From NCBI GenBank assembly GCA_903929475.1, contig CAIYUV010000142.1:1-50181 (forward strand): a stretch of DNA of 50,181 bases. Reading direction: 5' to 3'. Both the position numbers and the translations under genes were made by a program. Source of the DNA: an uncultured Spartobacteria bacterium. GTDB taxonomy: Bacteria; Verrucomicrobiota; Verrucomicrobiia; Chthoniobacterales; Chthoniobacteraceae. The notes under the pieces are model-generated. The model saw only the letters and a list, made by a program, of their open reading frames with translations. It had not been told where the DNA came from and did not search any database. Below, in pieces: positions 1 through 50,181 of this stretch. Every line of letters starts with the position of its first letter. Positions within the stretch are counted from its first letter, which is position 1.

Positions 1-126
1 ACAGACGAGCGCCCGCTGCTCAACCCCGCCGCACCCGAAGTGCGCGAATACCGCATGTCCTTCTGGGATAAAGGCACCCAGAACGGCGACTGGACGGCGG
101 TGGAAAAAGTGACGGTGAGCCCGTAG
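1..126 (+). CDS. C-terminal end of a hypothetical protein (partial)
   Basis: An open frame runs in from the left edge and stops at TAG 124-126, leaving 41 residues. The tail includes RMSFWDKGTQNGDW and ends in VTVSP. I do not recognise a family. The Trp- and Lys-rich end, read without interruption from base 1, looks like a real C-terminus rather than chance. The next gene begins about 180 bases downstream across a repeat-containing spacer, so co-transcription is uncertain. Confidence 0.6.
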   Translation, partial: TDERPLLNPAAPEVREYRMSFWDKGTQNGDWTAVEKVTVSP

Positions 127-167
127 GCGGCGGGCATCCAGACCACGCGGATTCACGCGATTCATTG

Positions 168-196
168 ACCACGGATGTCACGGATGGACACGGATG
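168..196. repeat. CACGGATG short direct repeats
   Basis: Three copies of CACGGATG start at 170, 179 and 189, separated by one or two bases. This kind of 'cacggat(g)' cluster is, from memory, a common dispersed intergenic repeat in Verrucomicrobia and related bacteria; I could not search for copies. It lies in the 178-base spacer between the partial first gene and the M23 peptidase. The rest of the spacer shows no clear gene. Confidence 0.7.
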
Positions 197-304
197 TTTT
201 TTCCGCGCAGCGGGGCGCGCTCTTCAACGGGGCGCGCTCCGTTTGTTTGCGGGGGATTTTGAGGCTTTGCCAAAGGCGCTTTGGGTTTCCTAGGATGGTG
301 GGCG

Positions 305-1027
305 ATGCGTTTCCTTCTGCTGCTGACTTTGCTGGTGTCCGCTGCTCTTTCCCGTGCGGAAGAGGCGGCGACGCTGATGGCGGACGGATTCGATTTTCCC
401 GTGGGGAAACCGGAGGGTGAGGGCTACTACAAGTCGCGCGGCTATCGCCCGAACGGGCATCTCGGCGAGGACTGGAATGGGAAGCGCGGTGGCGACACGG
501 ATCTCGGCGACCCGGTGTGGGCTTGCGCGAACGGGCTTGTGGTTTTTGCGGAGAATTTCGGGCACGGCTGGGGGAATGTGGTGATTGTGCGGCACGTTTA
601 TGAAGAGCGCGGGCAGCGAAAGTTTGCGGACTCGCTCTACGGGCATCTCGACAGAATCCTTTGCCGGATGGGGCAGCATGTCCGGCGCGGCCAGCAGGTC
701 GGCACCATCGGGACTGGCGGCGGGCTTTATGAAGCGCACCTGCATTTCGAGATGAGGAAGGAGCTGCGCGTGGGCATGGCGCGGCATCGTTTTCCGCGCG
801 ATGAGCGGGTGTATTGGGACCCGACGACTTTCATCGCGGCGCACCGCAAGATCGTCCCAAGTGCGGCGACGGGGATGGTGCCGATTCATACGTTTGCGCC
901 ATTCGATGCGAATGCCATCGCGGAAGTGGAGGCGGGGAGTGGCGGCTTTGTGATCCCGAATGCTGCGAAGCAGCCTCCGGTGAAGCAGGACTGGAAGCCG
1001 CGACGCTACGACGACATCGGGCGCTAA
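305..1027 (+). CDS. Secreted M23 family metallopeptidase (LytM-like)
   Basis: A 240-residue protein with an N-terminal signal peptide (MRFLLLLTLLVSAALSRA, residues 1-18) and a peptidase M23 domain. The zinc-binding pattern is visible: HLGED at 52-56 and the HLH motif with H145 and H147, plus a conserved YGHLD around 112-116. M23 enzymes cut peptide cross-bridges in peptidoglycan, so it probably acts in the periplasm or cell envelope. An upstream TTG at 281 keeps the frame open, but the ATG at 305 gives a clean signal peptide and has AGGA nine bases upstream, so I chose it. The next gene follows after 60 bases. The specific bond cleaved cannot be read from the sequence. Confidence 0.85.
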   Translation: MRFLLLLTLLVSAALSRAEEAATLMADGFDFPVGKPEGEGYYKSRGYRPNGHLGEDWNGKRGGDTDLGDPVWACANGLVVFAENFGHGWGNVVIVRHVYEERGQRKFADSLYGHLDRILCRMGQHVRRGQQVGTIGTGGGLYEAHLHFEMRKELRVGMARHRFPRDERVYWDPTTFIAAHRKIVPSAATGMVPIHTFAPFDANAIAEVEAGSGGFVIPNAAKQPPVKQDWKPRRYDDIGR

Positions 1028-1087
1028 GAGCCGCCGGGGGATTTGGCGTTTGTCTTTTGCGGGGCGGCTGAGTTTTCTCCGCCGCTC

Positions 1088-2323
1088 ATGGAAAAGGAGA
1101 CGACATTTGGGAATTCGATGGGCGTGTTTCGCGAAGGGGTTTTCGCGCGCTTCATGGTGGCGGAGTTTGTTTCGATGATCGGGACGTGGATGCAGGCGCA
1201 GGCGCAGCAGTTTGTCGTGGAGGAGCAGGCGAGGCATTCGTGGGAGCAGGCGGTGATCAGCGGAGTGACGATGCTGCTGGTGCCGCTGTTCAGTCCGCTC
1301 GGCGGGACGCTGGCGGATCGTTCGGACAAACGGCGGATTCTTTTTGTGGTGCTGGGAATCCAGGCGGCGCTCGCGGCGCTGGTGGGATGGTGGCTGCATC
1401 TCGGCATTCTGTCTTTCTGGCTGCTGCTGCCGGTGGCGGCGGTGCTCGGCGTGAGCGGTGGTTTTGAAATGCCGGCGTATTCGGCGCTGGTGCCGGAATT
1501 GGTGCCGAAGGAAAAACTGGCGGCGGCGGTGGCGATTGATCGCTCGGTGTTTCACTCGGCGCGCATCATCGGCCCTGCGCTGGCGGGCTGGCTCGTGGGG
1601 TGGCTGGGAATGCAATCCGCGTTTTATGCGAATGCGCTCAGCTATCTGTGCCCGCTCGTGGTGCTTTGCACGCTGGCTCCGAGGAAGGTGGGGACTGCGG
1701 AGCAGGAGGCGGCACGGCGCACGGGGTTTGCCGACGGTCTGCGCCATGTGCGCTCGGATGTGCCGACGCGGCGGATGGTGCTGTTGATGTCCTCATGCGC
1801 GCTGTTTTGCTCGCCGTTTGTGGTGGTGATGCTGACTTGGTATGGGCGGCGGACGCTGGGGCTGACGCCAGGGCAGGTGGGCTGGCTGATGTCGCTCTCG
1901 GGCATCGGGGCGCTGCTGGCGTCGCTGCTGCTGCTGGGGATTCCATCGCGCCGACGCGTGTTTTTTCTGCGAATGGGAGCGATGATCAGCGTGGTGGCGA
2001 TGTTGGGGTTGGCGGGGGCGCAGTTTTTCTGGCAGGCGGCACTGTGTGTTTCACTGCTCACTCTGGGGCTGAATTTTCTTTTCGGCATCGGCAATCAGCT
2101 CGTGCAGGAGCGTGCGCCGGATGAAATTCGCGGGCGCGTCTCGGCGGTGGCGGCGCTCAGTTTTGTCGGAGTGATGCCGTTCTCGGGTTTTGCGGTGTCC
2201 GGGCTGGAGCACTGGCTGGGGATGCGCAATGCGCTGCTCGTCTGCGCCGCCGGCTACGCGCTGGTATCGGCGGCGATGCTCTCACGGCGCTGGCCGGTGC
2301 CGGATGGCGGCGTGAAAAGCTGA
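1088..2323 (+). CDS. MFS transporter (EntS/MFS_3-like exporter)
   Basis: A 411-residue polytopic membrane protein with about 11-12 hydrophobic segments and the major facilitator cytoplasmic loop pattern (GGTLADRSDKRR after TM2, and GRRTLGLTPGQVGWLM in the second half). The N-terminus (RFMVAEFVSMIGTWMQ) resembles the MFS_3 / enterobactin-exporter-like group, often annotated as efflux proteins. The substrate is not predictable. The frame is open back to a TTG at 1043; I use the ATG at 1088, and the ATG at 1118 is equally possible because neither has a clear ribosome site. It ends 4 bases from the convergent ppk2 stop, so there is no room for a separate terminator. Confidence 0.8.
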   Translation: MEKETTFGNSMGVFREGVFARFMVAEFVSMIGTWMQAQAQQFVVEEQARHSWEQAVISGVTMLLVPLFSPLGGTLADRSDKRRILFVVLGIQAALAALVGWWLHLGILSFWLLLPVAAVLGVSGGFEMPAYSALVPELVPKEKLAAAVAIDRSVFHSARIIGPALAGWLVGWLGMQSAFYANALSYLCPLVVLCTLAPRKVGTAEQEAARRTGFADGLRHVRSDVPTRRMVLLMSSCALFCSPFVVVMLTWYGRRTLGLTPGQVGWLMSLSGIGALLASLLLLGIPSRRRVFFLRMGAMISVVAMLGLAGAQFFWQAALCVSLLTLGLNFLFGIGNQLVQERAPDEIRGRVSAVAALSFVGVMPFSGFAVSGLEHWLGMRNALLVCAAGYALVSAAMLSRRWPVPDGGVKS

Positions 2324-2327
2324 CGCC

Positions 2328-3107
2328 CTAGAGCGAAGAGTCGCGCAGGTCGGCCTTGTCGAGCGCGTCCACGATGGTGCGGATCATTTTCACGCGTGTG
2401 TGCCATTTGTAATTGGCACCGATGACGTGCCACGGTGCGCGCTCGGTCGAGGTGCGGCGGATCATTTCCTCGGCGGCTGTGACGTTTTCCTTCCAATGGC
2501 GGCGGTTTCGCCAGTCTTCGTCGGAAATTTTCCAGTGCTTGTAGGGATCGGATTCGCGGGCCTTGAAGCGCGCGAGCTGTTCGTCCTTGGTGATGAAGAG
2601 GAAAAATTTCAGCAGGATGGTGCCGTCGTCCATGAGCTGGCGCTCGAATTCATTGATCTCGCGGTAGGCGCGCTTCCACGCGGCTTCGCTGCAAAAACCC
2701 TCGACGCGCTCGACGAGCACGCGCCCATACCACGAGCGATCGTAGATGACGATCTGGCCCTTTGGCGGGAGCTTGTTCCAAAAGCGCCACATGTAGTGAT
2801 GCGCGTTTTCTTCCGCAGTGGGTTTTACGATGGAGTGAACTTTCAGCAGGCGGGGATCGAGTTTCTCCACGATGCGCTTGATGGAGCCGCCCTTGCCCGC
2901 TGCGTCGGGGCCTTCGATGGCGATGACGACGTTGCTCTTCGTCTCCACGAGCCGCCGCTGCCAACTGAGTAGATCGAGCTGCGCTTCCTTGAGCCGCTTT
3001 TTGTAATCGTCGGACTTGAGCTGCTTGTGTTCGATGGCTTCGAGACGACGGCCGCTTTTCCAGCCGATGGGCTCGCGGAGTTTGAAGAGGACGCGAGGAA
3101 TGGACAT
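2328..3107 (-). CDS. ppk2: Polyphosphate kinase 2 family protein
   Basis: A 259-residue single-domain PPK2. PPK2 enzymes transfer phosphate between polyphosphate and nucleotides, usually making GTP/ATP or phosphorylating NDP/NMP. Walker A is GPDAAGKG (66-73), Walker B is IVIYDRSWYGR (119-129) with D123 and R124, and the lid region contains basic residues (FKARESDPYKHWK). Length and motifs fit the one-domain class I/III enzymes; which nucleotides it prefers cannot be told by eye. It is transcribed divergently from ppk1 across a 156-base gap, which suggests shared control and a common role in polyphosphate turnover. The ATG at 3107 is the only sensible start. Confidence 0.93.
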   Translation of the reverse strand: MSIPRVLFKLREPIGWKSGRRLEAIEHKQLKSDDYKKRLKEAQLDLLSWQRRLVETKSNVVIAIEGPDAAGKGGSIKRIVEKLDPRLLKVHSIVKPTAEENAHHYMWRFWNKLPPKGQIVIYDRSWYGRVLVERVEGFCSEAAWKRAYREINEFERQLMDDGTILLKFFLFITKDEQLARFKARESDPYKHWKISDEDWRNRRHWKENVTAAEEMIRRTSTERAPWHVIGANYKWHTRVKMIRTIVDALDKADLRDSSL

Positions 3108-3167
3108 GGCGTGAAATTACCACGCGGACCGTGTTCTTCGCAAGCCGCCTGCTTTTCCGCCGCGAAA

Positions 3168-3185
3168 CTGTGACTGAAGCGTGAC
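3168..3185 (+). promoter_or_regulatory. Possible direct-repeat operator between ppk2 and ppk1
   Basis: CTGTGAC (3168-3174) and GCGTGAC (3179-3185) form a direct repeat of TGAC cores with an 11-base period. PhoB boxes are also 11-base direct repeats, and polyphosphate genes are often in Pho regulons, so this is a plausible but weak match. It sits in the divergent promoter region shared by both kinases. No clear -35/-10 pair was identified beside it. Confidence 0.2.
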
Positions 3186-3263
3186 CCGGGTGCCACCCAT
3201 GGTTCGCCGGGGCATGGCAGTGTTTTTGAGTGCCAGCGCCACAGTCCCGGCTAAAGTGAGGGC

Positions 3264-5408
3264 ATGGGTGCCATATCCAAAAACATGAACAGCTTTACGA
3301 CTGAACACTTTCTCAGCCGCGAATTGAGCTGGTTGGAATTCAACCAGCGCGTCTTCGAGGAGGCGCTGAGCCCCGGCACGCCGCTGCTCGAGCGCGTGAA
3401 GTTTTTCTGCATCGTCAGCTCGAATCTCGATGAATTTTTCGAAGTGCGCTTCGCGGGGTTGAAGCAGCAGATCGAGAGCGACATCGTCGAGCGCAGCCTC
3501 GATGGTCGCACGGCCACCGAGACCGTCCGCGCAGTGAGCAAACGTGTGCGGCGGATGGTGGAGGATCAATACCGCCTGTGGCGCGGGGAACTCCGCCCGG
3601 CGCTGGCGACAGCGGGAATCCGCTTCCTCGAAATGGAGGAACTCGGCGGGCATGATCGCGCATGGCTCGAGCAATACTATCAGCAGCAGGTGCGTCCCGT
3701 CCTCACCCCGCTCGCCGTGGATCCGGCGCATCCGTTTCCGCATATTCAAAACAAGTCGCTGAACATCGTCGTCAGCCTCGATCTCGAACAGAACGGCAAC
3801 AGCCGCCCGCGCCTTGCCGTGGTGCAGGTGCCGCGCGTGCTCCCGCGCCTCGTGCGTCTTCCGCGCGAGGACGACGCGATGGATTTCATCTTCCTCGGCA
3901 ACATCATCGGCCACTATCTCGCCGATCTTTTTCCCGGCACAAAAATCCACGGCCACTGGAAATTTCGCGTCACACGAAACAGCGAACTCTACGTGGACGA
4001 GGACGACGCGGAAAATCTCCTGCAAGCCGTCGAGGAGGAACTCCGTAACCGCCGCCGTGGCGAAGCCGTGCGACTCGAAGTGGATGCCGACTGCCCGCAG
4101 CCCGTCTGGCAGGTGCTTCTGGATAATCTCAGCCTCAGCGAGGACGACCTCTACATCGTGGACGGCCCCATCAACGCCACCCGGCTCATGGCCATCTACG
4201 AAGGCGACCACTCGCCCGAATTGCGCGACACACCGTTCATCGCACCCATCGCCGCCGTCGTGCGCGATCGCGCCTCTCTCTTCTCCACCATCCGCCGCCG
4301 CGATGTGCTGATCCATCATCCCTACGAGAGTTTCAACAGCGTCGTGGACTTTCTCGAACAGGCCGCCCGCGACCCAAACGTCCTCGCAATCAAACAAACA
4401 CTGTATCGCACCGGCGGCGACGCCCGCATCATCGGCGCACTCATGCTCGCCGTGGAGAATGGCAAGCAGGTCACCGCAGTCACCGAACTGAAGGCGCGCT
4501 TTGACGAGGCGAACAACATCGAGTGGGCGCGCAGGCTCGAGGACGCAGGCGTCCATGTCATCTTCGGCCTCGTGGGGCTGAAAGTGCATGGCAAAATCAC
4601 GCTCGTCGTCCGCCGCGACGAAGACCGCCTGCGCCGCTACCTGCACATCGGCACGGGCAACTACAATCCCACCACCGCCCGCATTTACACCGACCTTAGC
4701 ATCTTCACCGCAAACGAGGATTTTGGCGAGGACGCCACCAATTTCTTCAACCGGCTCACTGGCATCAGCCGCTACCAGACGCCGCGCAAACTCCTCATCG
4801 CGCCCTACGATCTCCAGCCGCGACTCATCGCCCTCATCGAGCGCGAGGCCGACCACGCGGAAAAGAAAAAGCCCGCGCGCATCGTGGCAAAAATGAACTC
4901 GCTGAGCGACCCCGACATCATCCGTGCGCTCTACCGCGCCTCACAGGCCGGGGTGAAAATCGAACTCATCGTCCGTGGCATCTGCTGCCTGCGTCCCGGC
5001 ATTCCCGGCGTCAGCGAAAACATCACCGTGCGCAGCATCGTCGGCCGTTTCCTCGAACACGCGCGCATTTTTCAGTTTGAAAACGGTGGCCAGATGGAAA
5101 CCTACATCGGCAGCGCAGACTGGATGTCGCGCAACTTGATCCGCCGCGTCGAAATCGTCTTCCCCGTTGATGACGCAGCATTGCGCGACCGCATCGCGAA
5201 GCAAATCCTCGCCGCGCAACTCGCTGACAACACTAGGGCATGGCAGCTCGAAAGCGATGGCAGCTACAGCAGAGTCTCCCGCACTGAAGGCTCGCCCAAG
5301 CGCGACAGCCAGTCGGAATTCATAGCCCTCGCCATCGGCGAAGCCCGCTACGTCCGCAAACCCGCCCGCCGCCAGCGCCCGAAGGCAAAAGTGAAATCAC
5401 GTAAGTAA
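3264..5408 (+). CDS. ppk1: Polyphosphate kinase 1
   Basis: A 714-residue PPK1, the enzyme that reversibly builds polyphosphate from ATP. The N-terminal signature LSRELSWLEFNQRVFEEA, the central RTGGDARIIGAL segment and HIGTGNYNPTTARIYTDL are all present. The two catalytic-region histidines are at H442 (VHGKI) and H599 (EHARIFQF); their 157-residue spacing equals that of E. coli H435 and H592, so the enzyme looks intact. The C-terminus ends in a basic tail (RRQRPKAKVKSRK) not needed for the fold. The start at ATG 3264 has GAGGG just upstream; ATG 3285 is an alternative. It is divergent to ppk2, an unusually tight pairing of both polyphosphate kinase families. Confidence 0.96.
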   Translation: MGAISKNMNSFTTEHFLSRELSWLEFNQRVFEEALSPGTPLLERVKFFCIVSSNLDEFFEVRFAGLKQQIESDIVERSLDGRTATETVRAVSKRVRRMVEDQYRLWRGELRPALATAGIRFLEMEELGGHDRAWLEQYYQQQVRPVLTPLAVDPAHPFPHIQNKSLNIVVSLDLEQNGNSRPRLAVVQVPRVLPRLVRLPREDDAMDFIFLGNIIGHYLADLFPGTKIHGHWKFRVTRNSELYVDEDDAENLLQAVEEELRNRRRGEAVRLEVDADCPQPVWQVLLDNLSLSEDDLYIVDGPINATRLMAIYEGDHSPELRDTPFIAPIAAVVRDRASLFSTIRRRDVLIHHPYESFNSVVDFLEQAARDPNVLAIKQTLYRTGGDARIIGALMLAVENGKQVTAVTELKARFDEANNIEWARRLEDAGVHVIFGLVGLKVHGKITLVVRRDEDRLRRYLHIGTGNYNPTTARIYTDLSIFTANEDFGEDATNFFNRLTGISRYQTPRKLLIAPYDLQPRLIALIEREADHAEKKKPARIVAKMNSLSDPDIIRALYRASQAGVKIELIVRGICCLRPGIPGVSENITVRSIVGRFLEHARIFQFENGGQMETYIGSADWMSRNLIRRVEIVFPVDDAALRDRIAKQILAAQLADNTRAWQLESDGSYSRVSRTEGSPKRDSQSEFIALAIGEARYVRKPARRQRPKAKVKSRK

Positions 5409-5492
5409 TGCAGCGTGCTTCGGGGCCTTGCTACGGGCGTTAAATTGCGCTCGCTAAGAACGAGGATGGTCGTTGATTCTTTTTTTAAATCC

Positions 5493-8400
5493 ATGCGCCG
5501 TCTATTTCTCACGTCAATTGCCGCAGTCACAGCGCTGCTGCACGCAGAGGTGGATTTTAATCGCGATGTGCAGCCGCTGCTTTCGGAAAATTGCTATCAA
5601 TGCCACGGGCCGGATGCGAAGGCGCGCAAGGCAAAGCTGCGGCTCGATGTGAAGGACGGGCCGGAGAGTCCCTTCCGGACGGAGGACGAAGTTACGGCAA
5701 TCAAGCCCGGAGACAGCAAGGGGAGTGATCTGGTTGCGCGAATTTTCACCAGCGACGAAGACGATGTGATGCCGCCGCTGAAATCAAAGCGGACGCTCAC
5801 GCAGGCGCAAAAGGAGACGCTGAAACGATGGATCGAGGAGGGTGCGAAGTGGGGACAGCACTGGGCGTTTGTTGCACCAAAGCGTCCGGCAGTGCCGGGG
5901 ATTGCGGATTGCGGATTGCGGATTGCAGATTTGCGCAAGCGTGACGCGAAACGCGCGGATGACTTGCAGGCGCAACTGCTGGCTCTCGCGAAGTGGCCGA
6001 AGAATGCGATTGATTCGTTTGTGCTCGCGCGCCAGCTCGGCGAAGGACTCACGCCGTCACCGGAGGCTGCGCCTGAAAAACTTTGTCGCCGACTTTATCT
6101 CGACCTCACCGGACTGCCGCCGACGCCTGCGGAAGTGGATGAGTTTTTGCGCGCGTGCGGAAATGGCGATGCAGCGAAACAAGACGCCGCAGTCACGGCG
6201 CTTGTGGATAAACTGCTTGCGAGTCCGCGCTACGGCGAGCGCATGGTGTGGGAGTGGCTGGAAGCTGCGCGCTATGCGGATACGAACGGCTATCAGGGTG
6301 ATCCGGTGCGCGCGATGTGGTATTGGCGCGACTGGGCAATCAAGGCGCTGAACGACAATATGCGGTTTGACCAATTTACCATCGAGCAAATCGCCGGAGA
6401 CCTATTGCCGGAACCGACGCAGGAGCAACTTGTCGCGACCGGCTTTCATCGAAACCACATGATCAACGGCGAGGGTGGGCGCATCCCCGAGGAGTCGCGT
6501 GTCGAGTATGTGCAGGATCGCGTGGAGACGACGGCGACGGTCTGGCTGGGGCTCACATTTACGTGCTGCCGATGCCACGATCACAAATACGATCCTTTCA
6601 AGCAAAGCGAATACTACAGCCTCAGCGCCTACTTTAACTCGCTCGATGAAACCGGTGGCAATGACAGCAACGGTCTGGCGAATCCCATCCTCAATCTCGT
6701 CGCTCCCGAGCAGCACAAGAAAATCGAGGCGCTGAAAGTCGAGGAGGACAAGGCGGCGGCGGGGAGTGATGCGTTGGAGAAAAAACTGCGCGAGGCACAG
6801 CCGGAGTGGGAGGCCGCGCTCCTCAAAAACACCGCTAAACTCGGCGAGCCGGAATGGCAGGTCATCAAGGTGGACGACACCATCAGCGAGAACGGGGCGA
6901 CGCTTACGAAGCAGGCTGATGGTTCGATTTTGCTGAGTGGGAAAAATCCGGACAGCGACGAACTGGTTGTGACCGCCATCACACAGATGTCGAAAGTCTC
7001 GGCGATTCGCATCGAGGTGCTGCCGGATGATTCGCTGCCAGACAAAGGATCAGGGCGGGCGCAGGATGGGGGATGGATTCTGAGCGAGATTCAGATGCTC
7101 GGCGACAGCAAGCCCATCAACCTTGCCCCGGTGCGCGCGGATTTTGAGCAGTCCGGCTCGACATTGCAAAATGCGCTCGATGGAAGGAACGAGACGGGCT
7201 GGAGCGTGGGTCCGCAGTTTGGAAAGCCGCACGAGGCCGTCTTCGAATTGCAGACTGATTTCGGATATCGCGCCGACAAACTCGTTTCCTTCCGGTTGCA
7301 ATTTCTGTCCAAGGAAAAACAGCGCGTCTTTGGAAAATTCCGCATCTCAATGACCGATTCGCCGGCAGCGCTGCTTCGTCCGATTCCTCCGGAAGTGTAT
7401 GCTGTGCTCGCCGTCCCTGTGGACAAGCGTGACGACAAGCAGCGCAAGAAACTGACCGACTACTATCTCGCGAGCGAGCCGCGACTCATCCTCGCCAAAA
7501 AACTGACCGCCGCTGCGAAGAGCGAGCGCAAAGCGGCAGACAGCGGTGCCGCGCGCACGATGATGATGCGCGACCGCGCGACGCCGCGCGACACTTTCAT
7601 CCTCGTGAAAGGCGCATACGACAAATTTGGCGACCGCGTCACACATGGCACGCCTGCTGTCCTGCCCGCGCTGCCGCCGGAAGCTCCCAAGAACCGTCTC
7701 TCGCTGGCGCGCTGGCTTGTTTCGCCGGAGAATCCGCTGACTGCGCGAGTGACGGTGAATCGCTACTGGCAGATGTTTTTCGGACGCGGGCTGGTGAAGA
7801 CGGTGGAGGATTTCGGCGTGCAGGGCGACAAGCCGACGAACCCGGAGTTGCTCGACTGGCTGGCGCGTGAATTCATCGAGAGCGGGTGGGATGTGAAGCA
7901 CATCCATCGTCTCATCGTCACGAGCGCCACGTATCGCCAGCAGTCGAAAGTGCCGCCGGGGATGTCCGAGCGTGATCCGGAAAATCAACTGCTCGCACGC
8001 GGCCCGCGTTTCCGTCTGCCGAGCTGGATGCTGCGCGACCAGGCGCTCGCGGTTTCGGGGTTGTTTGTAGAAAAAATGGGCGGTGCGCCGGTGAAGGTCT
8101 ATCAGCCAAAGGGAGTATGGGAGGACGCTACGTTCGGGCAGATCAAGTATTCGCAGGATCACGGCGAGGCGCTTTATCGAAGGAGTCTCTACATTTTCTG
8201 GCGGCGCATCATCGGGCCGACGCTCTTCTTCGACGTGTCTTCACGTCAAAACTGCGTGGTGAAAACAGGACGCACTAACACGCCGTTGCACGCGCTCGTG
8301 ACGCTGAACGATGTAACATACGTCGAGGCTGCCCGCGCACTCGCGGAGCGGATGCTGAAATTCAACACGACAGACGATGCGGCGCGGTTGGCATACGGTT

Positions 8401-8627
8401 TCCGACTTTGCACCGCGCGTATGCCGAACAACACCGAGGCTCAGACTCTCGCAGCCGCGCTCACACGTTTCCGTGAACAATATCGAGCCGACAAGGACGC
8501 TGGTGCGATGCTCATAGCGACCGGTGAATCGAAGCCCGATGCGGCGCTAGCTGTTCCCGAACTCGCCGCGCACACGAGCCTCGCTTTACTGCTGCTGAAT
8601 CTCGACGAAACTCTCACCAAGGAATGA
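5493..8627 (+). CDS. PSCyt1/DUF1549/DUF1553 domain protein
   Basis: A 1,044-residue exported protein of the type abundant in Planctomycetes and Verrucomicrobia. A signal peptide ([18 protein letters not shown]) is followed by a planctomycete cytochrome C domain with a CYQCH heme-binding motif near residue 34. Next come DUF1549 (around 170-390, with [19 protein letters not shown]), a middle region that may be a carbohydrate-binding or F5/8-like insert, and DUF1553 (around 730-1000). Function is unproven; family members are suspected to act in periplasmic degradation of complex polysaccharides. A 28-base heptamer repeat lies in frame near residues 136-145. The start at ATG 5493 is chosen for the signal peptide; the frame is open upstream to 5415. 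The DUF1501 gene follows after 4 bases, so the two are almost certainly one operon. Confidence 0.9.
5900..5927 (+). repeat. In-frame GATTGCG heptamer tandem repeat
   Basis: Four tandem copies of a 7-base unit (GATTGCG x3, then GATTGCA) lie inside the DUF1549/DUF1553 gene. Because 7 is not a multiple of 3, the translation cycles through a seven-residue period (the ADCGLRIAD type). It falls in the linker between the cytochrome C domain and DUF1549, where an insertion would be tolerated. Similar GATTGCG runs occur in other Verrucomicrobia and Planctomycetes genomes as far as I recall. Confidence 0.85.
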
Positions 8628-8631
8628 TGCC

Positions 8632-10098
8632 ATGACCCCGCAACAAGCCCGCGCAGCACATCTGACCCGGCGTCAGTTTTTCTCGAAGAGCGCAGTCGGC
8701 ATCGGCGGCGCGGCGCTCGCATCATTGCTGGAGCAGGATATGCAGGCGGCGACTTCCGGTTTGCCTACGGGCATTCGCGGATTGGAAGGACTGCCGCACT
8801 TCGCACCGAAGGCGAAACGAGTGATCTACCTTTTGCAAAATGGCGCGCCGCCCCACCTCGACACTTTCGACTGGAAGCCGGAGATGGAAAAATTCCGCGG
8901 CCAGGAAATCCCCGCATCGGTGCTGGGCGGAAAACGTTTTTCCACGATGACGCAGGGGCAGAAGCAGAAGCTGGTGCTGCCCGCGATCACGACATTCAAG
9001 CAATACGGAAAAAGCGGCGCATGGGTAAGTGACTATCTGCCGCACATGGCGGGAATCGCGGACGATCTCTGCTTCGTAAAATCCATGCACACGGAGGCGG
9101 TGAACCACGCGCCTGCGATCAGCTTTTTCCTCAGCGGCAGCGAGCAGCCTGGACGGCCCAGCATGGGTGCGTGGGCGACTTATGGCCTCGGGACGGAATC
9201 GCAGAATCTGCCGGGCTTTGTCGTGATGACATCGCGCGACAAGGAGTCGTCGTGCGGTCAAATCTTTTACGACTTCTATTGGGGCTCGGGATTTTTGCCG
9301 TCGAAATATCAAGGCGTGCGCTTTCGTGGGAGTGGCGATCCGGTGCTGTATCTTTCAAATCCCGACGGTATGTCGCGCGAGGTGCGGCGCGGGTTGCTCG
9401 ATGATTTAGCGAAGCTGAACGAGGAGCACTCGGCGGAGTATGCGGACCCGGAAATCGCCACGCGCATCGCGCAATATGAGATGGCTTACAAGATGCAGGC
9501 GTCGGTGCCGGAGTTGACGGACTTTTCAAAAGAAAAACCCGAGACGTTGGAGATGTATGGGCCGGACGTGATGCGACAGGGATCCTTCGCCTACAATTGT
9601 CTCATGGCCCGCCGCCTTGCCGAACGTGGTGTGCGTTTCATCCAGTGTTTCCACGCAGGGTGGGATCATCACAGTAATCTCTCGACGCAATTTAAGATCC
9701 AGTGCCGCGATACCGATCAACCCAGCGCGGCGCTGGTGAGGGATCTCAAACAGCGCGGTCTGCTCGACGATACGCTGGTGATTTGGGGTGGTGAATTCGG
9801 TCGCACGCCATTTCTCCAGGGCGACATCAAGGATGTGAAGCGATGGGGGCGCGACCATCATCCCTATGGTTTCACCATCTGGATGGCTGGCGGTGGCATC
9901 AAGCCCGGCATCACGCACGGAGCGACCGATGACTTTGGTTTTAACGTCGTGCGCGACCCGGTTCACGTGCATGATTTTCAAGCGACAGTGATGCACTTGC
10001 TTGGCGTGGATCACGAACGGCTGACGTTCCGTTTCCAAGGCCGACAGTTTCGCCTCACCGACATCCACGGGAAAATTGTGAAGGGCGTGCTCGCGTAG
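8632..10098 (+). CDS. DUF1501 domain protein with Tat signal
   Basis: A 488-residue DUF1501 protein. The N-terminus carries a twin-arginine export signal (TRRQFFSKSAVGIGGAALA, about residues 13-31), so a folded, perhaps cofactor- or metal-bearing protein is sent to the periplasm. DUF1501 proteins belong to the alkaline-phosphatase/sulfatase-like fold group. The pattern NGAPPHLDTFDWKP near the start, HTEAVNHAP in the middle, and GGEFGRTPF...GRDHHPYGF toward the C-terminus are typical of the family. An AAGGA eight bases before ATG 8632 and a 4-base gap from the DUF1549/DUF1553 stop support translational coupling. This gene pair recurs widely in Verrucomicrobia and Planctomycetes, where the partners are assumed to work together. 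Confidence 0.9.
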   Translation: MTPQQARAAHLTRRQFFSKSAVGIGGAALASLLEQDMQAATSGLPTGIRGLEGLPHFAPKAKRVIYLLQNGAPPHLDTFDWKPEMEKFRGQEIPASVLGGKRFSTMTQGQKQKLVLPAITTFKQYGKSGAWVSDYLPHMAGIADDLCFVKSMHTEAVNHAPAISFFLSGSEQPGRPSMGAWATYGLGTESQNLPGFVVMTSRDKESSCGQIFYDFYWGSGFLPSKYQGVRFRGSGDPVLYLSNPDGMSREVRRGLLDDLAKLNEEHSAEYADPEIATRIAQYEMAYKMQASVPELTDFSKEKPETLEMYGPDVMRQGSFAYNCLMARRLAERGVRFIQCFHAGWDHHSNLSTQFKIQCRDTDQPSAALVRDLKQRGLLDDTLVIWGGEFGRTPFLQGDIKDVKRWGRDHHPYGFTIWMAGGGIKPGITHGATDDFGFNVVRDPVHVHDFQATVMHLLGVDHERLTFRFQGRQFRLTDIHGKIVKGVLA

Positions 10099-10099
10099 T

Positions 10100-12379
<2,280 letters not shown>

Positions 12380-12400
12380 CGTTCCTCCCGATTTTCTCCC

Positions 12401-12425
12401 GGCAACATCATGTCATCAATGTGCC
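12401..12425. promoter_or_regulatory. Imperfect dyad upstream of copA
   Basis: GGCAACAT at 12401-12408 faces ATGTGCC at 12419-12425, an imperfect inverted repeat about 25 bases long and 22-45 bases upstream of the copA start. Its position suits a metal-responsive operator, but it does not clearly match a known CueR, CsoR or CopY box. Calling it an operator is inference. Confidence 0.25.
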
Positions 12426-12513
12426 GTGCTGCCCCGCTGCAAGCCAGTCCGCTTTTTTTGAGCGAAACGATCTTCTCGCCACGAGCAAGGGATTCATTCT
12501 CTACTTGGCCGCT

Positions 12514-12609
12514 ATGAAAACTCTTCCTCCTGCCACGCTCGTCTTCTGCGGATGGGATGTGAGCACTGCCAGCCCGGCGGTGCGCGCGCGGTTCAACTCA
12601 CACGTGTAA
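12514..12609 (+). CDS. Small open frame of 31 codons, doubtful
   Basis: An ATG at 12514 opens a 31-residue frame stopping 3 bases before the alcohol dehydrogenase start. Its middle (CGWDVSTASPAVRARF) recalls the N-terminus of glutamyl-tRNA reductase (the G-x4-TAP-x3-R-x-R pattern), but the frame ends immediately after. It could be a leader peptide, a gene remnant or chance. It lies in the 233-base copA/adh divergent spacer. Confidence 0.2.
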   Translation: MKTLPPATLVFCGWDVSTASPAVRARFNSHV

Positions 12610-12612
12610 AAA

Positions 12613-13647
12613 ATGAGAGCCATATCACTCGACGCGCCGCAAAAATTCCGCGCCCTTGATTTGCCAGAGCCAGCGGCACCATCGCGTGGTGAGGCGCTCG
12701 TGCGCATCCATCGCATCGGCATCTGTGGCACGGATTACGGTGGCTACCTTGGCAAGATGCCTTTCTTCAGCTATCCGCGCATTCCGGGGCATGAGCTTGG
12801 AGTGGAGGTGCTGGCGGTTGGGGAGGGTGTCACAAACGTTGCGCCGGGTGATCGCTGTTCCGTCGAGCCGTATATCAATTGTCAGCAGTGCTATTCATGC
12901 CGTCGAGGCCACACGAATTGCTGCGAATTTCACAAGACCATTGGCGTGATGTGCGATGGTGGGATGTGCGAGCGGTATTTGATTCCTGCGCGAAAACTCC
13001 ACGTTTCTCGCTCGCTGAGCTACGAGCAACTCGCGCTGGTCGAGACTCTGGCCATCGGCTGTCACGCGATCAACCGAGGCGCGCCACGCGCGGGCGAACA
13101 CGTCCTCATCATCGGAGCCGGGCCCATCGGCCTTTCTGCGCTCGAATTTTCAAAACTCAGCGGCGCTCGCACGATCGTGATGGATACAAACCCCGCGCGC
13201 CTCACATTCGTGCGAGAGAAAATGGGGGTCGCTGATACGATTCAACTCACGCCCGGAGCAGAGGCGGATGCGCTCGCGCAACTCAGCGCCATTACGAACG
13301 GCCAGCTCTCCGACATCGTCGTGGACGCGACCGGCAGCAACAAGTCCATGGGGGCAGCGCTTGCATACTGCGCATTCGCGGGGCGTCTGGTTTTTGTCGG
13401 TATCACGCAGGCGGAGGTCAGTTTTCTCCACGCGCCGATCATGCATCGCCGCGAAGTCACCATCATGGCGTCGCGCAACGCGCTCGCGCCGGACTTCACG
13501 CGCATCATCGCGCACATCGAGGCGGGCGATATAGACACACGTCCGTGGATTACCCATCACGCGAAATTCGACGACATGATCGAGGCCTTCCCCTCGTGGC
13601 TGAAACCTGAAACCGGAGTCATCAAGGCGGTCGTCGAAATGACGTAG
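12613..13647 (+). CDS. Zinc-dependent alcohol dehydrogenase family protein
   Basis: A 344-residue medium-chain dehydrogenase. Catalytic zinc ligands are visible as C38 (GICGTD) and H60-E61 (PGHELG). The structural zinc loop is the cysteine cluster CQQCYSCRRGHTNC near residues 91-104. The Rossmann fold follows at about 160-200 (IIGAGPIGLSALEF, then D in VMDTN), pointing to NAD(P)+. The substrate is not clear; sugar-alcohol or threonine-dehydrogenase-like enzymes share this pattern. It stands alone between divergent copA and a separate permease gene, so context does not reveal the pathway. ATG 12613 follows an A-rich stretch without a good Shine-Dalgarno site. Confidence 0.85.
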   Translation: MRAISLDAPQKFRALDLPEPAAPSRGEALVRIHRIGICGTDYGGYLGKMPFFSYPRIPGHELGVEVLAVGEGVTNVAPGDRCSVEPYINCQQCYSCRRGHTNCCEFHKTIGVMCDGGMCERYLIPARKLHVSRSLSYEQLALVETLAIGCHAINRGAPRAGEHVLIIGAGPIGLSALEFSKLSGARTIVMDTNPARLTFVREKMGVADTIQLTPGAEADALAQLSAITNGQLSDIVVDATGSNKSMGAALAYCAFAGRLVFVGITQAEVSFLHAPIMHRREVTIMASRNALAPDFTRIIAHIEAGDIDTRPWITHHAKFDDMIEAFPSWLKPETGVIKAVVEMT

Positions 13648-13697
13648 CGCATTTTCTACGCGACGCGCGCACGCCCCTTTGCTCTTATCCGCCCGAA

Positions 13698-15530
13698 ATG
13701 TTCAGCGGTCTTATCACCAACGCACTCGCACTTGTGTTCACCGTCCCCGAAGGGGCCGTGGGATGGAAGATCGCGTTCGTTTTGGGGCTGCTCGTGCTCG
13801 CTGTGGTTCTTTTTTCACTGGAGACGCTGTCGGTGGACATCATTACCTTTCTCGTCCTGATCCCGCTCATCCTCTGGAAAATTATCACGCCAGAGGAGGC
13901 CTACCGTGGATTCAGCAGCGACGCCGTCATTTCACTGGCTGCGATTTTTGTCATCAGTGCAGCACTCACCGCGACAGGTGTTTTGGATTTGGTCGGTGCG
14001 CGAATCATGAAAATCGGTGGTGGGAGTCAGCCTCACGTCATCTTTGCACTCATGGGCATCGCAGCGTTTGTCTCCGCGTTCATGAATAACACGACGGTGA
14101 CTGCGATGTTCACACCCGCAACAGTTGTTCTGGCGAGACGTGTGAAAATGAATCCCTCGAAGATTCTGATGCCGCTCGCATTTGCCAGCATCCTCGGCGG
14201 AACGATAACGCTTATCGGCACCTCGACCAATATCGCGGTGAATAATTATCTTAAGGATCACGGCATGGTGCAGTTGACGATGTTTGAAATCACGCCGATT
14301 GGCATCATCGCGTGCATCGTGGGTATTACCTACATGATGTTCATCGGGCGCCACCAACTTCCTGATCGCGCCGATGAAAGCCTCTCGGCTGGTTACGGAA
14401 TACGTGAATATCTCAGCGAGATTGTGGTGATGCCTGGTTCGCCGCTCATCGGACAGCGTAGCTACGAAAGCGACCTGAGCATTTTGGATTTCCGCATTTT
14501 GAAAATCATCCGCAACAAAGAGGAGTTATTGCCGGACTCGCGTGTGATTCTTGAACAGGGAGACGTGCTGCTCGTTGAGGGAAAAGTGGAGAATCTGATG
14601 AAGGTGAAACGCATTGAGGGCATCGAGATGAAAGCCGAGGTGCAACTCGGTGATGTCGTGCTCAAGGGCGCAAACATCCGCATTGCAGAAATGCTCGTCA
14701 CTTTGCAGAGCGAGGTATCGGGACGCACGCTCAAGGAGGCGGATTTCCGCGCAAAATACGGACTCACCGTTCTGGCGATCTATCGTCACGGACAATCGGT
14801 CGTGGAACGGATCGGCGATCTCGTCCTGCGCGTTGGAGACGTGCTCCTGTTGCAGGGGGCCGCCGAGGACATCGCAAACGCGCGCGAAAAATACGGCCTC
14901 TCAATGCTCGATGAAGTGAAGCCCACGCTCTATCATCCCAAACGTGGTCTCTACACGGTTGGCATTTTTATGGCAGCGATCATCGCCAGTTCATTTGAGG
15001 CAGTTCCGCTCAGCGTTGCTTTCCTCATCGCTGCGGTCTGCACAATTTTCGTTCGAGGTATTACGGCGGAAAAGGCATACGAATTTGTGGACTGGCGGCT
15101 GATTATCCTCATCGGCGGAATGACAGCATTTGGTCAGGCGATGACCGCAACGAAGAGCGCCGACTTTTTAGCGGACCTCGTGCTGCAACTCACCGGGGGC
15201 ATGGGGCCGTTCTGGGTGATGACCGGATTTTTCATCCTCACCATCGCGCTCACTCAGCCGATGTCGAATGCCGCAGCAGCGCTCGTCGTGCTGCCGATCG
15301 CTCTCAAGGCAGCCGAGCGCATGGGCGCGAATCCCCACAGCTTCGCCATCGCCGTGATGCTCGCGGCCAGCCTTTCCTTCATCACGCCCTTCGAGCCGTC
15401 TTGCGTGCTCGTCTATGCGCCCGGTAAATATCGCTTCCGCGATTTCGTGAAAGTGGGCAGCGGCCTCACGCTCGTTGTCGGCGTGGTGATGCTCATCCTC
15501 ATCCCGCTCTTCTGGCCTCTCACGAAGTAG
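13698..15530 (+). CDS. SLC13 family permease with RCK_C domains
   Basis: A 610-residue transporter with two membrane halves separated by a soluble insert. The first half contains the helix-hairpin signatures NNTTVTAMFTP (130-140) and GTSTNIAVN (174-182), typical of DASS/ArsB-like ion transporters. Two TrkA-C (RCK_C) domains lie at about 236-305 and 327-395, each with the GDVLL pattern that in other proteins binds small ligands. The second membrane half has SNAAAALVVLPIAL around residue 530 and a proline-rich last helix. Likely substrates are divalent anions such as sulfate or di/tricarboxylates, but this is family-level inference. Its 3' end overlaps the convergent ribF gene by 11 bases. Confidence 0.88.
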   Translation: MFSGLITNALALVFTVPEGAVGWKIAFVLGLLVLAVVLFSLETLSVDIITFLVLIPLILWKIITPEEAYRGFSSDAVISLAAIFVISAALTATGVLDLVGARIMKIGGGSQPHVIFALMGIAAFVSAFMNNTTVTAMFTPATVVLARRVKMNPSKILMPLAFASILGGTITLIGTSTNIAVNNYLKDHGMVQLTMFEITPIGIIACIVGITYMMFIGRHQLPDRADESLSAGYGIREYLSEIVVMPGSPLIGQRSYESDLSILDFRILKIIRNKEELLPDSRVILEQGDVLLVEGKVENLMKVKRIEGIEMKAEVQLGDVVLKGANIRIAEMLVTLQSEVSGRTLKEADFRAKYGLTVLAIYRHGQSVVERIGDLVLRVGDVLLLQGAAEDIANAREKYGLSMLDEVKPTLYHPKRGLYTVGIFMAAIIASSFEAVPLSVAFLIAAVCTIFVRGITAEKAYEFVDWRLIILIGGMTAFGQAMTATKSADFLADLVLQLTGGMGPFWVMTGFFILTIALTQPMSNAAAALVVLPIALKAAERMGANPHSFAIAVMLAASLSFITPFEPSCVLVYAPGKYRFRDFVKVGSGLTLVVGVVMLILIPLFWPLTK

Positions 15531-16452
15531 CCTGTCGCGCCGCAGCCACATCCATCGCGATCTGTTCGCGCAGCGCATCGGCGGACGAAAACTTTCGTTC
15601 CTCGCGGATGAAGCGCAAAAAACTGACCTCGATTTCCTCGCCGTAAAAGTCCCCGCTGTGATCGAAAAGATGCACCTCGCAGACACGGGCACCCGCGTCG
15701 GCAAAAGTCGGACGGACGCCGATGTTCGCCACGCCCTGCAGCTTCCTTCCGCGCAATTGCACTGCGACCGCATACACTCCGTCCGGCGGGAGTTGTTCGT
15801 TGTTCGTCGCGAGATTTGCCGTGGAAAATCCAATCGTGCGCCCCATTTTCCGGCCCTCGACGACCGTGCCGAGGATGCTGAAATGACGGCCCAGCAGTTT
15901 CGCCGCCGTGGTGATATCGCCCGCCTGCACGGCGTTGCGGATGACGGTGCTGCTCACCGCGCGCCCGTCGAGTTGCACGTCGGGAATACCAGTCGCCTCG
16001 AAGCCCATGCCGGCGCCGAGTGTCTTCAGCAGCTTGATGTTTCCGGCCCGTCGTCTGCCGAAGGCCCAGTTTTCACCAACGCAGATTTGCCGCAGCGGAT
16101 TTGCAGAGGCGGAGATTTCGTGGATGAACTGATCTGGTTCCATCGCGGCAAGTTTGTCGTCGAATGGAATGATGAGCAGGTGCTCCACGCCAAGCGTGGC
16201 GATGAGGATTTGTTTGTGCCGGGTGCAGGTGAGTAACAGAGGGGACTGCTCCGGTCGCAGCACGCGGGCGGGATGTGGATCAAATGTGACGACCACCGTG
16301 CTCCCTCCGGCTGCCCGTGCGTCCGAGAGGGCGCGCTCGATGACAGCGCGATGGCCGAGATGCACGCCGTCAAACACACCGATTGCGAGCACGAGCGGCC
16401 CCGGCACGTCGGAAAGTTCAGCGATGGAATGGAGGACTTTCACGGACTGCAC
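15520..16452 (-). CDS. ribF: Bifunctional riboflavin kinase / FAD synthetase
   Basis: A 310-residue RibF that phosphorylates riboflavin to FMN and then adenylylates it to FAD. The N-terminal FMN adenylyltransferase domain has GVFDGVHLGH (25-34) and FDPHPARVL; the C-terminal flavokinase domain has GRKMGRTIGFSTAN and PPDGVYAV, followed by GVANIGVRPTF. All expected motifs are present. The start is a GTG placed directly after the TAG of truB with no gap, so translation is probably coupled. It is the last gene of the nusA operon and converges on, and overlaps, the SLC13 permease gene. Confidence 0.95.
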   Translation of the reverse strand: MQSVKVLHSIAELSDVPGPLVLAIGVFDGVHLGHRAVIERALSDARAAGGSTVVVTFDPHPARVLRPEQSPLLLTCTRHKQILIATLGVEHLLIIPFDDKLAAMEPDQFIHEISASANPLRQICVGENWAFGRRRAGNIKLLKTLGAGMGFEATGIPDVQLDGRAVSSTVIRNAVQAGDITTAAKLLGRHFSILGTVVEGRKMGRTIGFSTANLATNNEQLPPDGVYAVAVQLRGRKLQGVANIGVRPTFADAGARVCEVHLFDHSGDFYGEEIEVSFLRFIREERKFSSADALREQIAMDVAAARQATS

Positions 16453-17175
16453 CTATGCACCGCGCAGGATGGAGACTTGCGGGAGTGTAAGCACCTTCGA
16501 GAGCACGGCGTTCACGTCGCCGTTCTTCAAAGCCTCGGTGCTTACCGCCAAATCCACACTGAATTTTCCGCTCTTCGTCCGTCGCAATGAGCGAAGATGT
16601 GCACCGCAGCAGAGTTCCTGCCCGATGTCGTGCGCGTAGGTGCGGACGTAGAATCCCTTCGAGCAGACGACGCGGAAATCCACTTCCGGCAGACGCACTT
16701 CGTTGATCTGATGCGCGAAAACGTGAACAAAACGCGGTTCACGCACAACCGTCTGCCCTTTGCGGGCGAGTTTGTAGAGTGGAACGCCGCCCTGTTTGAT
16801 CGCGCTTACCATGGGTGGCGTCTGGTAAAAGTCGCCCTGAAATTTTGCGAATGCGGCTTCAATCTGCTCGCGGGTCAAAGGCGGGACGGGTTTGGTTTCC
16901 GTCACGGCGCCATCGGCATCCTGGCTGTCTGTCACTTCGCCAAGTTTGAGCGTGCCGACATATTCCTTCTCCTCGGCCATGATCAAATCCTGAATCTTGG
17001 TGCCGCGGCCAAGCGTGAGGATGAGTAAACCTGTGGCCAGCGGATCGAGCGTGCCGCAGTGGCCGATTTTTTTTGTGCCGAGAGCCCGGCGCGCGATGGC
17101 GACGACGTCGTGGGACGTCATGCCGGTTGCCTTGTCCACGAGCAGGACACCGTCAATTTCGCGGAAGTTGTTCAT
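16453..17175 (-). CDS. truB: tRNA pseudouridine(55) synthase
   Basis: A 240-residue TruB, which converts U55 in the T-loop of most tRNAs to pseudouridine. GTLDPLATGLL (41-51) contains the catalytic aspartate D44, and the KGFYVRTYAHDIGQ segment and the C-terminal region fit the family. No PUA domain is obvious, which matches shorter bacterial versions. A TTG lies one codon upstream at 17178, but the ATG at 17175 is preferred. The 5' end overlaps the nrnA gene by 23 bases and the stop abuts the ribF GTG, so the three genes are tightly coupled. Confidence 0.95.
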   Translation of the reverse strand: MNNFREIDGVLLVDKATGMTSHDVVAIARRALGTKKIGHCGTLDPLATGLLILTLGRGTKIQDLIMAEEKEYVGTLKLGEVTDSQDADGAVTETKPVPPLTREQIEAAFAKFQGDFYQTPPMVSAIKQGGVPLYKLARKGQTVVREPRFVHVFAHQINEVRLPEVDFRVVCSKGFYVRTYAHDIGQELCCGAHLRSLRRTKSGKFSVDLAVSTEALKNGDVNAVLSKVLTLPQVSILRGA

Positions 17176-18133
17176 CAATAGCCTGGAGAATCTTTGACTG
17201 CGCGTCCGAGAGCGAACCTTTCATGCGGATACCCGCGGCGAGTGTGTGGCCGCCGCCGCCAAATTGCAGGGCGACTTTGCAAACGTCAGCGCGCGGGTCT
17301 TTCGAGCGGAGCGAGACGCGGACGCGGCCATCCTCCATTTCCTCGAAAAACACAGCGACGATGACGCCTTCGACTGCACGGATGGTATCAATGAGTCCTT
17401 CGTTGTCGTCGGGCTTCACGCCGAGAGCGCGACTCGTTTGCTGGGTGAGTGCAAAGCTGGCCACCCGGTCGTTGCTCGAAAACTGAAGTGCGTTGAGCAG
17501 GGATTTCAGCAACTCGATCCGGCGGCGTGGATAGCTCTCGTAAAGACGCTGCGAGAGTGCGCCGACGTTGACGCCGAGTTTCACGAGTTCCGCGCCGATT
17601 TCGTAGGTGCGCGCCGTGGTGTTTGGATACTGGAAGCTGCCGGTGTCGGTGCTGATGGCGACATAGAGATTGTCGGCCATTTCGTAGGTGAGCGGCAGTC
17701 CGCACTGGCGAAACAACTCGAATAAAATCTGCCCGGTCGCGGGGGAGGTGGCGTCTATGTAGTTGAGATCGCCGAAGCGCGGGTTGGAGACGTGGTGGTC
17801 AATGTTCACCCACACATCGGCGTGCGCGATTGCGCCGAGACATTTGCCGACGCGATCCTTCACCGCCGTGTCGAGCACGAGCGCGACATCGAATTTTCGC
17901 GGCGTGTCCGGCGGTTGTTGAACGAGCTCGGAGTGGGGGAGCCATGCGAATTTTTCGAGGCAGCCGTCTTCGTTCCAAAGTGTGACATCCTTGCCGAGCT
18001 GTCGCAGGCAAAGTCCCATCGCGAGCGTGCAGCCGAGCGCGTCGCCGTCGGGGCGGATGTGCGAGACGACGACGAAGCTCTGTTTTTTACGGAGCAGATC
18101 TGCGATTTGTGAAAAGGAGCAGTTTTCAGACAT
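17153..18133 (-). CDS. nrnA: DHH/DHHA1 phosphoesterase, NrnA-like
   Basis: A 326-residue DHH-family phosphoesterase. Members of this subgroup (NrnA) degrade very short RNAs and hydrolyse pAp. The metal-binding motifs are HIRPDGDALG (25-34), LDTAVKDRVG and IDHHVSNPRFGD; the C-terminal DHHA1 domain has GGGGHTLAAGI. Two in-frame ATGs lie 6 bases apart; the second (18133) is chosen because GGAGG at 18140-18144 sits six bases before it, while the first touches that site. The start overlaps the rbfA stop and the 3' end overlaps truB. A place between rbfA and truB is a recurrent arrangement in bacterial nusA operons. Confidence 0.92.
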   Translation of the reverse strand: MSENCSFSQIADLLRKKQSFVVVSHIRPDGDALGCTLAMGLCLRQLGKDVTLWNEDGCLEKFAWLPHSELVQQPPDTPRKFDVALVLDTAVKDRVGKCLGAIAHADVWVNIDHHVSNPRFGDLNYIDATSPATGQILFELFRQCGLPLTYEMADNLYVAISTDTGSFQYPNTTARTYEIGAELVKLGVNVGALSQRLYESYPRRRIELLKSLLNALQFSSNDRVASFALTQQTSRALGVKPDDNEGLIDTIRAVEGVIVAVFFEEMEDGRVRVSLRSKDPRADVCKVALQFGGGGHTLAAGIRMKGSLSDAQSKILQAIDEQLPRN

Positions 18134-18497
18134 CTTCATCCTCCGCGTGCGGCGCCTCCTCGGGCAGGCCGAGTTCGTTGAGAAGATTGAGCACGCGGTC
18201 GCCGCGTTCTCCCGCGGTGTCGAGTGCGAAATGGAGATGTGGTGTCCATTTGATCACGACGCGCTTGGCGAGTTCCTTTTGAAAACGGTTGCGATGGTCG
18301 TGCAATGCGGCGAGTGCCTGCTTCTGCTCCTCGTGTGAACCGATGACGCCGACATAGACGTGGGCGTGTTTGAGGTCGGGCGTGATGTCCACCTCCTGAA
18401 TCGTGACGAGCTTCGCGGTGAATGTGATCTCGCGGCGGATGAGTTCGCTGAGTTCACGCTTGATGAGTTCGTTGACGCGGTCGAGGCGGTTTTTCAT
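18126..18497 (-). CDS. rbfA: 30S ribosome-binding factor A
   Basis: A 123-residue RbfA, a KH-fold protein that binds immature 30S subunits and helps 16S rRNA 5'-end maturation. The N-terminal RVNELIKRELSELIRREI helix and the central VTIQEVDITPDLKHAHVYVGV are characteristic. The C-terminal end is acidic (HAEDEDV) and overlaps the nrnA start codons. It follows infB by 89 bases in the nusA operon, the usual order. The ATG at 18497 starts MKNRLDR, as in homologues. Confidence 0.93.
   Translation of the reverse strand: MKNRLDRVNELIKRELSELIRREITFTAKLVTIQEVDITPDLKHAHVYVGVIGSHEEQKQALAALHDHRNRFQKELAKRVVIKWTPHLHFALDTAGERGDRVLNLLNELGLPEEAPHAEDEDV
18140..18144 (-). promoter_or_regulatory. Ribosome binding site deciding the nrnA start
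   Basis: GGAGG lies on the minus strand inside the last codons of rbfA, six bases before the ATG at 18133. The other in-frame ATG (18139) directly abuts it and is too close to use it. This points to translational coupling of rbfA and nrnA. Confidence 0.75.
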
Positions 18498-18586
18498 GGC
18501 GAGTGAATTGGATGTTGTTGCTGTTCGTTGAGCGCCGTCTGGTGAAGGTGGCCCTTGTTGATTCCGGCTGAAGCCTCAACTCTGCG

Positions 18587-20770
18587 TCACAGCGTCTGTG
18601 GCACTTTCTCCAGAATGTAGCACTCAATGATGTCGCCGACTTCGTAGTCGTTGTAGTCGCCGAGCTTGATGCCGCACTCAAGCCCGCTGCGGACTTCCTT
18701 CACGTCGTCCTGGAAGCGGCGCAACGTGGCGAGTCCGCCGTCGTAAATCGGCTGGCGGTTGCGGAGCAGGCGGGCGCGGGCGGTGCGCTGGATGCGGCCG
18801 TCGTTCACGTAGCATCCGGCGACGACTCCCTTCGTGAGATCGAATACCTGCTTCACCTGTGCGTGTCCGATGACCTGTTCGCGGCTTTCCGGTTCGAGCA
18901 ATCCGGCCATCGCTTCCTTCACCTGATCGATCAGCTCGTAGATGATGGAGAAAAGTTTGATCTGCACGCCTTCGCGCTTCGCTGCATTTGCGGCGTTGTT
19001 TTCCGTCTTGGTGTTAAAGCCGATGATCACTGCGTTGCTCGCCGCCGCGAGAAGCGCGTCATTTTCGGAGATGGCGCCTACTGCGGAGTGGACGATGTTT
19101 AAATCCACCTTGCGGCTGTCAATTTGTCCGACGGAAGTGATGATCGCCTCCATTGAGCCTTGCACGTCGCCTTTGACGACGAGGTTGAGCACGGGCTTCT
19201 GTCCATCGGCGATGGTGGCGAAGAGGTTTTCGAGCGTGGCGCGTTTTGGCTGGGTGAGTTTGCCGAGGCGTTTTTGTTCGAGACGATCCTGGCTGAGTTG
19301 CTGGGCCACACGCTCGTTTTCCATGACGATGAGTTCGTCGCCTGCATTGGGCATTCCGCTGAAGCCGATCACTTTTGCAGGCATTGCGGGCGCGGCCTCC
19401 TTCATGTTTTTGCCAAATTCGTCCACGAGCGCCTTCACTTTGCCGGAGTAGTCTCCGCAAATGAAGGGGTCGCCGGTTTTCAAAGTGCCCATGCGGACGA
19501 TGACCGTGGCCGTTGGGCCGCGGCCTTGCTCGACCTGCGCCTCAATGACGGTGCAGCGCGCGGGCACGGTGTGGCTGGCGCGGAGTTCGAGCATTTCGGT
19601 TTCGAGCAGGATGCTTTCGAGGAGCACGTCGAGGCCGGTGCCTTTCACTGCGGAAACGGGGCACACGATGGTCTCGCCGCCCCAATCTTCCGGCGTGAGG
19701 CCCTTTTCCTGAAGCTGGCCTTTAACCCGATCCACATTGGCGTTCGGCATATCAATCTTCGTGATCGCGACGATGATTTTCACCTTTGCCGCGCGAGCGT
19801 GGCTGAGTGCCTCGAGTGTCTGCGGCATGATGCCGTCGCCGCTGTCCACGACGAGCACGACAATGTCGGTTACGTTAGCACCGCGTGCGCGCATGGATGT
19901 GAAGGCGGCATGGCCCGGCGTGTCGAGGAAGGTGATCGTGTGCTCTTTGCCGTCCTTGCCCTTGTGTTTTACGGAGTAGGCACCGATGTGCTGCGTGATG
20001 CCGCCGGCCTCGCCATGAGCGACGCGCGTTTTGCGAATCGTGTCCATGAGCGTTGTCTTTCCATGATCGACATGGCCCATGAAAACAACGATGGGCGCGC
20101 GGGGCTTCAGCTCGCCGGTCTTCTCGGTAATCTGCTCCTTTTTCGGCGGCGGCGGGGCCTCGACTTTCTGGTCGGCTTTGTGGACTCCCGCGCCCTTCTC
20201 CCGCCTTTCCTTTTCGAATTTCCAGCCGTTCTTTTCGCAGACCTTAGCGGCGACATCCGGCTCAATGGTCTGGTTCTGGTTGGCGAAGATGCCCATGTCC
20301 ATCAAGTCCTTGATGAGCTTAAAGGGCTTGAGGTTCATCGCCGTCGCGAGATCTTTCACGACGATTGGCGGTTTGATGTGCAGGATTTTTTCGCCGCTTT
20401 CGTTCGTGCCGGTTGTGGCGTTGGTCGGCAGCACAGGTGCGACCGGGGCGGGATGGGCCACGGGCTCGGGAGCTGTGATGCTCGTGAATTTCGGCAGGAT
20501 GGGATTACTGAGCGTGGAGGGTTTTCTCTCACGCGGCCTCGCCTTTTTTTCCGGCCCGTCAATGAGCGACAGAACCTCGGTTGACTTTATCGGCTTGGGC
20601 TTTTCCTTTGCCTGCTTTTTGGGAGCAGCCTTTTCGGCGGCAGCTTTCTGTTTTTTTTCCTCGGCTTCCGCAGCTGTGCTGCGTTTAGACGTGATCGGCT
20701 TGAGAAGCGACCTGCGGGCCGGTTTCTCGTTGTCGGTGGTTTTGCTGCTCTTGCTGCTCTTTGTGGGCAT
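18587..20770 (-). CDS. infB: Translation initiation factor IF-2
   Basis: A 727-residue IF-2, the GTPase that places initiator tRNA on the 30S subunit. The N-terminal 130 residues are low-complexity and Lys/Ala/Pro-rich; an IF2_N-like segment follows (about 135-185). The G domain has GHVDHGKT (232-239), [15 protein letters not shown] (283-287) and TKID (337-340), where the classic fourth GTPase motif is NKxD. Domains II, III and IV complete the C-terminus. It is 31 bases downstream of nusA and is followed by rbfA, the standard operon order. The N-terminal region is shorter than in enterobacteria. Confidence 0.96.
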
Positions 20771-20801
20771 GAAAATTTGCGTGGTGTTTCATGGCGTCTC
20801 C

Positions 20802-22055
20802 TTATTGGGAGGCCACGGCTTGTTCGTTGGCCTTGGCGGCGATCTTCGCTGCTTCGGTTGCATCAATGCTGGCTGCGCCGAGGATGTCCTCTGCTGTCAT
20901 GCCGGCGAAAATATCGGGTGTGTTGAGTCCCTCTGCGACGAGAACGTTGGCGGTCTGAGTAGTAATGCCGAAGGCTTTCTCCAGCGCGCCCGCCGCGCCG
21001 GACTTGCTGGCATCAAAGGCTTCCTTCGCGGAGGTGTCCTCCTCGATGTTGATTTCCCATCCGCACAGGCGCGCGGTGAGTCGGGCGTTCTGGCCGCGCT
21101 TGCCGATGGCGAGCGAAAGCTGGTCGTTATCCACGCGGACTTCCACGGTCTTTTTCGATTCGTTGAGCGTCACGCTCCTGAGCTTCGCGGGCTTGAGTGC
21201 CTCTTGAACGAGTTCTCGCACGTTGTCGCTCCAGCGGATGATGTCCACTTTCTCGTTGTTCAGTTCGCGGACGATGTTTTTGACACGCGCGCCCTTCATG
21301 CCGACGCAGGCGCCGACCGGATCCACTTTGTCGTTGGCGGAATAGACGGCGACCTTGGTGCGGAAGCCGGCCTCGCGGGCGATGGCTTTGATCTCAACGG
21401 TGTGGTCGGCGATTTCCGCCACTTCGGTCTCGAAGAGTCTACGGACGAAATTTGGATGACTGCGCGAGAGCACGATCTCGGGGCCGCGCGAGGTGTTGTC
21501 CACGGCCACGACGTAGGCGCGGATGCGGTCGCCGATGGCGTAGTCTTCCGATTGCACGCGCTCGCGGTTCGGCATGGTGGCTTCGAATTTCCCGAGGTCT
21601 ATCACGACATCCTGCCGCTCGAAACGACGCACCACGCCGCCGACAATCTCGCCCGCACGGTCGCGGAACTCGTCATAGATCATCTGTTTTTCCGCCTGGC
21701 GGATGCGCTGCATGATCGCTTGACGTGCCGTCTGCGCGCCGATGCGACCGAGATCCTTGGGCGTCACATCCACCCAGATTTCCTCGCCGATTTGCACGTC
21801 AGCCTTCACGGCCTTTGCTTTTGAAAGTGCGATTTCGTCGTGCTTGTTGTTCACGCGATCCACAACAATAAGCTGTGCCCTTGCTGCGACGGCCCCCGTC
21901 TTTGGATCCATGATCAGCTCAAGGTTGCGACCGGCCTCGACGGATTTCTTGGCCGCGCTCAAGAGAGCGTTCTGGACAGCCTCAATGAGAACCTCTCGTT
22001 TGATTCCTTTTTCCTTCTCGAGGTATTCGAGCATGGCGATGAATTCAGCGTTCAT
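20802..22055 (-). CDS. nusA: Transcription termination/antitermination factor NusA
   Basis: A 417-residue NusA that binds RNA polymerase and modulates pausing, termination and antitermination. In order: N-terminal polymerase-binding domain (MLEYLEKEKGIKREVL...), S1 domain (about 135-200, GEIVGGVVRRFERQDVVIDLG), then two KH domains (PVGACVGMKGARVKNIVREL and LAIGKRGQNARLTARL), and a short helical C-terminal domain with a helix-hairpin-helix pattern. No rimP precedes it here, although rimP-nusA is the common order. Expression is probably from the promoter at 22150-22178, with a terminator-like hairpin in the leader, suggesting attenuation. No Shine-Dalgarno site is obvious before ATG 22055. Confidence 0.95.
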   Translation of the reverse strand: MNAEFIAMLEYLEKEKGIKREVLIEAVQNALLSAAKKSVEAGRNLELIMDPKTGAVAARAQLIVVDRVNNKHDEIALSKAKAVKADVQIGEEIWVDVTPKDLGRIGAQTARQAIMQRIRQAEKQMIYDEFRDRAGEIVGGVVRRFERQDVVIDLGKFEATMPNRERVQSEDYAIGDRIRAYVVAVDNTSRGPEIVLSRSHPNFVRRLFETEVAEIADHTVEIKAIAREAGFRTKVAVYSANDKVDPVGACVGMKGARVKNIVRELNNEKVDIIRWSDNVRELVQEALKPAKLRSVTLNESKKTVEVRVDNDQLSLAIGKRGQNARLTARLCGWEINIEEDTSAKEAFDASKSGAAGALEKAFGITTQTANVLVAEGLNTPDIFAGMTAEDILGAASIDATEAAKIAAKANEQAVASQ

Positions 22056-22090
22056 GGCGTGTTAGTTGTATATCGGTGTTGCCCGGAGAA

Positions 22091-22119
22091 CAAAAAAAGT
22101 GGGCTTTGTGAAAACCCAC
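22091..22119 (-). terminator. Intrinsic terminator/attenuator in the nusA leader
   Basis: On the minus strand, GTGGG and CCCAC (22119-22115 with 22103-22099) plus an inner three-base A/T pairing form a stem around a CAC loop, with one A-C mismatch. A run of seven T follows (22098-22092). It lies about 40 bases before the nusA ATG and downstream of the predicted promoter, so it can only affect nusA-operon transcription. That makes it an attenuator candidate rather than an end-of-gene terminator. Confidence 0.65.
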
Positions 22120-22149
22120 CTTCAGCGTCAGCCGGAAGTTGTGATGGGG

Positions 22150-22178
22150 AAATTAGTGGGAAGGTTCATGCGCGTCAA
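22150..22178 (-). promoter_or_regulatory. Predicted sigma70-type promoter of nusA operon
   Basis: Minus-strand TTGACG at 22178-22173, a 17-base spacer and TAATTT at 22155-22150 give a good -35/-10 pair. Transcription should begin near 22143, giving a leader of about 88 bases before the nusA ATG that includes the hairpin at 22091-22119. The same 212-base spacer must also serve the divergent LOG gene. Confidence 0.6.
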
Positions 22179-22267
22179 GATGTGCCTTCGCAAAACACTT
22201 CCGGCGTTGCCGGCCGGGCTTGCTTCGCTAGTGTGCGGCCAGATTTGAATCTACGACCGTCTTTTGA

Positions 22268-23329
22268 ATGAGAACCATCACCGCAGACTCCACCCCGCGC
22301 CCCCGCAAGCCAAATACCGTCGGCGACCCCGAGATTGACGCCCGCGTGCGCCAGCTCGTTGACGCCATGGGCACGGACAAGCCGCACGAGTTGATCGAGG
22401 AGATGATTTTCACCGCGCTGAAAATGGCGCGCGACCAGACGAGCGTGGCTGATTTGAAAATGCTCAACCGTGCGCTCAAGGAAATGCGTTACGCGAGCCG
22501 TGTATTTTCGCTTTATCGCGACAAGCGGAAGGTGACGGTGTTTGGAAGTGCGCGCACGCCGGACGACGCGCCGGAGGCCGTCGCGGCGGAGGAGTTTGGC
22601 CGGAAGATGCGCGAGCACGGCTACATGATGGTGACTGGCGGCGGCGACGGAATCATGGGCGCTGCGCAGCGCGGGGCGGGGAGGGAAGCGAGCTTCGGGC
22701 TGAACATCCTGCTGCCCTTCGAGCAGGCTGCGAATGAAACCATCCTCGGCGACTCGAAGCTGATCAACTTCAACTACTTCTTCACGCGAAAGTTGAACTT
22801 CATGAAAGAGACTCATGCCATCGCATTATTCCCCGGAGGCTTCGGGACATTCGATGAGGGATTCGAAGCTCTGACGCTCATGCAGACGGGAAAGGCGCGC
22901 ATTTTTCCCATCGTGCTCGTGGACAAGCCGGGCGGTAATTACTGGCAGACTTGGATTGATTTCCTGCGCGATCACCTGCTGAAGCTGCACCTGATTTCGC
23001 CCGAAGACTTTCATCTGCTTCACCAGGCCGTGAGCGTGGACGACGCGGTCGCTCACATCGCTCAGTTTTACAAAAACTTTCACAGCTACCGCTGGCTCGG
23101 CGCGCGGCTCATCATGCGGTTGCAGCAACCGCTCACGCAAAAACACATCGAACAAATGGACACCGAATTTGCCGATGTGCTTGCAAGTGGAAAGTTCGAG
23201 CAGGAGCCCGGCGCGGTTTCCGGCGAAAACAGCGACCCCGAAATCGCGCATCTCCCACGGCTCGTCTTTCAGCCGCGCCGCAGAAATTTCGGCAGGCTGC
23301 GGCAGGTGATTGATGCGGTGAACGTCTAG
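22268..23329 (+). CDS. LOG family (TIGR00730-like) Rossmann protein
   Basis: A 353-residue protein of the LOG/lysine-decarboxylase-like family, whose studied members release free base from nucleoside 5'-monophosphates (cytokinin-type or purine nucleotide phosphoribohydrolases). Motifs: VFGSARTP near residue 93, VTGGGDGIMGAAQRGA near 122-137, and the catalytic PGGFGTFDEGFE near 194-205. The protein is longer than minimal LOG enzymes (about 190-220 residues), with an N-terminal helical extension of about 80 residues and a C-terminal extension. The start at ATG 22268 has no clear ribosome site. It converges on the acp gene with only 3 bases between. Confidence 0.82.
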   Translation: MRTITADSTPRPRKPNTVGDPEIDARVRQLVDAMGTDKPHELIEEMIFTALKMARDQTSVADLKMLNRALKEMRYASRVFSLYRDKRKVTVFGSARTPDDAPEAVAAEEFGRKMREHGYMMVTGGGDGIMGAAQRGAGREASFGLNILLPFEQAANETILGDSKLINFNYFFTRKLNFMKETHAIALFPGGFGTFDEGFEALTLMQTGKARIFPIVLVDKPGGNYWQTWIDFLRDHLLKLHLISPEDFHLLHQAVSVDDAVAHIAQFYKNFHSYRWLGARLIMRLQQPLTQKHIEQMDTEFADVLASGKFEQEPGAVSGENSDPEIAHLPRLVFQPRRRNFGRLRQVIDAVNV

Positions 23330-23332
23330 CGG

Positions 23333-23593
23333 TTACTTCCGGTTCGCCACGATGTAGTCGTGGATGGAATTGACCGTGGCCAGCGCCTGCCGCGCGGTTT
23401 CCGAGTTCGGCACGGTCACACCGAAATTTTTTTCCAGCCCGACGACCAGTTCCAGCGCATCAATCGAATCCAGCCCCAATCCCTCCGGGCCAAACAGCGG
23501 CATCTCGTCGCGGATGTCGTCCTTGGTGACTTTGAGCATGAGGTTTTCCACCATCATCGTCTTGATTGCTTCTCGCAGATTTTCTTCGGGCAT
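23333..23593 (-). CDS. Acyl carrier protein
   Basis: An 86-residue acyl carrier protein. The phosphopantetheine attachment site is S43 in GLDSIDALEL, followed by the acidic recognition helix (VVGLEKNFGV). Upstream in-frame codons are open to 23635, but the ATG at 23593 (MPEENLREAI) gives the usual ACP length and is chosen. No fatty-acid synthesis genes flank it; it follows the unknown membrane-anchored protein gene and, further upstream, folE2 on the same strand. It may be the housekeeping ACP or a specialised one; the pathway cannot be told from this context. Confidence 0.88.
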   Translation of the reverse strand: MPEENLREAIKTMMVENLMLKVTKDDIRDEMPLFGPEGLGLDSIDALELVVGLEKNFGVTVPNSETARQALATVNSIHDYIVANRK

Positions 23594-23648
23594 GAGGCGC
23601 GGGAAAGTGCCAATCGTCCGCGCAAGTGCAAGCACGCGCTTGCGGAAA

Positions 23649-24401
23649 CTACGGCGCGACGTTGTGCGGCGCGAGACGGTAGCCGAAGACGGGAGCCGCT
23701 GCCTTCAAGACCTGACCAAGCTGGCTCAGATGCGCCTCGATGAGCGGCTGTCCGCCGATTTTCATCGTGAGTAAAATTGTTGAGGCCGTTTCGCCGCTGA
23801 TGCTCACACTGGATTGCTGCGCGGAAAATTCCGGTGTGAATTGTGCGGCGTTTTCCTTGGTAAATGAGGAGAGCATCACCGGGCTGATACCTGCCTGTGT
23901 GAGCAGTGTGGTGATGCCCTTTTCATCAAGTGTCAGCGTGTCTTCATCCGTCACGGCGCCGTCGTTTTTCACCACATAATGAACCTTTTTTTTCGTCGGC
24001 GTAATATCGAGCACGAGTTGCTGGCCCGGCCCTTGCAATGAAATACCCAAGTGGATTTGCGTGGTGGCGAAAGTGGAGTCCATCTCGATGTTGCCATGCC
24101 ATGCGATCCTTTTGCTGTCGCCGCCCGGCAGTGTGAAAACTGTGTTTCCGCTTAGCTCTATGATGCGGGCGCCGGTCACATTATCAACACGCGGCTGGAG
24201 GTGTAAAAAGCCGACATTTTTTTCTTTTTCGTAGATGCTTAAATCCGAGGATTGCTGATGTTGAAAAACCAATCGCCCTAAAAATGACACCGGCACCGCG
24301 TTGATATTCGCCGTCTCGGGATACATTTGCTGAATCACGAGCAGCGAGGTCATTGCTATCCAGAATGCGATGATGCAGGTGGCGGCCAGACGGTGTAGCA
24401 T
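23649..24401 (-). CDS. Hypothetical membrane-anchored protein
   Basis: A 250-residue protein I do not recognise. One hydrophobic segment at about 8-25 (AATCIIAFWIAMTSLLVI) is probably a signal-anchor, so the rest likely faces the periplasm. The body is rich in beta-forming residues (FLHLQPRVDNVTGARIIELSG, VLDITPTKKKVHYVV), compatible with a lipid- or lipoprotein-binding beta fold, but no family motif is evident. It lies between folE2 and acp on the same strand, with gaps of 73 and 55 bases, so it may be co-transcribed with acp. Confidence 0.7.
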   Translation of the reverse strand: MLHRLAATCIIAFWIAMTSLLVIQQMYPETANINAVPVSFLGRLVFQHQQSSDLSIYEKEKNVGFLHLQPRVDNVTGARIIELSGNTVFTLPGGDSKRIAWHGNIEMDSTFATTQIHLGISLQGPGQQLVLDITPTKKKVHYVVKNDGAVTDEDTLTLDEKGITTLLTQAGISPVMLSSFTKENAAQFTPEFSAQQSSVSISGETASTILLTMKIGGQPLIEAHLSQLGQVLKAAAPVFGYRLAPHNVAP

Positions 24402-24474
24402 GAGAGTTGAAACGAATGAATTGACCCGGCGTTAATAAGCAAGCGCCGCTCCGCGCAGGATGGTGATTTTTGTG

Positions 24475-25260
24475 TTATCCGTCCTTGCTCCGTTCGATGA
24501 GTGCATAGGCGTTGTGATTGTGGATGCTCTCGAAGTTTTCCGCCTCGACGCGATACCACGCGATGTTCGGCTCACGCTCGGCGCGCGCGGCGACGTTGCG
24601 CACGAGGTCCTCGACGAAAACGGGATGATCGTAGGCGCGCTCGGTCACGGCTTTTTCATCGGGGCGCTTGAGCAGGCTGTAAAGTTCGCCGCTCGCGCTG
24701 GCCTCGACGAGTGCGATGAGGTCCTCCACCCACAGCGGTTTCTTAAAGCGAATGCTGAAGGTGACGTGTCCGCGTTGATTGTGCGCACCACGGTCAGAGA
24801 TTGCCTTGCTGCAAGGACAGAGCGTCGTCACGGGCACGATGACGGTGACGATAAAATCCACGCGCTCATTTTCCAGCGAGGCATCGAATCGCACATTGTA
24901 GTCCATCATTCCCGCTGCTGCGGTGACGGGCGCTTTCTTTTCGAGGAAAAATGGGAAGTCAAAAGTGACGTGCGCTTTCTCCGAGTGCAGGCGGTGGGTG
25001 AGGTCGCGCAGGATGTCGGGCACGTTGTCCACGTGCAGTTCGGGGCCGAATTCATTCAGCACTTCCACAAAGCGGCTCATGTGCGTGCCTTTAAATTGGT
25101 GTGGCAAATCCACCGTGAGCGTGGTTGTGGCGATGGTGTGCTGGAGGGTGCGGGCTTTGTCGCGCACCTGCATCGGGTAGCGCAGTCCGCGAACACCTAC
25201 TCGATCGATGGCGATGCCGCGCCTGTCCGGCTGGCCCTGCGTGTCGTGCAATTGCTCCAT
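24475..25260 (-). CDS. folE2: GTP cyclohydrolase FolE2 (type IB)
   Basis: A 261-residue FolE2, the metal-flexible alternative to FolE that converts GTP to 7,8-dihydroneopterin triphosphate in folate (and often queuosine) synthesis. Diagnostic features are the N-terminal VGVRGLRYPMQVRD, FKGTHMSRFVEVLNE, and the metal/catalytic cysteine motif LCPCSKAISDRGAHNQRGHV. The C-terminal NHNAYA is also typical. No zinc-responsive regulator or other folate genes are adjacent. It is divergent from the Y-family polymerase (92-base gap) and upstream of the hypothetical and acp genes. Confidence 0.95.
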   Translation of the reverse strand: MEQLHDTQGQPDRRGIAIDRVGVRGLRYPMQVRDKARTLQHTIATTTLTVDLPHQFKGTHMSRFVEVLNEFGPELHVDNVPDILRDLTHRLHSEKAHVTFDFPFFLEKKAPVTAAAGMMDYNVRFDASLENERVDFIVTVIVPVTTLCPCSKAISDRGAHNQRGHVTFSIRFKKPLWVEDLIALVEASASGELYSLLKRPDEKAVTERAYDHPVFVEDLVRNVAARAEREPNIAWYRVEAENFESIHNHNAYALIERSKDG

Positions 25261-25352
25261 GCACGGAGTTAGCCGGGCGTGACGGTGATGGGCAAGCGCG
25301 CAGCAAAATTTACGGCACTTGCTGGCAGAAAATGGCCGTCTATTTTCACGCC

Positions 25353-26579
25353 ATGTCGCTCGCCTGGCTAGTCGTGGATTTCAACAGCTACTTCGCATCT
25401 GTGGAGCAGCAGCTTGATCCAAAATTGCGCGGACGCCCCATCGCAGTGGTGCCGATGGCTGGTGTGAATACGACATGCGCAATCGCCGCGAGCTACGAGG
25501 CAAAAGCCTTCGGTGTGAAGACGGGGACGATGGTCGCGGACGCGAAACAGAAGTGCCCCGGCATCATCTTTGTCCAAGCGCGGCATGATGAATACGTGCG
25601 CTACCACAAGCAACTCGTCGGCTGCATCGAGAGCTGTTTGCACGTGGATCATGTGCTGTCCATTGACGAAGTCGCCTGCGAACTCCCGCTCAACTTGCGC
25701 ACGCGAGAAAAAGCCATCGCACTCGCAGGGAAAATCAAAGCCACCATCGCGAAGAACGCGGGCGAGTATCTGCGCTGTTCCATCGGCATCGCTCCAAACG
25801 CCTATCTTGCAAAAACCGCCACCGACATGATGAAGCCGGACGGACTTGTGTTCATCGAAAAGGGGCAACTCCCCCACGTGCTCCACCGGCTCACACTCCG
25901 CGATCTCTGTGGCATCGGAGTGCGCATGGAATCGCGGATGCACGAGCATAACATCTACAGCGTAGAACAACTCTGCGCCGCGACGCGCGAGGAATTGCGC
26001 ACGGCGTGGGGCGGCATCGAGGGCGAGCGAATGTGGGAGATGCTTCGGGGAAATAACGTTCCATTTCGCGCCGAGAATCACACGACGGTCGGCCACTCGC
26101 ACATCCTCCCGCCCGAGGAGCGCAACGACCGCTCCGCCTGTGCCGTGCTGAATCGTCTGCTGCAAAAAGCCGCCATGCGCCTGCGCAACATGGGGCATCT
26201 TTGCGGATCGCTCGCGGTTTCCGTGAAATACAGCAACCGCTCGCGATGGGGAGAGGACATCACATTTCAAGAAACCTCCGACACCGTCGAGTTACTGAGG
26301 GCATTCAAAAAAGTATGGGGCCGACGCCCGATGACCGCCGAGCCGCCGCTCGGCGTTGGTGTGACGCTTTTTCACCTCGTGCACAAAGACAATGCCACGC
26401 TCGCGCTCTTCCACGAAGGGCCGGGCCGCGAGCTACTCAACGCCGCACTCGATGCGCTCAATCAACGCTATGGAAAAAACAGCGTCTATTTCGCCGGCGC
26501 ACACGAAGCGCTAAAATCCGCGCCGATGCGCATCGCCTTCACACACGTTCCCGAATTGCGCGTCGAGGGAGATGTATAA
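25353..26579 (+). CDS. Y-family DNA polymerase (DinB/UmuC-like)
   Basis: A 408-residue translesion DNA polymerase. The palm-domain metal ligands are visible: D9 in VVDFNSYFASVEQ and D105-E106 in LSIDE. The SYEAKAFGVKTG fingers motif and YLAKTATDMMKPDG also match. The C-terminal little-finger region is present and no ImuB-type truncation is seen. The motif set resembles Pol IV/UmuC-like enzymes without matching either exactly, so I leave the symbol blank. ATG 25353 (MSLAWLVVDFNS) fits homologous starts; ATG 25332 adds seven residues. I saw no SOS box in the 92-base folE2 spacer. It acts on damaged or stalled replication. Confidence 0.88.
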   Translation: MSLAWLVVDFNSYFASVEQQLDPKLRGRPIAVVPMAGVNTTCAIAASYEAKAFGVKTGTMVADAKQKCPGIIFVQARHDEYVRYHKQLVGCIESCLHVDHVLSIDEVACELPLNLRTREKAIALAGKIKATIAKNAGEYLRCSIGIAPNAYLAKTATDMMKPDGLVFIEKGQLPHVLHRLTLRDLCGIGVRMESRMHEHNIYSVEQLCAATREELRTAWGGIEGERMWEMLRGNNVPFRAENHTTVGHSHILPPEERNDRSACAVLNRLLQKAAMRLRNMGHLCGSLAVSVKYSNRSRWGEDITFQETSDTVELLRAFKKVWGRRPMTAEPPLGVGVTLFHLVHKDNATLALFHEGPGRELLNAALDALNQRYGKNSVYFAGAHEALKSAPMRIAFTHVPELRVEGDV

Positions 26580-26639
26580 ACTCAGCACGACAGGCTTGCG
26601 GGCGGCGAGCGCCTTCCCCATCTTCCGCGACCTGAAATC

Positions 26640-27935
26640 ATGATTGCCCGCTATACACTTCCCGAGATGGCCGCCATTTGGACGGACCAGCGCAAATACG
26701 AAATCTGGCTCGAAATCGAAACGCTCGCCTGCGAAGCGCAGGCCGAGTGCGGGCATATTCCCGTGGAGGACGCGCGCGTTATTCGTGAAAAAGGAAAATT
26801 TGTTCTCTCGGAGATCGAGGAAATCGAAAAGCGGACGAATCACGATGTCATCGCATTTCTCGAAAACGTGGCGAGCTACGTCGGGCCTTCGTGCCGCTGG
26901 ATGCATCAGGGCATGACGAGCAGCGATGTGCTCGACACGACGCTCGCGGTGCAGACGGCGCAGGCGAGCGACATTATTTTGAAAGACCTGCGCGCAATGC
27001 GCGAGGTCATCGCACGTCGCGCGAAGGAATTTAAGATGACGCCGATGATTGGTCGCAGCCACGGCATCCACGCCGAGCCAATCACCTTCGGACTCAAGCT
27101 TGCGCTGATGTATGACGAGTTTGGTCGTGCGCTGGAGCGTTTCGAGCAAGTTCAGCCGCGCATTCGCGTCGGTAAATTGAGTGGTGCAGTGGGAACCCAC
27201 GCGCATCTCGATCCCGTAGTGGAGGAAAAAGTCTGCGCGCATCTGGGTCTTCGTGCGGCGACGCTCGCCACGCAAGTTGTGCAGCGTGATCGTCATGCCG
27301 AATTTCACACCGTGCTCGCGCTCATCGCGTCGAGTGTGGATCGATGGGCGACCGAGTTTCGTCATCTACAAAGAACCGAGGTGCTCGAAGTAGAGGAGTA
27401 TTTTCAGCCCGGCCAGAAAGGCAGCAGCGCGATGCCGCATAAGCGCAATCCGATCACGGGCGAAAAGCTCAGCGGTCTCGCGCGCCTCGTCCGCAGCAAC
27501 GCCGTGGCTGCGCTGGAAAACGTGGCGCTCTGGCACGAACGCGACATCTCGCACAGTTCTGTCGAGCGAGTGATATTCCCCGACTCGTGCATCCTCGTGA
27601 ACTCGATGCTGCGCTCGCTTACGAAGCTCGTGGACCGGCTGATCGTCTATCCCGATAACATGAAGCGGAACCTCGAAATCACGAAAGGTCTCTACCACTC
27701 GCAGACGATTCTTTTGAAGCTCACCGAGCGCGGCCTCGAACGCAAAACCGCCTACGAAGCCGTGCAACGCGCTGCGATGAAGACGTGGCAGGGCGCGCAA
27801 TCGTTGCAGAAAAACCTGCTTGCCGAGGACGAGATCACCTCAAAAATTCCCGCTGAGGAAATCGCACGCCTGTGCTCGCTCGAACACCACTTCCGATGGG
27901 TGGACGAGACTTTCCGCAAGCTCGGTATCGAGTAA
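26640..27935 (+). CDS. purB: Adenylosuccinate lyase
   Basis: A 431-residue PurB, which cleaves SAICAR to AICAR and adenylosuccinate to AMP in purine synthesis. The fumarase/aspartase-superfamily signature SSAMPHKRNPITGEKLSG lies near residue 262-279; HQGMTSSDVLDT and IGRSHGIHAEP supply other active-site histidine and serine positions. Its length is the usual 430-475. It follows the Y-family polymerase by 60 bases and ends 16 bases before a long hairpin element, which may act as its terminator. Confidence 0.95.
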   Translation: MIARYTLPEMAAIWTDQRKYEIWLEIETLACEAQAECGHIPVEDARVIREKGKFVLSEIEEIEKRTNHDVIAFLENVASYVGPSCRWMHQGMTSSDVLDTTLAVQTAQASDIILKDLRAMREVIARRAKEFKMTPMIGRSHGIHAEPITFGLKLALMYDEFGRALERFEQVQPRIRVGKLSGAVGTHAHLDPVVEEKVCAHLGLRAATLATQVVQRDRHAEFHTVLALIASSVDRWATEFRHLQRTEVLEVEEYFQPGQKGSSAMPHKRNPITGEKLSGLARLVRSNAVAALENVALWHERDISHSSVERVIFPDSCILVNSMLRSLTKLVDRLIVYPDNMKRNLEITKGLYHSQTILLKLTERGLERKTAYEAVQRAAMKTWQGAQSLQKNLLAEDEITSKIPAEEIARLCSLEHHFRWVDETFRKLGIE

Positions 27936-27950
27936 CACTCAGAGCTTGCG

Positions 27951-28075
27951 CAGGGAGCGGCGACATTCTTGTCGCCGAACTCGCTGCGCAAAGCGCCATG
28001 CTTCCCAGCACGAAAACGGAAAAGTGAGGCGCTGCGCGCGGATATGGACGGCGACAGGAATGTCGCCGCTCCTTG
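27951..28075. repeat. Long inverted repeat (REP/MITE-like hairpin)
   Basis: A near-perfect inverted repeat: 27951-27976 and 28050-28075, about 26 bases each with two mismatches. Each arm contains its own small palindrome (GGCGACA...TGTCGCC), and the central 73 bases show further partial pairing (CTGCGCAAAGCGCC against GGCGCTGCGCG). The element fills the 153-base gap between the convergent purB and ssb genes. It may serve as a bidirectional terminator and resembles dispersed palindromic elements seen in this phylum. No coding frame is evident inside. Confidence 0.8.
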
Positions 28076-28088
28076 ATAGGTCGCTCCC

Positions 28089-28574
28089 TTAAAACGGAAT
28101 GTCGTCGGGAGTGGCGTCGAGATCGGGGTCGGCGGGTGGCTTGGGCGATTGCGCGGGAGCGCGGCGCTGGGCCGGAGCACTTGGTGCCTGTGCATCGGCG
28201 TATTCCACCGTGCTATCGTGTCCGCCACCACCACCGCCGTCGCGACTGCCGAGCAGTTGCATGGTTTCGACGACCACCTTCATCTTGCTGCGTTTCTGCC
28301 CCGTCGTCTTGTCGTCCCAGCTATCAAGCTTGAGTCGGCCTTCGACGAAGAGCGGGCGTCCTTTTTTGCAATACTCGCCGATGATTTCGGCAAGGCGTGC
28401 GTAGGCTTCGCAATCCACGAAAGTTACTTCCTCTCGCTTTTCTCCACTTTCGAGTGTGTAGCTGCGGTTGGTGGCGAGACCGAAGACTGCGATGGCGGTG
28501 CCTTTCGGTGTGTATTTGATTTCGGGATCCCGGGTGAGGTTCCCCATCAACATTACTTTGTTTAGATTCGGCAT
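28089..28574 (-). CDS. ssb: Single-stranded DNA-binding protein
   Basis: A 161-residue SSB. The OB-fold domain (residues 1-110: LNKVMLMGNLTRDPEIKYTP, TFVDCEAYARLAEIIGEYCKKG) is followed by a glycine-rich spacer, an Ala/Pro linker and the acidic tip DDIPF, which recruits replication and repair proteins. It is the last gene of prs-rplY-pth-rpsF-ssb, 42 bases after rpsF. In many bacteria rpsR and rplI follow; here a convergent purB and the hairpin element come next, so those genes must be elsewhere. Confidence 0.96.
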   Translation of the reverse strand: MPNLNKVMLMGNLTRDPEIKYTPKGTAIAVFGLATNRSYTLESGEKREEVTFVDCEAYARLAEIIGEYCKKGRPLFVEGRLKLDSWDDKTTGQKRSKMKVVVETMQLLGSRDGGGGGGHDSTVEYADAQAPSAPAQRRAPAQSPKPPADPDLDATPDDIPF

Positions 28575-28616
28575 GGCGGCGGTTCCGGGTTGTTGGTGAA
28601 AGTTCGCGCTTTGCGT

Positions 28617-28922
28617 TTAGGCGGCATTCTTCGCGGCGAGACGTGCGTAGTGCTGGCGGAAGACGTCGTTGTCGTTGGTGAAGTTTTCCTTCAGTGCTGC
28701 GAGCGCAGATGGCTCGGCGCTGAAAACGAAGTTCACGTAGAAGCCGCGGTCCACCTTGTCGGCGACGTAGCTGAATTGATGACTGTCCATCTTCTGCACG
28801 CTCTCGACTTCCGCGCCTGCGGCTTTGAAGTCTTTTTCGACGCGTTCGATGATTTTTTGTGCGGTGTCTTCTTTACCTTTAAGGTTGAGGATTAGGAGTC
28901 CTTCGTAACGATTTTTGCTCAT
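28617..28922 (-). CDS. rpsF: 30S ribosomal protein bS6
   Basis: A 101-residue bS6, which binds 16S rRNA with bS18 in the platform of the small subunit. The N-terminal NRYEGLLILNLKG and the KVDRGFYVNFVFSAEPSALAAL core are typical. The start ATG overlaps the pth stop by 4 bases (ATGA), so the two are coupled. It precedes ssb, its usual neighbour. Confidence 0.95.
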   Translation of the reverse strand: MSKNRYEGLLILNLKGKEDTAQKIIERVEKDFKAAGAEVESVQKMDSHQFSYVADKVDRGFYVNFVFSAEPSALAALKENFTNDNDVFRQHYARLAAKNAA

Positions 28923-29503
28923 TGTTGTGTTGGTGTGGTCTGTTGGTTGTAATTGTTCATTGCTGCGGCGAAGCCATTTTTCTGTGCAAACGCGATGGCC
29001 TCGGTGGCGCGGGTGAGAGCTTCGTCGAGCAGGGGGCGCTCGGCCAAGGCAAATTTCCCGAGCACGTGGCCCGTGGCTTCTCCCGCTGCCTCGCCGATGC
29101 CGACGCGGAGGCGGGAAACGGCCTGCGTGCCGAGGTGTTCGAGCACGCTTTGCAGGCCATTGTGGCCGCCGGCGCTTCCGCTTTCGCGGAGGCGGAGACG
29201 ACCGAGCGGGAGCGCCATGTCGTCGAGCACCACGAGCACTTGGGATGGCTCGATTTTATAAAAGTGCGCGAGTGCGGTGACGCTTTCGCCGCTGAGGTTC
29301 ATATAGGTTTGAGGTTTGCACAGCCAGACGTCGCCAGTTGCTGCGACTTGGGCCTGCCACTTTTTGTCCGCCCGGAACGATGCCCCGGCACTGGCGGCGA
29401 TGCGATCGAGGATCATAAAGCCGACGTTGTGCCGGGTGTCCGCATACTCGCGGCCTGGATTTCCGAGGCCGACGATGATGCGAAATGGCGATGCTCCGGG
29501 CAT
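28919..29503 (-). CDS. pth: Peptidyl-tRNA hydrolase
   Basis: A 194-residue Pth that releases peptides from stalled peptidyl-tRNA. The motif VGLGNPGREYADTRHNVGF (about 9-27) includes the catalytic histidine and conserved asparagine; KPQTYMNLSGESV and DDMALPLGRLRLRESGSAGGHNGL carry other active-site residues. Its length matches the family. It overlaps rpsF by 4 bases and follows rplY by 117 bases, as in many bacteria where rplY-pth are neighbours. Confidence 0.96.
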   Translation of the reverse strand: MPGASPFRIIVGLGNPGREYADTRHNVGFMILDRIAASAGASFRADKKWQAQVAATGDVWLCKPQTYMNLSGESVTALAHFYKIEPSQVLVVLDDMALPLGRLRLRESGSAGGHNGLQSVLEHLGTQAVSRLRVGIGEAAGEATGHVLGKFALAERPLLDEALTRATEAIAFAQKNGFAAAMNNYNQQTTPTQQ

Positions 29504-29620
29504 TGGACGGGCGAGTGAACGGGCTGATGGATGGTCGGTTTCGTCGGTGATAACTCTGTGCGCGTTTGCACACGGCGCTTTCGGTCAACTGACGTTCCGA
29601 CGCTCCATCGGCCCATATCT

Positions 29621-30322
29621 CTATTTCTTGTCGCCTTTCGGTTTTGCGTCTTTTGCGCCAGCGGCGGGAGCGGCGGCTTCGCCTTCGGCTGGCTTCTTCT
29701 CCTTGATGACTTCGGGCTCTGCGGCTGCGCCTTCTGCGGCAGGTGCCGGCTCGGCTTCGACAGTCGGAGCGGCGCAGTGGAAAATGAATGCTTCACCATT
29801 GACGCGGGTGGTGACACCGGCGGGCAGGGTGAGTTGTTTGACGTGAATCCCGTCGCCGACATTGAGCGCGGAAACGTCCACGATGAACGACTCGGGAAGA
29901 TCCTTTGGCAAGCACTCGACTTCGAGCGCGCGGATGAGCTGTTCGAGCAAACCGCCGCCGCTCTTCACGCCTTCGGGTTCACCAAATGCGATGACCGGCA
30001 CGGTGGTGTGCATTTTCTCGTCTTCCTTCAACGCATGGAAATCGAGATGGAGAATATGACGCTTCAATGCGTGGTGCTGCACGTCCTGAATCAGCGCGAG
30101 CGTTGATTTGCCACCGGCGATTTCGAGGTTCACGAGAACGTGTTCACCGGTGCTCTTGCCGAGCGCGAGCGCGAGTGTGTGCGCGTCGAGCTGCAAGTTT
30201 TGCGGTGCGTGGTGACGACCGTAGATGGTCGCCGGGACTTTACCGGCCTTGCGGACGGCTTTTGCTGCTGTGGTTCCGGCTCCGGAGCGGAGTTCGGCTT
30301 TGAGTTGGATGGTTTTGGCCAT
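29621..30322 (-). CDS. rplY: 50S ribosomal protein bL25 (CTC form)
   Basis: A 233-residue bL25 of the long CTC type: an N-terminal 5S-rRNA-binding domain (about 1-92, LKAELRSGAGTTAAKAVRKAGKVPATIYG) and a beta-rich C-terminal domain to about 190. The last 40 residues are low-complexity Ala/Pro/Glu/Lys and probably disordered. It follows prs by 39 bases and precedes pth, a common gene order. Confidence 0.94.
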   Translation of the reverse strand: MAKTIQLKAELRSGAGTTAAKAVRKAGKVPATIYGRHHAPQNLQLDAHTLALALGKSTGEHVLVNLEIAGGKSTLALIQDVQHHALKRHILHLDFHALKEDEKMHTTVPVIAFGEPEGVKSGGGLLEQLIRALEVECLPKDLPESFIVDVSALNVGDGIHVKQLTLPAGVTTRVNGEAFIFHCAAPTVEAEPAPAAEGAAAEPEVIKEKKPAEGEAAAPAAGAKDAKPKGDKK

Positions 30323-30361
30323 TGCTGTTGTTAGCTACTGCTGGTTGTTGGTTTGTTTTAG

Positions 30362-31297
30362 TTATGTTCTGGGGATTTCGAACAGGGATGAAACGGATTC
30401 GTCGCCGTGGATGCGGTTGATGCCTTCGCCGAGCAAATCCGCCACGCATAGCGGTGTGATTTTAAAGCCCTCGCCATCGCGGACGGGGACGCTGTTGGTG
30501 CAAACGAGTTCTGTGATGCACGAAGACTTGAGGCGCTCGATTCCGAGGTCGGTGAGCACCGCGTGACTCACGCACGCCATGATGTCCCTCGCGCCGTGCT
30601 CCTTCAAAAGTTTCGCCGCCGCGCACAGCGTTCCCGCTGTCTCGGTCATGTCATCCACGAGGATGACGGGCCTTCCCTCCACCTCGCCGATGATGCTCGT
30701 AGCCGCGACCTCCGTCGGGCTCTTTCTGCGCTTTGCCACGATGGCGAGGCCGGCATTCATAGCCTGCGCGTATGCGTTTGCCATTTTCAGCCCGCCGACG
30801 TCGGGCGAAACCACCACCGGCTCATCGAGATTTTTTGCACGCAGGTAATTGATCACCGCAGGCGACGCGTAGAGATGGTCCACCGGGATGTCGAAAAACC
30901 CCGCCACCTGCTGCGCATGAAGATCCATCGTGAGCACACGATCCACGCCCGCCGCAGTGAGGAGATTCGCCACCAACTTCGCCGTAATCGGAACGCGCGG
31001 CTGGTCTTTTCGATCCTGCCTCGCGTATCCAAAAAACGGAATCACCGCCGTGATGCGCGCCGCACTCGCCCTCCGCGCCGCATCCACCATGATCAGCAGC
31101 TCCATCAAATTCTGATTCGTCGGCGGGCAGGTGGGCTGCACGAGGAAAACATCGCGACCGCGGATGTTCTCATTGAACTTCACCATCGTCTCGCCGTCCG
31201 GGAACGAATCCACCGTCGCATCGCCGAGCGGCACCTTGCAATATTGCGCAATGCTGCGTGCGAGTTCGCGATGAGCGGACCCGCTGAAAATCTTCAT
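30362..31297 (-). CDS. prs: Ribose-phosphate pyrophosphokinase
   Basis: A 311-residue PRPP synthase that makes PRPP from ribose 5-phosphate and ATP for purine, pyrimidine, His, Trp and NAD synthesis. Clear motifs are the N-terminal MKIFSGSAHRELA, FFGYARQDRKD, the DLHAQQVAGFF loop and the PRPP-binding loop VDDMTETAGTL (family consensus has VDDMIDTAGT). The frame is open far upstream, but MKIFSGSAH at 31297 matches homologous starts. It is the first gene of prs-rplY-pth-rpsF-ssb, with a predicted promoter 43-70 bases upstream. Confidence 0.95.
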   Translation of the reverse strand: MKIFSGSAHRELARSIAQYCKVPLGDATVDSFPDGETMVKFNENIRGRDVFLVQPTCPPTNQNLMELLIMVDAARRASAARITAVIPFFGYARQDRKDQPRVPITAKLVANLLTAAGVDRVLTMDLHAQQVAGFFDIPVDHLYASPAVINYLRAKNLDEPVVVSPDVGGLKMANAYAQAMNAGLAIVAKRRKSPTEVAATSIIGEVEGRPVILVDDMTETAGTLCAAAKLLKEHGARDIMACVSHAVLTDLGIERLKSSCITELVCTNSVPVRDGEGFKITPLCVADLLGEGINRIHGDESVSSLFEIPRT

Positions 31298-31339
31298 TTC
31301 GAGTGGTTGACGATGGAGCATCCGTGGAAAAGGGGCGCG

Positions 31340-31367
31340 ACAATAGGTGCCCGCGTCCGCTTGGCAA
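31340..31367 (-). promoter_or_regulatory. Predicted promoter of the prs operon
   Basis: Minus-strand TTGCCA at 31367-31362, a 16-base spacer and TATTGT at 31345-31340 form a sigma70-like promoter. Initiation would be near 31333, giving a 5' leader of about 35 bases before the prs ATG. Confidence 0.45.
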
Positions 31368-31484
31368 ACTGATTCTGCCATCAAATCGCGACACACCGTT
31401 TTCAGGCAGGGGAGGGGAAAAATTATCCCAGACTCGTGCGAACGCAGCCTTGCAGGTGCCGCGTGAAGCAGCGATGGATGGCGC

Positions 31485-33074
31485 ATGTTTGTCAGCATCT
31501 TTAACGATGTCATCGGTCCCGTCATGCGCGGGCCTTCGAGTTCACACTGCGCGGCGGCGCTTCGCATCGGCAGACTCGCGCTCGATTTGATGGGCGGGGA
31601 AATCAGCGACGTGCTCGTTGAATTTGATCGCGGCGGCGCGCTGCCGACGACGCACGACACGCAAGGCTCGGACATGGGCCTTTTCGGCGGGCTGATGGGC
31701 TGGGATGCGGCGGATGAACGCCTGCCCGGCTCGATGCAAACGCTGAGCGACAGCGGCGTGAAAATCCGTATCGAGACCGTGGACGTGGGCGACCCGCACC
31801 CGAATACCTACCGCCTCACGCTCACGAACGCCCGCGAGCGCCACACTCTGCGCGCCATCTCCACCGGCGGCGGCATGATGGAAGTGCTCGACGTGGACGG
31901 CTTCGCCATTTCGATGTTCGGCGATTATTTCGAGACGCTCTTTTGGGCGACGGGCGACGGCGCTGCGCTGCGCGCGAAAATCGCATCGCTCGTAGAGGCG
32001 GATGCCGTCCTGCTGCACGAGCACGGCGGCGTGCAAATCGTCGAGGTGAAAGCACAGCAGTTCGTCCCCGACTCCGTGATCGCGGAACTGCGCAGCGCGG
32101 GCCTCGTCAGCGCCGTGAAGCGCCTCGCGCCCGTCCTCCCGGTGAAGTCCCGCAGCACGACGCACGTTCCTTTTACCACCTGCGCCGAGATGCTCGTGCA
32201 CGACGCGGGAAAAAACACACCGCTTTGGAAACTCGCCGTCGCCTACGAGTGCGAGCGCGGCGGATTGAGCGAGACGGAGGTCGTCGAAATGATGACCGGC
32301 ATCGTCCGCATCTTGCGCCGTTCCATCGCGCAGGGCATCGCCGGCACGAGCTACGAAGACCGCGTGCTCGGGCACCAGTCCGGCGGTTTTGCGGAGCAAA
32401 TGAAAGCCGGACGCCTCCTCGACGCGGGCGCGCTGAACCGCATCATCCTTTACGTCACTGCGCTCATGGAGGTGAAAAGCTCGATGGGCGTCATCGTCGC
32501 CATGCCCACCGCCGGGGCGTGCGCCGCGCTGCCCGGCGCAGTCATCGCGATGGCCGAGGAGATGAAGCTCAGCGAGGAGGAAATGGCGAAAGCCATTCTC
32601 GCGAGCGGACTCATCGGCGTATTCATCGCGACCGCCTGGACGTTTGCAGCGGAAGTCGGCGGCTGCCAGGCCGAAGGCGGCTCCGCAGCGGCGATGGCCG
32701 CGGCCGCATTGGTCACGATGGCCGGCGGCACGCTCGCGCAATCCGTCGCCGCCGCATCCATGGCGATGCAAAGTATGATCGGCCTCATCTGCGATCCCAT
32801 CGCCAACCGCGTCGAAGCCCCGTGCCTCGGCAAAAACGTCATGGCCGCCGCAAACGCACTCTCCTGCGCAAACATGGCGATGGCCGGTTTCGACCAAGTC
32901 ATCCCGCTCGACGAAGTCATCGAAACCGCCAAGCAAGTCGCCAAGCAAATGCCCCGCGAACTTCGCTGCACCGCCCTCGGTGGCCTCTCCATCACCCCCA
33001 CCTCGCTAGCCATTGAAAAGAAACTCGCCGGAAAAAGAGCCGCGTGCGGCGCAGGGTCGTGCGGGTGTAAGTGA
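31485..33074 (+). CDS. sdaA: L-serine ammonia-lyase, iron-sulfur dependent
   Basis: A 529-residue single-chain L-serine dehydratase that converts serine to pyruvate and ammonia. The N-terminal beta domain has GPVMRGPSSSHCAAA (about 10-24) and an ACT-like segment; the alpha domain starts near 225. Candidate Fe-S ligand cysteines lie in PTAGACAALPG, AAEVGGCQAEGG and NRVEAPCLGKN, so the cluster site looks intact. It ends with a Cys-rich tail (ACGAGSCGCK). It is divergent from prs (187 bases). A hairpin follows at 33085-33114. Confidence 0.94.
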   Translation: MFVSIFNDVIGPVMRGPSSSHCAAALRIGRLALDLMGGEISDVLVEFDRGGALPTTHDTQGSDMGLFGGLMGWDAADERLPGSMQTLSDSGVKIRIETVDVGDPHPNTYRLTLTNARERHTLRAISTGGGMMEVLDVDGFAISMFGDYFETLFWATGDGAALRAKIASLVEADAVLLHEHGGVQIVEVKAQQFVPDSVIAELRSAGLVSAVKRLAPVLPVKSRSTTHVPFTTCAEMLVHDAGKNTPLWKLAVAYECERGGLSETEVVEMMTGIVRILRRSIAQGIAGTSYEDRVLGHQSGGFAEQMKAGRLLDAGALNRIILYVTALMEVKSSMGVIVAMPTAGACAALPGAVIAMAEEMKLSEEEMAKAILASGLIGVFIATAWTFAAEVGGCQAEGGSAAAMAAAALVTMAGGTLAQSVAAASMAMQSMIGLICDPIANRVEAPCLGKNVMAAANALSCANMAMAGFDQVIPLDEVIETAKQVAKQMPRELRCTALGGLSITPTSLAIEKKLAGKRAACGAGSCGCK

Positions 33075-33084
33075 GGGGGCGTGA

Positions 33085-33114
33085 CTCGTAGGTCGTAGCG
33101 TCCCGACGGACGAG
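33085..33114. terminator. Hairpin just downstream of sdaA
   Basis: CTCGT (33085-33089) pairs with ACGAG (33110-33114) and GTCG (33092-33095) with CGAC (33104-33107), separated by a 2x2 internal loop. It starts 11 bases after the sdaA stop. There is no T run, so termination would be weak or Rho-assisted; it may instead be a dispersed palindrome. Confidence 0.35.
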
Positions 33115-33139
33115 ATAGCAGCCTGTTTCAAAAGGGGAA

Positions 33140-33475
33140 CCTCGTTGCGGGCATTTTATGGGAGCAGGGGAGAGGAAAATACGTCATTTCATACCGTTTC
33201 CGGGAGCAAAAAAACAGGCAGCACGTCGTTCCGAGCCATTTCCGGGAGCGAAAAAAGACATAGCACGTCGTGATTTGTTATATTTGGGAGGCAAAAAACA
33301 GTCAGCACGACGTTCCTTGTTATTTTTGGGAGGCAAAAAGGGGGCAGCACGTCGTTCCATGCCATTTTGCGGAGCCGAGAGGCTTGTATCACGTCGTTCC
33401 AAGGCATTTTTGGGAGCCAAAAAAGGCTTAACTCGACGTTCCAAGACATTTTCCGGAGCGAAAAACAGGTTGATT
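33140..33475. repeat. Eight-unit 42-bp tandem repeat array
   Basis: Eight units of exactly 42 bases start at 33140, 33182, 33224, 33266, 33308, 33350, 33392 and 33434. The shared core is CGTCGTTCC, then about 7 bases to a T run, GGGAGC, then A-rich sequence and CA. The first unit is the most degenerate. Units vary throughout, so it is not a CRISPR (no constant repeat with distinct spacers). The array is A/T-richer than its surroundings and lies in the 717-base gap between sdaA and rapA. A 42-base period keeps translation in frame; at least one plus and two minus frames remain open across it. Confidence 0.95.
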
Positions 33476-33514
33476 TCACTTTCAACCGACACAAAAACAG
33501 CAATTAACGCATAA
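33158..33514 (+). CDS. Possible basic repeat protein across the tandem array
   Basis: A 118-residue open frame that translates the array into a 14-residue repeat with consensus ARRSxxFxGAKKxx. Several differences between units fall at third codon positions in this frame (CGT/CGA for Arg, GCA/GCG/GCC for Ala, AAA/AAG for Lys), which suits coding. However, the reverse-strand frame across Arg-Arg also stays synonymous, so the evidence does not choose. There is no ribosome site before ATG 33158. The product would be very basic and probably disordered or nucleic-acid binding. It may equally be a non-coding repeat. Confidence 0.3.
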   Translation: MGAGERKIRHFIPFPGAKKQAARRSEPFPGAKKDIARRDLLYLGGKKQSARRSLLFLGGKKGAARRSMPFCGAERLVSRRSKAFLGAKKGLTRRSKTFSGAKNRLISLSTDTKTAINA

Positions 33515-33791
33515 ATCCAGTGTTCCATAGCATTCCCAAAGGAACAATTGGCAGCACCCCTGAAAATACCCGCCATCCAGCCCGCCAATCCGCCAATTCA
33601 ACATTCCTTTGCCAAGAACTCCAGTTCTCGGTGCCCTCCGCCCGCCATGCCAACCCCATTCCACCCCCGTCAACTCCCCTGCGGCTCAATACTATCCTAA
33701 AAGGGTAGTTCACACAAAACGCCTCATCGCGAGATGGCAGGCAAAGTCCGTTGCCAAAAGCGATGCGATGCGTAGTCTCCGCGCCCTTTTT
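33476..33791. other. Non-coding spacer between repeat array and rapA
   Basis: These 316 bases hold no convincing gene. They begin with A/T-rich sequence that may be a decayed continuation of the 42-bp array (TGTTCCATAGCATT at 33520-33533 resembles the unit core). Further on are two close CCGCCAAT copies, a dyad at 33612-33631 with GAACT/AGTTC arms, and a short CTATCC/GGGTAG hairpin near 33692-33708. Control elements for rapA are likely to lie here. Confidence 0.5.
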
Positions 33792-36521
33792 ATGAGCAAG
33801 CCAATAGCGGGACAACGATGGGTGAGTGACAGCGAGCCGGAGCTGGGGCTCGGGATTATTCTGCGCGCGGAGTTCGGGCGCGTGGAGGTGTTTTTTCATG
33901 CGGCGGGGGAGCAGCGGCAGTATGCGATGGAGTCGGCACCGCTGCGCCGGGTGCAGTTTGCGGTGGGGGATAAAATCAAATCGCACGAAGGGAAGGAGCT
34001 GGTCGTGGAGGCGGTGGAGGATCGCAAGGGGCTGCTGGTGTATCGCTGCGGCAAGCGCGATTTGCCGGAGGCGGAGCTTTCGGATTCGATCAGTTTCAGC
34101 AAGCCGGAGGATCGGCTGTTTGCGGGGCAGGTGGATGAGCTGGCGACGTTCGATTTGCGCACGGAGGCGCTGCGCAGGCGGAGTGAACTGCGGCGTTCGC
34201 GGGTGCGGGGCTTTGTGGGAGGTCGTGTGGATTTGCTGCCGCACCAGATGTTCATCGCGGGGGAGGTGGCGGGGCGGCTGGTGCCGCGCGTGTTGCTGGC
34301 GGACGAGGTGGGGCTGGGGAAGACGATTGAGGCGGGGTTGATTTTGCACCGGCTGCACATCACGGGCCGTGCGCCGCGAATCCTGATTCTGGTGCCGGAG
34401 CCGCTGGTGCATCAGTGGTTCGTGGAGATGTATCGGCGCTTTAACATGCTGTTCAGCCTTTTCGACGAGGAGCGCTGCGGGGCGATTGAATTGCACGACG
34501 CGGAGGCGAATCCGTTCCTCGATAGTCAGCTCGTGATTTGCAGCATCGGCTTTCTCGCGAAGAGCGAGGCGCGCACTCGGCAGGTGGTGGAGGCGGGCTG
34601 GGATTTGCTGGTGGTGGACGAGGCGCATCACATGGAATGGACGCCGCAGGCGGCGAGTCCGCAGTATTCGCTCGTCGAGGCGCTGGCGCAAAAAACGCCG
34701 GGGCTTCTCCTTCTCACGGCGACACCGCAGCAACTCGGGCCGGAGGGGCATTTCGCACGGCTCCGATTGCTCGATGCGAACCGTTACGATGATCTCGGGA
34801 AATTTGTGGAGGAGGCGGAGCACTACGAGCAGGTGGCGCTGGCGCTGGATCGTTTGCTCGCGGGTCAGGCGTTGAGCGCTGCGGATCGGAAACTTTTTGC
34901 AAGCCAGTCCCCGCGCATCGCCCAGCACTGCGACGCTCTCGCCGATGATGCTGCCGCGCGCACAAGTCTCGTGGGCGAATTGCTCGATGCTTTCGGAACG
35001 GGGCGCGTGATGTTTCGCAATACTCGTGCTGCGCTGTCGGGTTTTCCGAAGCGCAAGGCGCGCCTCGTGCCGCTCACGGGCGAAGACGAGACGGATGCGA
35101 AGGTGAAGTGGCTGGCGGGTTTGCTGCGGGAGTTTGAGGGCGAAAAGATTCTGCTCATTTGCAAAACGCGCGCGCTCGTGGAGGAAATCGCCGAGCGCCT
35201 CCAGCGCGTGGTGAATGTGAATGCGGGTGTCTTCCACGAGGGGCTCACGCTGCTTCAACGCGACCGCAACGCAGCGTATTTCTCGGAACCGGAGGGTGCG
35301 CGCATTTTGATCTGCTCGGAAATCGGCAGCGAAGGGCGGAACTTCCAGTTTGCGCATCATCTCGCGCTTTTCGATCTGCCATCGAATCCCGAATTGCTAG
35401 AGCAACGCATCGGTCGCCTCGATCGCATCGGGCAGACGGCGACGATTCAAATCCACGTCCCCTACGTGAAGGGCAGCGACTCGGAAGTGCTTGCGCGCTG
35501 GTATCACGAGGGCCTCGGCGCGTTTGAAAAAAATCCCCACGGCGCGGCGGAGATCGGTCGAGAGCTGAGCGAGACGCTCGCGGTGCTCTGCGAGAAGTTC
35601 GATGCGAAAAAGCTGACTGCTTTCATCAAGAAGACGCGCGACCTCCACGCGAAGGTCGCGAAGAAGCTCGAGCGCGGTCATGACCGTCTGCTCGAACTGA
35701 ATTCGTGCAAGCCCGCGCAGGCTGCGGAATTGATTCAAGCTGTCCGCGCTGCCGATGCGGACGAAGGTTTTGAAAAGTTCTGCATCGAGCTTTTCGACCA
35801 CTTCGGCGTGCAGGTGGAGGATCACAGCATTCGCACGTTGTTGCTCAAGCCGGGGCATCTGATTACCGATGCATTCCCTGCGATTCCTGCCGACGGAATG
35901 ACGGTGACTTTCGACCGCACGCGCGCGCTGAGCCGCGAGGACATCGGGCTGATGACAGGCGACCATCCGCTCATCACGAGTTCGCTGGATTTACTGCTCG
36001 GCGCCGAATCAGGAAACAGCGCCTTCGGTGTTTGGAAAGGCGGCTCCGAGGCCATCTTCCTGGAAATTCATTCCGTCGTGGAATGTGTCGCGCCCGCCGC
36101 ACTGCACGTGGATCGATTTCTGCCAGCGACACCGGTGCGTGTCGTGGTGGATCACGCGCTCGCTGAGCGCGGCGATGATGAGGAGCTACGCGAGGCGCAT
36201 CTGGAGAAGGGCGATATTTTCCGTCTGCTCGATCGCGGCGCCGTGAAGCGAAAGTTGCTCCCTTCAATGCTAAGCAAAGCACAGGCGTTCGCCGCTGATC
36301 GGATGAAGACACTCGTCGCCGACGCTGCGGCAGCAATGAACACTCAACTCGCCGCAGAAATCGAGCGACTGGAAACACTCCGCACGATCAACGATCATGT
36401 TCGTCCCGAGGAAATCGCCGCCTTGCAGCAGCAGAAAAACGAGCTGCAAAGTGCAATCGAATCGGCGCGCTTGAGGCTGGATTCGCTCCGGCTCGTGCTT
36501 CGCCTGCCGGCGGGAAAATAA
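33792..36521 (+). CDS. rapA: RapA-type Swi2/Snf2 ATPase
   Basis: A 909-residue homologue of E. coli RapA (968 aa), the RNA-polymerase-associated ATPase that recycles polymerase. The N-terminus MSKPIAGQRWVSDSEPELGLG and the KPEDRLFAGQVDEL segment match RapA's Tudor-like N-terminal domains closely, not just the helicase core. Walker A is DEVGLGKT (171-178) and the DEAH box is at 276-279; RIGRLDRIGQ is motif VI. The C-terminal region continues in RapA fashion, with coiled-coil stretches near the end. The frame is open back to 33609, but ATG 33792 matches the RapA start. It precedes the PDH genes by 56 bases. Confidence 0.92.
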   Translation: MSKPIAGQRWVSDSEPELGLGIILRAEFGRVEVFFHAAGEQRQYAMESAPLRRVQFAVGDKIKSHEGKELVVEAVEDRKGLLVYRCGKRDLPEAELSDSISFSKPEDRLFAGQVDELATFDLRTEALRRRSELRRSRVRGFVGGRVDLLPHQMFIAGEVAGRLVPRVLLADEVGLGKTIEAGLILHRLHITGRAPRILILVPEPLVHQWFVEMYRRFNMLFSLFDEERCGAIELHDAEANPFLDSQLVICSIGFLAKSEARTRQVVEAGWDLLVVDEAHHMEWTPQAASPQYSLVEALAQKTPGLLLLTATPQQLGPEGHFARLRLLDANRYDDLGKFVEEAEHYEQVALALDRLLAGQALSAADRKLFASQSPRIAQHCDALADDAAARTSLVGELLDAFGTGRVMFRNTRAALSGFPKRKARLVPLTGEDETDAKVKWLAGLLREFEGEKILLICKTRALVEEIAERLQRVVNVNAGVFHEGLTLLQRDRNAAYFSEPEGARILICSEIGSEGRNFQFAHHLALFDLPSNPELLEQRIGRLDRIGQTATIQIHVPYVKGSDSEVLARWYHEGLGAFEKNPHGAAEIGRELSETLAVLCEKFDAKKLTAFIKKTRDLHAKVAKKLERGHDRLLELNSCKPAQAAELIQAVRAADADEGFEKFCIELFDHFGVQVEDHSIRTLLLKPGHLITDAFPAIPADGMTVTFDRTRALSREDIGLMTGDHPLITSSLDLLLGAESGNSAFGVWKGGSEAIFLEIHSVVECVAPAALHVDRFLPATPVRVVVDHALAERGDDEELREAHLEKGDIFRLLDRGAVKRKLLPSMLSKAQAFAADRMKTLVADAAAAMNTQLAAEIERLETLRTINDHVRPEEIAALQQQKNELQSAIESARLRLDSLRLVLRLPAGK

Positions 36522-36540
36522 TTTCTGCTGCAAGAAACCG

Positions 36541-36570
36541 TTGCCTGCCAAGCATCGCGCCCGCTAGTTT
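36541..36570 (+). promoter_or_regulatory. Predicted promoter of PDH genes
   Basis: TTGCCT at 36541-36546, an 18-base spacer and TAGTTT at 36565-36570 form a sigma70-like site. The pdhA ATG begins only 7 bases after the -10, so transcripts would start at or just before the ATG, giving a leaderless or nearly leaderless mRNA. There is no Shine-Dalgarno site in between. Confidence 0.4.
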
Positions 36571-36577
36571 CCAACCC

Positions 36578-37609
36578 ATGCTGCAAACCAGCCCAGCCGT
36601 GCGCAACGATGCGCGGCCCGATGAAAACAAGGCGCGCGCGCTTACCGCGTATCGCTGGATGATCCTTGCCCGCGTGCTGGAGGAAAAACTCGCGAGCCTG
36701 TATCGCGGCGGAAAAATCACGGGCGGTGTGTTTCTCGGGAAAGGGCAGGAGGCGTTGAGCGCGGCGATTGGCACTGCTTTAAAAAAGGGCGATATTTTTG
36801 CACCGCTCATTCGTGATATGGCGGGGCGTCTGGCTTTTGGTGAGAGCGTGCTCGAAGCTGCGCGCACTTATCTCGGATCACGACTTGGGCCGATGCGCGG
36901 GCGTGATGGAAACATTCACCGTGGAAAGCCACGCGATGGTTACTACGCGATGATTTCGCATCTCGGCGCGATGGTTTCGACGGTCGCAGGCGGTTTGTTC
37001 GCGCGGCGGGCGAGGGGCGAGACGGGTGTTGTCGGTGCAACCTGCATAGGTGATGGCGCGACTTCCACGGGAAGTTTTCACGAGGGGCTGAACATGGCGG
37101 CGGTCGAAAAGCTACCGCTCGTCGTGATCGTCGCGAACAACCAATACGCCTACTCAACTCCCACTGCCCGGCAGTATGCGTGCGAGGATCTTGTTCAGCG
37201 CGCGGCGGGCTATGGCGTGGCCGGATACAAAATCGACGGCACCGACCCGAGTGCCTGCGTCGAGGTCGTTCACGAAGCTGTCGCACGCGCGCGCGCCGGA
37301 GCCGGGCCGCAGATGGTGGTGGCGGATCTGCTGCGACTCGTCGGTCACGGCGAACACGATGATTTTCACTACATGAACCACGCGCTGAAGCTCGCGCCCA
37401 TCGGACGGGATTGTCTGGATGTCGCACGCGAGCAACTCATCGCATCCGGCGACGCAACACGCGCGCAACTCGACACGATGCGCAATCAGGCTGCCGCCGA
37501 GGTGGAGAGCGCCTGTGGGACTGCACTGCGCGAGGCGCTGCCAAATCCGAGCGAAGAAGATTGGTGCGCGCTGAGCACGCGCCGACTTTCCGAAGGAGGC
37601 CAGCAGTGA
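36578..37609 (+). CDS. pdhA: Pyruvate dehydrogenase E1 component, alpha subunit
   Basis: A 343-residue thiamine-diphosphate-dependent E1 alpha, which with E1 beta decarboxylates pyruvate (or a related 2-oxo acid). The ThDP motif GDGATSTGSFHEGLNMAAV...VIVANNQYAYSTP runs from about 158 to 194, and RGGKITGGVFLGKGQEAL is the N-terminal signature. E1alpha, E1beta and E2 genes follow one another with gaps of 58 and 16 bases. No E3 (lipoamide dehydrogenase) follows; it must be encoded elsewhere. Branched-chain or acetoin dehydrogenase cannot be excluded by eye. Confidence 0.9.
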   Translation: MLQTSPAVRNDARPDENKARALTAYRWMILARVLEEKLASLYRGGKITGGVFLGKGQEALSAAIGTALKKGDIFAPLIRDMAGRLAFGESVLEAARTYLGSRLGPMRGRDGNIHRGKPRDGYYAMISHLGAMVSTVAGGLFARRARGETGVVGATCIGDGATSTGSFHEGLNMAAVEKLPLVVIVANNQYAYSTPTARQYACEDLVQRAAGYGVAGYKIDGTDPSACVEVVHEAVARARAGAGPQMVVADLLRLVGHGEHDDFHYMNHALKLAPIGRDCLDVAREQLIASGDATRAQLDTMRNQAAAEVESACGTALREALPNPSEEDWCALSTRRLSEGGQQ

Positions 37610-37667
37610 GAATTTTCACCATCACAGCTTTGGAGCAATTTTTCTCCGCCCATAACTAGCTTCGACC

Positions 37668-38669
37668 GTGTTCCAAAATCAAACCGCCACTACTGCTCAA
37701 ACCGGGACGATTACCTACCTTGAGGCGATCCGTGCAGCGCAGCGTAAATTGCTCGCGGAAGACGAACGCGTTTTCATCTACGGGCAGGACATCGCGGACT
37801 TCGGCGGCGCATTCAAAGCGACAAAGGGACTGGCGAAGGAGTTTCCCGGACGCGTGATTGATTCGCCTATTTCCGAGGATGCGCAAGTCGGGCTCGCCAT
37901 TGGCGCAGCGCTCGAAGGGATGCGCCCGATTGTCGAAATGCAGTTCGCGGATTTTTCCACCTGCGGCCTCACGCAAATTCTCCAGCACGCGGCGACGATG
38001 TTTTGGCGGACGGGCGTGCCGTGTCCCATCGTTGTGCGACTTCCCAGCGGTGGCACTGCGGGTGCCGGGCCGTTTCATTCGCAAAGCATGGAGGCTCTCT
38101 ACGCGCATTATCCCGGTATCGTGGTGATGACTCCCGCGACGGTCGAGGATGCCTACACGATGTTGCTCGAAGCTGTGGAAATTGATGACCCAGTCATCTT
38201 CTGCGAGCACAAGTATCTCTATTACCATCTCAAAGCCGACGGTCTTCCCGATGTCGCTTTGCCTACGGGAAAGGCGCGCATCGCTCGCGCGGGCCGCGAT
38301 GCAACGATCGTTACATACTCTGCGATGGTTCACGAAAGTATCGCGTGTGCGGAGGAACTCGCTGCCGAGGGTTGGGAAATCGAAGTCGTGGATTTGCGCA
38401 GCGTGAAGCCTCTCGATACGGACACCATTCTTGGGAGCGTCGCCCGAACGGGACGCTTGCTTGCTGTGGGTGAGGCTTTCCCGTGGGGCGGCGTGACAGC
38501 CGAGGTGCTCGCCCGCATTGCCACGGAGGGTTTCGGACTTCTCGATGCTCCGCCGATGCGTTTGAACGCAAAGGACACGCCGGTTCCTTATCATCCAAAC
38601 CTCTGGGGCACCCATCGCCCAACCGCACGGGCAATCACCAGTGCGATGCGCGATTTGCTCCGCAGTTAA
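37668..38669 (+). CDS. pdhB: Pyruvate dehydrogenase E1 component, beta subunit
   Basis: A 333-residue E1 beta starting at a GTG. Typical motifs are YLEAIRAAQRKLLAEDERVFIYGQDIADFGG, ISEDAQVGLAIGAALEGMRPIVEMQFADF, RLPSGGTAGAGPFHSQSMEA and VVDLRSVKPLDTDTI. It supplies half of the thiamine site and binds E2. It is 58 bases after pdhA and 16 bases before pdhC; the spacer before it holds a GTGA/TCAC palindrome but no promoter I can support. Confidence 0.92.
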   Translation: MFQNQTATTAQTGTITYLEAIRAAQRKLLAEDERVFIYGQDIADFGGAFKATKGLAKEFPGRVIDSPISEDAQVGLAIGAALEGMRPIVEMQFADFSTCGLTQILQHAATMFWRTGVPCPIVVRLPSGGTAGAGPFHSQSMEALYAHYPGIVVMTPATVEDAYTMLLEAVEIDDPVIFCEHKYLYYHLKADGLPDVALPTGKARIARAGRDATIVTYSAMVHESIACAEELAAEGWEIEVVDLRSVKPLDTDTILGSVARTGRLLAVGEAFPWGGVTAEVLARIATEGFGLLDAPPMRLNAKDTPVPYHPNLWGTHRPTARAITSAMRDLLRS

Positions 38670-38685
38670 ACTCAGATTTTTAGCC

Positions 38686-39873
38686 ATGCCCCGCATACCA
38701 ATCACCATGCCGCAACTCGGCGAATCCATTGCCGAGGCAACCATCGTTCATTTGCCAATCAAAGTCGGCGATCCTGTCGCCGCCGATCAGGACGTGATGG
38801 AGGTTGAAACACAAAAGGCGACGATGGGCGTCACGGCACCGTGCAGCGGAACGCTGGCGGAAATTTCAGTCGAACTGCAAAAGAGCTACGCCGTCGGAAG
38901 TGTGCTCGGCTATCTTGATGTGAGCGCGGAGGACGCGCAGCGGCTCGGACTGAGCGAGCAAGCTCCGAAGCTGGAGGGAGGCGATACCGATGGCTACAAT
39001 GCCCCGACTGCCACGGCAAATGTCATGCCGACCGTCCACGGTCTTCCCGTTCCCGCGCACGCTGGCGGGCTCGCGTATATGTCGCCGAGGATGAAGGCGC
39101 GCATGAACGAACTCGGCCTTCACGCTGCTGATTTGGCGGGCATTGCCGGAAGTGGAGCGGCAGGGCGCGTAACCATCGAGGACCTCGAAGATTTTCTCTA
39201 CCGCCTCGATGAACACGAGCAGACGAAAGCCTCGCCGATGCGTATTGCCGTTGCTGACGCGATGCGCCGTTCGTGGACACGTCCGCTTGCGAATGTGGGT
39301 CGTCCCGTGCAGCTCGATGCATTGCTCGCCCATCGCAAACAGCAAACGCCGAAAGCAGGGCCTGCGCTTTACGCATCGCGAGCTCTCGCCATCGCTCTCG
39401 GTGAAAATCGAGCAATCGCGGGGCGTCTGGTCGGTGGTAAAATTGTCCACCCAAAGGCGATTGATGTCGGATTTGCAGTCGAGGCAGACGATGGCGTGCT
39501 AGTCCCCGTTTTACGCAACGCCGATCAAGTCTCCCTCTCAAAACTCATCGCCCGCTACGACGAACTTGTCGAACTCGCCCGCGCACGCCGCCTGCCTGCC
39601 AGCGCGCAAGGCGGTAGCATCGCCACGGTGACAAACTTTGGAACATTTGGTCTGACATGGGCAACGCCCATTCCGTTGCCTGAGCAGACGCTGCTGCTCG
39701 GTCTCGGCGCAGGACGGGTCGTCCCGAATTGGGACAAGGAGAAAGGCCAGTTTGTTCCTGTGACCGAGGCGGAACTCACACTGAGTTTCGATCACCGTGT
39801 GCTTGACGGTGGTGCGGCTGGACGACTCTTGCAGCGAATCGTCGAACTCCTGCAAGCGCCCGAGAAGCTTTGA
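38686..39873 (+). CDS. pdhC: Dihydrolipoamide acyltransferase, E2 component
   Basis: A 395-residue E2 with one lipoyl domain (1-78, lipoylated lysine K44 in ETQKATM), a flexible linker, a peripheral subunit-binding domain (about 125-165, SPRMKARMNELGLHAADLAGIAGSG) and a shortened catalytic domain ending in SFDHRVLDGGAAG, which carries the acyltransferase histidine and aspartate. The lipoyl sequence ETQKAT differs from the more usual ETDKA. The frame opens at 38641, overlapping pdhB, but MPRIPITMPQLGES at 38686 is the true start. It ends 19 bases from the convergent sprT-like gene. Confidence 0.92.
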   Translation: MPRIPITMPQLGESIAEATIVHLPIKVGDPVAADQDVMEVETQKATMGVTAPCSGTLAEISVELQKSYAVGSVLGYLDVSAEDAQRLGLSEQAPKLEGGDTDGYNAPTATANVMPTVHGLPVPAHAGGLAYMSPRMKARMNELGLHAADLAGIAGSGAAGRVTIEDLEDFLYRLDEHEQTKASPMRIAVADAMRRSWTRPLANVGRPVQLDALLAHRKQQTPKAGPALYASRALAIALGENRAIAGRLVGGKIVHPKAIDVGFAVEADDGVLVPVLRNADQVSLSKLIARYDELVELARARRLPASAQGGSIATVTNFGTFGLTWATPIPLPEQTLLLGLGAGRVVPNWDKEKGQFVPVTEAELTLSFDHRVLDGGAAGRLLQRIVELLQAPEKL

Positions 39874-39892
39874 ACCAACACAGCTTTTGGAG

Positions 39893-40432
39893 CTACACGC
39901 CAGCTTTAAGCATTTTGTTTTCTACCTTCTCAAAACGATAGCGCGCGTCGTAGCGGCCACGATTGTGTTTTCTGCAACAGCGGATGCAGGCTGCGCCGCG
40001 TGAGAGCGGTTTCACACGCGCAATTTCCACTGCGCATGACGGGCAGCGATAGAAAAGTTTGCGTGCGACTGTGCGGCGGGGCAGGGGAAGTTCGTGCGTG
40101 CGCTTTTCGTCCTTCAGTCCGAGGTCGCGGCAGGCGCGCTTCCACTCGGCTCCGTGGGGCGAAATGCGGCGGCCTTTTGCGCGATCATGTGCGAGGAGAT
40201 GGGCGAGTTCGTGGCGCAGGGTGCGCTGGATTTCCTCCTCGCCGAATTCTGCGAGTCGTGGATTCAAAGTAATGAGGGACTGACGCCAGTATGCCATCCC
40301 GGCGGTGCTGCGCATTCGCGAGTTCCAACGGATTTTCAGCACACTGGCGAGATGGTTGGCCTGCTGTGCGATGAGCTGGGTTCTGGCTTCCGAAAGCAAT
40401 TTGTCAGAATTTGGAAGTGTGAGATTTTCCAC
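39893..40432 (-). CDS. SprT-like zinc metalloprotein
   Basis: A 179-residue SprT-family protein. The metalloprotease motif HELAH is at 74-78, followed by the third histidine in HGAEWKRAC near residue 94. A C-terminal zinc-ribbon pattern CPSC...CIRCC is at about 135-158. The eukaryotic relative Spartan cleaves DNA-protein crosslinks; bacterial roles are unproven. The start is GTG 40432, supported by AAGGAG five bases upstream (40438-40443). An alternative frame beginning at ATG 40521 (MQFDFFKRLFIKAPKKK) crosses a run of nine A and would join this frame after a one-base slip. It is 100 bases after the cysteine desulfurase gene on the same strand. Confidence 0.85.
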   Translation of the reverse strand: MENLTLPNSDKLLSEARTQLIAQQANHLASVLKIRWNSRMRSTAGMAYWRQSLITLNPRLAEFGEEEIQRTLRHELAHLLAHDRAKGRRISPHGAEWKRACRDLGLKDEKRTHELPLPRRTVARKLFYRCPSCAVEIARVKPLSRGAACIRCCRKHNRGRYDARYRFEKVENKMLKAGV

Positions 40433-40437
40433 TCTCG

Positions 40438-40443
40438 CTCCTT
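40438..40443 (-). promoter_or_regulatory. Ribosome binding site of the sprT-like gene
   Basis: AAGGAG on the minus strand, five bases before GTG 40432. It is the main reason to prefer this start over reading in from the upstream ATG at 40521. Confidence 0.7.
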
Positions 40444-40532
40444 CGCTTTTCCCTGTGCGGGCAGCACCTGTTTTTTTTTAGGTGCTTTGATGAACAGACG
40501 CTTGAAAAAGTCGAACTGCATGAGTGCGGAAA

Positions 40533-41672
40533 TTAAGCGGTGATGCGTGCAAAGACAGCGCGCATCCGTATGATGGCTTCGTCAATTTCCGCAGCGGTTG
40601 TCGTTTTTCCGAGGGAAAATCTCACGGTCGCTTGGGCGATTTCGACAGGCACGCCCATCGCGAGCAGCACGTGTGAAGGCTGGATGCTGCCGACCATGCA
40701 CGCACTACCGCTCGATACGCAGATTCCTGCGAGGTCGAACGAAATGATCAGACTTTCGCCATCCATTCCTGGGAAGCTGACGTTCAGTGTGTTGGGCAGG
40801 CTGTTCTCGATTGCGCCGTTGCGCACTGCGGCTGGAAAGATCGAGCGCACTCCTTCCCAGAGTTTTTCGCGCAGCGTGCTCTGACGTGTAATTTCATTTT
40901 CGAGATCAAAGAGTGCCAGTTCTGCGGCGACGGCGAGGCCAACGATAGCTGCGGTGTTTTCCGTGCCTGCACGACGATCACCTTCGTGGCTGCCGCCAAA
41001 GGCGATGCGTTCAATCGGCAGTCCGCCGCGCAGCCACAGCAACCCCGCACCTTTCGGCCCATAAAATTTGTGAGCCGCAAGGGAGACCGCATCGAAGCCG
41101 CTCGCGCCTAGCGGCGGCAGAGGCTCCTTGCCGAAGCTTTGGATCGCATCGCTATGAAAAAGCACGCCCCGCTCACGACACATTGCGGCGAGCTTCTCCG
41201 CGGGCTGCTTCACGCCAGTCTCGTTGTTCGCAGTCATCACCGAGACGAGCGTGGTCTCCGGCGTAAAAGCGGACGCCAGTCGCGCCGGGTCGAGTTGTCC
41301 GTTCGCCTCCACGGGCAGGATGCTGATGCGGAAGCCCTCGCTCTTTTCCAAATGCTCGAACGCGTGCAGCACCGCGTGGTGCTCGGTCGCGCAGGTGATG
41401 ACGTGCTTCCCACGCTCTGCGTTTTTCCGGGCGAGTCCGATGATGGCGAGATTGTCCGCCTCGGTGCCGCCGCCGGTGAAGATGATCTCATGCGGCCGGG
41501 CACCCAGCAATTTGGCGACACGATCGCGCGCATCGTCAATCGCAGCCCGCGCCTCGCGTCCGGCTGCGTGAATGGACGATGGATTGCCGTGCCATCGTTC
41601 CAAGCAGGGCCGCATCGCATCGAGCACTGCCGGGGAGAGCGGCGTCGTGGCGTTGTGGTCGAGATAAATCAT
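40533..41672 (-). CDS. Cysteine desulfurase (IscS/NifS family)
   Basis: A 379-residue PLP enzyme that takes sulfur from cysteine for Fe-S clusters and tRNA thiolation. MIYLDHNATTPL is the classic start; the PLP lysine lies in LAAHKFYGPKG, and the active-site cysteine is in SSGSACMVGS near the C-terminus. The frame is open to 41834, but ATG 41672 (or 41684) matches family starts. No IscU or IscR gene is adjacent; the serine acetyltransferase gene is nearby on the same strand, separated only by a small lipoprotein gene, which fits cysteine metabolism. Confidence 0.93.
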   Translation of the reverse strand: MIYLDHNATTPLSPAVLDAMRPCLERWHGNPSSIHAAGREARAAIDDARDRVAKLLGARPHEIIFTGGGTEADNLAIIGLARKNAERGKHVITCATEHHAVLHAFEHLEKSEGFRISILPVEANGQLDPARLASAFTPETTLVSVMTANNETGVKQPAEKLAAMCRERGVLFHSDAIQSFGKEPLPPLGASGFDAVSLAAHKFYGPKGAGLLWLRGGLPIERIAFGGSHEGDRRAGTENTAAIVGLAVAAELALFDLENEITRQSTLREKLWEGVRSIFPAAVRNGAIENSLPNTLNVSFPGMDGESLIISFDLAGICVSSGSACMVGSIQPSHVLLAMGVPVEIAQATVRFSLGKTTTAAEIDEAIIRMRAVFARITA

Positions 41673-41752
41673 CGCCGCGAGCATCTGATCTTCGTCTCGC
41701 CTTGGCGAATCGTTTTGCCGTTCGTGTTGAAATGCTGTCACTTTGCATTCCG

Positions 41753-41971
41753 ATGAATTTGAAGTCCTGCCAACGCCTAATGTGCGCGATGTCCATATCC
41801 AGTCTTGTGCTGGTATTTGGCGGCTGCGCCTCAAAGGAAGAGAGAGCCGCTCAACAACGATGGGAGACGGAGGATGAGCGTTCTGCCCGTCGTGTGTTTC
41901 GATCCGGCTGGATCAGGCCGTCCATCACGGAGGAGGACAAGGATTTTTACTATCGCTCGTTTTTGCGCTGA
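41753..41971 (+). CDS. Small putative lipoprotein
   Basis: A 72-residue protein with a signal peptide and lipobox (LVFGGCAS, lipidated Cys near residue 25). The mature part is short, charged and Arg-rich and ends in ITEEDKDFYYRSFLR. I do not recognise a family. Tiny lipoproteins like this are common and easily missed. It is divergent from the cysteine desulfurase gene (80 bases) and converges on cysE (24 bases). ATG 41753 gives a good signal; ATG 41780 is an alternative. Confidence 0.65.
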   Translation: MNLKSCQRLMCAMSISSLVLVFGGCASKEERAAQQRWETEDERSARRVFRSGWIRPSITEEDKDFYYRSFLR

Positions 41972-41995
41972 GGCGATCCGGCCAAATTCATTTTT

Positions 41996-42904
41996 CTAAA
42001 TCGCCCAGTCGTCCCCGTCCAATCCGCCGCGCTTGTCCTTGTGCAAAACACGAACGCCCTGTCCCTCGGCTAGCACGAGGCTGCGCACCGGAACGCTGTG
42101 CGTCAGAAACACGCTGGCACCAATCGTCGAGCCAGTGCCGATGGTCGTGTCGCCGCCCATGATTGTTGCGTTCGCGTAGATCGTGACGTGATCCTCGATG
42201 CTCGGGTGTCGCTTTTGCCCTCGAAGCGCCTGCCCGCCAGCGAGCGATTTCGCGATGAGCGAGACGCCCTGGTATAGCTTCACGTGTTTGCCGAGGACGC
42301 TTGTTTCGCCGATCACGACGCCGGTGCCGTGGTCTATGAAAAAGTGGCTGCCAATGTGCGCGCCGGGATGGATGTCAATGCCGGTGCGGCTGTGCGCCCA
42401 TTCGGTCATCATGCGTGGGATGAGCGGAACTTCGAGGGCGTGCAGAACGTGCGCGCTCCGCTGAATGGCAATCGCTTCGATGAATGGATACGACAAAATC
42501 ACCTCGTCACTACCGCCCGCCGCCGGGTCGCCTTGAAAAGCGGCATCCACATCCGTGGCGAGCAACTCGCGAACATGAGGAATCGCGGAGAGAAAATCGT
42601 GCGCAAGGACTGTGGCGCGCGCATTCGGGCAATCGGGCTCGTCGAGGCGCAGGCTCTTGCAAATTTCCTCCGCGAGATTCTGACCGATGGTATAAACGCG
42701 GTGCGCTGTGATTCGCGGCAGGTGGCTGCTATGGACAGGCTCCAAATCGTGAAATCCGGGAAAGAGTAGCTGGAGCAGTTCATCGCAGATGGTCGCGATG
42801 GCCCGTTTGCTGGGCAGATTTGCACCGTCCACGTGGTTTGTGCCGCCCCCCGTGGAGTAGGAGCGAAGGATGTTTTCGGTGATATTCGCGGGATCTTTTT
42901 CCAT
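41996..42904 (-). CDS. cysE: Serine O-acetyltransferase
   Basis: A 302-residue serine acetyltransferase that makes O-acetylserine, the precursor of cysteine. The N-terminal helical SAT domain is followed by a left-handed beta-helix with hexapeptide repeats (GIDIHPGAHIGSHFFIDHGTG, VVIGETSVLG). The catalytic-site pattern HFFIDHGTGVVIGE and the loop RGQKRHPSIEDHVTIYANATIMG match the EpsC/CysE-type enzymes. An O-acetylserine sulfhydrylase gene is not adjacent. It is divergent from rplL over 273 bases. Confidence 0.92.
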   Translation of the reverse strand: MEKDPANITENILRSYSTGGGTNHVDGANLPSKRAIATICDELLQLLFPGFHDLEPVHSSHLPRITAHRVYTIGQNLAEEICKSLRLDEPDCPNARATVLAHDFLSAIPHVRELLATDVDAAFQGDPAAGGSDEVILSYPFIEAIAIQRSAHVLHALEVPLIPRMMTEWAHSRTGIDIHPGAHIGSHFFIDHGTGVVIGETSVLGKHVKLYQGVSLIAKSLAGGQALRGQKRHPSIEDHVTIYANATIMGGDTTIGTGSTIGASVFLTHSVPVRSLVLAEGQGVRVLHKDKRGGLDGDDWAI

Positions 42905-42981
42905 GCGTCGGCGGCGACTATGGGGTAGAGAGGGCGGGGGATAAAGGAGGAACGCGTGGGCTATTTTCCCAAAAACCCCGC

Positions 42982-43009
42982 TTGACTCGGACGGGGTAAC
43001 CCCTAGTTT
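42982..43009 (+). promoter_or_regulatory. Predicted promoter of rplL
   Basis: TTGACT at 42982-42987, a 16-base spacer and TAGTTT at 43004-43009. A perfect 6-base inverted repeat (ACCCCG at 42975-42980, CGGGGT at 42992-42997) surrounds the -35 and could be an operator. The transcript would have a leader of about 160 bases. Confidence 0.55.
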
Positions 43010-43100
43010 CCGCGCTCCTTTTCCGCTGCTGCCAATCGGCGGAACGTGTCGTCCCGTGAGGGGCGCGCGAATTCACAAAAACAACAACACATATGGTTCC

Positions 43101-43155
43101 TCGTCGGAGCGGTGGCAGCCGTTCTTAATTGGCCTGAAGCCTCGGGCCGCGACGA
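43101..43155 (+). promoter_or_regulatory. Structured leader upstream of rplL (L10-leader-like)
   Basis: TCGTCG (43101-43106) can pair with CGACGA (43150-43155), enclosing two hairpins: CGG/CCG near 43110-43121 and GGCCTGA (43131-43137) with TCGGGCC (43142-43148, one G-T pair). The junction segment TTCTTAATT between them recalls the conserved TTAAT junction of ribosomal protein L10 leaders, which L10/L12 bind to control their own synthesis. It begins about 90 bases after the predicted start of transcription and ends 22 bases before the ATG. Confidence 0.4.
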
Positions 43156-43177
43156 CACCGACAAACAAAAACATACC

Positions 43178-43567
43178 ATGGCAGATATCAGCACAATCGT
43201 TGATCAACTCAGCAGCCTCACCGTCCTCGAAGTCGCGGACCTCGTGAAGCAACTCGAAACCAAGTGGGGCGTCAGCGCCGCGGCACCAGTGGCCGCAGTC
43301 GCAGCCTCCGGCGGTGGTGGTGGCGGTGCAGCCGCTGCACCAGCGGAAGAAAAGACCGCATTCGATATCGTCCTCAAGGAGGCCGGTGCGAACAAGATCA
43401 ACGTCATCAAGGAAGTCCGCGCCGCAGTGCCCGGCCTCGGCCTCGCCGAAGCCAAGGCCCTCGTCGAAGGCGCGCCCAAGACCCTCAAGGAAGGCGCGAC
43501 CAAAGCCGAAGCCGAAGAGATCAAGAAGAAGCTCGAAGCAGCCGGCGCGAAGGTCGAGATCAAGTAA
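43178..43567 (+). CDS. rplL: 50S ribosomal protein bL12 (L7/L12)
   Basis: A 129-residue bL12, the stalk protein that recruits translation GTPases. The N-terminal dimerisation domain ([27 protein letters not shown]) and C-terminal domain ([22 protein letters not shown]... [13 protein letters not shown]) flank a Gly/Ala-rich hinge (about 45-65). The start at ATG 43178 fits homologues; in-frame codons upstream are not used. Neither rplJ nor rpoB is adjacent, unlike the usual rplJ-rplL-rpoBC layout, and the gene has its own promoter, leader and terminator. Confidence 0.96.
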
Positions 43568-43590
43568 TCTCAGACTCTCATTTCAAAGCG

Positions 43591-43622
43591 AACGCGCAGG
43601 GGAAACCCTGCGCGTTTTGCTT
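43591..43622 (+). terminator. Intrinsic terminator of rplL
   Basis: A perfect 11-base stem (AACGCGCAGGG at 43591-43601, CCCTGCGCGTT at 43606-43616) with a GAAA loop is followed by TTGCTTTA. Bases further out (AAAGC/GCTTT) also pair with a bulge. It starts 24 bases after the rplL stop and may also stop acnA transcription from the other side. Confidence 0.85.
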
Positions 43623-43638
43623 TATAGAGACGGCTGCT

Positions 43639-46350
43639 TTACACCGCGAGCAACTGGCGCAGCACATACGGCAGGATGCCGCCGTGGCGAACGTATTCGA
43701 CCTCGATGGCCGTATCAATTCGGCTGCGGAGCGTGACTTTCTCCTCGGTGCCGCTCGCGCGGTGGATGACGAGCGTGACGTCGCTCATCGGCTTGATGTC
43801 ATCGCTGAGGCCGAGCAGGTCGAATGTCTCCGTGCCGTCGAGCTTCAGCGTCTGCGCGGTCATACCGTCGGGGAACTGGAACGGGACGACGCCCATGCCG
43901 CAGAGGTTGCTGCGGTGGATGCGCTCGAAGCTTTGCGCGACGACGGCCTTCACGCCGAGGAGCGCGGTGCCTTTTGCCGCCCAGTCGCGCGAACTGCCCG
44001 TGCCGTATTCCTGTCCGGCGAAAATCATCAGCGGCGTTTTTGTCTCCGCGAATTTCATCGCGGCGTCGTAGATGGGCATCACTTCTCCGTTGAACTTTGT
44101 CACGCCCCCCTCGGTGCCGGGGCACATGAGGTTTTTGATGCGCACATTCGCGAAGGTGCCGCGCGTCATGATGCGGTCGTTGCCGCGGCGGCTGCCGTAG
44201 CTGTTGAAATCCTCGAACGCGACGCCGGCTTCCGTGAGGAATTTTCCTGCGGGCGACGCCTTCTTGATCGCGCCTGCGGGCGAGATGTGATCGGTCGTCA
44301 CGCTGTCGCCGAAGATTCCGAGCGGGCGCGCGCCCTTGATCTCGCCGATGCTGCCGGCGGACATTCCGAACGCGGCGAAGAACGGCGGCTCCTGCACGTA
44401 GGTGCTCTGCTTGTTCCACTCGAACACGTCGCCGACGGTGCCGGGGAGTTCGTTCCACTTCGGGTTTTGCGACGCGAAGTCCGTGTAGAGCTTGCGGAAA
44501 ATTTCCGGCGACAGCGCAGTGCTCATCACGTCGCGGACTTCCTTTTGGCTCGGCCAGATGTCGCGAAGGAAGACGGGCTTGCCGTCCTTGCCGGTGCCGA
44601 TGGGCTCGCTCGAAAGATCGATGTCCACGCGGCCCGCGAGCGCGAACGCGACGACGAGTGGCGGCGACATGAGGAAGTTCGCCTTGATGTTCTGATGCAC
44701 GCGCGCCTCGAAGTTACGATTGCCCGAGAGCACCGACGCGGCGACGAGATCGTTCTTCGTCACAGCTTCCTCGATGGCGGGATGCAGCGGGCCGCTGTTG
44801 CCGATGCACGTCGTGCAGCCGTAGCCGACAGTCTGGAATCCGAGCGCGTCGAGATACTGCGAGAGGCCGGTCTTGTTCAGGTAATCGGTGACGACGCGCG
44901 AGCCGGGCCCGAGCGAGGATTTCACCGCGGGGTTCACTTTCAATCCGCGCTCGACGGCTTTTTTCGCGAGCAGTCCCGCGCCGAGCATCACGCTCGGGTT
45001 GCTCGTGTTTGTGCAAGAGGTGATCGCGGCGATGAGCACGCTGCCGTTGCGCACAGTGGCCGCGCCGTTCTGCGTGGGGTTTTCGCCTGTGAGTAAAAGC
45101 TCCACCTTCTTCTCGGCCAGATCGTCCGCGGGCTTGCCGTAACCGCCGTCGGTGACGGGCTTCGAAAAGAGTTCAGTGAACTTGCTGCCGAGGTCGTTGA
45201 GATTGATGCGATCCTGCGGACGCTTCGGGCCTGCGACGCCGGGGACGACGGTCGAGAGATCGAGTTCCAGTTCCACGCTGTAGTTGAGCTGACCTTTTGT
45301 CGGAACGCCCCAGAGGCCCTGCGCCTTGTAGTAGTTCTCGAAGGCGGTGCACTGCGCCTCGGTGCGTCCGGTGCCACGCAGGTAGGCGACGGTCTCCTCA
45401 TCAATCGGGAAGAAGCCCATCGTCGCGCCGTATTCGGGCGCCATGTTTGCGATCGTCGCGCGATCCACGACGGCGAGCGCCTTCGCGCCGGGGCCGTAGA
45501 ATTCCACAAATTTTCCGACGACCTTCGCCTTGCGCAGCATCTGCGTGATGTGCAGCACCACGTCGGTCGCGGTGACGCCTTCGGCCGGCGCGCCGGTGAG
45601 ATGCACACCGACGACTTCCGGTGTGAGGAAATAGACCGGCTGGCCGAGCATTCCTGCTTCCGCTTCGATGCCGCCGACACCCCAGCCGACAACGCCGAGA
45701 CCATTGATCATCGTCGTGTGCGAGTCAGTGCCGACGAGCGTGTCGGGGTAAAATGTGTCGCCGCTTGAGAGCACACCCTTCGCGAGATATTCGAGGTTCA
45801 CCTGATGCACGATGCCGATGCCCGGAGGCACGACGCCGAAGGTCTTGAACGCCTGCTGGCCCCACTTCAGCAACTCGTAACGCTCGCGATTGCGCTTGAA
45901 TTCGAGTTCGAGATTTTTTTGCAGCGAGTCGCTGCTGCCGAAGAAGTCCACCTGCACCGAGTGATCCACGACGAGATCCACCGGCACGAGCGGCTCGATC
46001 ATTTTCGGATCACGACCAAGGCGCGAGACGGTCGAGCGCATCGCTGCGAGATCCACGAGCAACGGCACGCCGGTGAAGTCCTGCAGCACCACGCGCGCGA
46101 CGACGAATGGAATCTCCACCTGAGCCGGAGCCTTTGCGTTCCAGTTCGCGAGCAGCTTCACGTCCTCCTCGCGCACGCGCTTGCCGTCGCAATTGCGCAG
46201 CACGCTCTCGAGCACGATGCGGATCGAGACCGGCAATTTCGAGATCGGTCCTATGCCGGATTTTTCCAGTGCGGGCAGGCTGAAAAGATTGCCCTGTTTT
46301 CCGTTCCCTAGTTCGAAACCCGTCAGTGTCTTGAATGCATCGTTGCTCAT
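43639..46350 (-). CDS. acnA: Aconitate hydratase
   Basis: A 903-residue AcnA/IRP-type aconitase that interconverts citrate and isocitrate in the TCA cycle. The three 4Fe-4S cysteines are in [12 protein letters not shown] and [16 protein letters not shown], and the substrate-binding motifs [23 protein letters not shown] and [17 protein letters not shown] are intact. The swivelling C-terminal domain is complete. Some AcnA proteins also bind RNA when the cluster is lost. It converges on rplL, 71 bases apart across a shared terminator. Confidence 0.96.
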
Positions 46351-46480
46351 ATTTTTTGAAAATGAAAGAGCGTGGAGAAAAGCGAATACAGTCTATCTAC
46401 GCAAGCCCCGCAGCATCGCAGCTGTGGTAAAATTCCGCTGGCATTTCGCGCATCCGCAGCTATCCATCACCGCTCGAAAC

Positions 46481-46570
46481 GGAAGGGTGGCTGAGTGGTC
46501 TAAAGCACTCGACTCGAAATCGAACGTGGGGTAAAACTCACCGTGGGTTCAAATCCCACCCCTTCCGCCA
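46481..46570 (+). tRNA. tRNA-Ser (CGA)
   Basis: A 90-base class II tRNA with encoded CCA. The acceptor stem GGAAGGG pairs with CCCTTCC up to the discriminator G at 46567. The D arm is GCTGAGTGGTCTAAAGC, the anticodon CGA is at 46515-46517 in loop CTCGAAA, the long variable arm is GTGGGGTAAAACTCAC, and the T arm is GGGTTCAAATCCC. It reads UCG serine codons. It lies 7 bases from the end of the convergent spermidine-synthase-like gene. Confidence 0.96.
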
Positions 46571-46577
46571 TTCTTGC

Positions 46578-47327
46578 TCAATTTCTCCGACGATGGAATC
46601 GTCCCCGCCATTGAGACTGGGGCTTAGGTGTCGGGTTTTCTTCTTCGAGTTGGGGCGCGTATTCGGCGACGTAGATCATGTGGGCGAAACGCTTGGCGCG
46701 TTCGTGTGCCTTGGCGGGGAAGGCTTCCACGTAAAATCCGGAGCGGCTGAGTTTCGCCATGAAAGCGGGTTCCTCACATGCGGACCAGTAGGCGACTTTT
46801 GCGCGAGGCTTTAGCGCGCGGGCGACGAGTTGAAAGCCGTTGCGATTGTAGAGGTGCGAATTACCCGCTTGAACGAGCGAGGCGGGCGTGTGATCGGTGT
46901 CGAGCAGGATGGCGTCGTAGTATGCGGGCTTGGAGCGGCGGATGATTTCGAAAACGTCGTCGGTCAAAATCTCGACGCGCGGATCGTTGAGCAGTGTGCC
47001 GTTCACTTTGCGAAGCAGTTCGCGATTCCACGTGACGACATCGGGCAGGAACTCGGCGACCTGCACGGTGGCTCCGCGCCCTACGAGCTCGAGTGCGCGT
47101 TTCATCGTGTATCCGAGGCCGAGGCCGCCGATGAGGATGCGCGGATGCGGTTCGCGATGGAGTCCTTTGCACGCGAGGTCGGCGAGGAGGAGTTCGGAAC
47201 TCGTGGCGGTGCTGCTCATGAGCTGGCGTCCGTTGATTTTCAGAAAATATTCGCCGTCGTGCTCATGAAGGCTGAAGAGTGAACCGTCTGGTGTGCGCGT
47301 TTGCGCAAGGGTGATGAATGGCTTCAT
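46578..47327 (-). CDS. Spermidine synthase-like methyltransferase-fold protein
   Basis: A 249-residue protein with the aminopropyltransferase/SAM-dependent methyltransferase fold. The nucleotide-binding motif ILIGGLGLGYTMKRAL is near 64-79, the acidic residue AEFLPDVVTWNR follows, and the DAILLDTDH segment near 138-146 sits where spermidine synthases have their catalytic aspartate. The aminopropyl-acceptor residues are not obvious, so polyamine synthesis is doubtful. It starts 9 bases after the glnD stop, suggesting an operon; the C-terminus ends in basic RGRFHRRRN. Confidence 0.75.
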   Translation of the reverse strand: MKPFITLAQTRTPDGSLFSLHEHDGEYFLKINGRQLMSSTATSSELLLADLACKGLHREPHPRILIGGLGLGYTMKRALELVGRGATVQVAEFLPDVVTWNRELLRKVNGTLLNDPRVEILTDDVFEIIRRSKPAYYDAILLDTDHTPASLVQAGNSHLYNRNGFQLVARALKPRAKVAYWSACEEPAFMAKLSRSGFYVEAFPAKAHERAKRFAHMIYVAEYAPQLEEENPTPKPQSQWRGRFHRRRN

Positions 47328-47336
47328 GAAATTGTG

Positions 47337-50087
47337 TCAGATAGCGCGAGATGTGACTCCGCTGAGCGCTTCGCGAAGGGAGCGGAGCCAGTCGGAGTCT
47401 GTCACTTTGCGGCCCTTGTTGTCAGTGAGGTAAAAACTGTCAATGGCTGCGCCCTTCTCGGTGGCGATGCGCGCTGCTGCGATTTGAAAGCCAGCATCTC
47501 CTATGGTGCATAGCAGTTCGTAGAGCAGGCCGAGCCGGTCCGGGGAGAGGATGTCCACGACAGTGTAAAGTGGATGCGATTCTGTGTTGATGGTGATGCG
47601 CGTGGGGAAATCGAGCACGACAGCCTGTTTGCGCGAGAGGGTCTTTGAGAGCAGCGGTGCGAAGTCGTAGCGTTCGCCCTTGAGCGACTCGTTGAGCAGG
47701 CGTTCGACTTTTGCGATGTCGCGTTTGTCTTCCACGGCCTCGTAGCGCGTCGTGCTGACTCGAAAAACATCCAGCACCAGACCATCACTGCGGGTGAAAA
47801 TGTCCGCGCTGAGAATATTTAACTCCGTGGCTGCGAGTGCACCGCAGATGCGGGCGAGGAGTTGCTGCCGATCCCAAGTGACGATGTGGAGCTTGCTGTG
47901 CCCTGCATTTTCCCGCGATTCCCAGCGGATGATCGGGCTGAGAGCGTGTTCGTCACTCGCCCATCGGGTCTCCAGAAACTCACGAAACATCCGAATGTGT
48001 GCTGCAATGTTTGTCGCGATGTTATTTTGAAAATAACGATCCGGCATCGCCTCAAAGTGAGCTCTGAGTTCCAGATCGTAGTCGTTGGGAAGCAGCTTCG
48101 ATACACTGGCGAGCAAGTCGTGTCTCTCGACTTGCTGCTGTTTGTGAAAGCCCGCGCTGTCGGCAAAAAACTGAGATGCACTGCGATAGAGCTGCCATAC
48201 TAGAGATTGCGTCCAGTCGTTCCAGAGCTTGTCGTCGCCAACACCGAGACCATCCGCGACTGTGAGCAGCATGAGCGCATCGAGCCATTCCTGTTTTTGC
48301 ACGATGCCTGCAAATTCCTCGATGGTAGATTCATCCTGAAGGTCGCGCTGGCGGGCGGTTTTGGCGATGATGTCGTGGCTGTCCACGAGGAAGGTGAGCA
48401 TCTGCCGCTGCTCGCGGGAAAAGCGCAGACGCTTGGCGACCTTGCTGGCGTTCTCGGCGCTCACGTCGTTGTGGTGACGGCTGTTTGCGGCCTTGCCGGT
48501 GTCGTGCAGCAGCAACGCGAGATAGAGCACGCTGGTGTCCTCGACTTTTTGGAAAAGCTCCTTGTAGCCCTCAAATTTCTTTTCGTCCGTGTCGAGCAGT
48601 GAATCGAGTTTTTCAATGCAGACGAGCGTGTGCTCATCCACCGTGTAGCGGTGAAAAAACTCGTGCTGCACGAGTGCCGTCACGTTGCCGAATTCAGGCA
48701 TCCATTTCCCAAGAAAATCCACCCGGTGCATCGCACGCAGCACTTGGCCGACTTCGCCCTTGTGTCTCAGGATTTCGATGAAGACTTCGCGGTTCTCCTG
48801 CATTTGCAGGAACGTTTCATCTACATATTTCAGACGCCTGCGCACGAGTTGTCGCAATTCCGGCGATATGCGCAGTCCGCGTTGCTGGACGTGGCGAAAC
48901 AGTCGCATCATGCGCGGCTTGTCCTCGCGGAAAATGTGGCGGTGCTGGTAGTGCATCCGGCCATCCATGGAGATGAAGCCATCGAATTCCTCGCGCCGAA
49001 ACTTTCCCCGGCCAAATGAAAGAAATTTAAACAGACCGCGCGGCTTTGGCTCATCCGGCATCGGGAGTGCGAGACGCTCACAAACCAGTTCGGTGATTTC
49101 AAAAATCGCACGCGCATGGGTGTAGTAGTCACGCATGAAGGCCTCGGTGCGGCGCAACACGTCTGGAAACTTTTCCTTGTATCCAAGACGGTCCGCGAGG
49201 TCGCGTTGCTGGTTCACCATGATCACATCCGTGTGACGCTGGGTGAGCTGGTGCAGTTCGGTTCGCAGGCGGAAAATCCATTCGTAGGCGCTGTCAATTT
49301 CACGCTGCTCGGCATCATCGAGATATTTTTTCTCCACCAGTTCGCGCGTGGTGCGCACGCCGTATTTGAAATACGCCATCCACATCAGGTTCTGGAAATC
49401 GCGCAGGCCGCCGCAGCCGTTTTTGATGTTCGGCTCCTGCATATAGACGGTGTGTCCGTATTTCGCGTGCCGTGAGGACTGGTCTGCAACGCGCGCTTTC
49501 AAATACTTGTCCGCGTGCCCTCGCACGCATTCCTTTTGAAAGCGCTGCTCGAACTTCGCGAACAACTCCTTGTCGCCGAAAAGCAGGCGCGCTTCGAGCA
49601 TCGCGGTGCGCGACTGCATCTCCTTGTTAGCCTCCGCTATCGTCTCGTCGAGGCTGCGCGTGGGGCAGCTCGGCGTGTAGTCGCACGCGTAGATGATGTG
49701 CTGCGATTCCTTCACGATTTGCTCCACGCCCGGCGGAAGCTGCGCGCCACCTGCATGGAGAAAGGTCAAATCAATGTCGCTTTTGGGATTCAGCTCGCGT
49801 CGTCCGTAGCCACCAAGTGCGACCAAAGCGAGGCGCGGCACTTTTTTACCGGACTCCTTCACGGCCTCGAACTGTTGCTCCATGAGGTGGCGCAGCCAGC
49901 TATCAATCATCTCAGCGCGGAGCCGTCCGCCTTCCAGCCCTCCTTGCTTGCTCTGGGCATCGGCCAGTCTGGATTCCTCGGCGCGCAGCACTTTGTTATA
50001 CTCCGCCACACGGGCGTCGAAAGTGAAGCGCCCCTCGGCTTTCAGTCGCGCGGAGATATCGCTGAGTGTTTTTGCGAAATGTCCCAT
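47337..50087 (-). CDS. glnD: [Protein-PII] uridylyltransferase / uridylyl-removing enzyme
   Basis: A 916-residue GlnD, the glutamine sensor that uridylylates PII when nitrogen is short and removes UMP when it is abundant. The nucleotidyltransferase site is GGYGRRELNPKSDIDL (92-107) with D104 and D106; the HD domain has LLLHDTGKAANSRHHNDVSAENA around 505-530. Two C-terminal ACT domains follow (about 730-810 and 840-916) and would bind glutamine. ATG 50087 (MGHFAKTL) is preferred to a TTG at 50099. Its PII partner is not in this window. Confidence 0.94.
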   Translation of the reverse strand: MGHFAKTLSDISARLKAEGRFTFDARVAEYNKVLRAEESRLADAQSKQGGLEGGRLRAEMIDSWLRHLMEQQFEAVKESGKKVPRLALVALGGYGRRELNPKSDIDLTFLHAGGAQLPPGVEQIVKESQHIIYACDYTPSCPTRSLDETIAEANKEMQSRTAMLEARLLFGDKELFAKFEQRFQKECVRGHADKYLKARVADQSSRHAKYGHTVYMQEPNIKNGCGGLRDFQNLMWMAYFKYGVRTTRELVEKKYLDDAEQREIDSAYEWIFRLRTELHQLTQRHTDVIMVNQQRDLADRLGYKEKFPDVLRRTEAFMRDYYTHARAIFEITELVCERLALPMPDEPKPRGLFKFLSFGRGKFRREEFDGFISMDGRMHYQHRHIFREDKPRMMRLFRHVQQRGLRISPELRQLVRRRLKYVDETFLQMQENREVFIEILRHKGEVGQVLRAMHRVDFLGKWMPEFGNVTALVQHEFFHRYTVDEHTLVCIEKLDSLLDTDEKKFEGYKELFQKVEDTSVLYLALLLHDTGKAANSRHHNDVSAENASKVAKRLRFSREQRQMLTFLVDSHDIIAKTARQRDLQDESTIEEFAGIVQKQEWLDALMLLTVADGLGVGDDKLWNDWTQSLVWQLYRSASQFFADSAGFHKQQQVERHDLLASVSKLLPNDYDLELRAHFEAMPDRYFQNNIATNIAAHIRMFREFLETRWASDEHALSPIIRWESRENAGHSKLHIVTWDRQQLLARICGALAATELNILSADIFTRSDGLVLDVFRVSTTRYEAVEDKRDIAKVERLLNESLKGERYDFAPLLSKTLSRKQAVVLDFPTRITINTESHPLYTVVDILSPDRLGLLYELLCTIGDAGFQIAAARIATEKGAAIDSFYLTDNKGRKVTDSDWLRSLREALSGVTSRAI

Positions 50088-50108
50088 GTCCCGTGGCAAA
50101 CGCGCGCC

Positions 50109-50181
50109 TTAGACGAGTGCGAACGTCTGCGCTCCGGGTGCTCCGGCGGATACGCGTTTCACCTTCGCGTCGTTCGTCGAG
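50109..50181 (-). CDS. C-terminal end of an unidentified protein (partial)
   Basis: A minus-strand frame runs off the right edge and stops at TAA 50111-50109. The last residues read KVKRVSAGAPGAQTFALV. I cannot assign a family from about 23 residues. It is 21 bases upstream of the glnD ATG, so it is probably the preceding gene of that operon. Confidence 0.5.
   Translation of the reverse strand, partial: STNDAKVKRVSAGAPGAQTFALV

Follow-up and report, generated by a model that had tools for sequence, protein, structure and literature searches.

An intergenic array of eight diverged 42-bp units, with open reading frames on both strands, raises the question of what kind of element it is. It lies in a stretch of 50,181 nucleotides (the window) of contig CAIYUV010000142.1, from an uncultured Spartobacteria bacterium. 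A fused SDH_alpha/beta gene (L-serine dehydratase) at 31485-33074 flanks it on one side, and rapA, from about 33795, on the other. The original prediction described eight 42-base units with zero indels in a low-GC gap beside rapA, and proposed that selection acts on unit length through a protein frame, DNA binding or RNA structure. This layout is borne out at 33140-33475. The array has a lag-42 identity of 0.67, whereas none of 2000 shuffles exceeded 0.35, and its GC content is 49%, compared with 59% for the window. The features of the locus are as follows.

33140-33475, no strand: tandem array of eight diverged 42-bp units, recognized by lag-42 identity
Within 33140-33475: near-dyad core of the consensus unit, TTTTTGGgagCCAAAAA; stem p = 0.045 against shuffles
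33158-33514, plus strand: 118-aa open reading frame through the array, judged not to be a gene (no family match, neutral codon statistics)
33229-33379, no strand: 150-bp segment with the highest wedge-model curvature in the window (shortening 0.35, runner-up segment 0.21)
33482-33516, plus strand: A/C-rich leader of the family-1 FN3 type, with no gene after it here
33078-33744, no strand: variable spacer from the serine dehydratase gene to the conserved rapA upstream region, delimited by alignment with three close relatives

Two further short tandem repeats occur in the window, at 43452-43507 (24-bp units) and 5899-5931 (7-bp units).

The array's own genome (4.5 Mb, 295 contigs) was surveyed by sampled stretches. 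DNA matches to the window array were found there in two other intergenic arrays, on contigs C202 and C138. In the sampled part, nine of 11 arrays of at least 60 bp have a period of 21 or 42 bp and the other two of 18 bp, in a non-random sample that includes contigs picked for holding matches. Downstream of the array on C138 lie a leader and then a gene of 319 aa, whose product has a weak FN3 domain (family 1). Protein matches to family 1 occur at seven places in the same genome, fragments included, and at the level of the order 16 of 147 genomes contain relatives, at that of the phylum 4 of 288. A second family (family 2, 233 aa), found via the 21-bp array preceding one copy, is present in 22 and 6 of these genomes, respectively. 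The two families are homologous by profile comparison (97.9%, E 5e-13), and each profile finds FN3 domains among solved structures; Pfam searches of the proteins returned only FN3-type plus scattered weak matches. These poorly characterized FN3-type genes reach up to 19 copies per genome. A phage or plasmid origin of family 1 was rejected, as no relatives were found in viral contigs, phages or plasmids, and a defence system was rejected on a PADLOC search of the proteins that gave no match.

We called arrays by autocorrelation in the 650-700 bp adjoining each gene, using thresholds of 0.56 and 0.58; for the former, shuffles reached at most 0.49. In family 1 an upstream array was called for 33 of 50 genes, with a lag of 21, 41, 42, 82 or 84 in 32 cases and periods mostly of 41/42 bp. 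Downstream and far upstream of the same family, arrays were called in 4 of 52 and 1 of 43 cases, with those lags in none (0/52 and 0/43). Family 2 has an upstream array in 62 of 81 genes, 61 of them near 21n bp (lag 21 in 39, 22 in three, 42 in 12, 63 and 64 in two each, and 44, 82 and 84), and a downstream array in 9 of 83, none near 21n (0/83). All eight family-2 copies tested in the array's own genome carry an upstream array. Random 650-bp tiles gave a lag of 21, 42 or 84 in 4 of 180 cases in that genome and in 0 of 466 in relatives, most of them without the gene. Over both families, a 21n period fits 93 of the 95 upstream arrays detected; arrays of related genes, as copies related by descent, are not fully independent, and most of the genomes are draft assemblies in which arrays can be misassembled. 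The arrays stand about 50-400 bp from the FN3 gene, ending a median of 166 bp upstream, and no array was detectable for roughly one in three family-1 genes and one in four family-2 genes.

Arrays related to that of the window are found upstream of FN3-type genes, with 41-bp, 22-bp and other periods among them. The link to rapA is incidental: it is the element preceding FN3-type genes that the window array resembles, rather than that of rapA. A literature search, with most subscription journals outside its scope, found nothing relevant on 21-bp arrays in verrucomicrobia or on arrays of this type preceding FN3 genes, and this class in Verrucomicrobiota is apparently undescribed so far. Arrays with a 21n period that do not adjoin an FN3 gene also exist in the array's own genome. 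One 21-bp array (G000:C70:4254-4734, L104) lies upstream of a non-FN3 gene, whose product we read, by eye, as DUF1259-type; some 21n arrays therefore stand outside the FN3 cassettes.

At the window locus itself, the A/C-rich leader provides the connection to family 1, where leaders of this kind stand just before the start codon. When both strands of the 50-kb window were searched, the leader of G006:C4 matched 28 of 34 positions at 33482, compared with 20 for the next best site, on the other strand. Three other family-1 leaders also peak at 33482-33483 (22-24 of 34). No family-1 gene was found on the window contig. The leader therefore suggests that an FN3 gene formerly stood downstream of the window array and has since been lost. 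Three close relatives (G007, G005 and L017) align to about 33078 and/or from 33728-33744, and not between. Their spacers hold an open reading frame plus a pair in G007 (C79), another open reading frame in G005 (C216), and unrelated sequence in L017. The pair in G007 is presumably of RelB/RelE type, as read by eye; in this relative the dehydratase is 98% identical and the array is absent. The region from the serine dehydratase gene to rapA is a variable intergenic island in which four close relatives differ. We conclude that array and leader probably survive in it as an orphan copy, without their gene. A promoter-like stretch, TTGCCAAAAGCGATGCGATGCGTAGTCT, precedes rapA at 33744-33795, and a near-copy of it precedes the toxin-antitoxin-like pair in G007:C79 (L274).

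Our preferred reading, to which we give an even chance, is that the window array is an orphaned, cis-acting and helically phased DNA element, acting by shape and derived from upstream of FN3 cassettes. Comparison of the arrays with each other shows which of their properties persist. In G006, two paralogues (C116 and C65) have proteins 92% identical and leader plus gene DNA 89.5% identical, and their arrays are 48% alike, equal to random. Orthologous family-2 genes of G001 and G006 share about 80% DNA identity and have arrays without BLAST similarity, and among five family-2 paralogues of the array's own genome similarity starts near the gene-side edge of the array. Copy number at an orthologous family-1 locus is 9.6 in one species and 3.5 in another. 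The periods, on the other hand, cluster near 21n (21-22, 41-44, 63-64 and 82-84 bp). Selection on unit length, as originally proposed, thus finds support in that length is the conserved property across the array class; it does not find it within the window array alone.

Symmetry persists along with period. Consensus units of 73 non-redundant arrays (under 66% alike) have a mean self-complementarity of 0.59, compared with 0.49 in dinucleotide shuffles (Fisher p 4.5e-27). Units of 41/42 bp have a second dyad at a distance of 21 bp (mean z 1.26, n = 21). Columns in symmetric pairs are less variable than others (13.5% vs 20.0%), a soft result since the paired columns were picked from the consensus. 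For the window array itself the dyad symmetry is marginal (whole-unit p = 0.22, with the stem value listed above). No shared recognition sequence emerged across the 73 arrays beyond weak k-mer enrichment, and a common motif such as GGAG/CTCC was likewise weak. REP/BIME palindromes were rejected as well, with a private sequence in each array and only two other DNA matches to the window array in its own genome. Array sequences are private, and period and dyad symmetry persist.

These observations bear directly on the possibility that the arrays are inert minisatellites, arising by slippage or unequal exchange, with a period held by descent, symmetry produced by hairpin-driven template switching, and no function. 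The rapid change of array sequence and copy number would fit this well, as would the absence of a compensatory excess within arrays and the persistence of the window copy without a gene. Like bacterial intergenic minisatellites (VNTR), the arrays are tandem and variable in copy number; unlike them, they are tied to one gene superfamily, to its upstream side and to a near-fixed helical period. Sequence is saturated and yet the periods hold at 21-22 and 41-44 bp, which neutral indels should blur. The 21n fit is seen in nearly all detected upstream arrays and in no downstream ones, and paired columns are more conserved. We consider an inert origin unlikely, though it is a serious contender, and the array period could be partly inherited by descent.

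A second possibility is that the arrays act as structured RNA, with repeated hairpins transcribed as a 5' leader or a repeat RNA in the pattern of type III toxin-antitoxin loci. In such loci (ToxIN, CptIN, TenpIN) a tandem array lies immediately upstream of a single gene. The arrays here resemble them in standing upstream of a gene (in the relatives, the window copy having none), their units are hairpin-capable, and family-2 copies have a hairpin-capable stretch between array and gene. They differ in protein type, in the absence of an RNA signature and in an array that is not matched to its protein. ToxN, AbiQ, CptN and TenpN toxins gave no PADLOC match, in keeping with the Pfam results above, and specificity of array for cognate protein was not seen, as judged indirectly from the 92% identical proteins with unrelated arrays.

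The pattern of substitution also speaks against RNA. Single changes in pairs are balanced between G-U (354) and A-C (343), and double compensatory changes within arrays number 88, against 89 expected; in neither of two tests did within-array compensatory change exceed the null. Structure in a sense-strand RNA should favour G-U, so the balance points to a DNA-level feature. Family 1 alone shows 92 G-U and 68 A-C changes (p = 0.07). No Rfam family was found in the window (32000-35000 searched), and RNA does not account for 21-bp phasing. We infer that the arrays are a DNA-level rather than an RNA feature, and regard structured RNA as quite improbable. Among the three routes of selection first proposed, the RNA route thus loses ground, and the DNA-helix option (42 = 4 x 10.5) fits best, with the periods of the array class near 21n.

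Predicted curvature is consistent with the shape-based reading. The curvature results are model-dependent and vary with the wedge parameters chosen. In random tandem arrays the model yields strong bending only near periods of 20-22 and 40-44 bp. Bending is stronger for the real arrays than for period-matched arrays of shuffled units (p = 0.0035), and across 83 loci predicted curvature is 0.087 inside arrays and 0.035 outside (p 9e-10). Column-permuted versions of the window array with equal period are less bent, so period alone leaves the window curvature unexplained. An AA/TT-only model of the window array gave a weaker result (p = 0.09). A half-turn-spacer control is unclean for 42-bp units, because two 5-bp inserts give 52 bp, which is in phase again, and the curvature argument therefore relies on the period scan.

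The arrays could also be sequence-specific operators, each with a regulator co-evolving with its locus. Dyads 21 bp apart would suit dimers on one helical face, and the arrays end where a promoter region is expected. However, shared k-mers are weak, paralogues within one genome have unrelated arrays, and no regulator gene was recognized beside the examined cassettes. This explanation appears decidedly improbable.

Coding was the most conspicuous suggestion of the sequence, since open reading frames of 118 aa (plus), 134 aa (minus) and 104 aa (minus) cross most of the array. The three open frames originally reported hold for roughly seven units; across all eight, only one plus frame is stop-free. 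As 42 is a multiple of 3, a repeated stop-free unit stays stop-free. The probability that one frame of a unit with the composition of the window array is open is about 0.45, and about 1% of neutral simulations kept three or more frames open across seven diverged units. The triple open frames are only a mild anomaly. No 3-base periodicity in variability was detected over the eight units (p = 0.65), and in the plus frame the least variable codon position is the third. The synonymous fraction is 0.17, compared with 0.19 under neutrality, and the neutral expectation holds in all three plus frames, with no sign of purifying selection. Protein family searches with the 118-aa plus frame gave no match; a minus frame gave one weak Pfam match, below the cut-off. 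Lags not divisible by 3 (22, 41, 44, 64 or 82) occur in 17 of 93 related arrays, and a 41-bp unit puts the sister array on C138, in the same genome, out of frame. A repeat protein (ARRSxxFxGAKKxx) thus has in its favour a frame open through every unit of the array and unit lengths, 42 and 21, that are both multiples of 3, but these substitution patterns and periods led us to reject coding in any frame, and selection on unit length through a protein frame with it, as extremely improbable.

The shape-based reading can be put in mechanistic terms. The element would be a head-to-tail array, with a period near a multiple of the helical repeat and units in which dyad axes tend to be spaced by 21 bp, set upstream of FN3 genes at the distances given above. 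A 21n period together with dyads at this spacing would align sites or bends along a single helix face. The base sequence would be free to change, and the element may act by DNA shape, either through phased bending or through a structure-reading protein on one helical face. The array would modulate how the cassette behind it is transcribed, and its copy number may serve for fine adjustment. At the window locus the gene itself would have been lost, and the array and leader left behind. Judging from sequence comparison, a regulatory role of the arrays on downstream FN3 genes is probable. More broadly, and only tentatively, each FN3 gene copy may have a private array serving as a cis-regulatory or architectural element that is read by period and symmetry rather than sequence. 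Such arrays could be exchanged or rewritten with function kept, given a repeat of about 21n and dyads on one helical face.

Among proven cases, the closest is the T-tract rheostat of Helicobacter pylori sabA, in which repeat length alters local DNA structure and promoter output (PMC4081817). Both are intergenic repeats upstream of a gene whose length varies between lineages, here between species (9.6 and 3.5 copies), and in sabA as in the arrays repeat length shifts helical phase and curvature. The sabA tract, in contrast, is a homopolymer next to a -35 element with demonstrated effects, whereas the arrays consist of dyad-bearing 21n-bp units of many unrelated sequences beside two gene families, and their effect is a presumed one. 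Phased A-tract curved DNA (surveyed in PMC3940949 and PMC4060949) is similar in having elements phased at about 10.5 bp and predicted curvature. The arrays share a period that is a multiple of about 10.5 bp and a predicted, model-dependent curvature above that of their flanks; in contrast to A-tract DNA, this curvature comes largely from 21n-bp tandem repetition, and many units are without an A-tract.

If the shape-based reading is correct, it would describe a DNA element conserved in geometry and free in sequence, with many copies in each genome and a link to a single gene superfamily. Control by shape would be cleanly testable in this system, as phase and sequence can be changed independently. 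It would also explain one kind of verrucomicrobial 21-/42-bp repeat that might be wrongly taken to encode repeat proteins, and the arrays give a handle on the FN3-type genes.

Some further features were observed around the FN3 cassettes. Downstream of some family-1 cassettes there are reading frames with collagen-like Gly-X-Y repeats (L242 and L243 in G014), and small W-rich open reading frames (e.g. MGDWDDPSTVWDEFFWD) lie between array and gene at L228 and L231. Just downstream of family-2 genes in the array's own genome, similar G+C-rich inverted repeats occur at L299, L303, L305 and L307, followed by a T-rich stretch (CCGCACGGCTCGCG...GTGCGGCTTTGGTTTT), an arrangement that is terminator-like.
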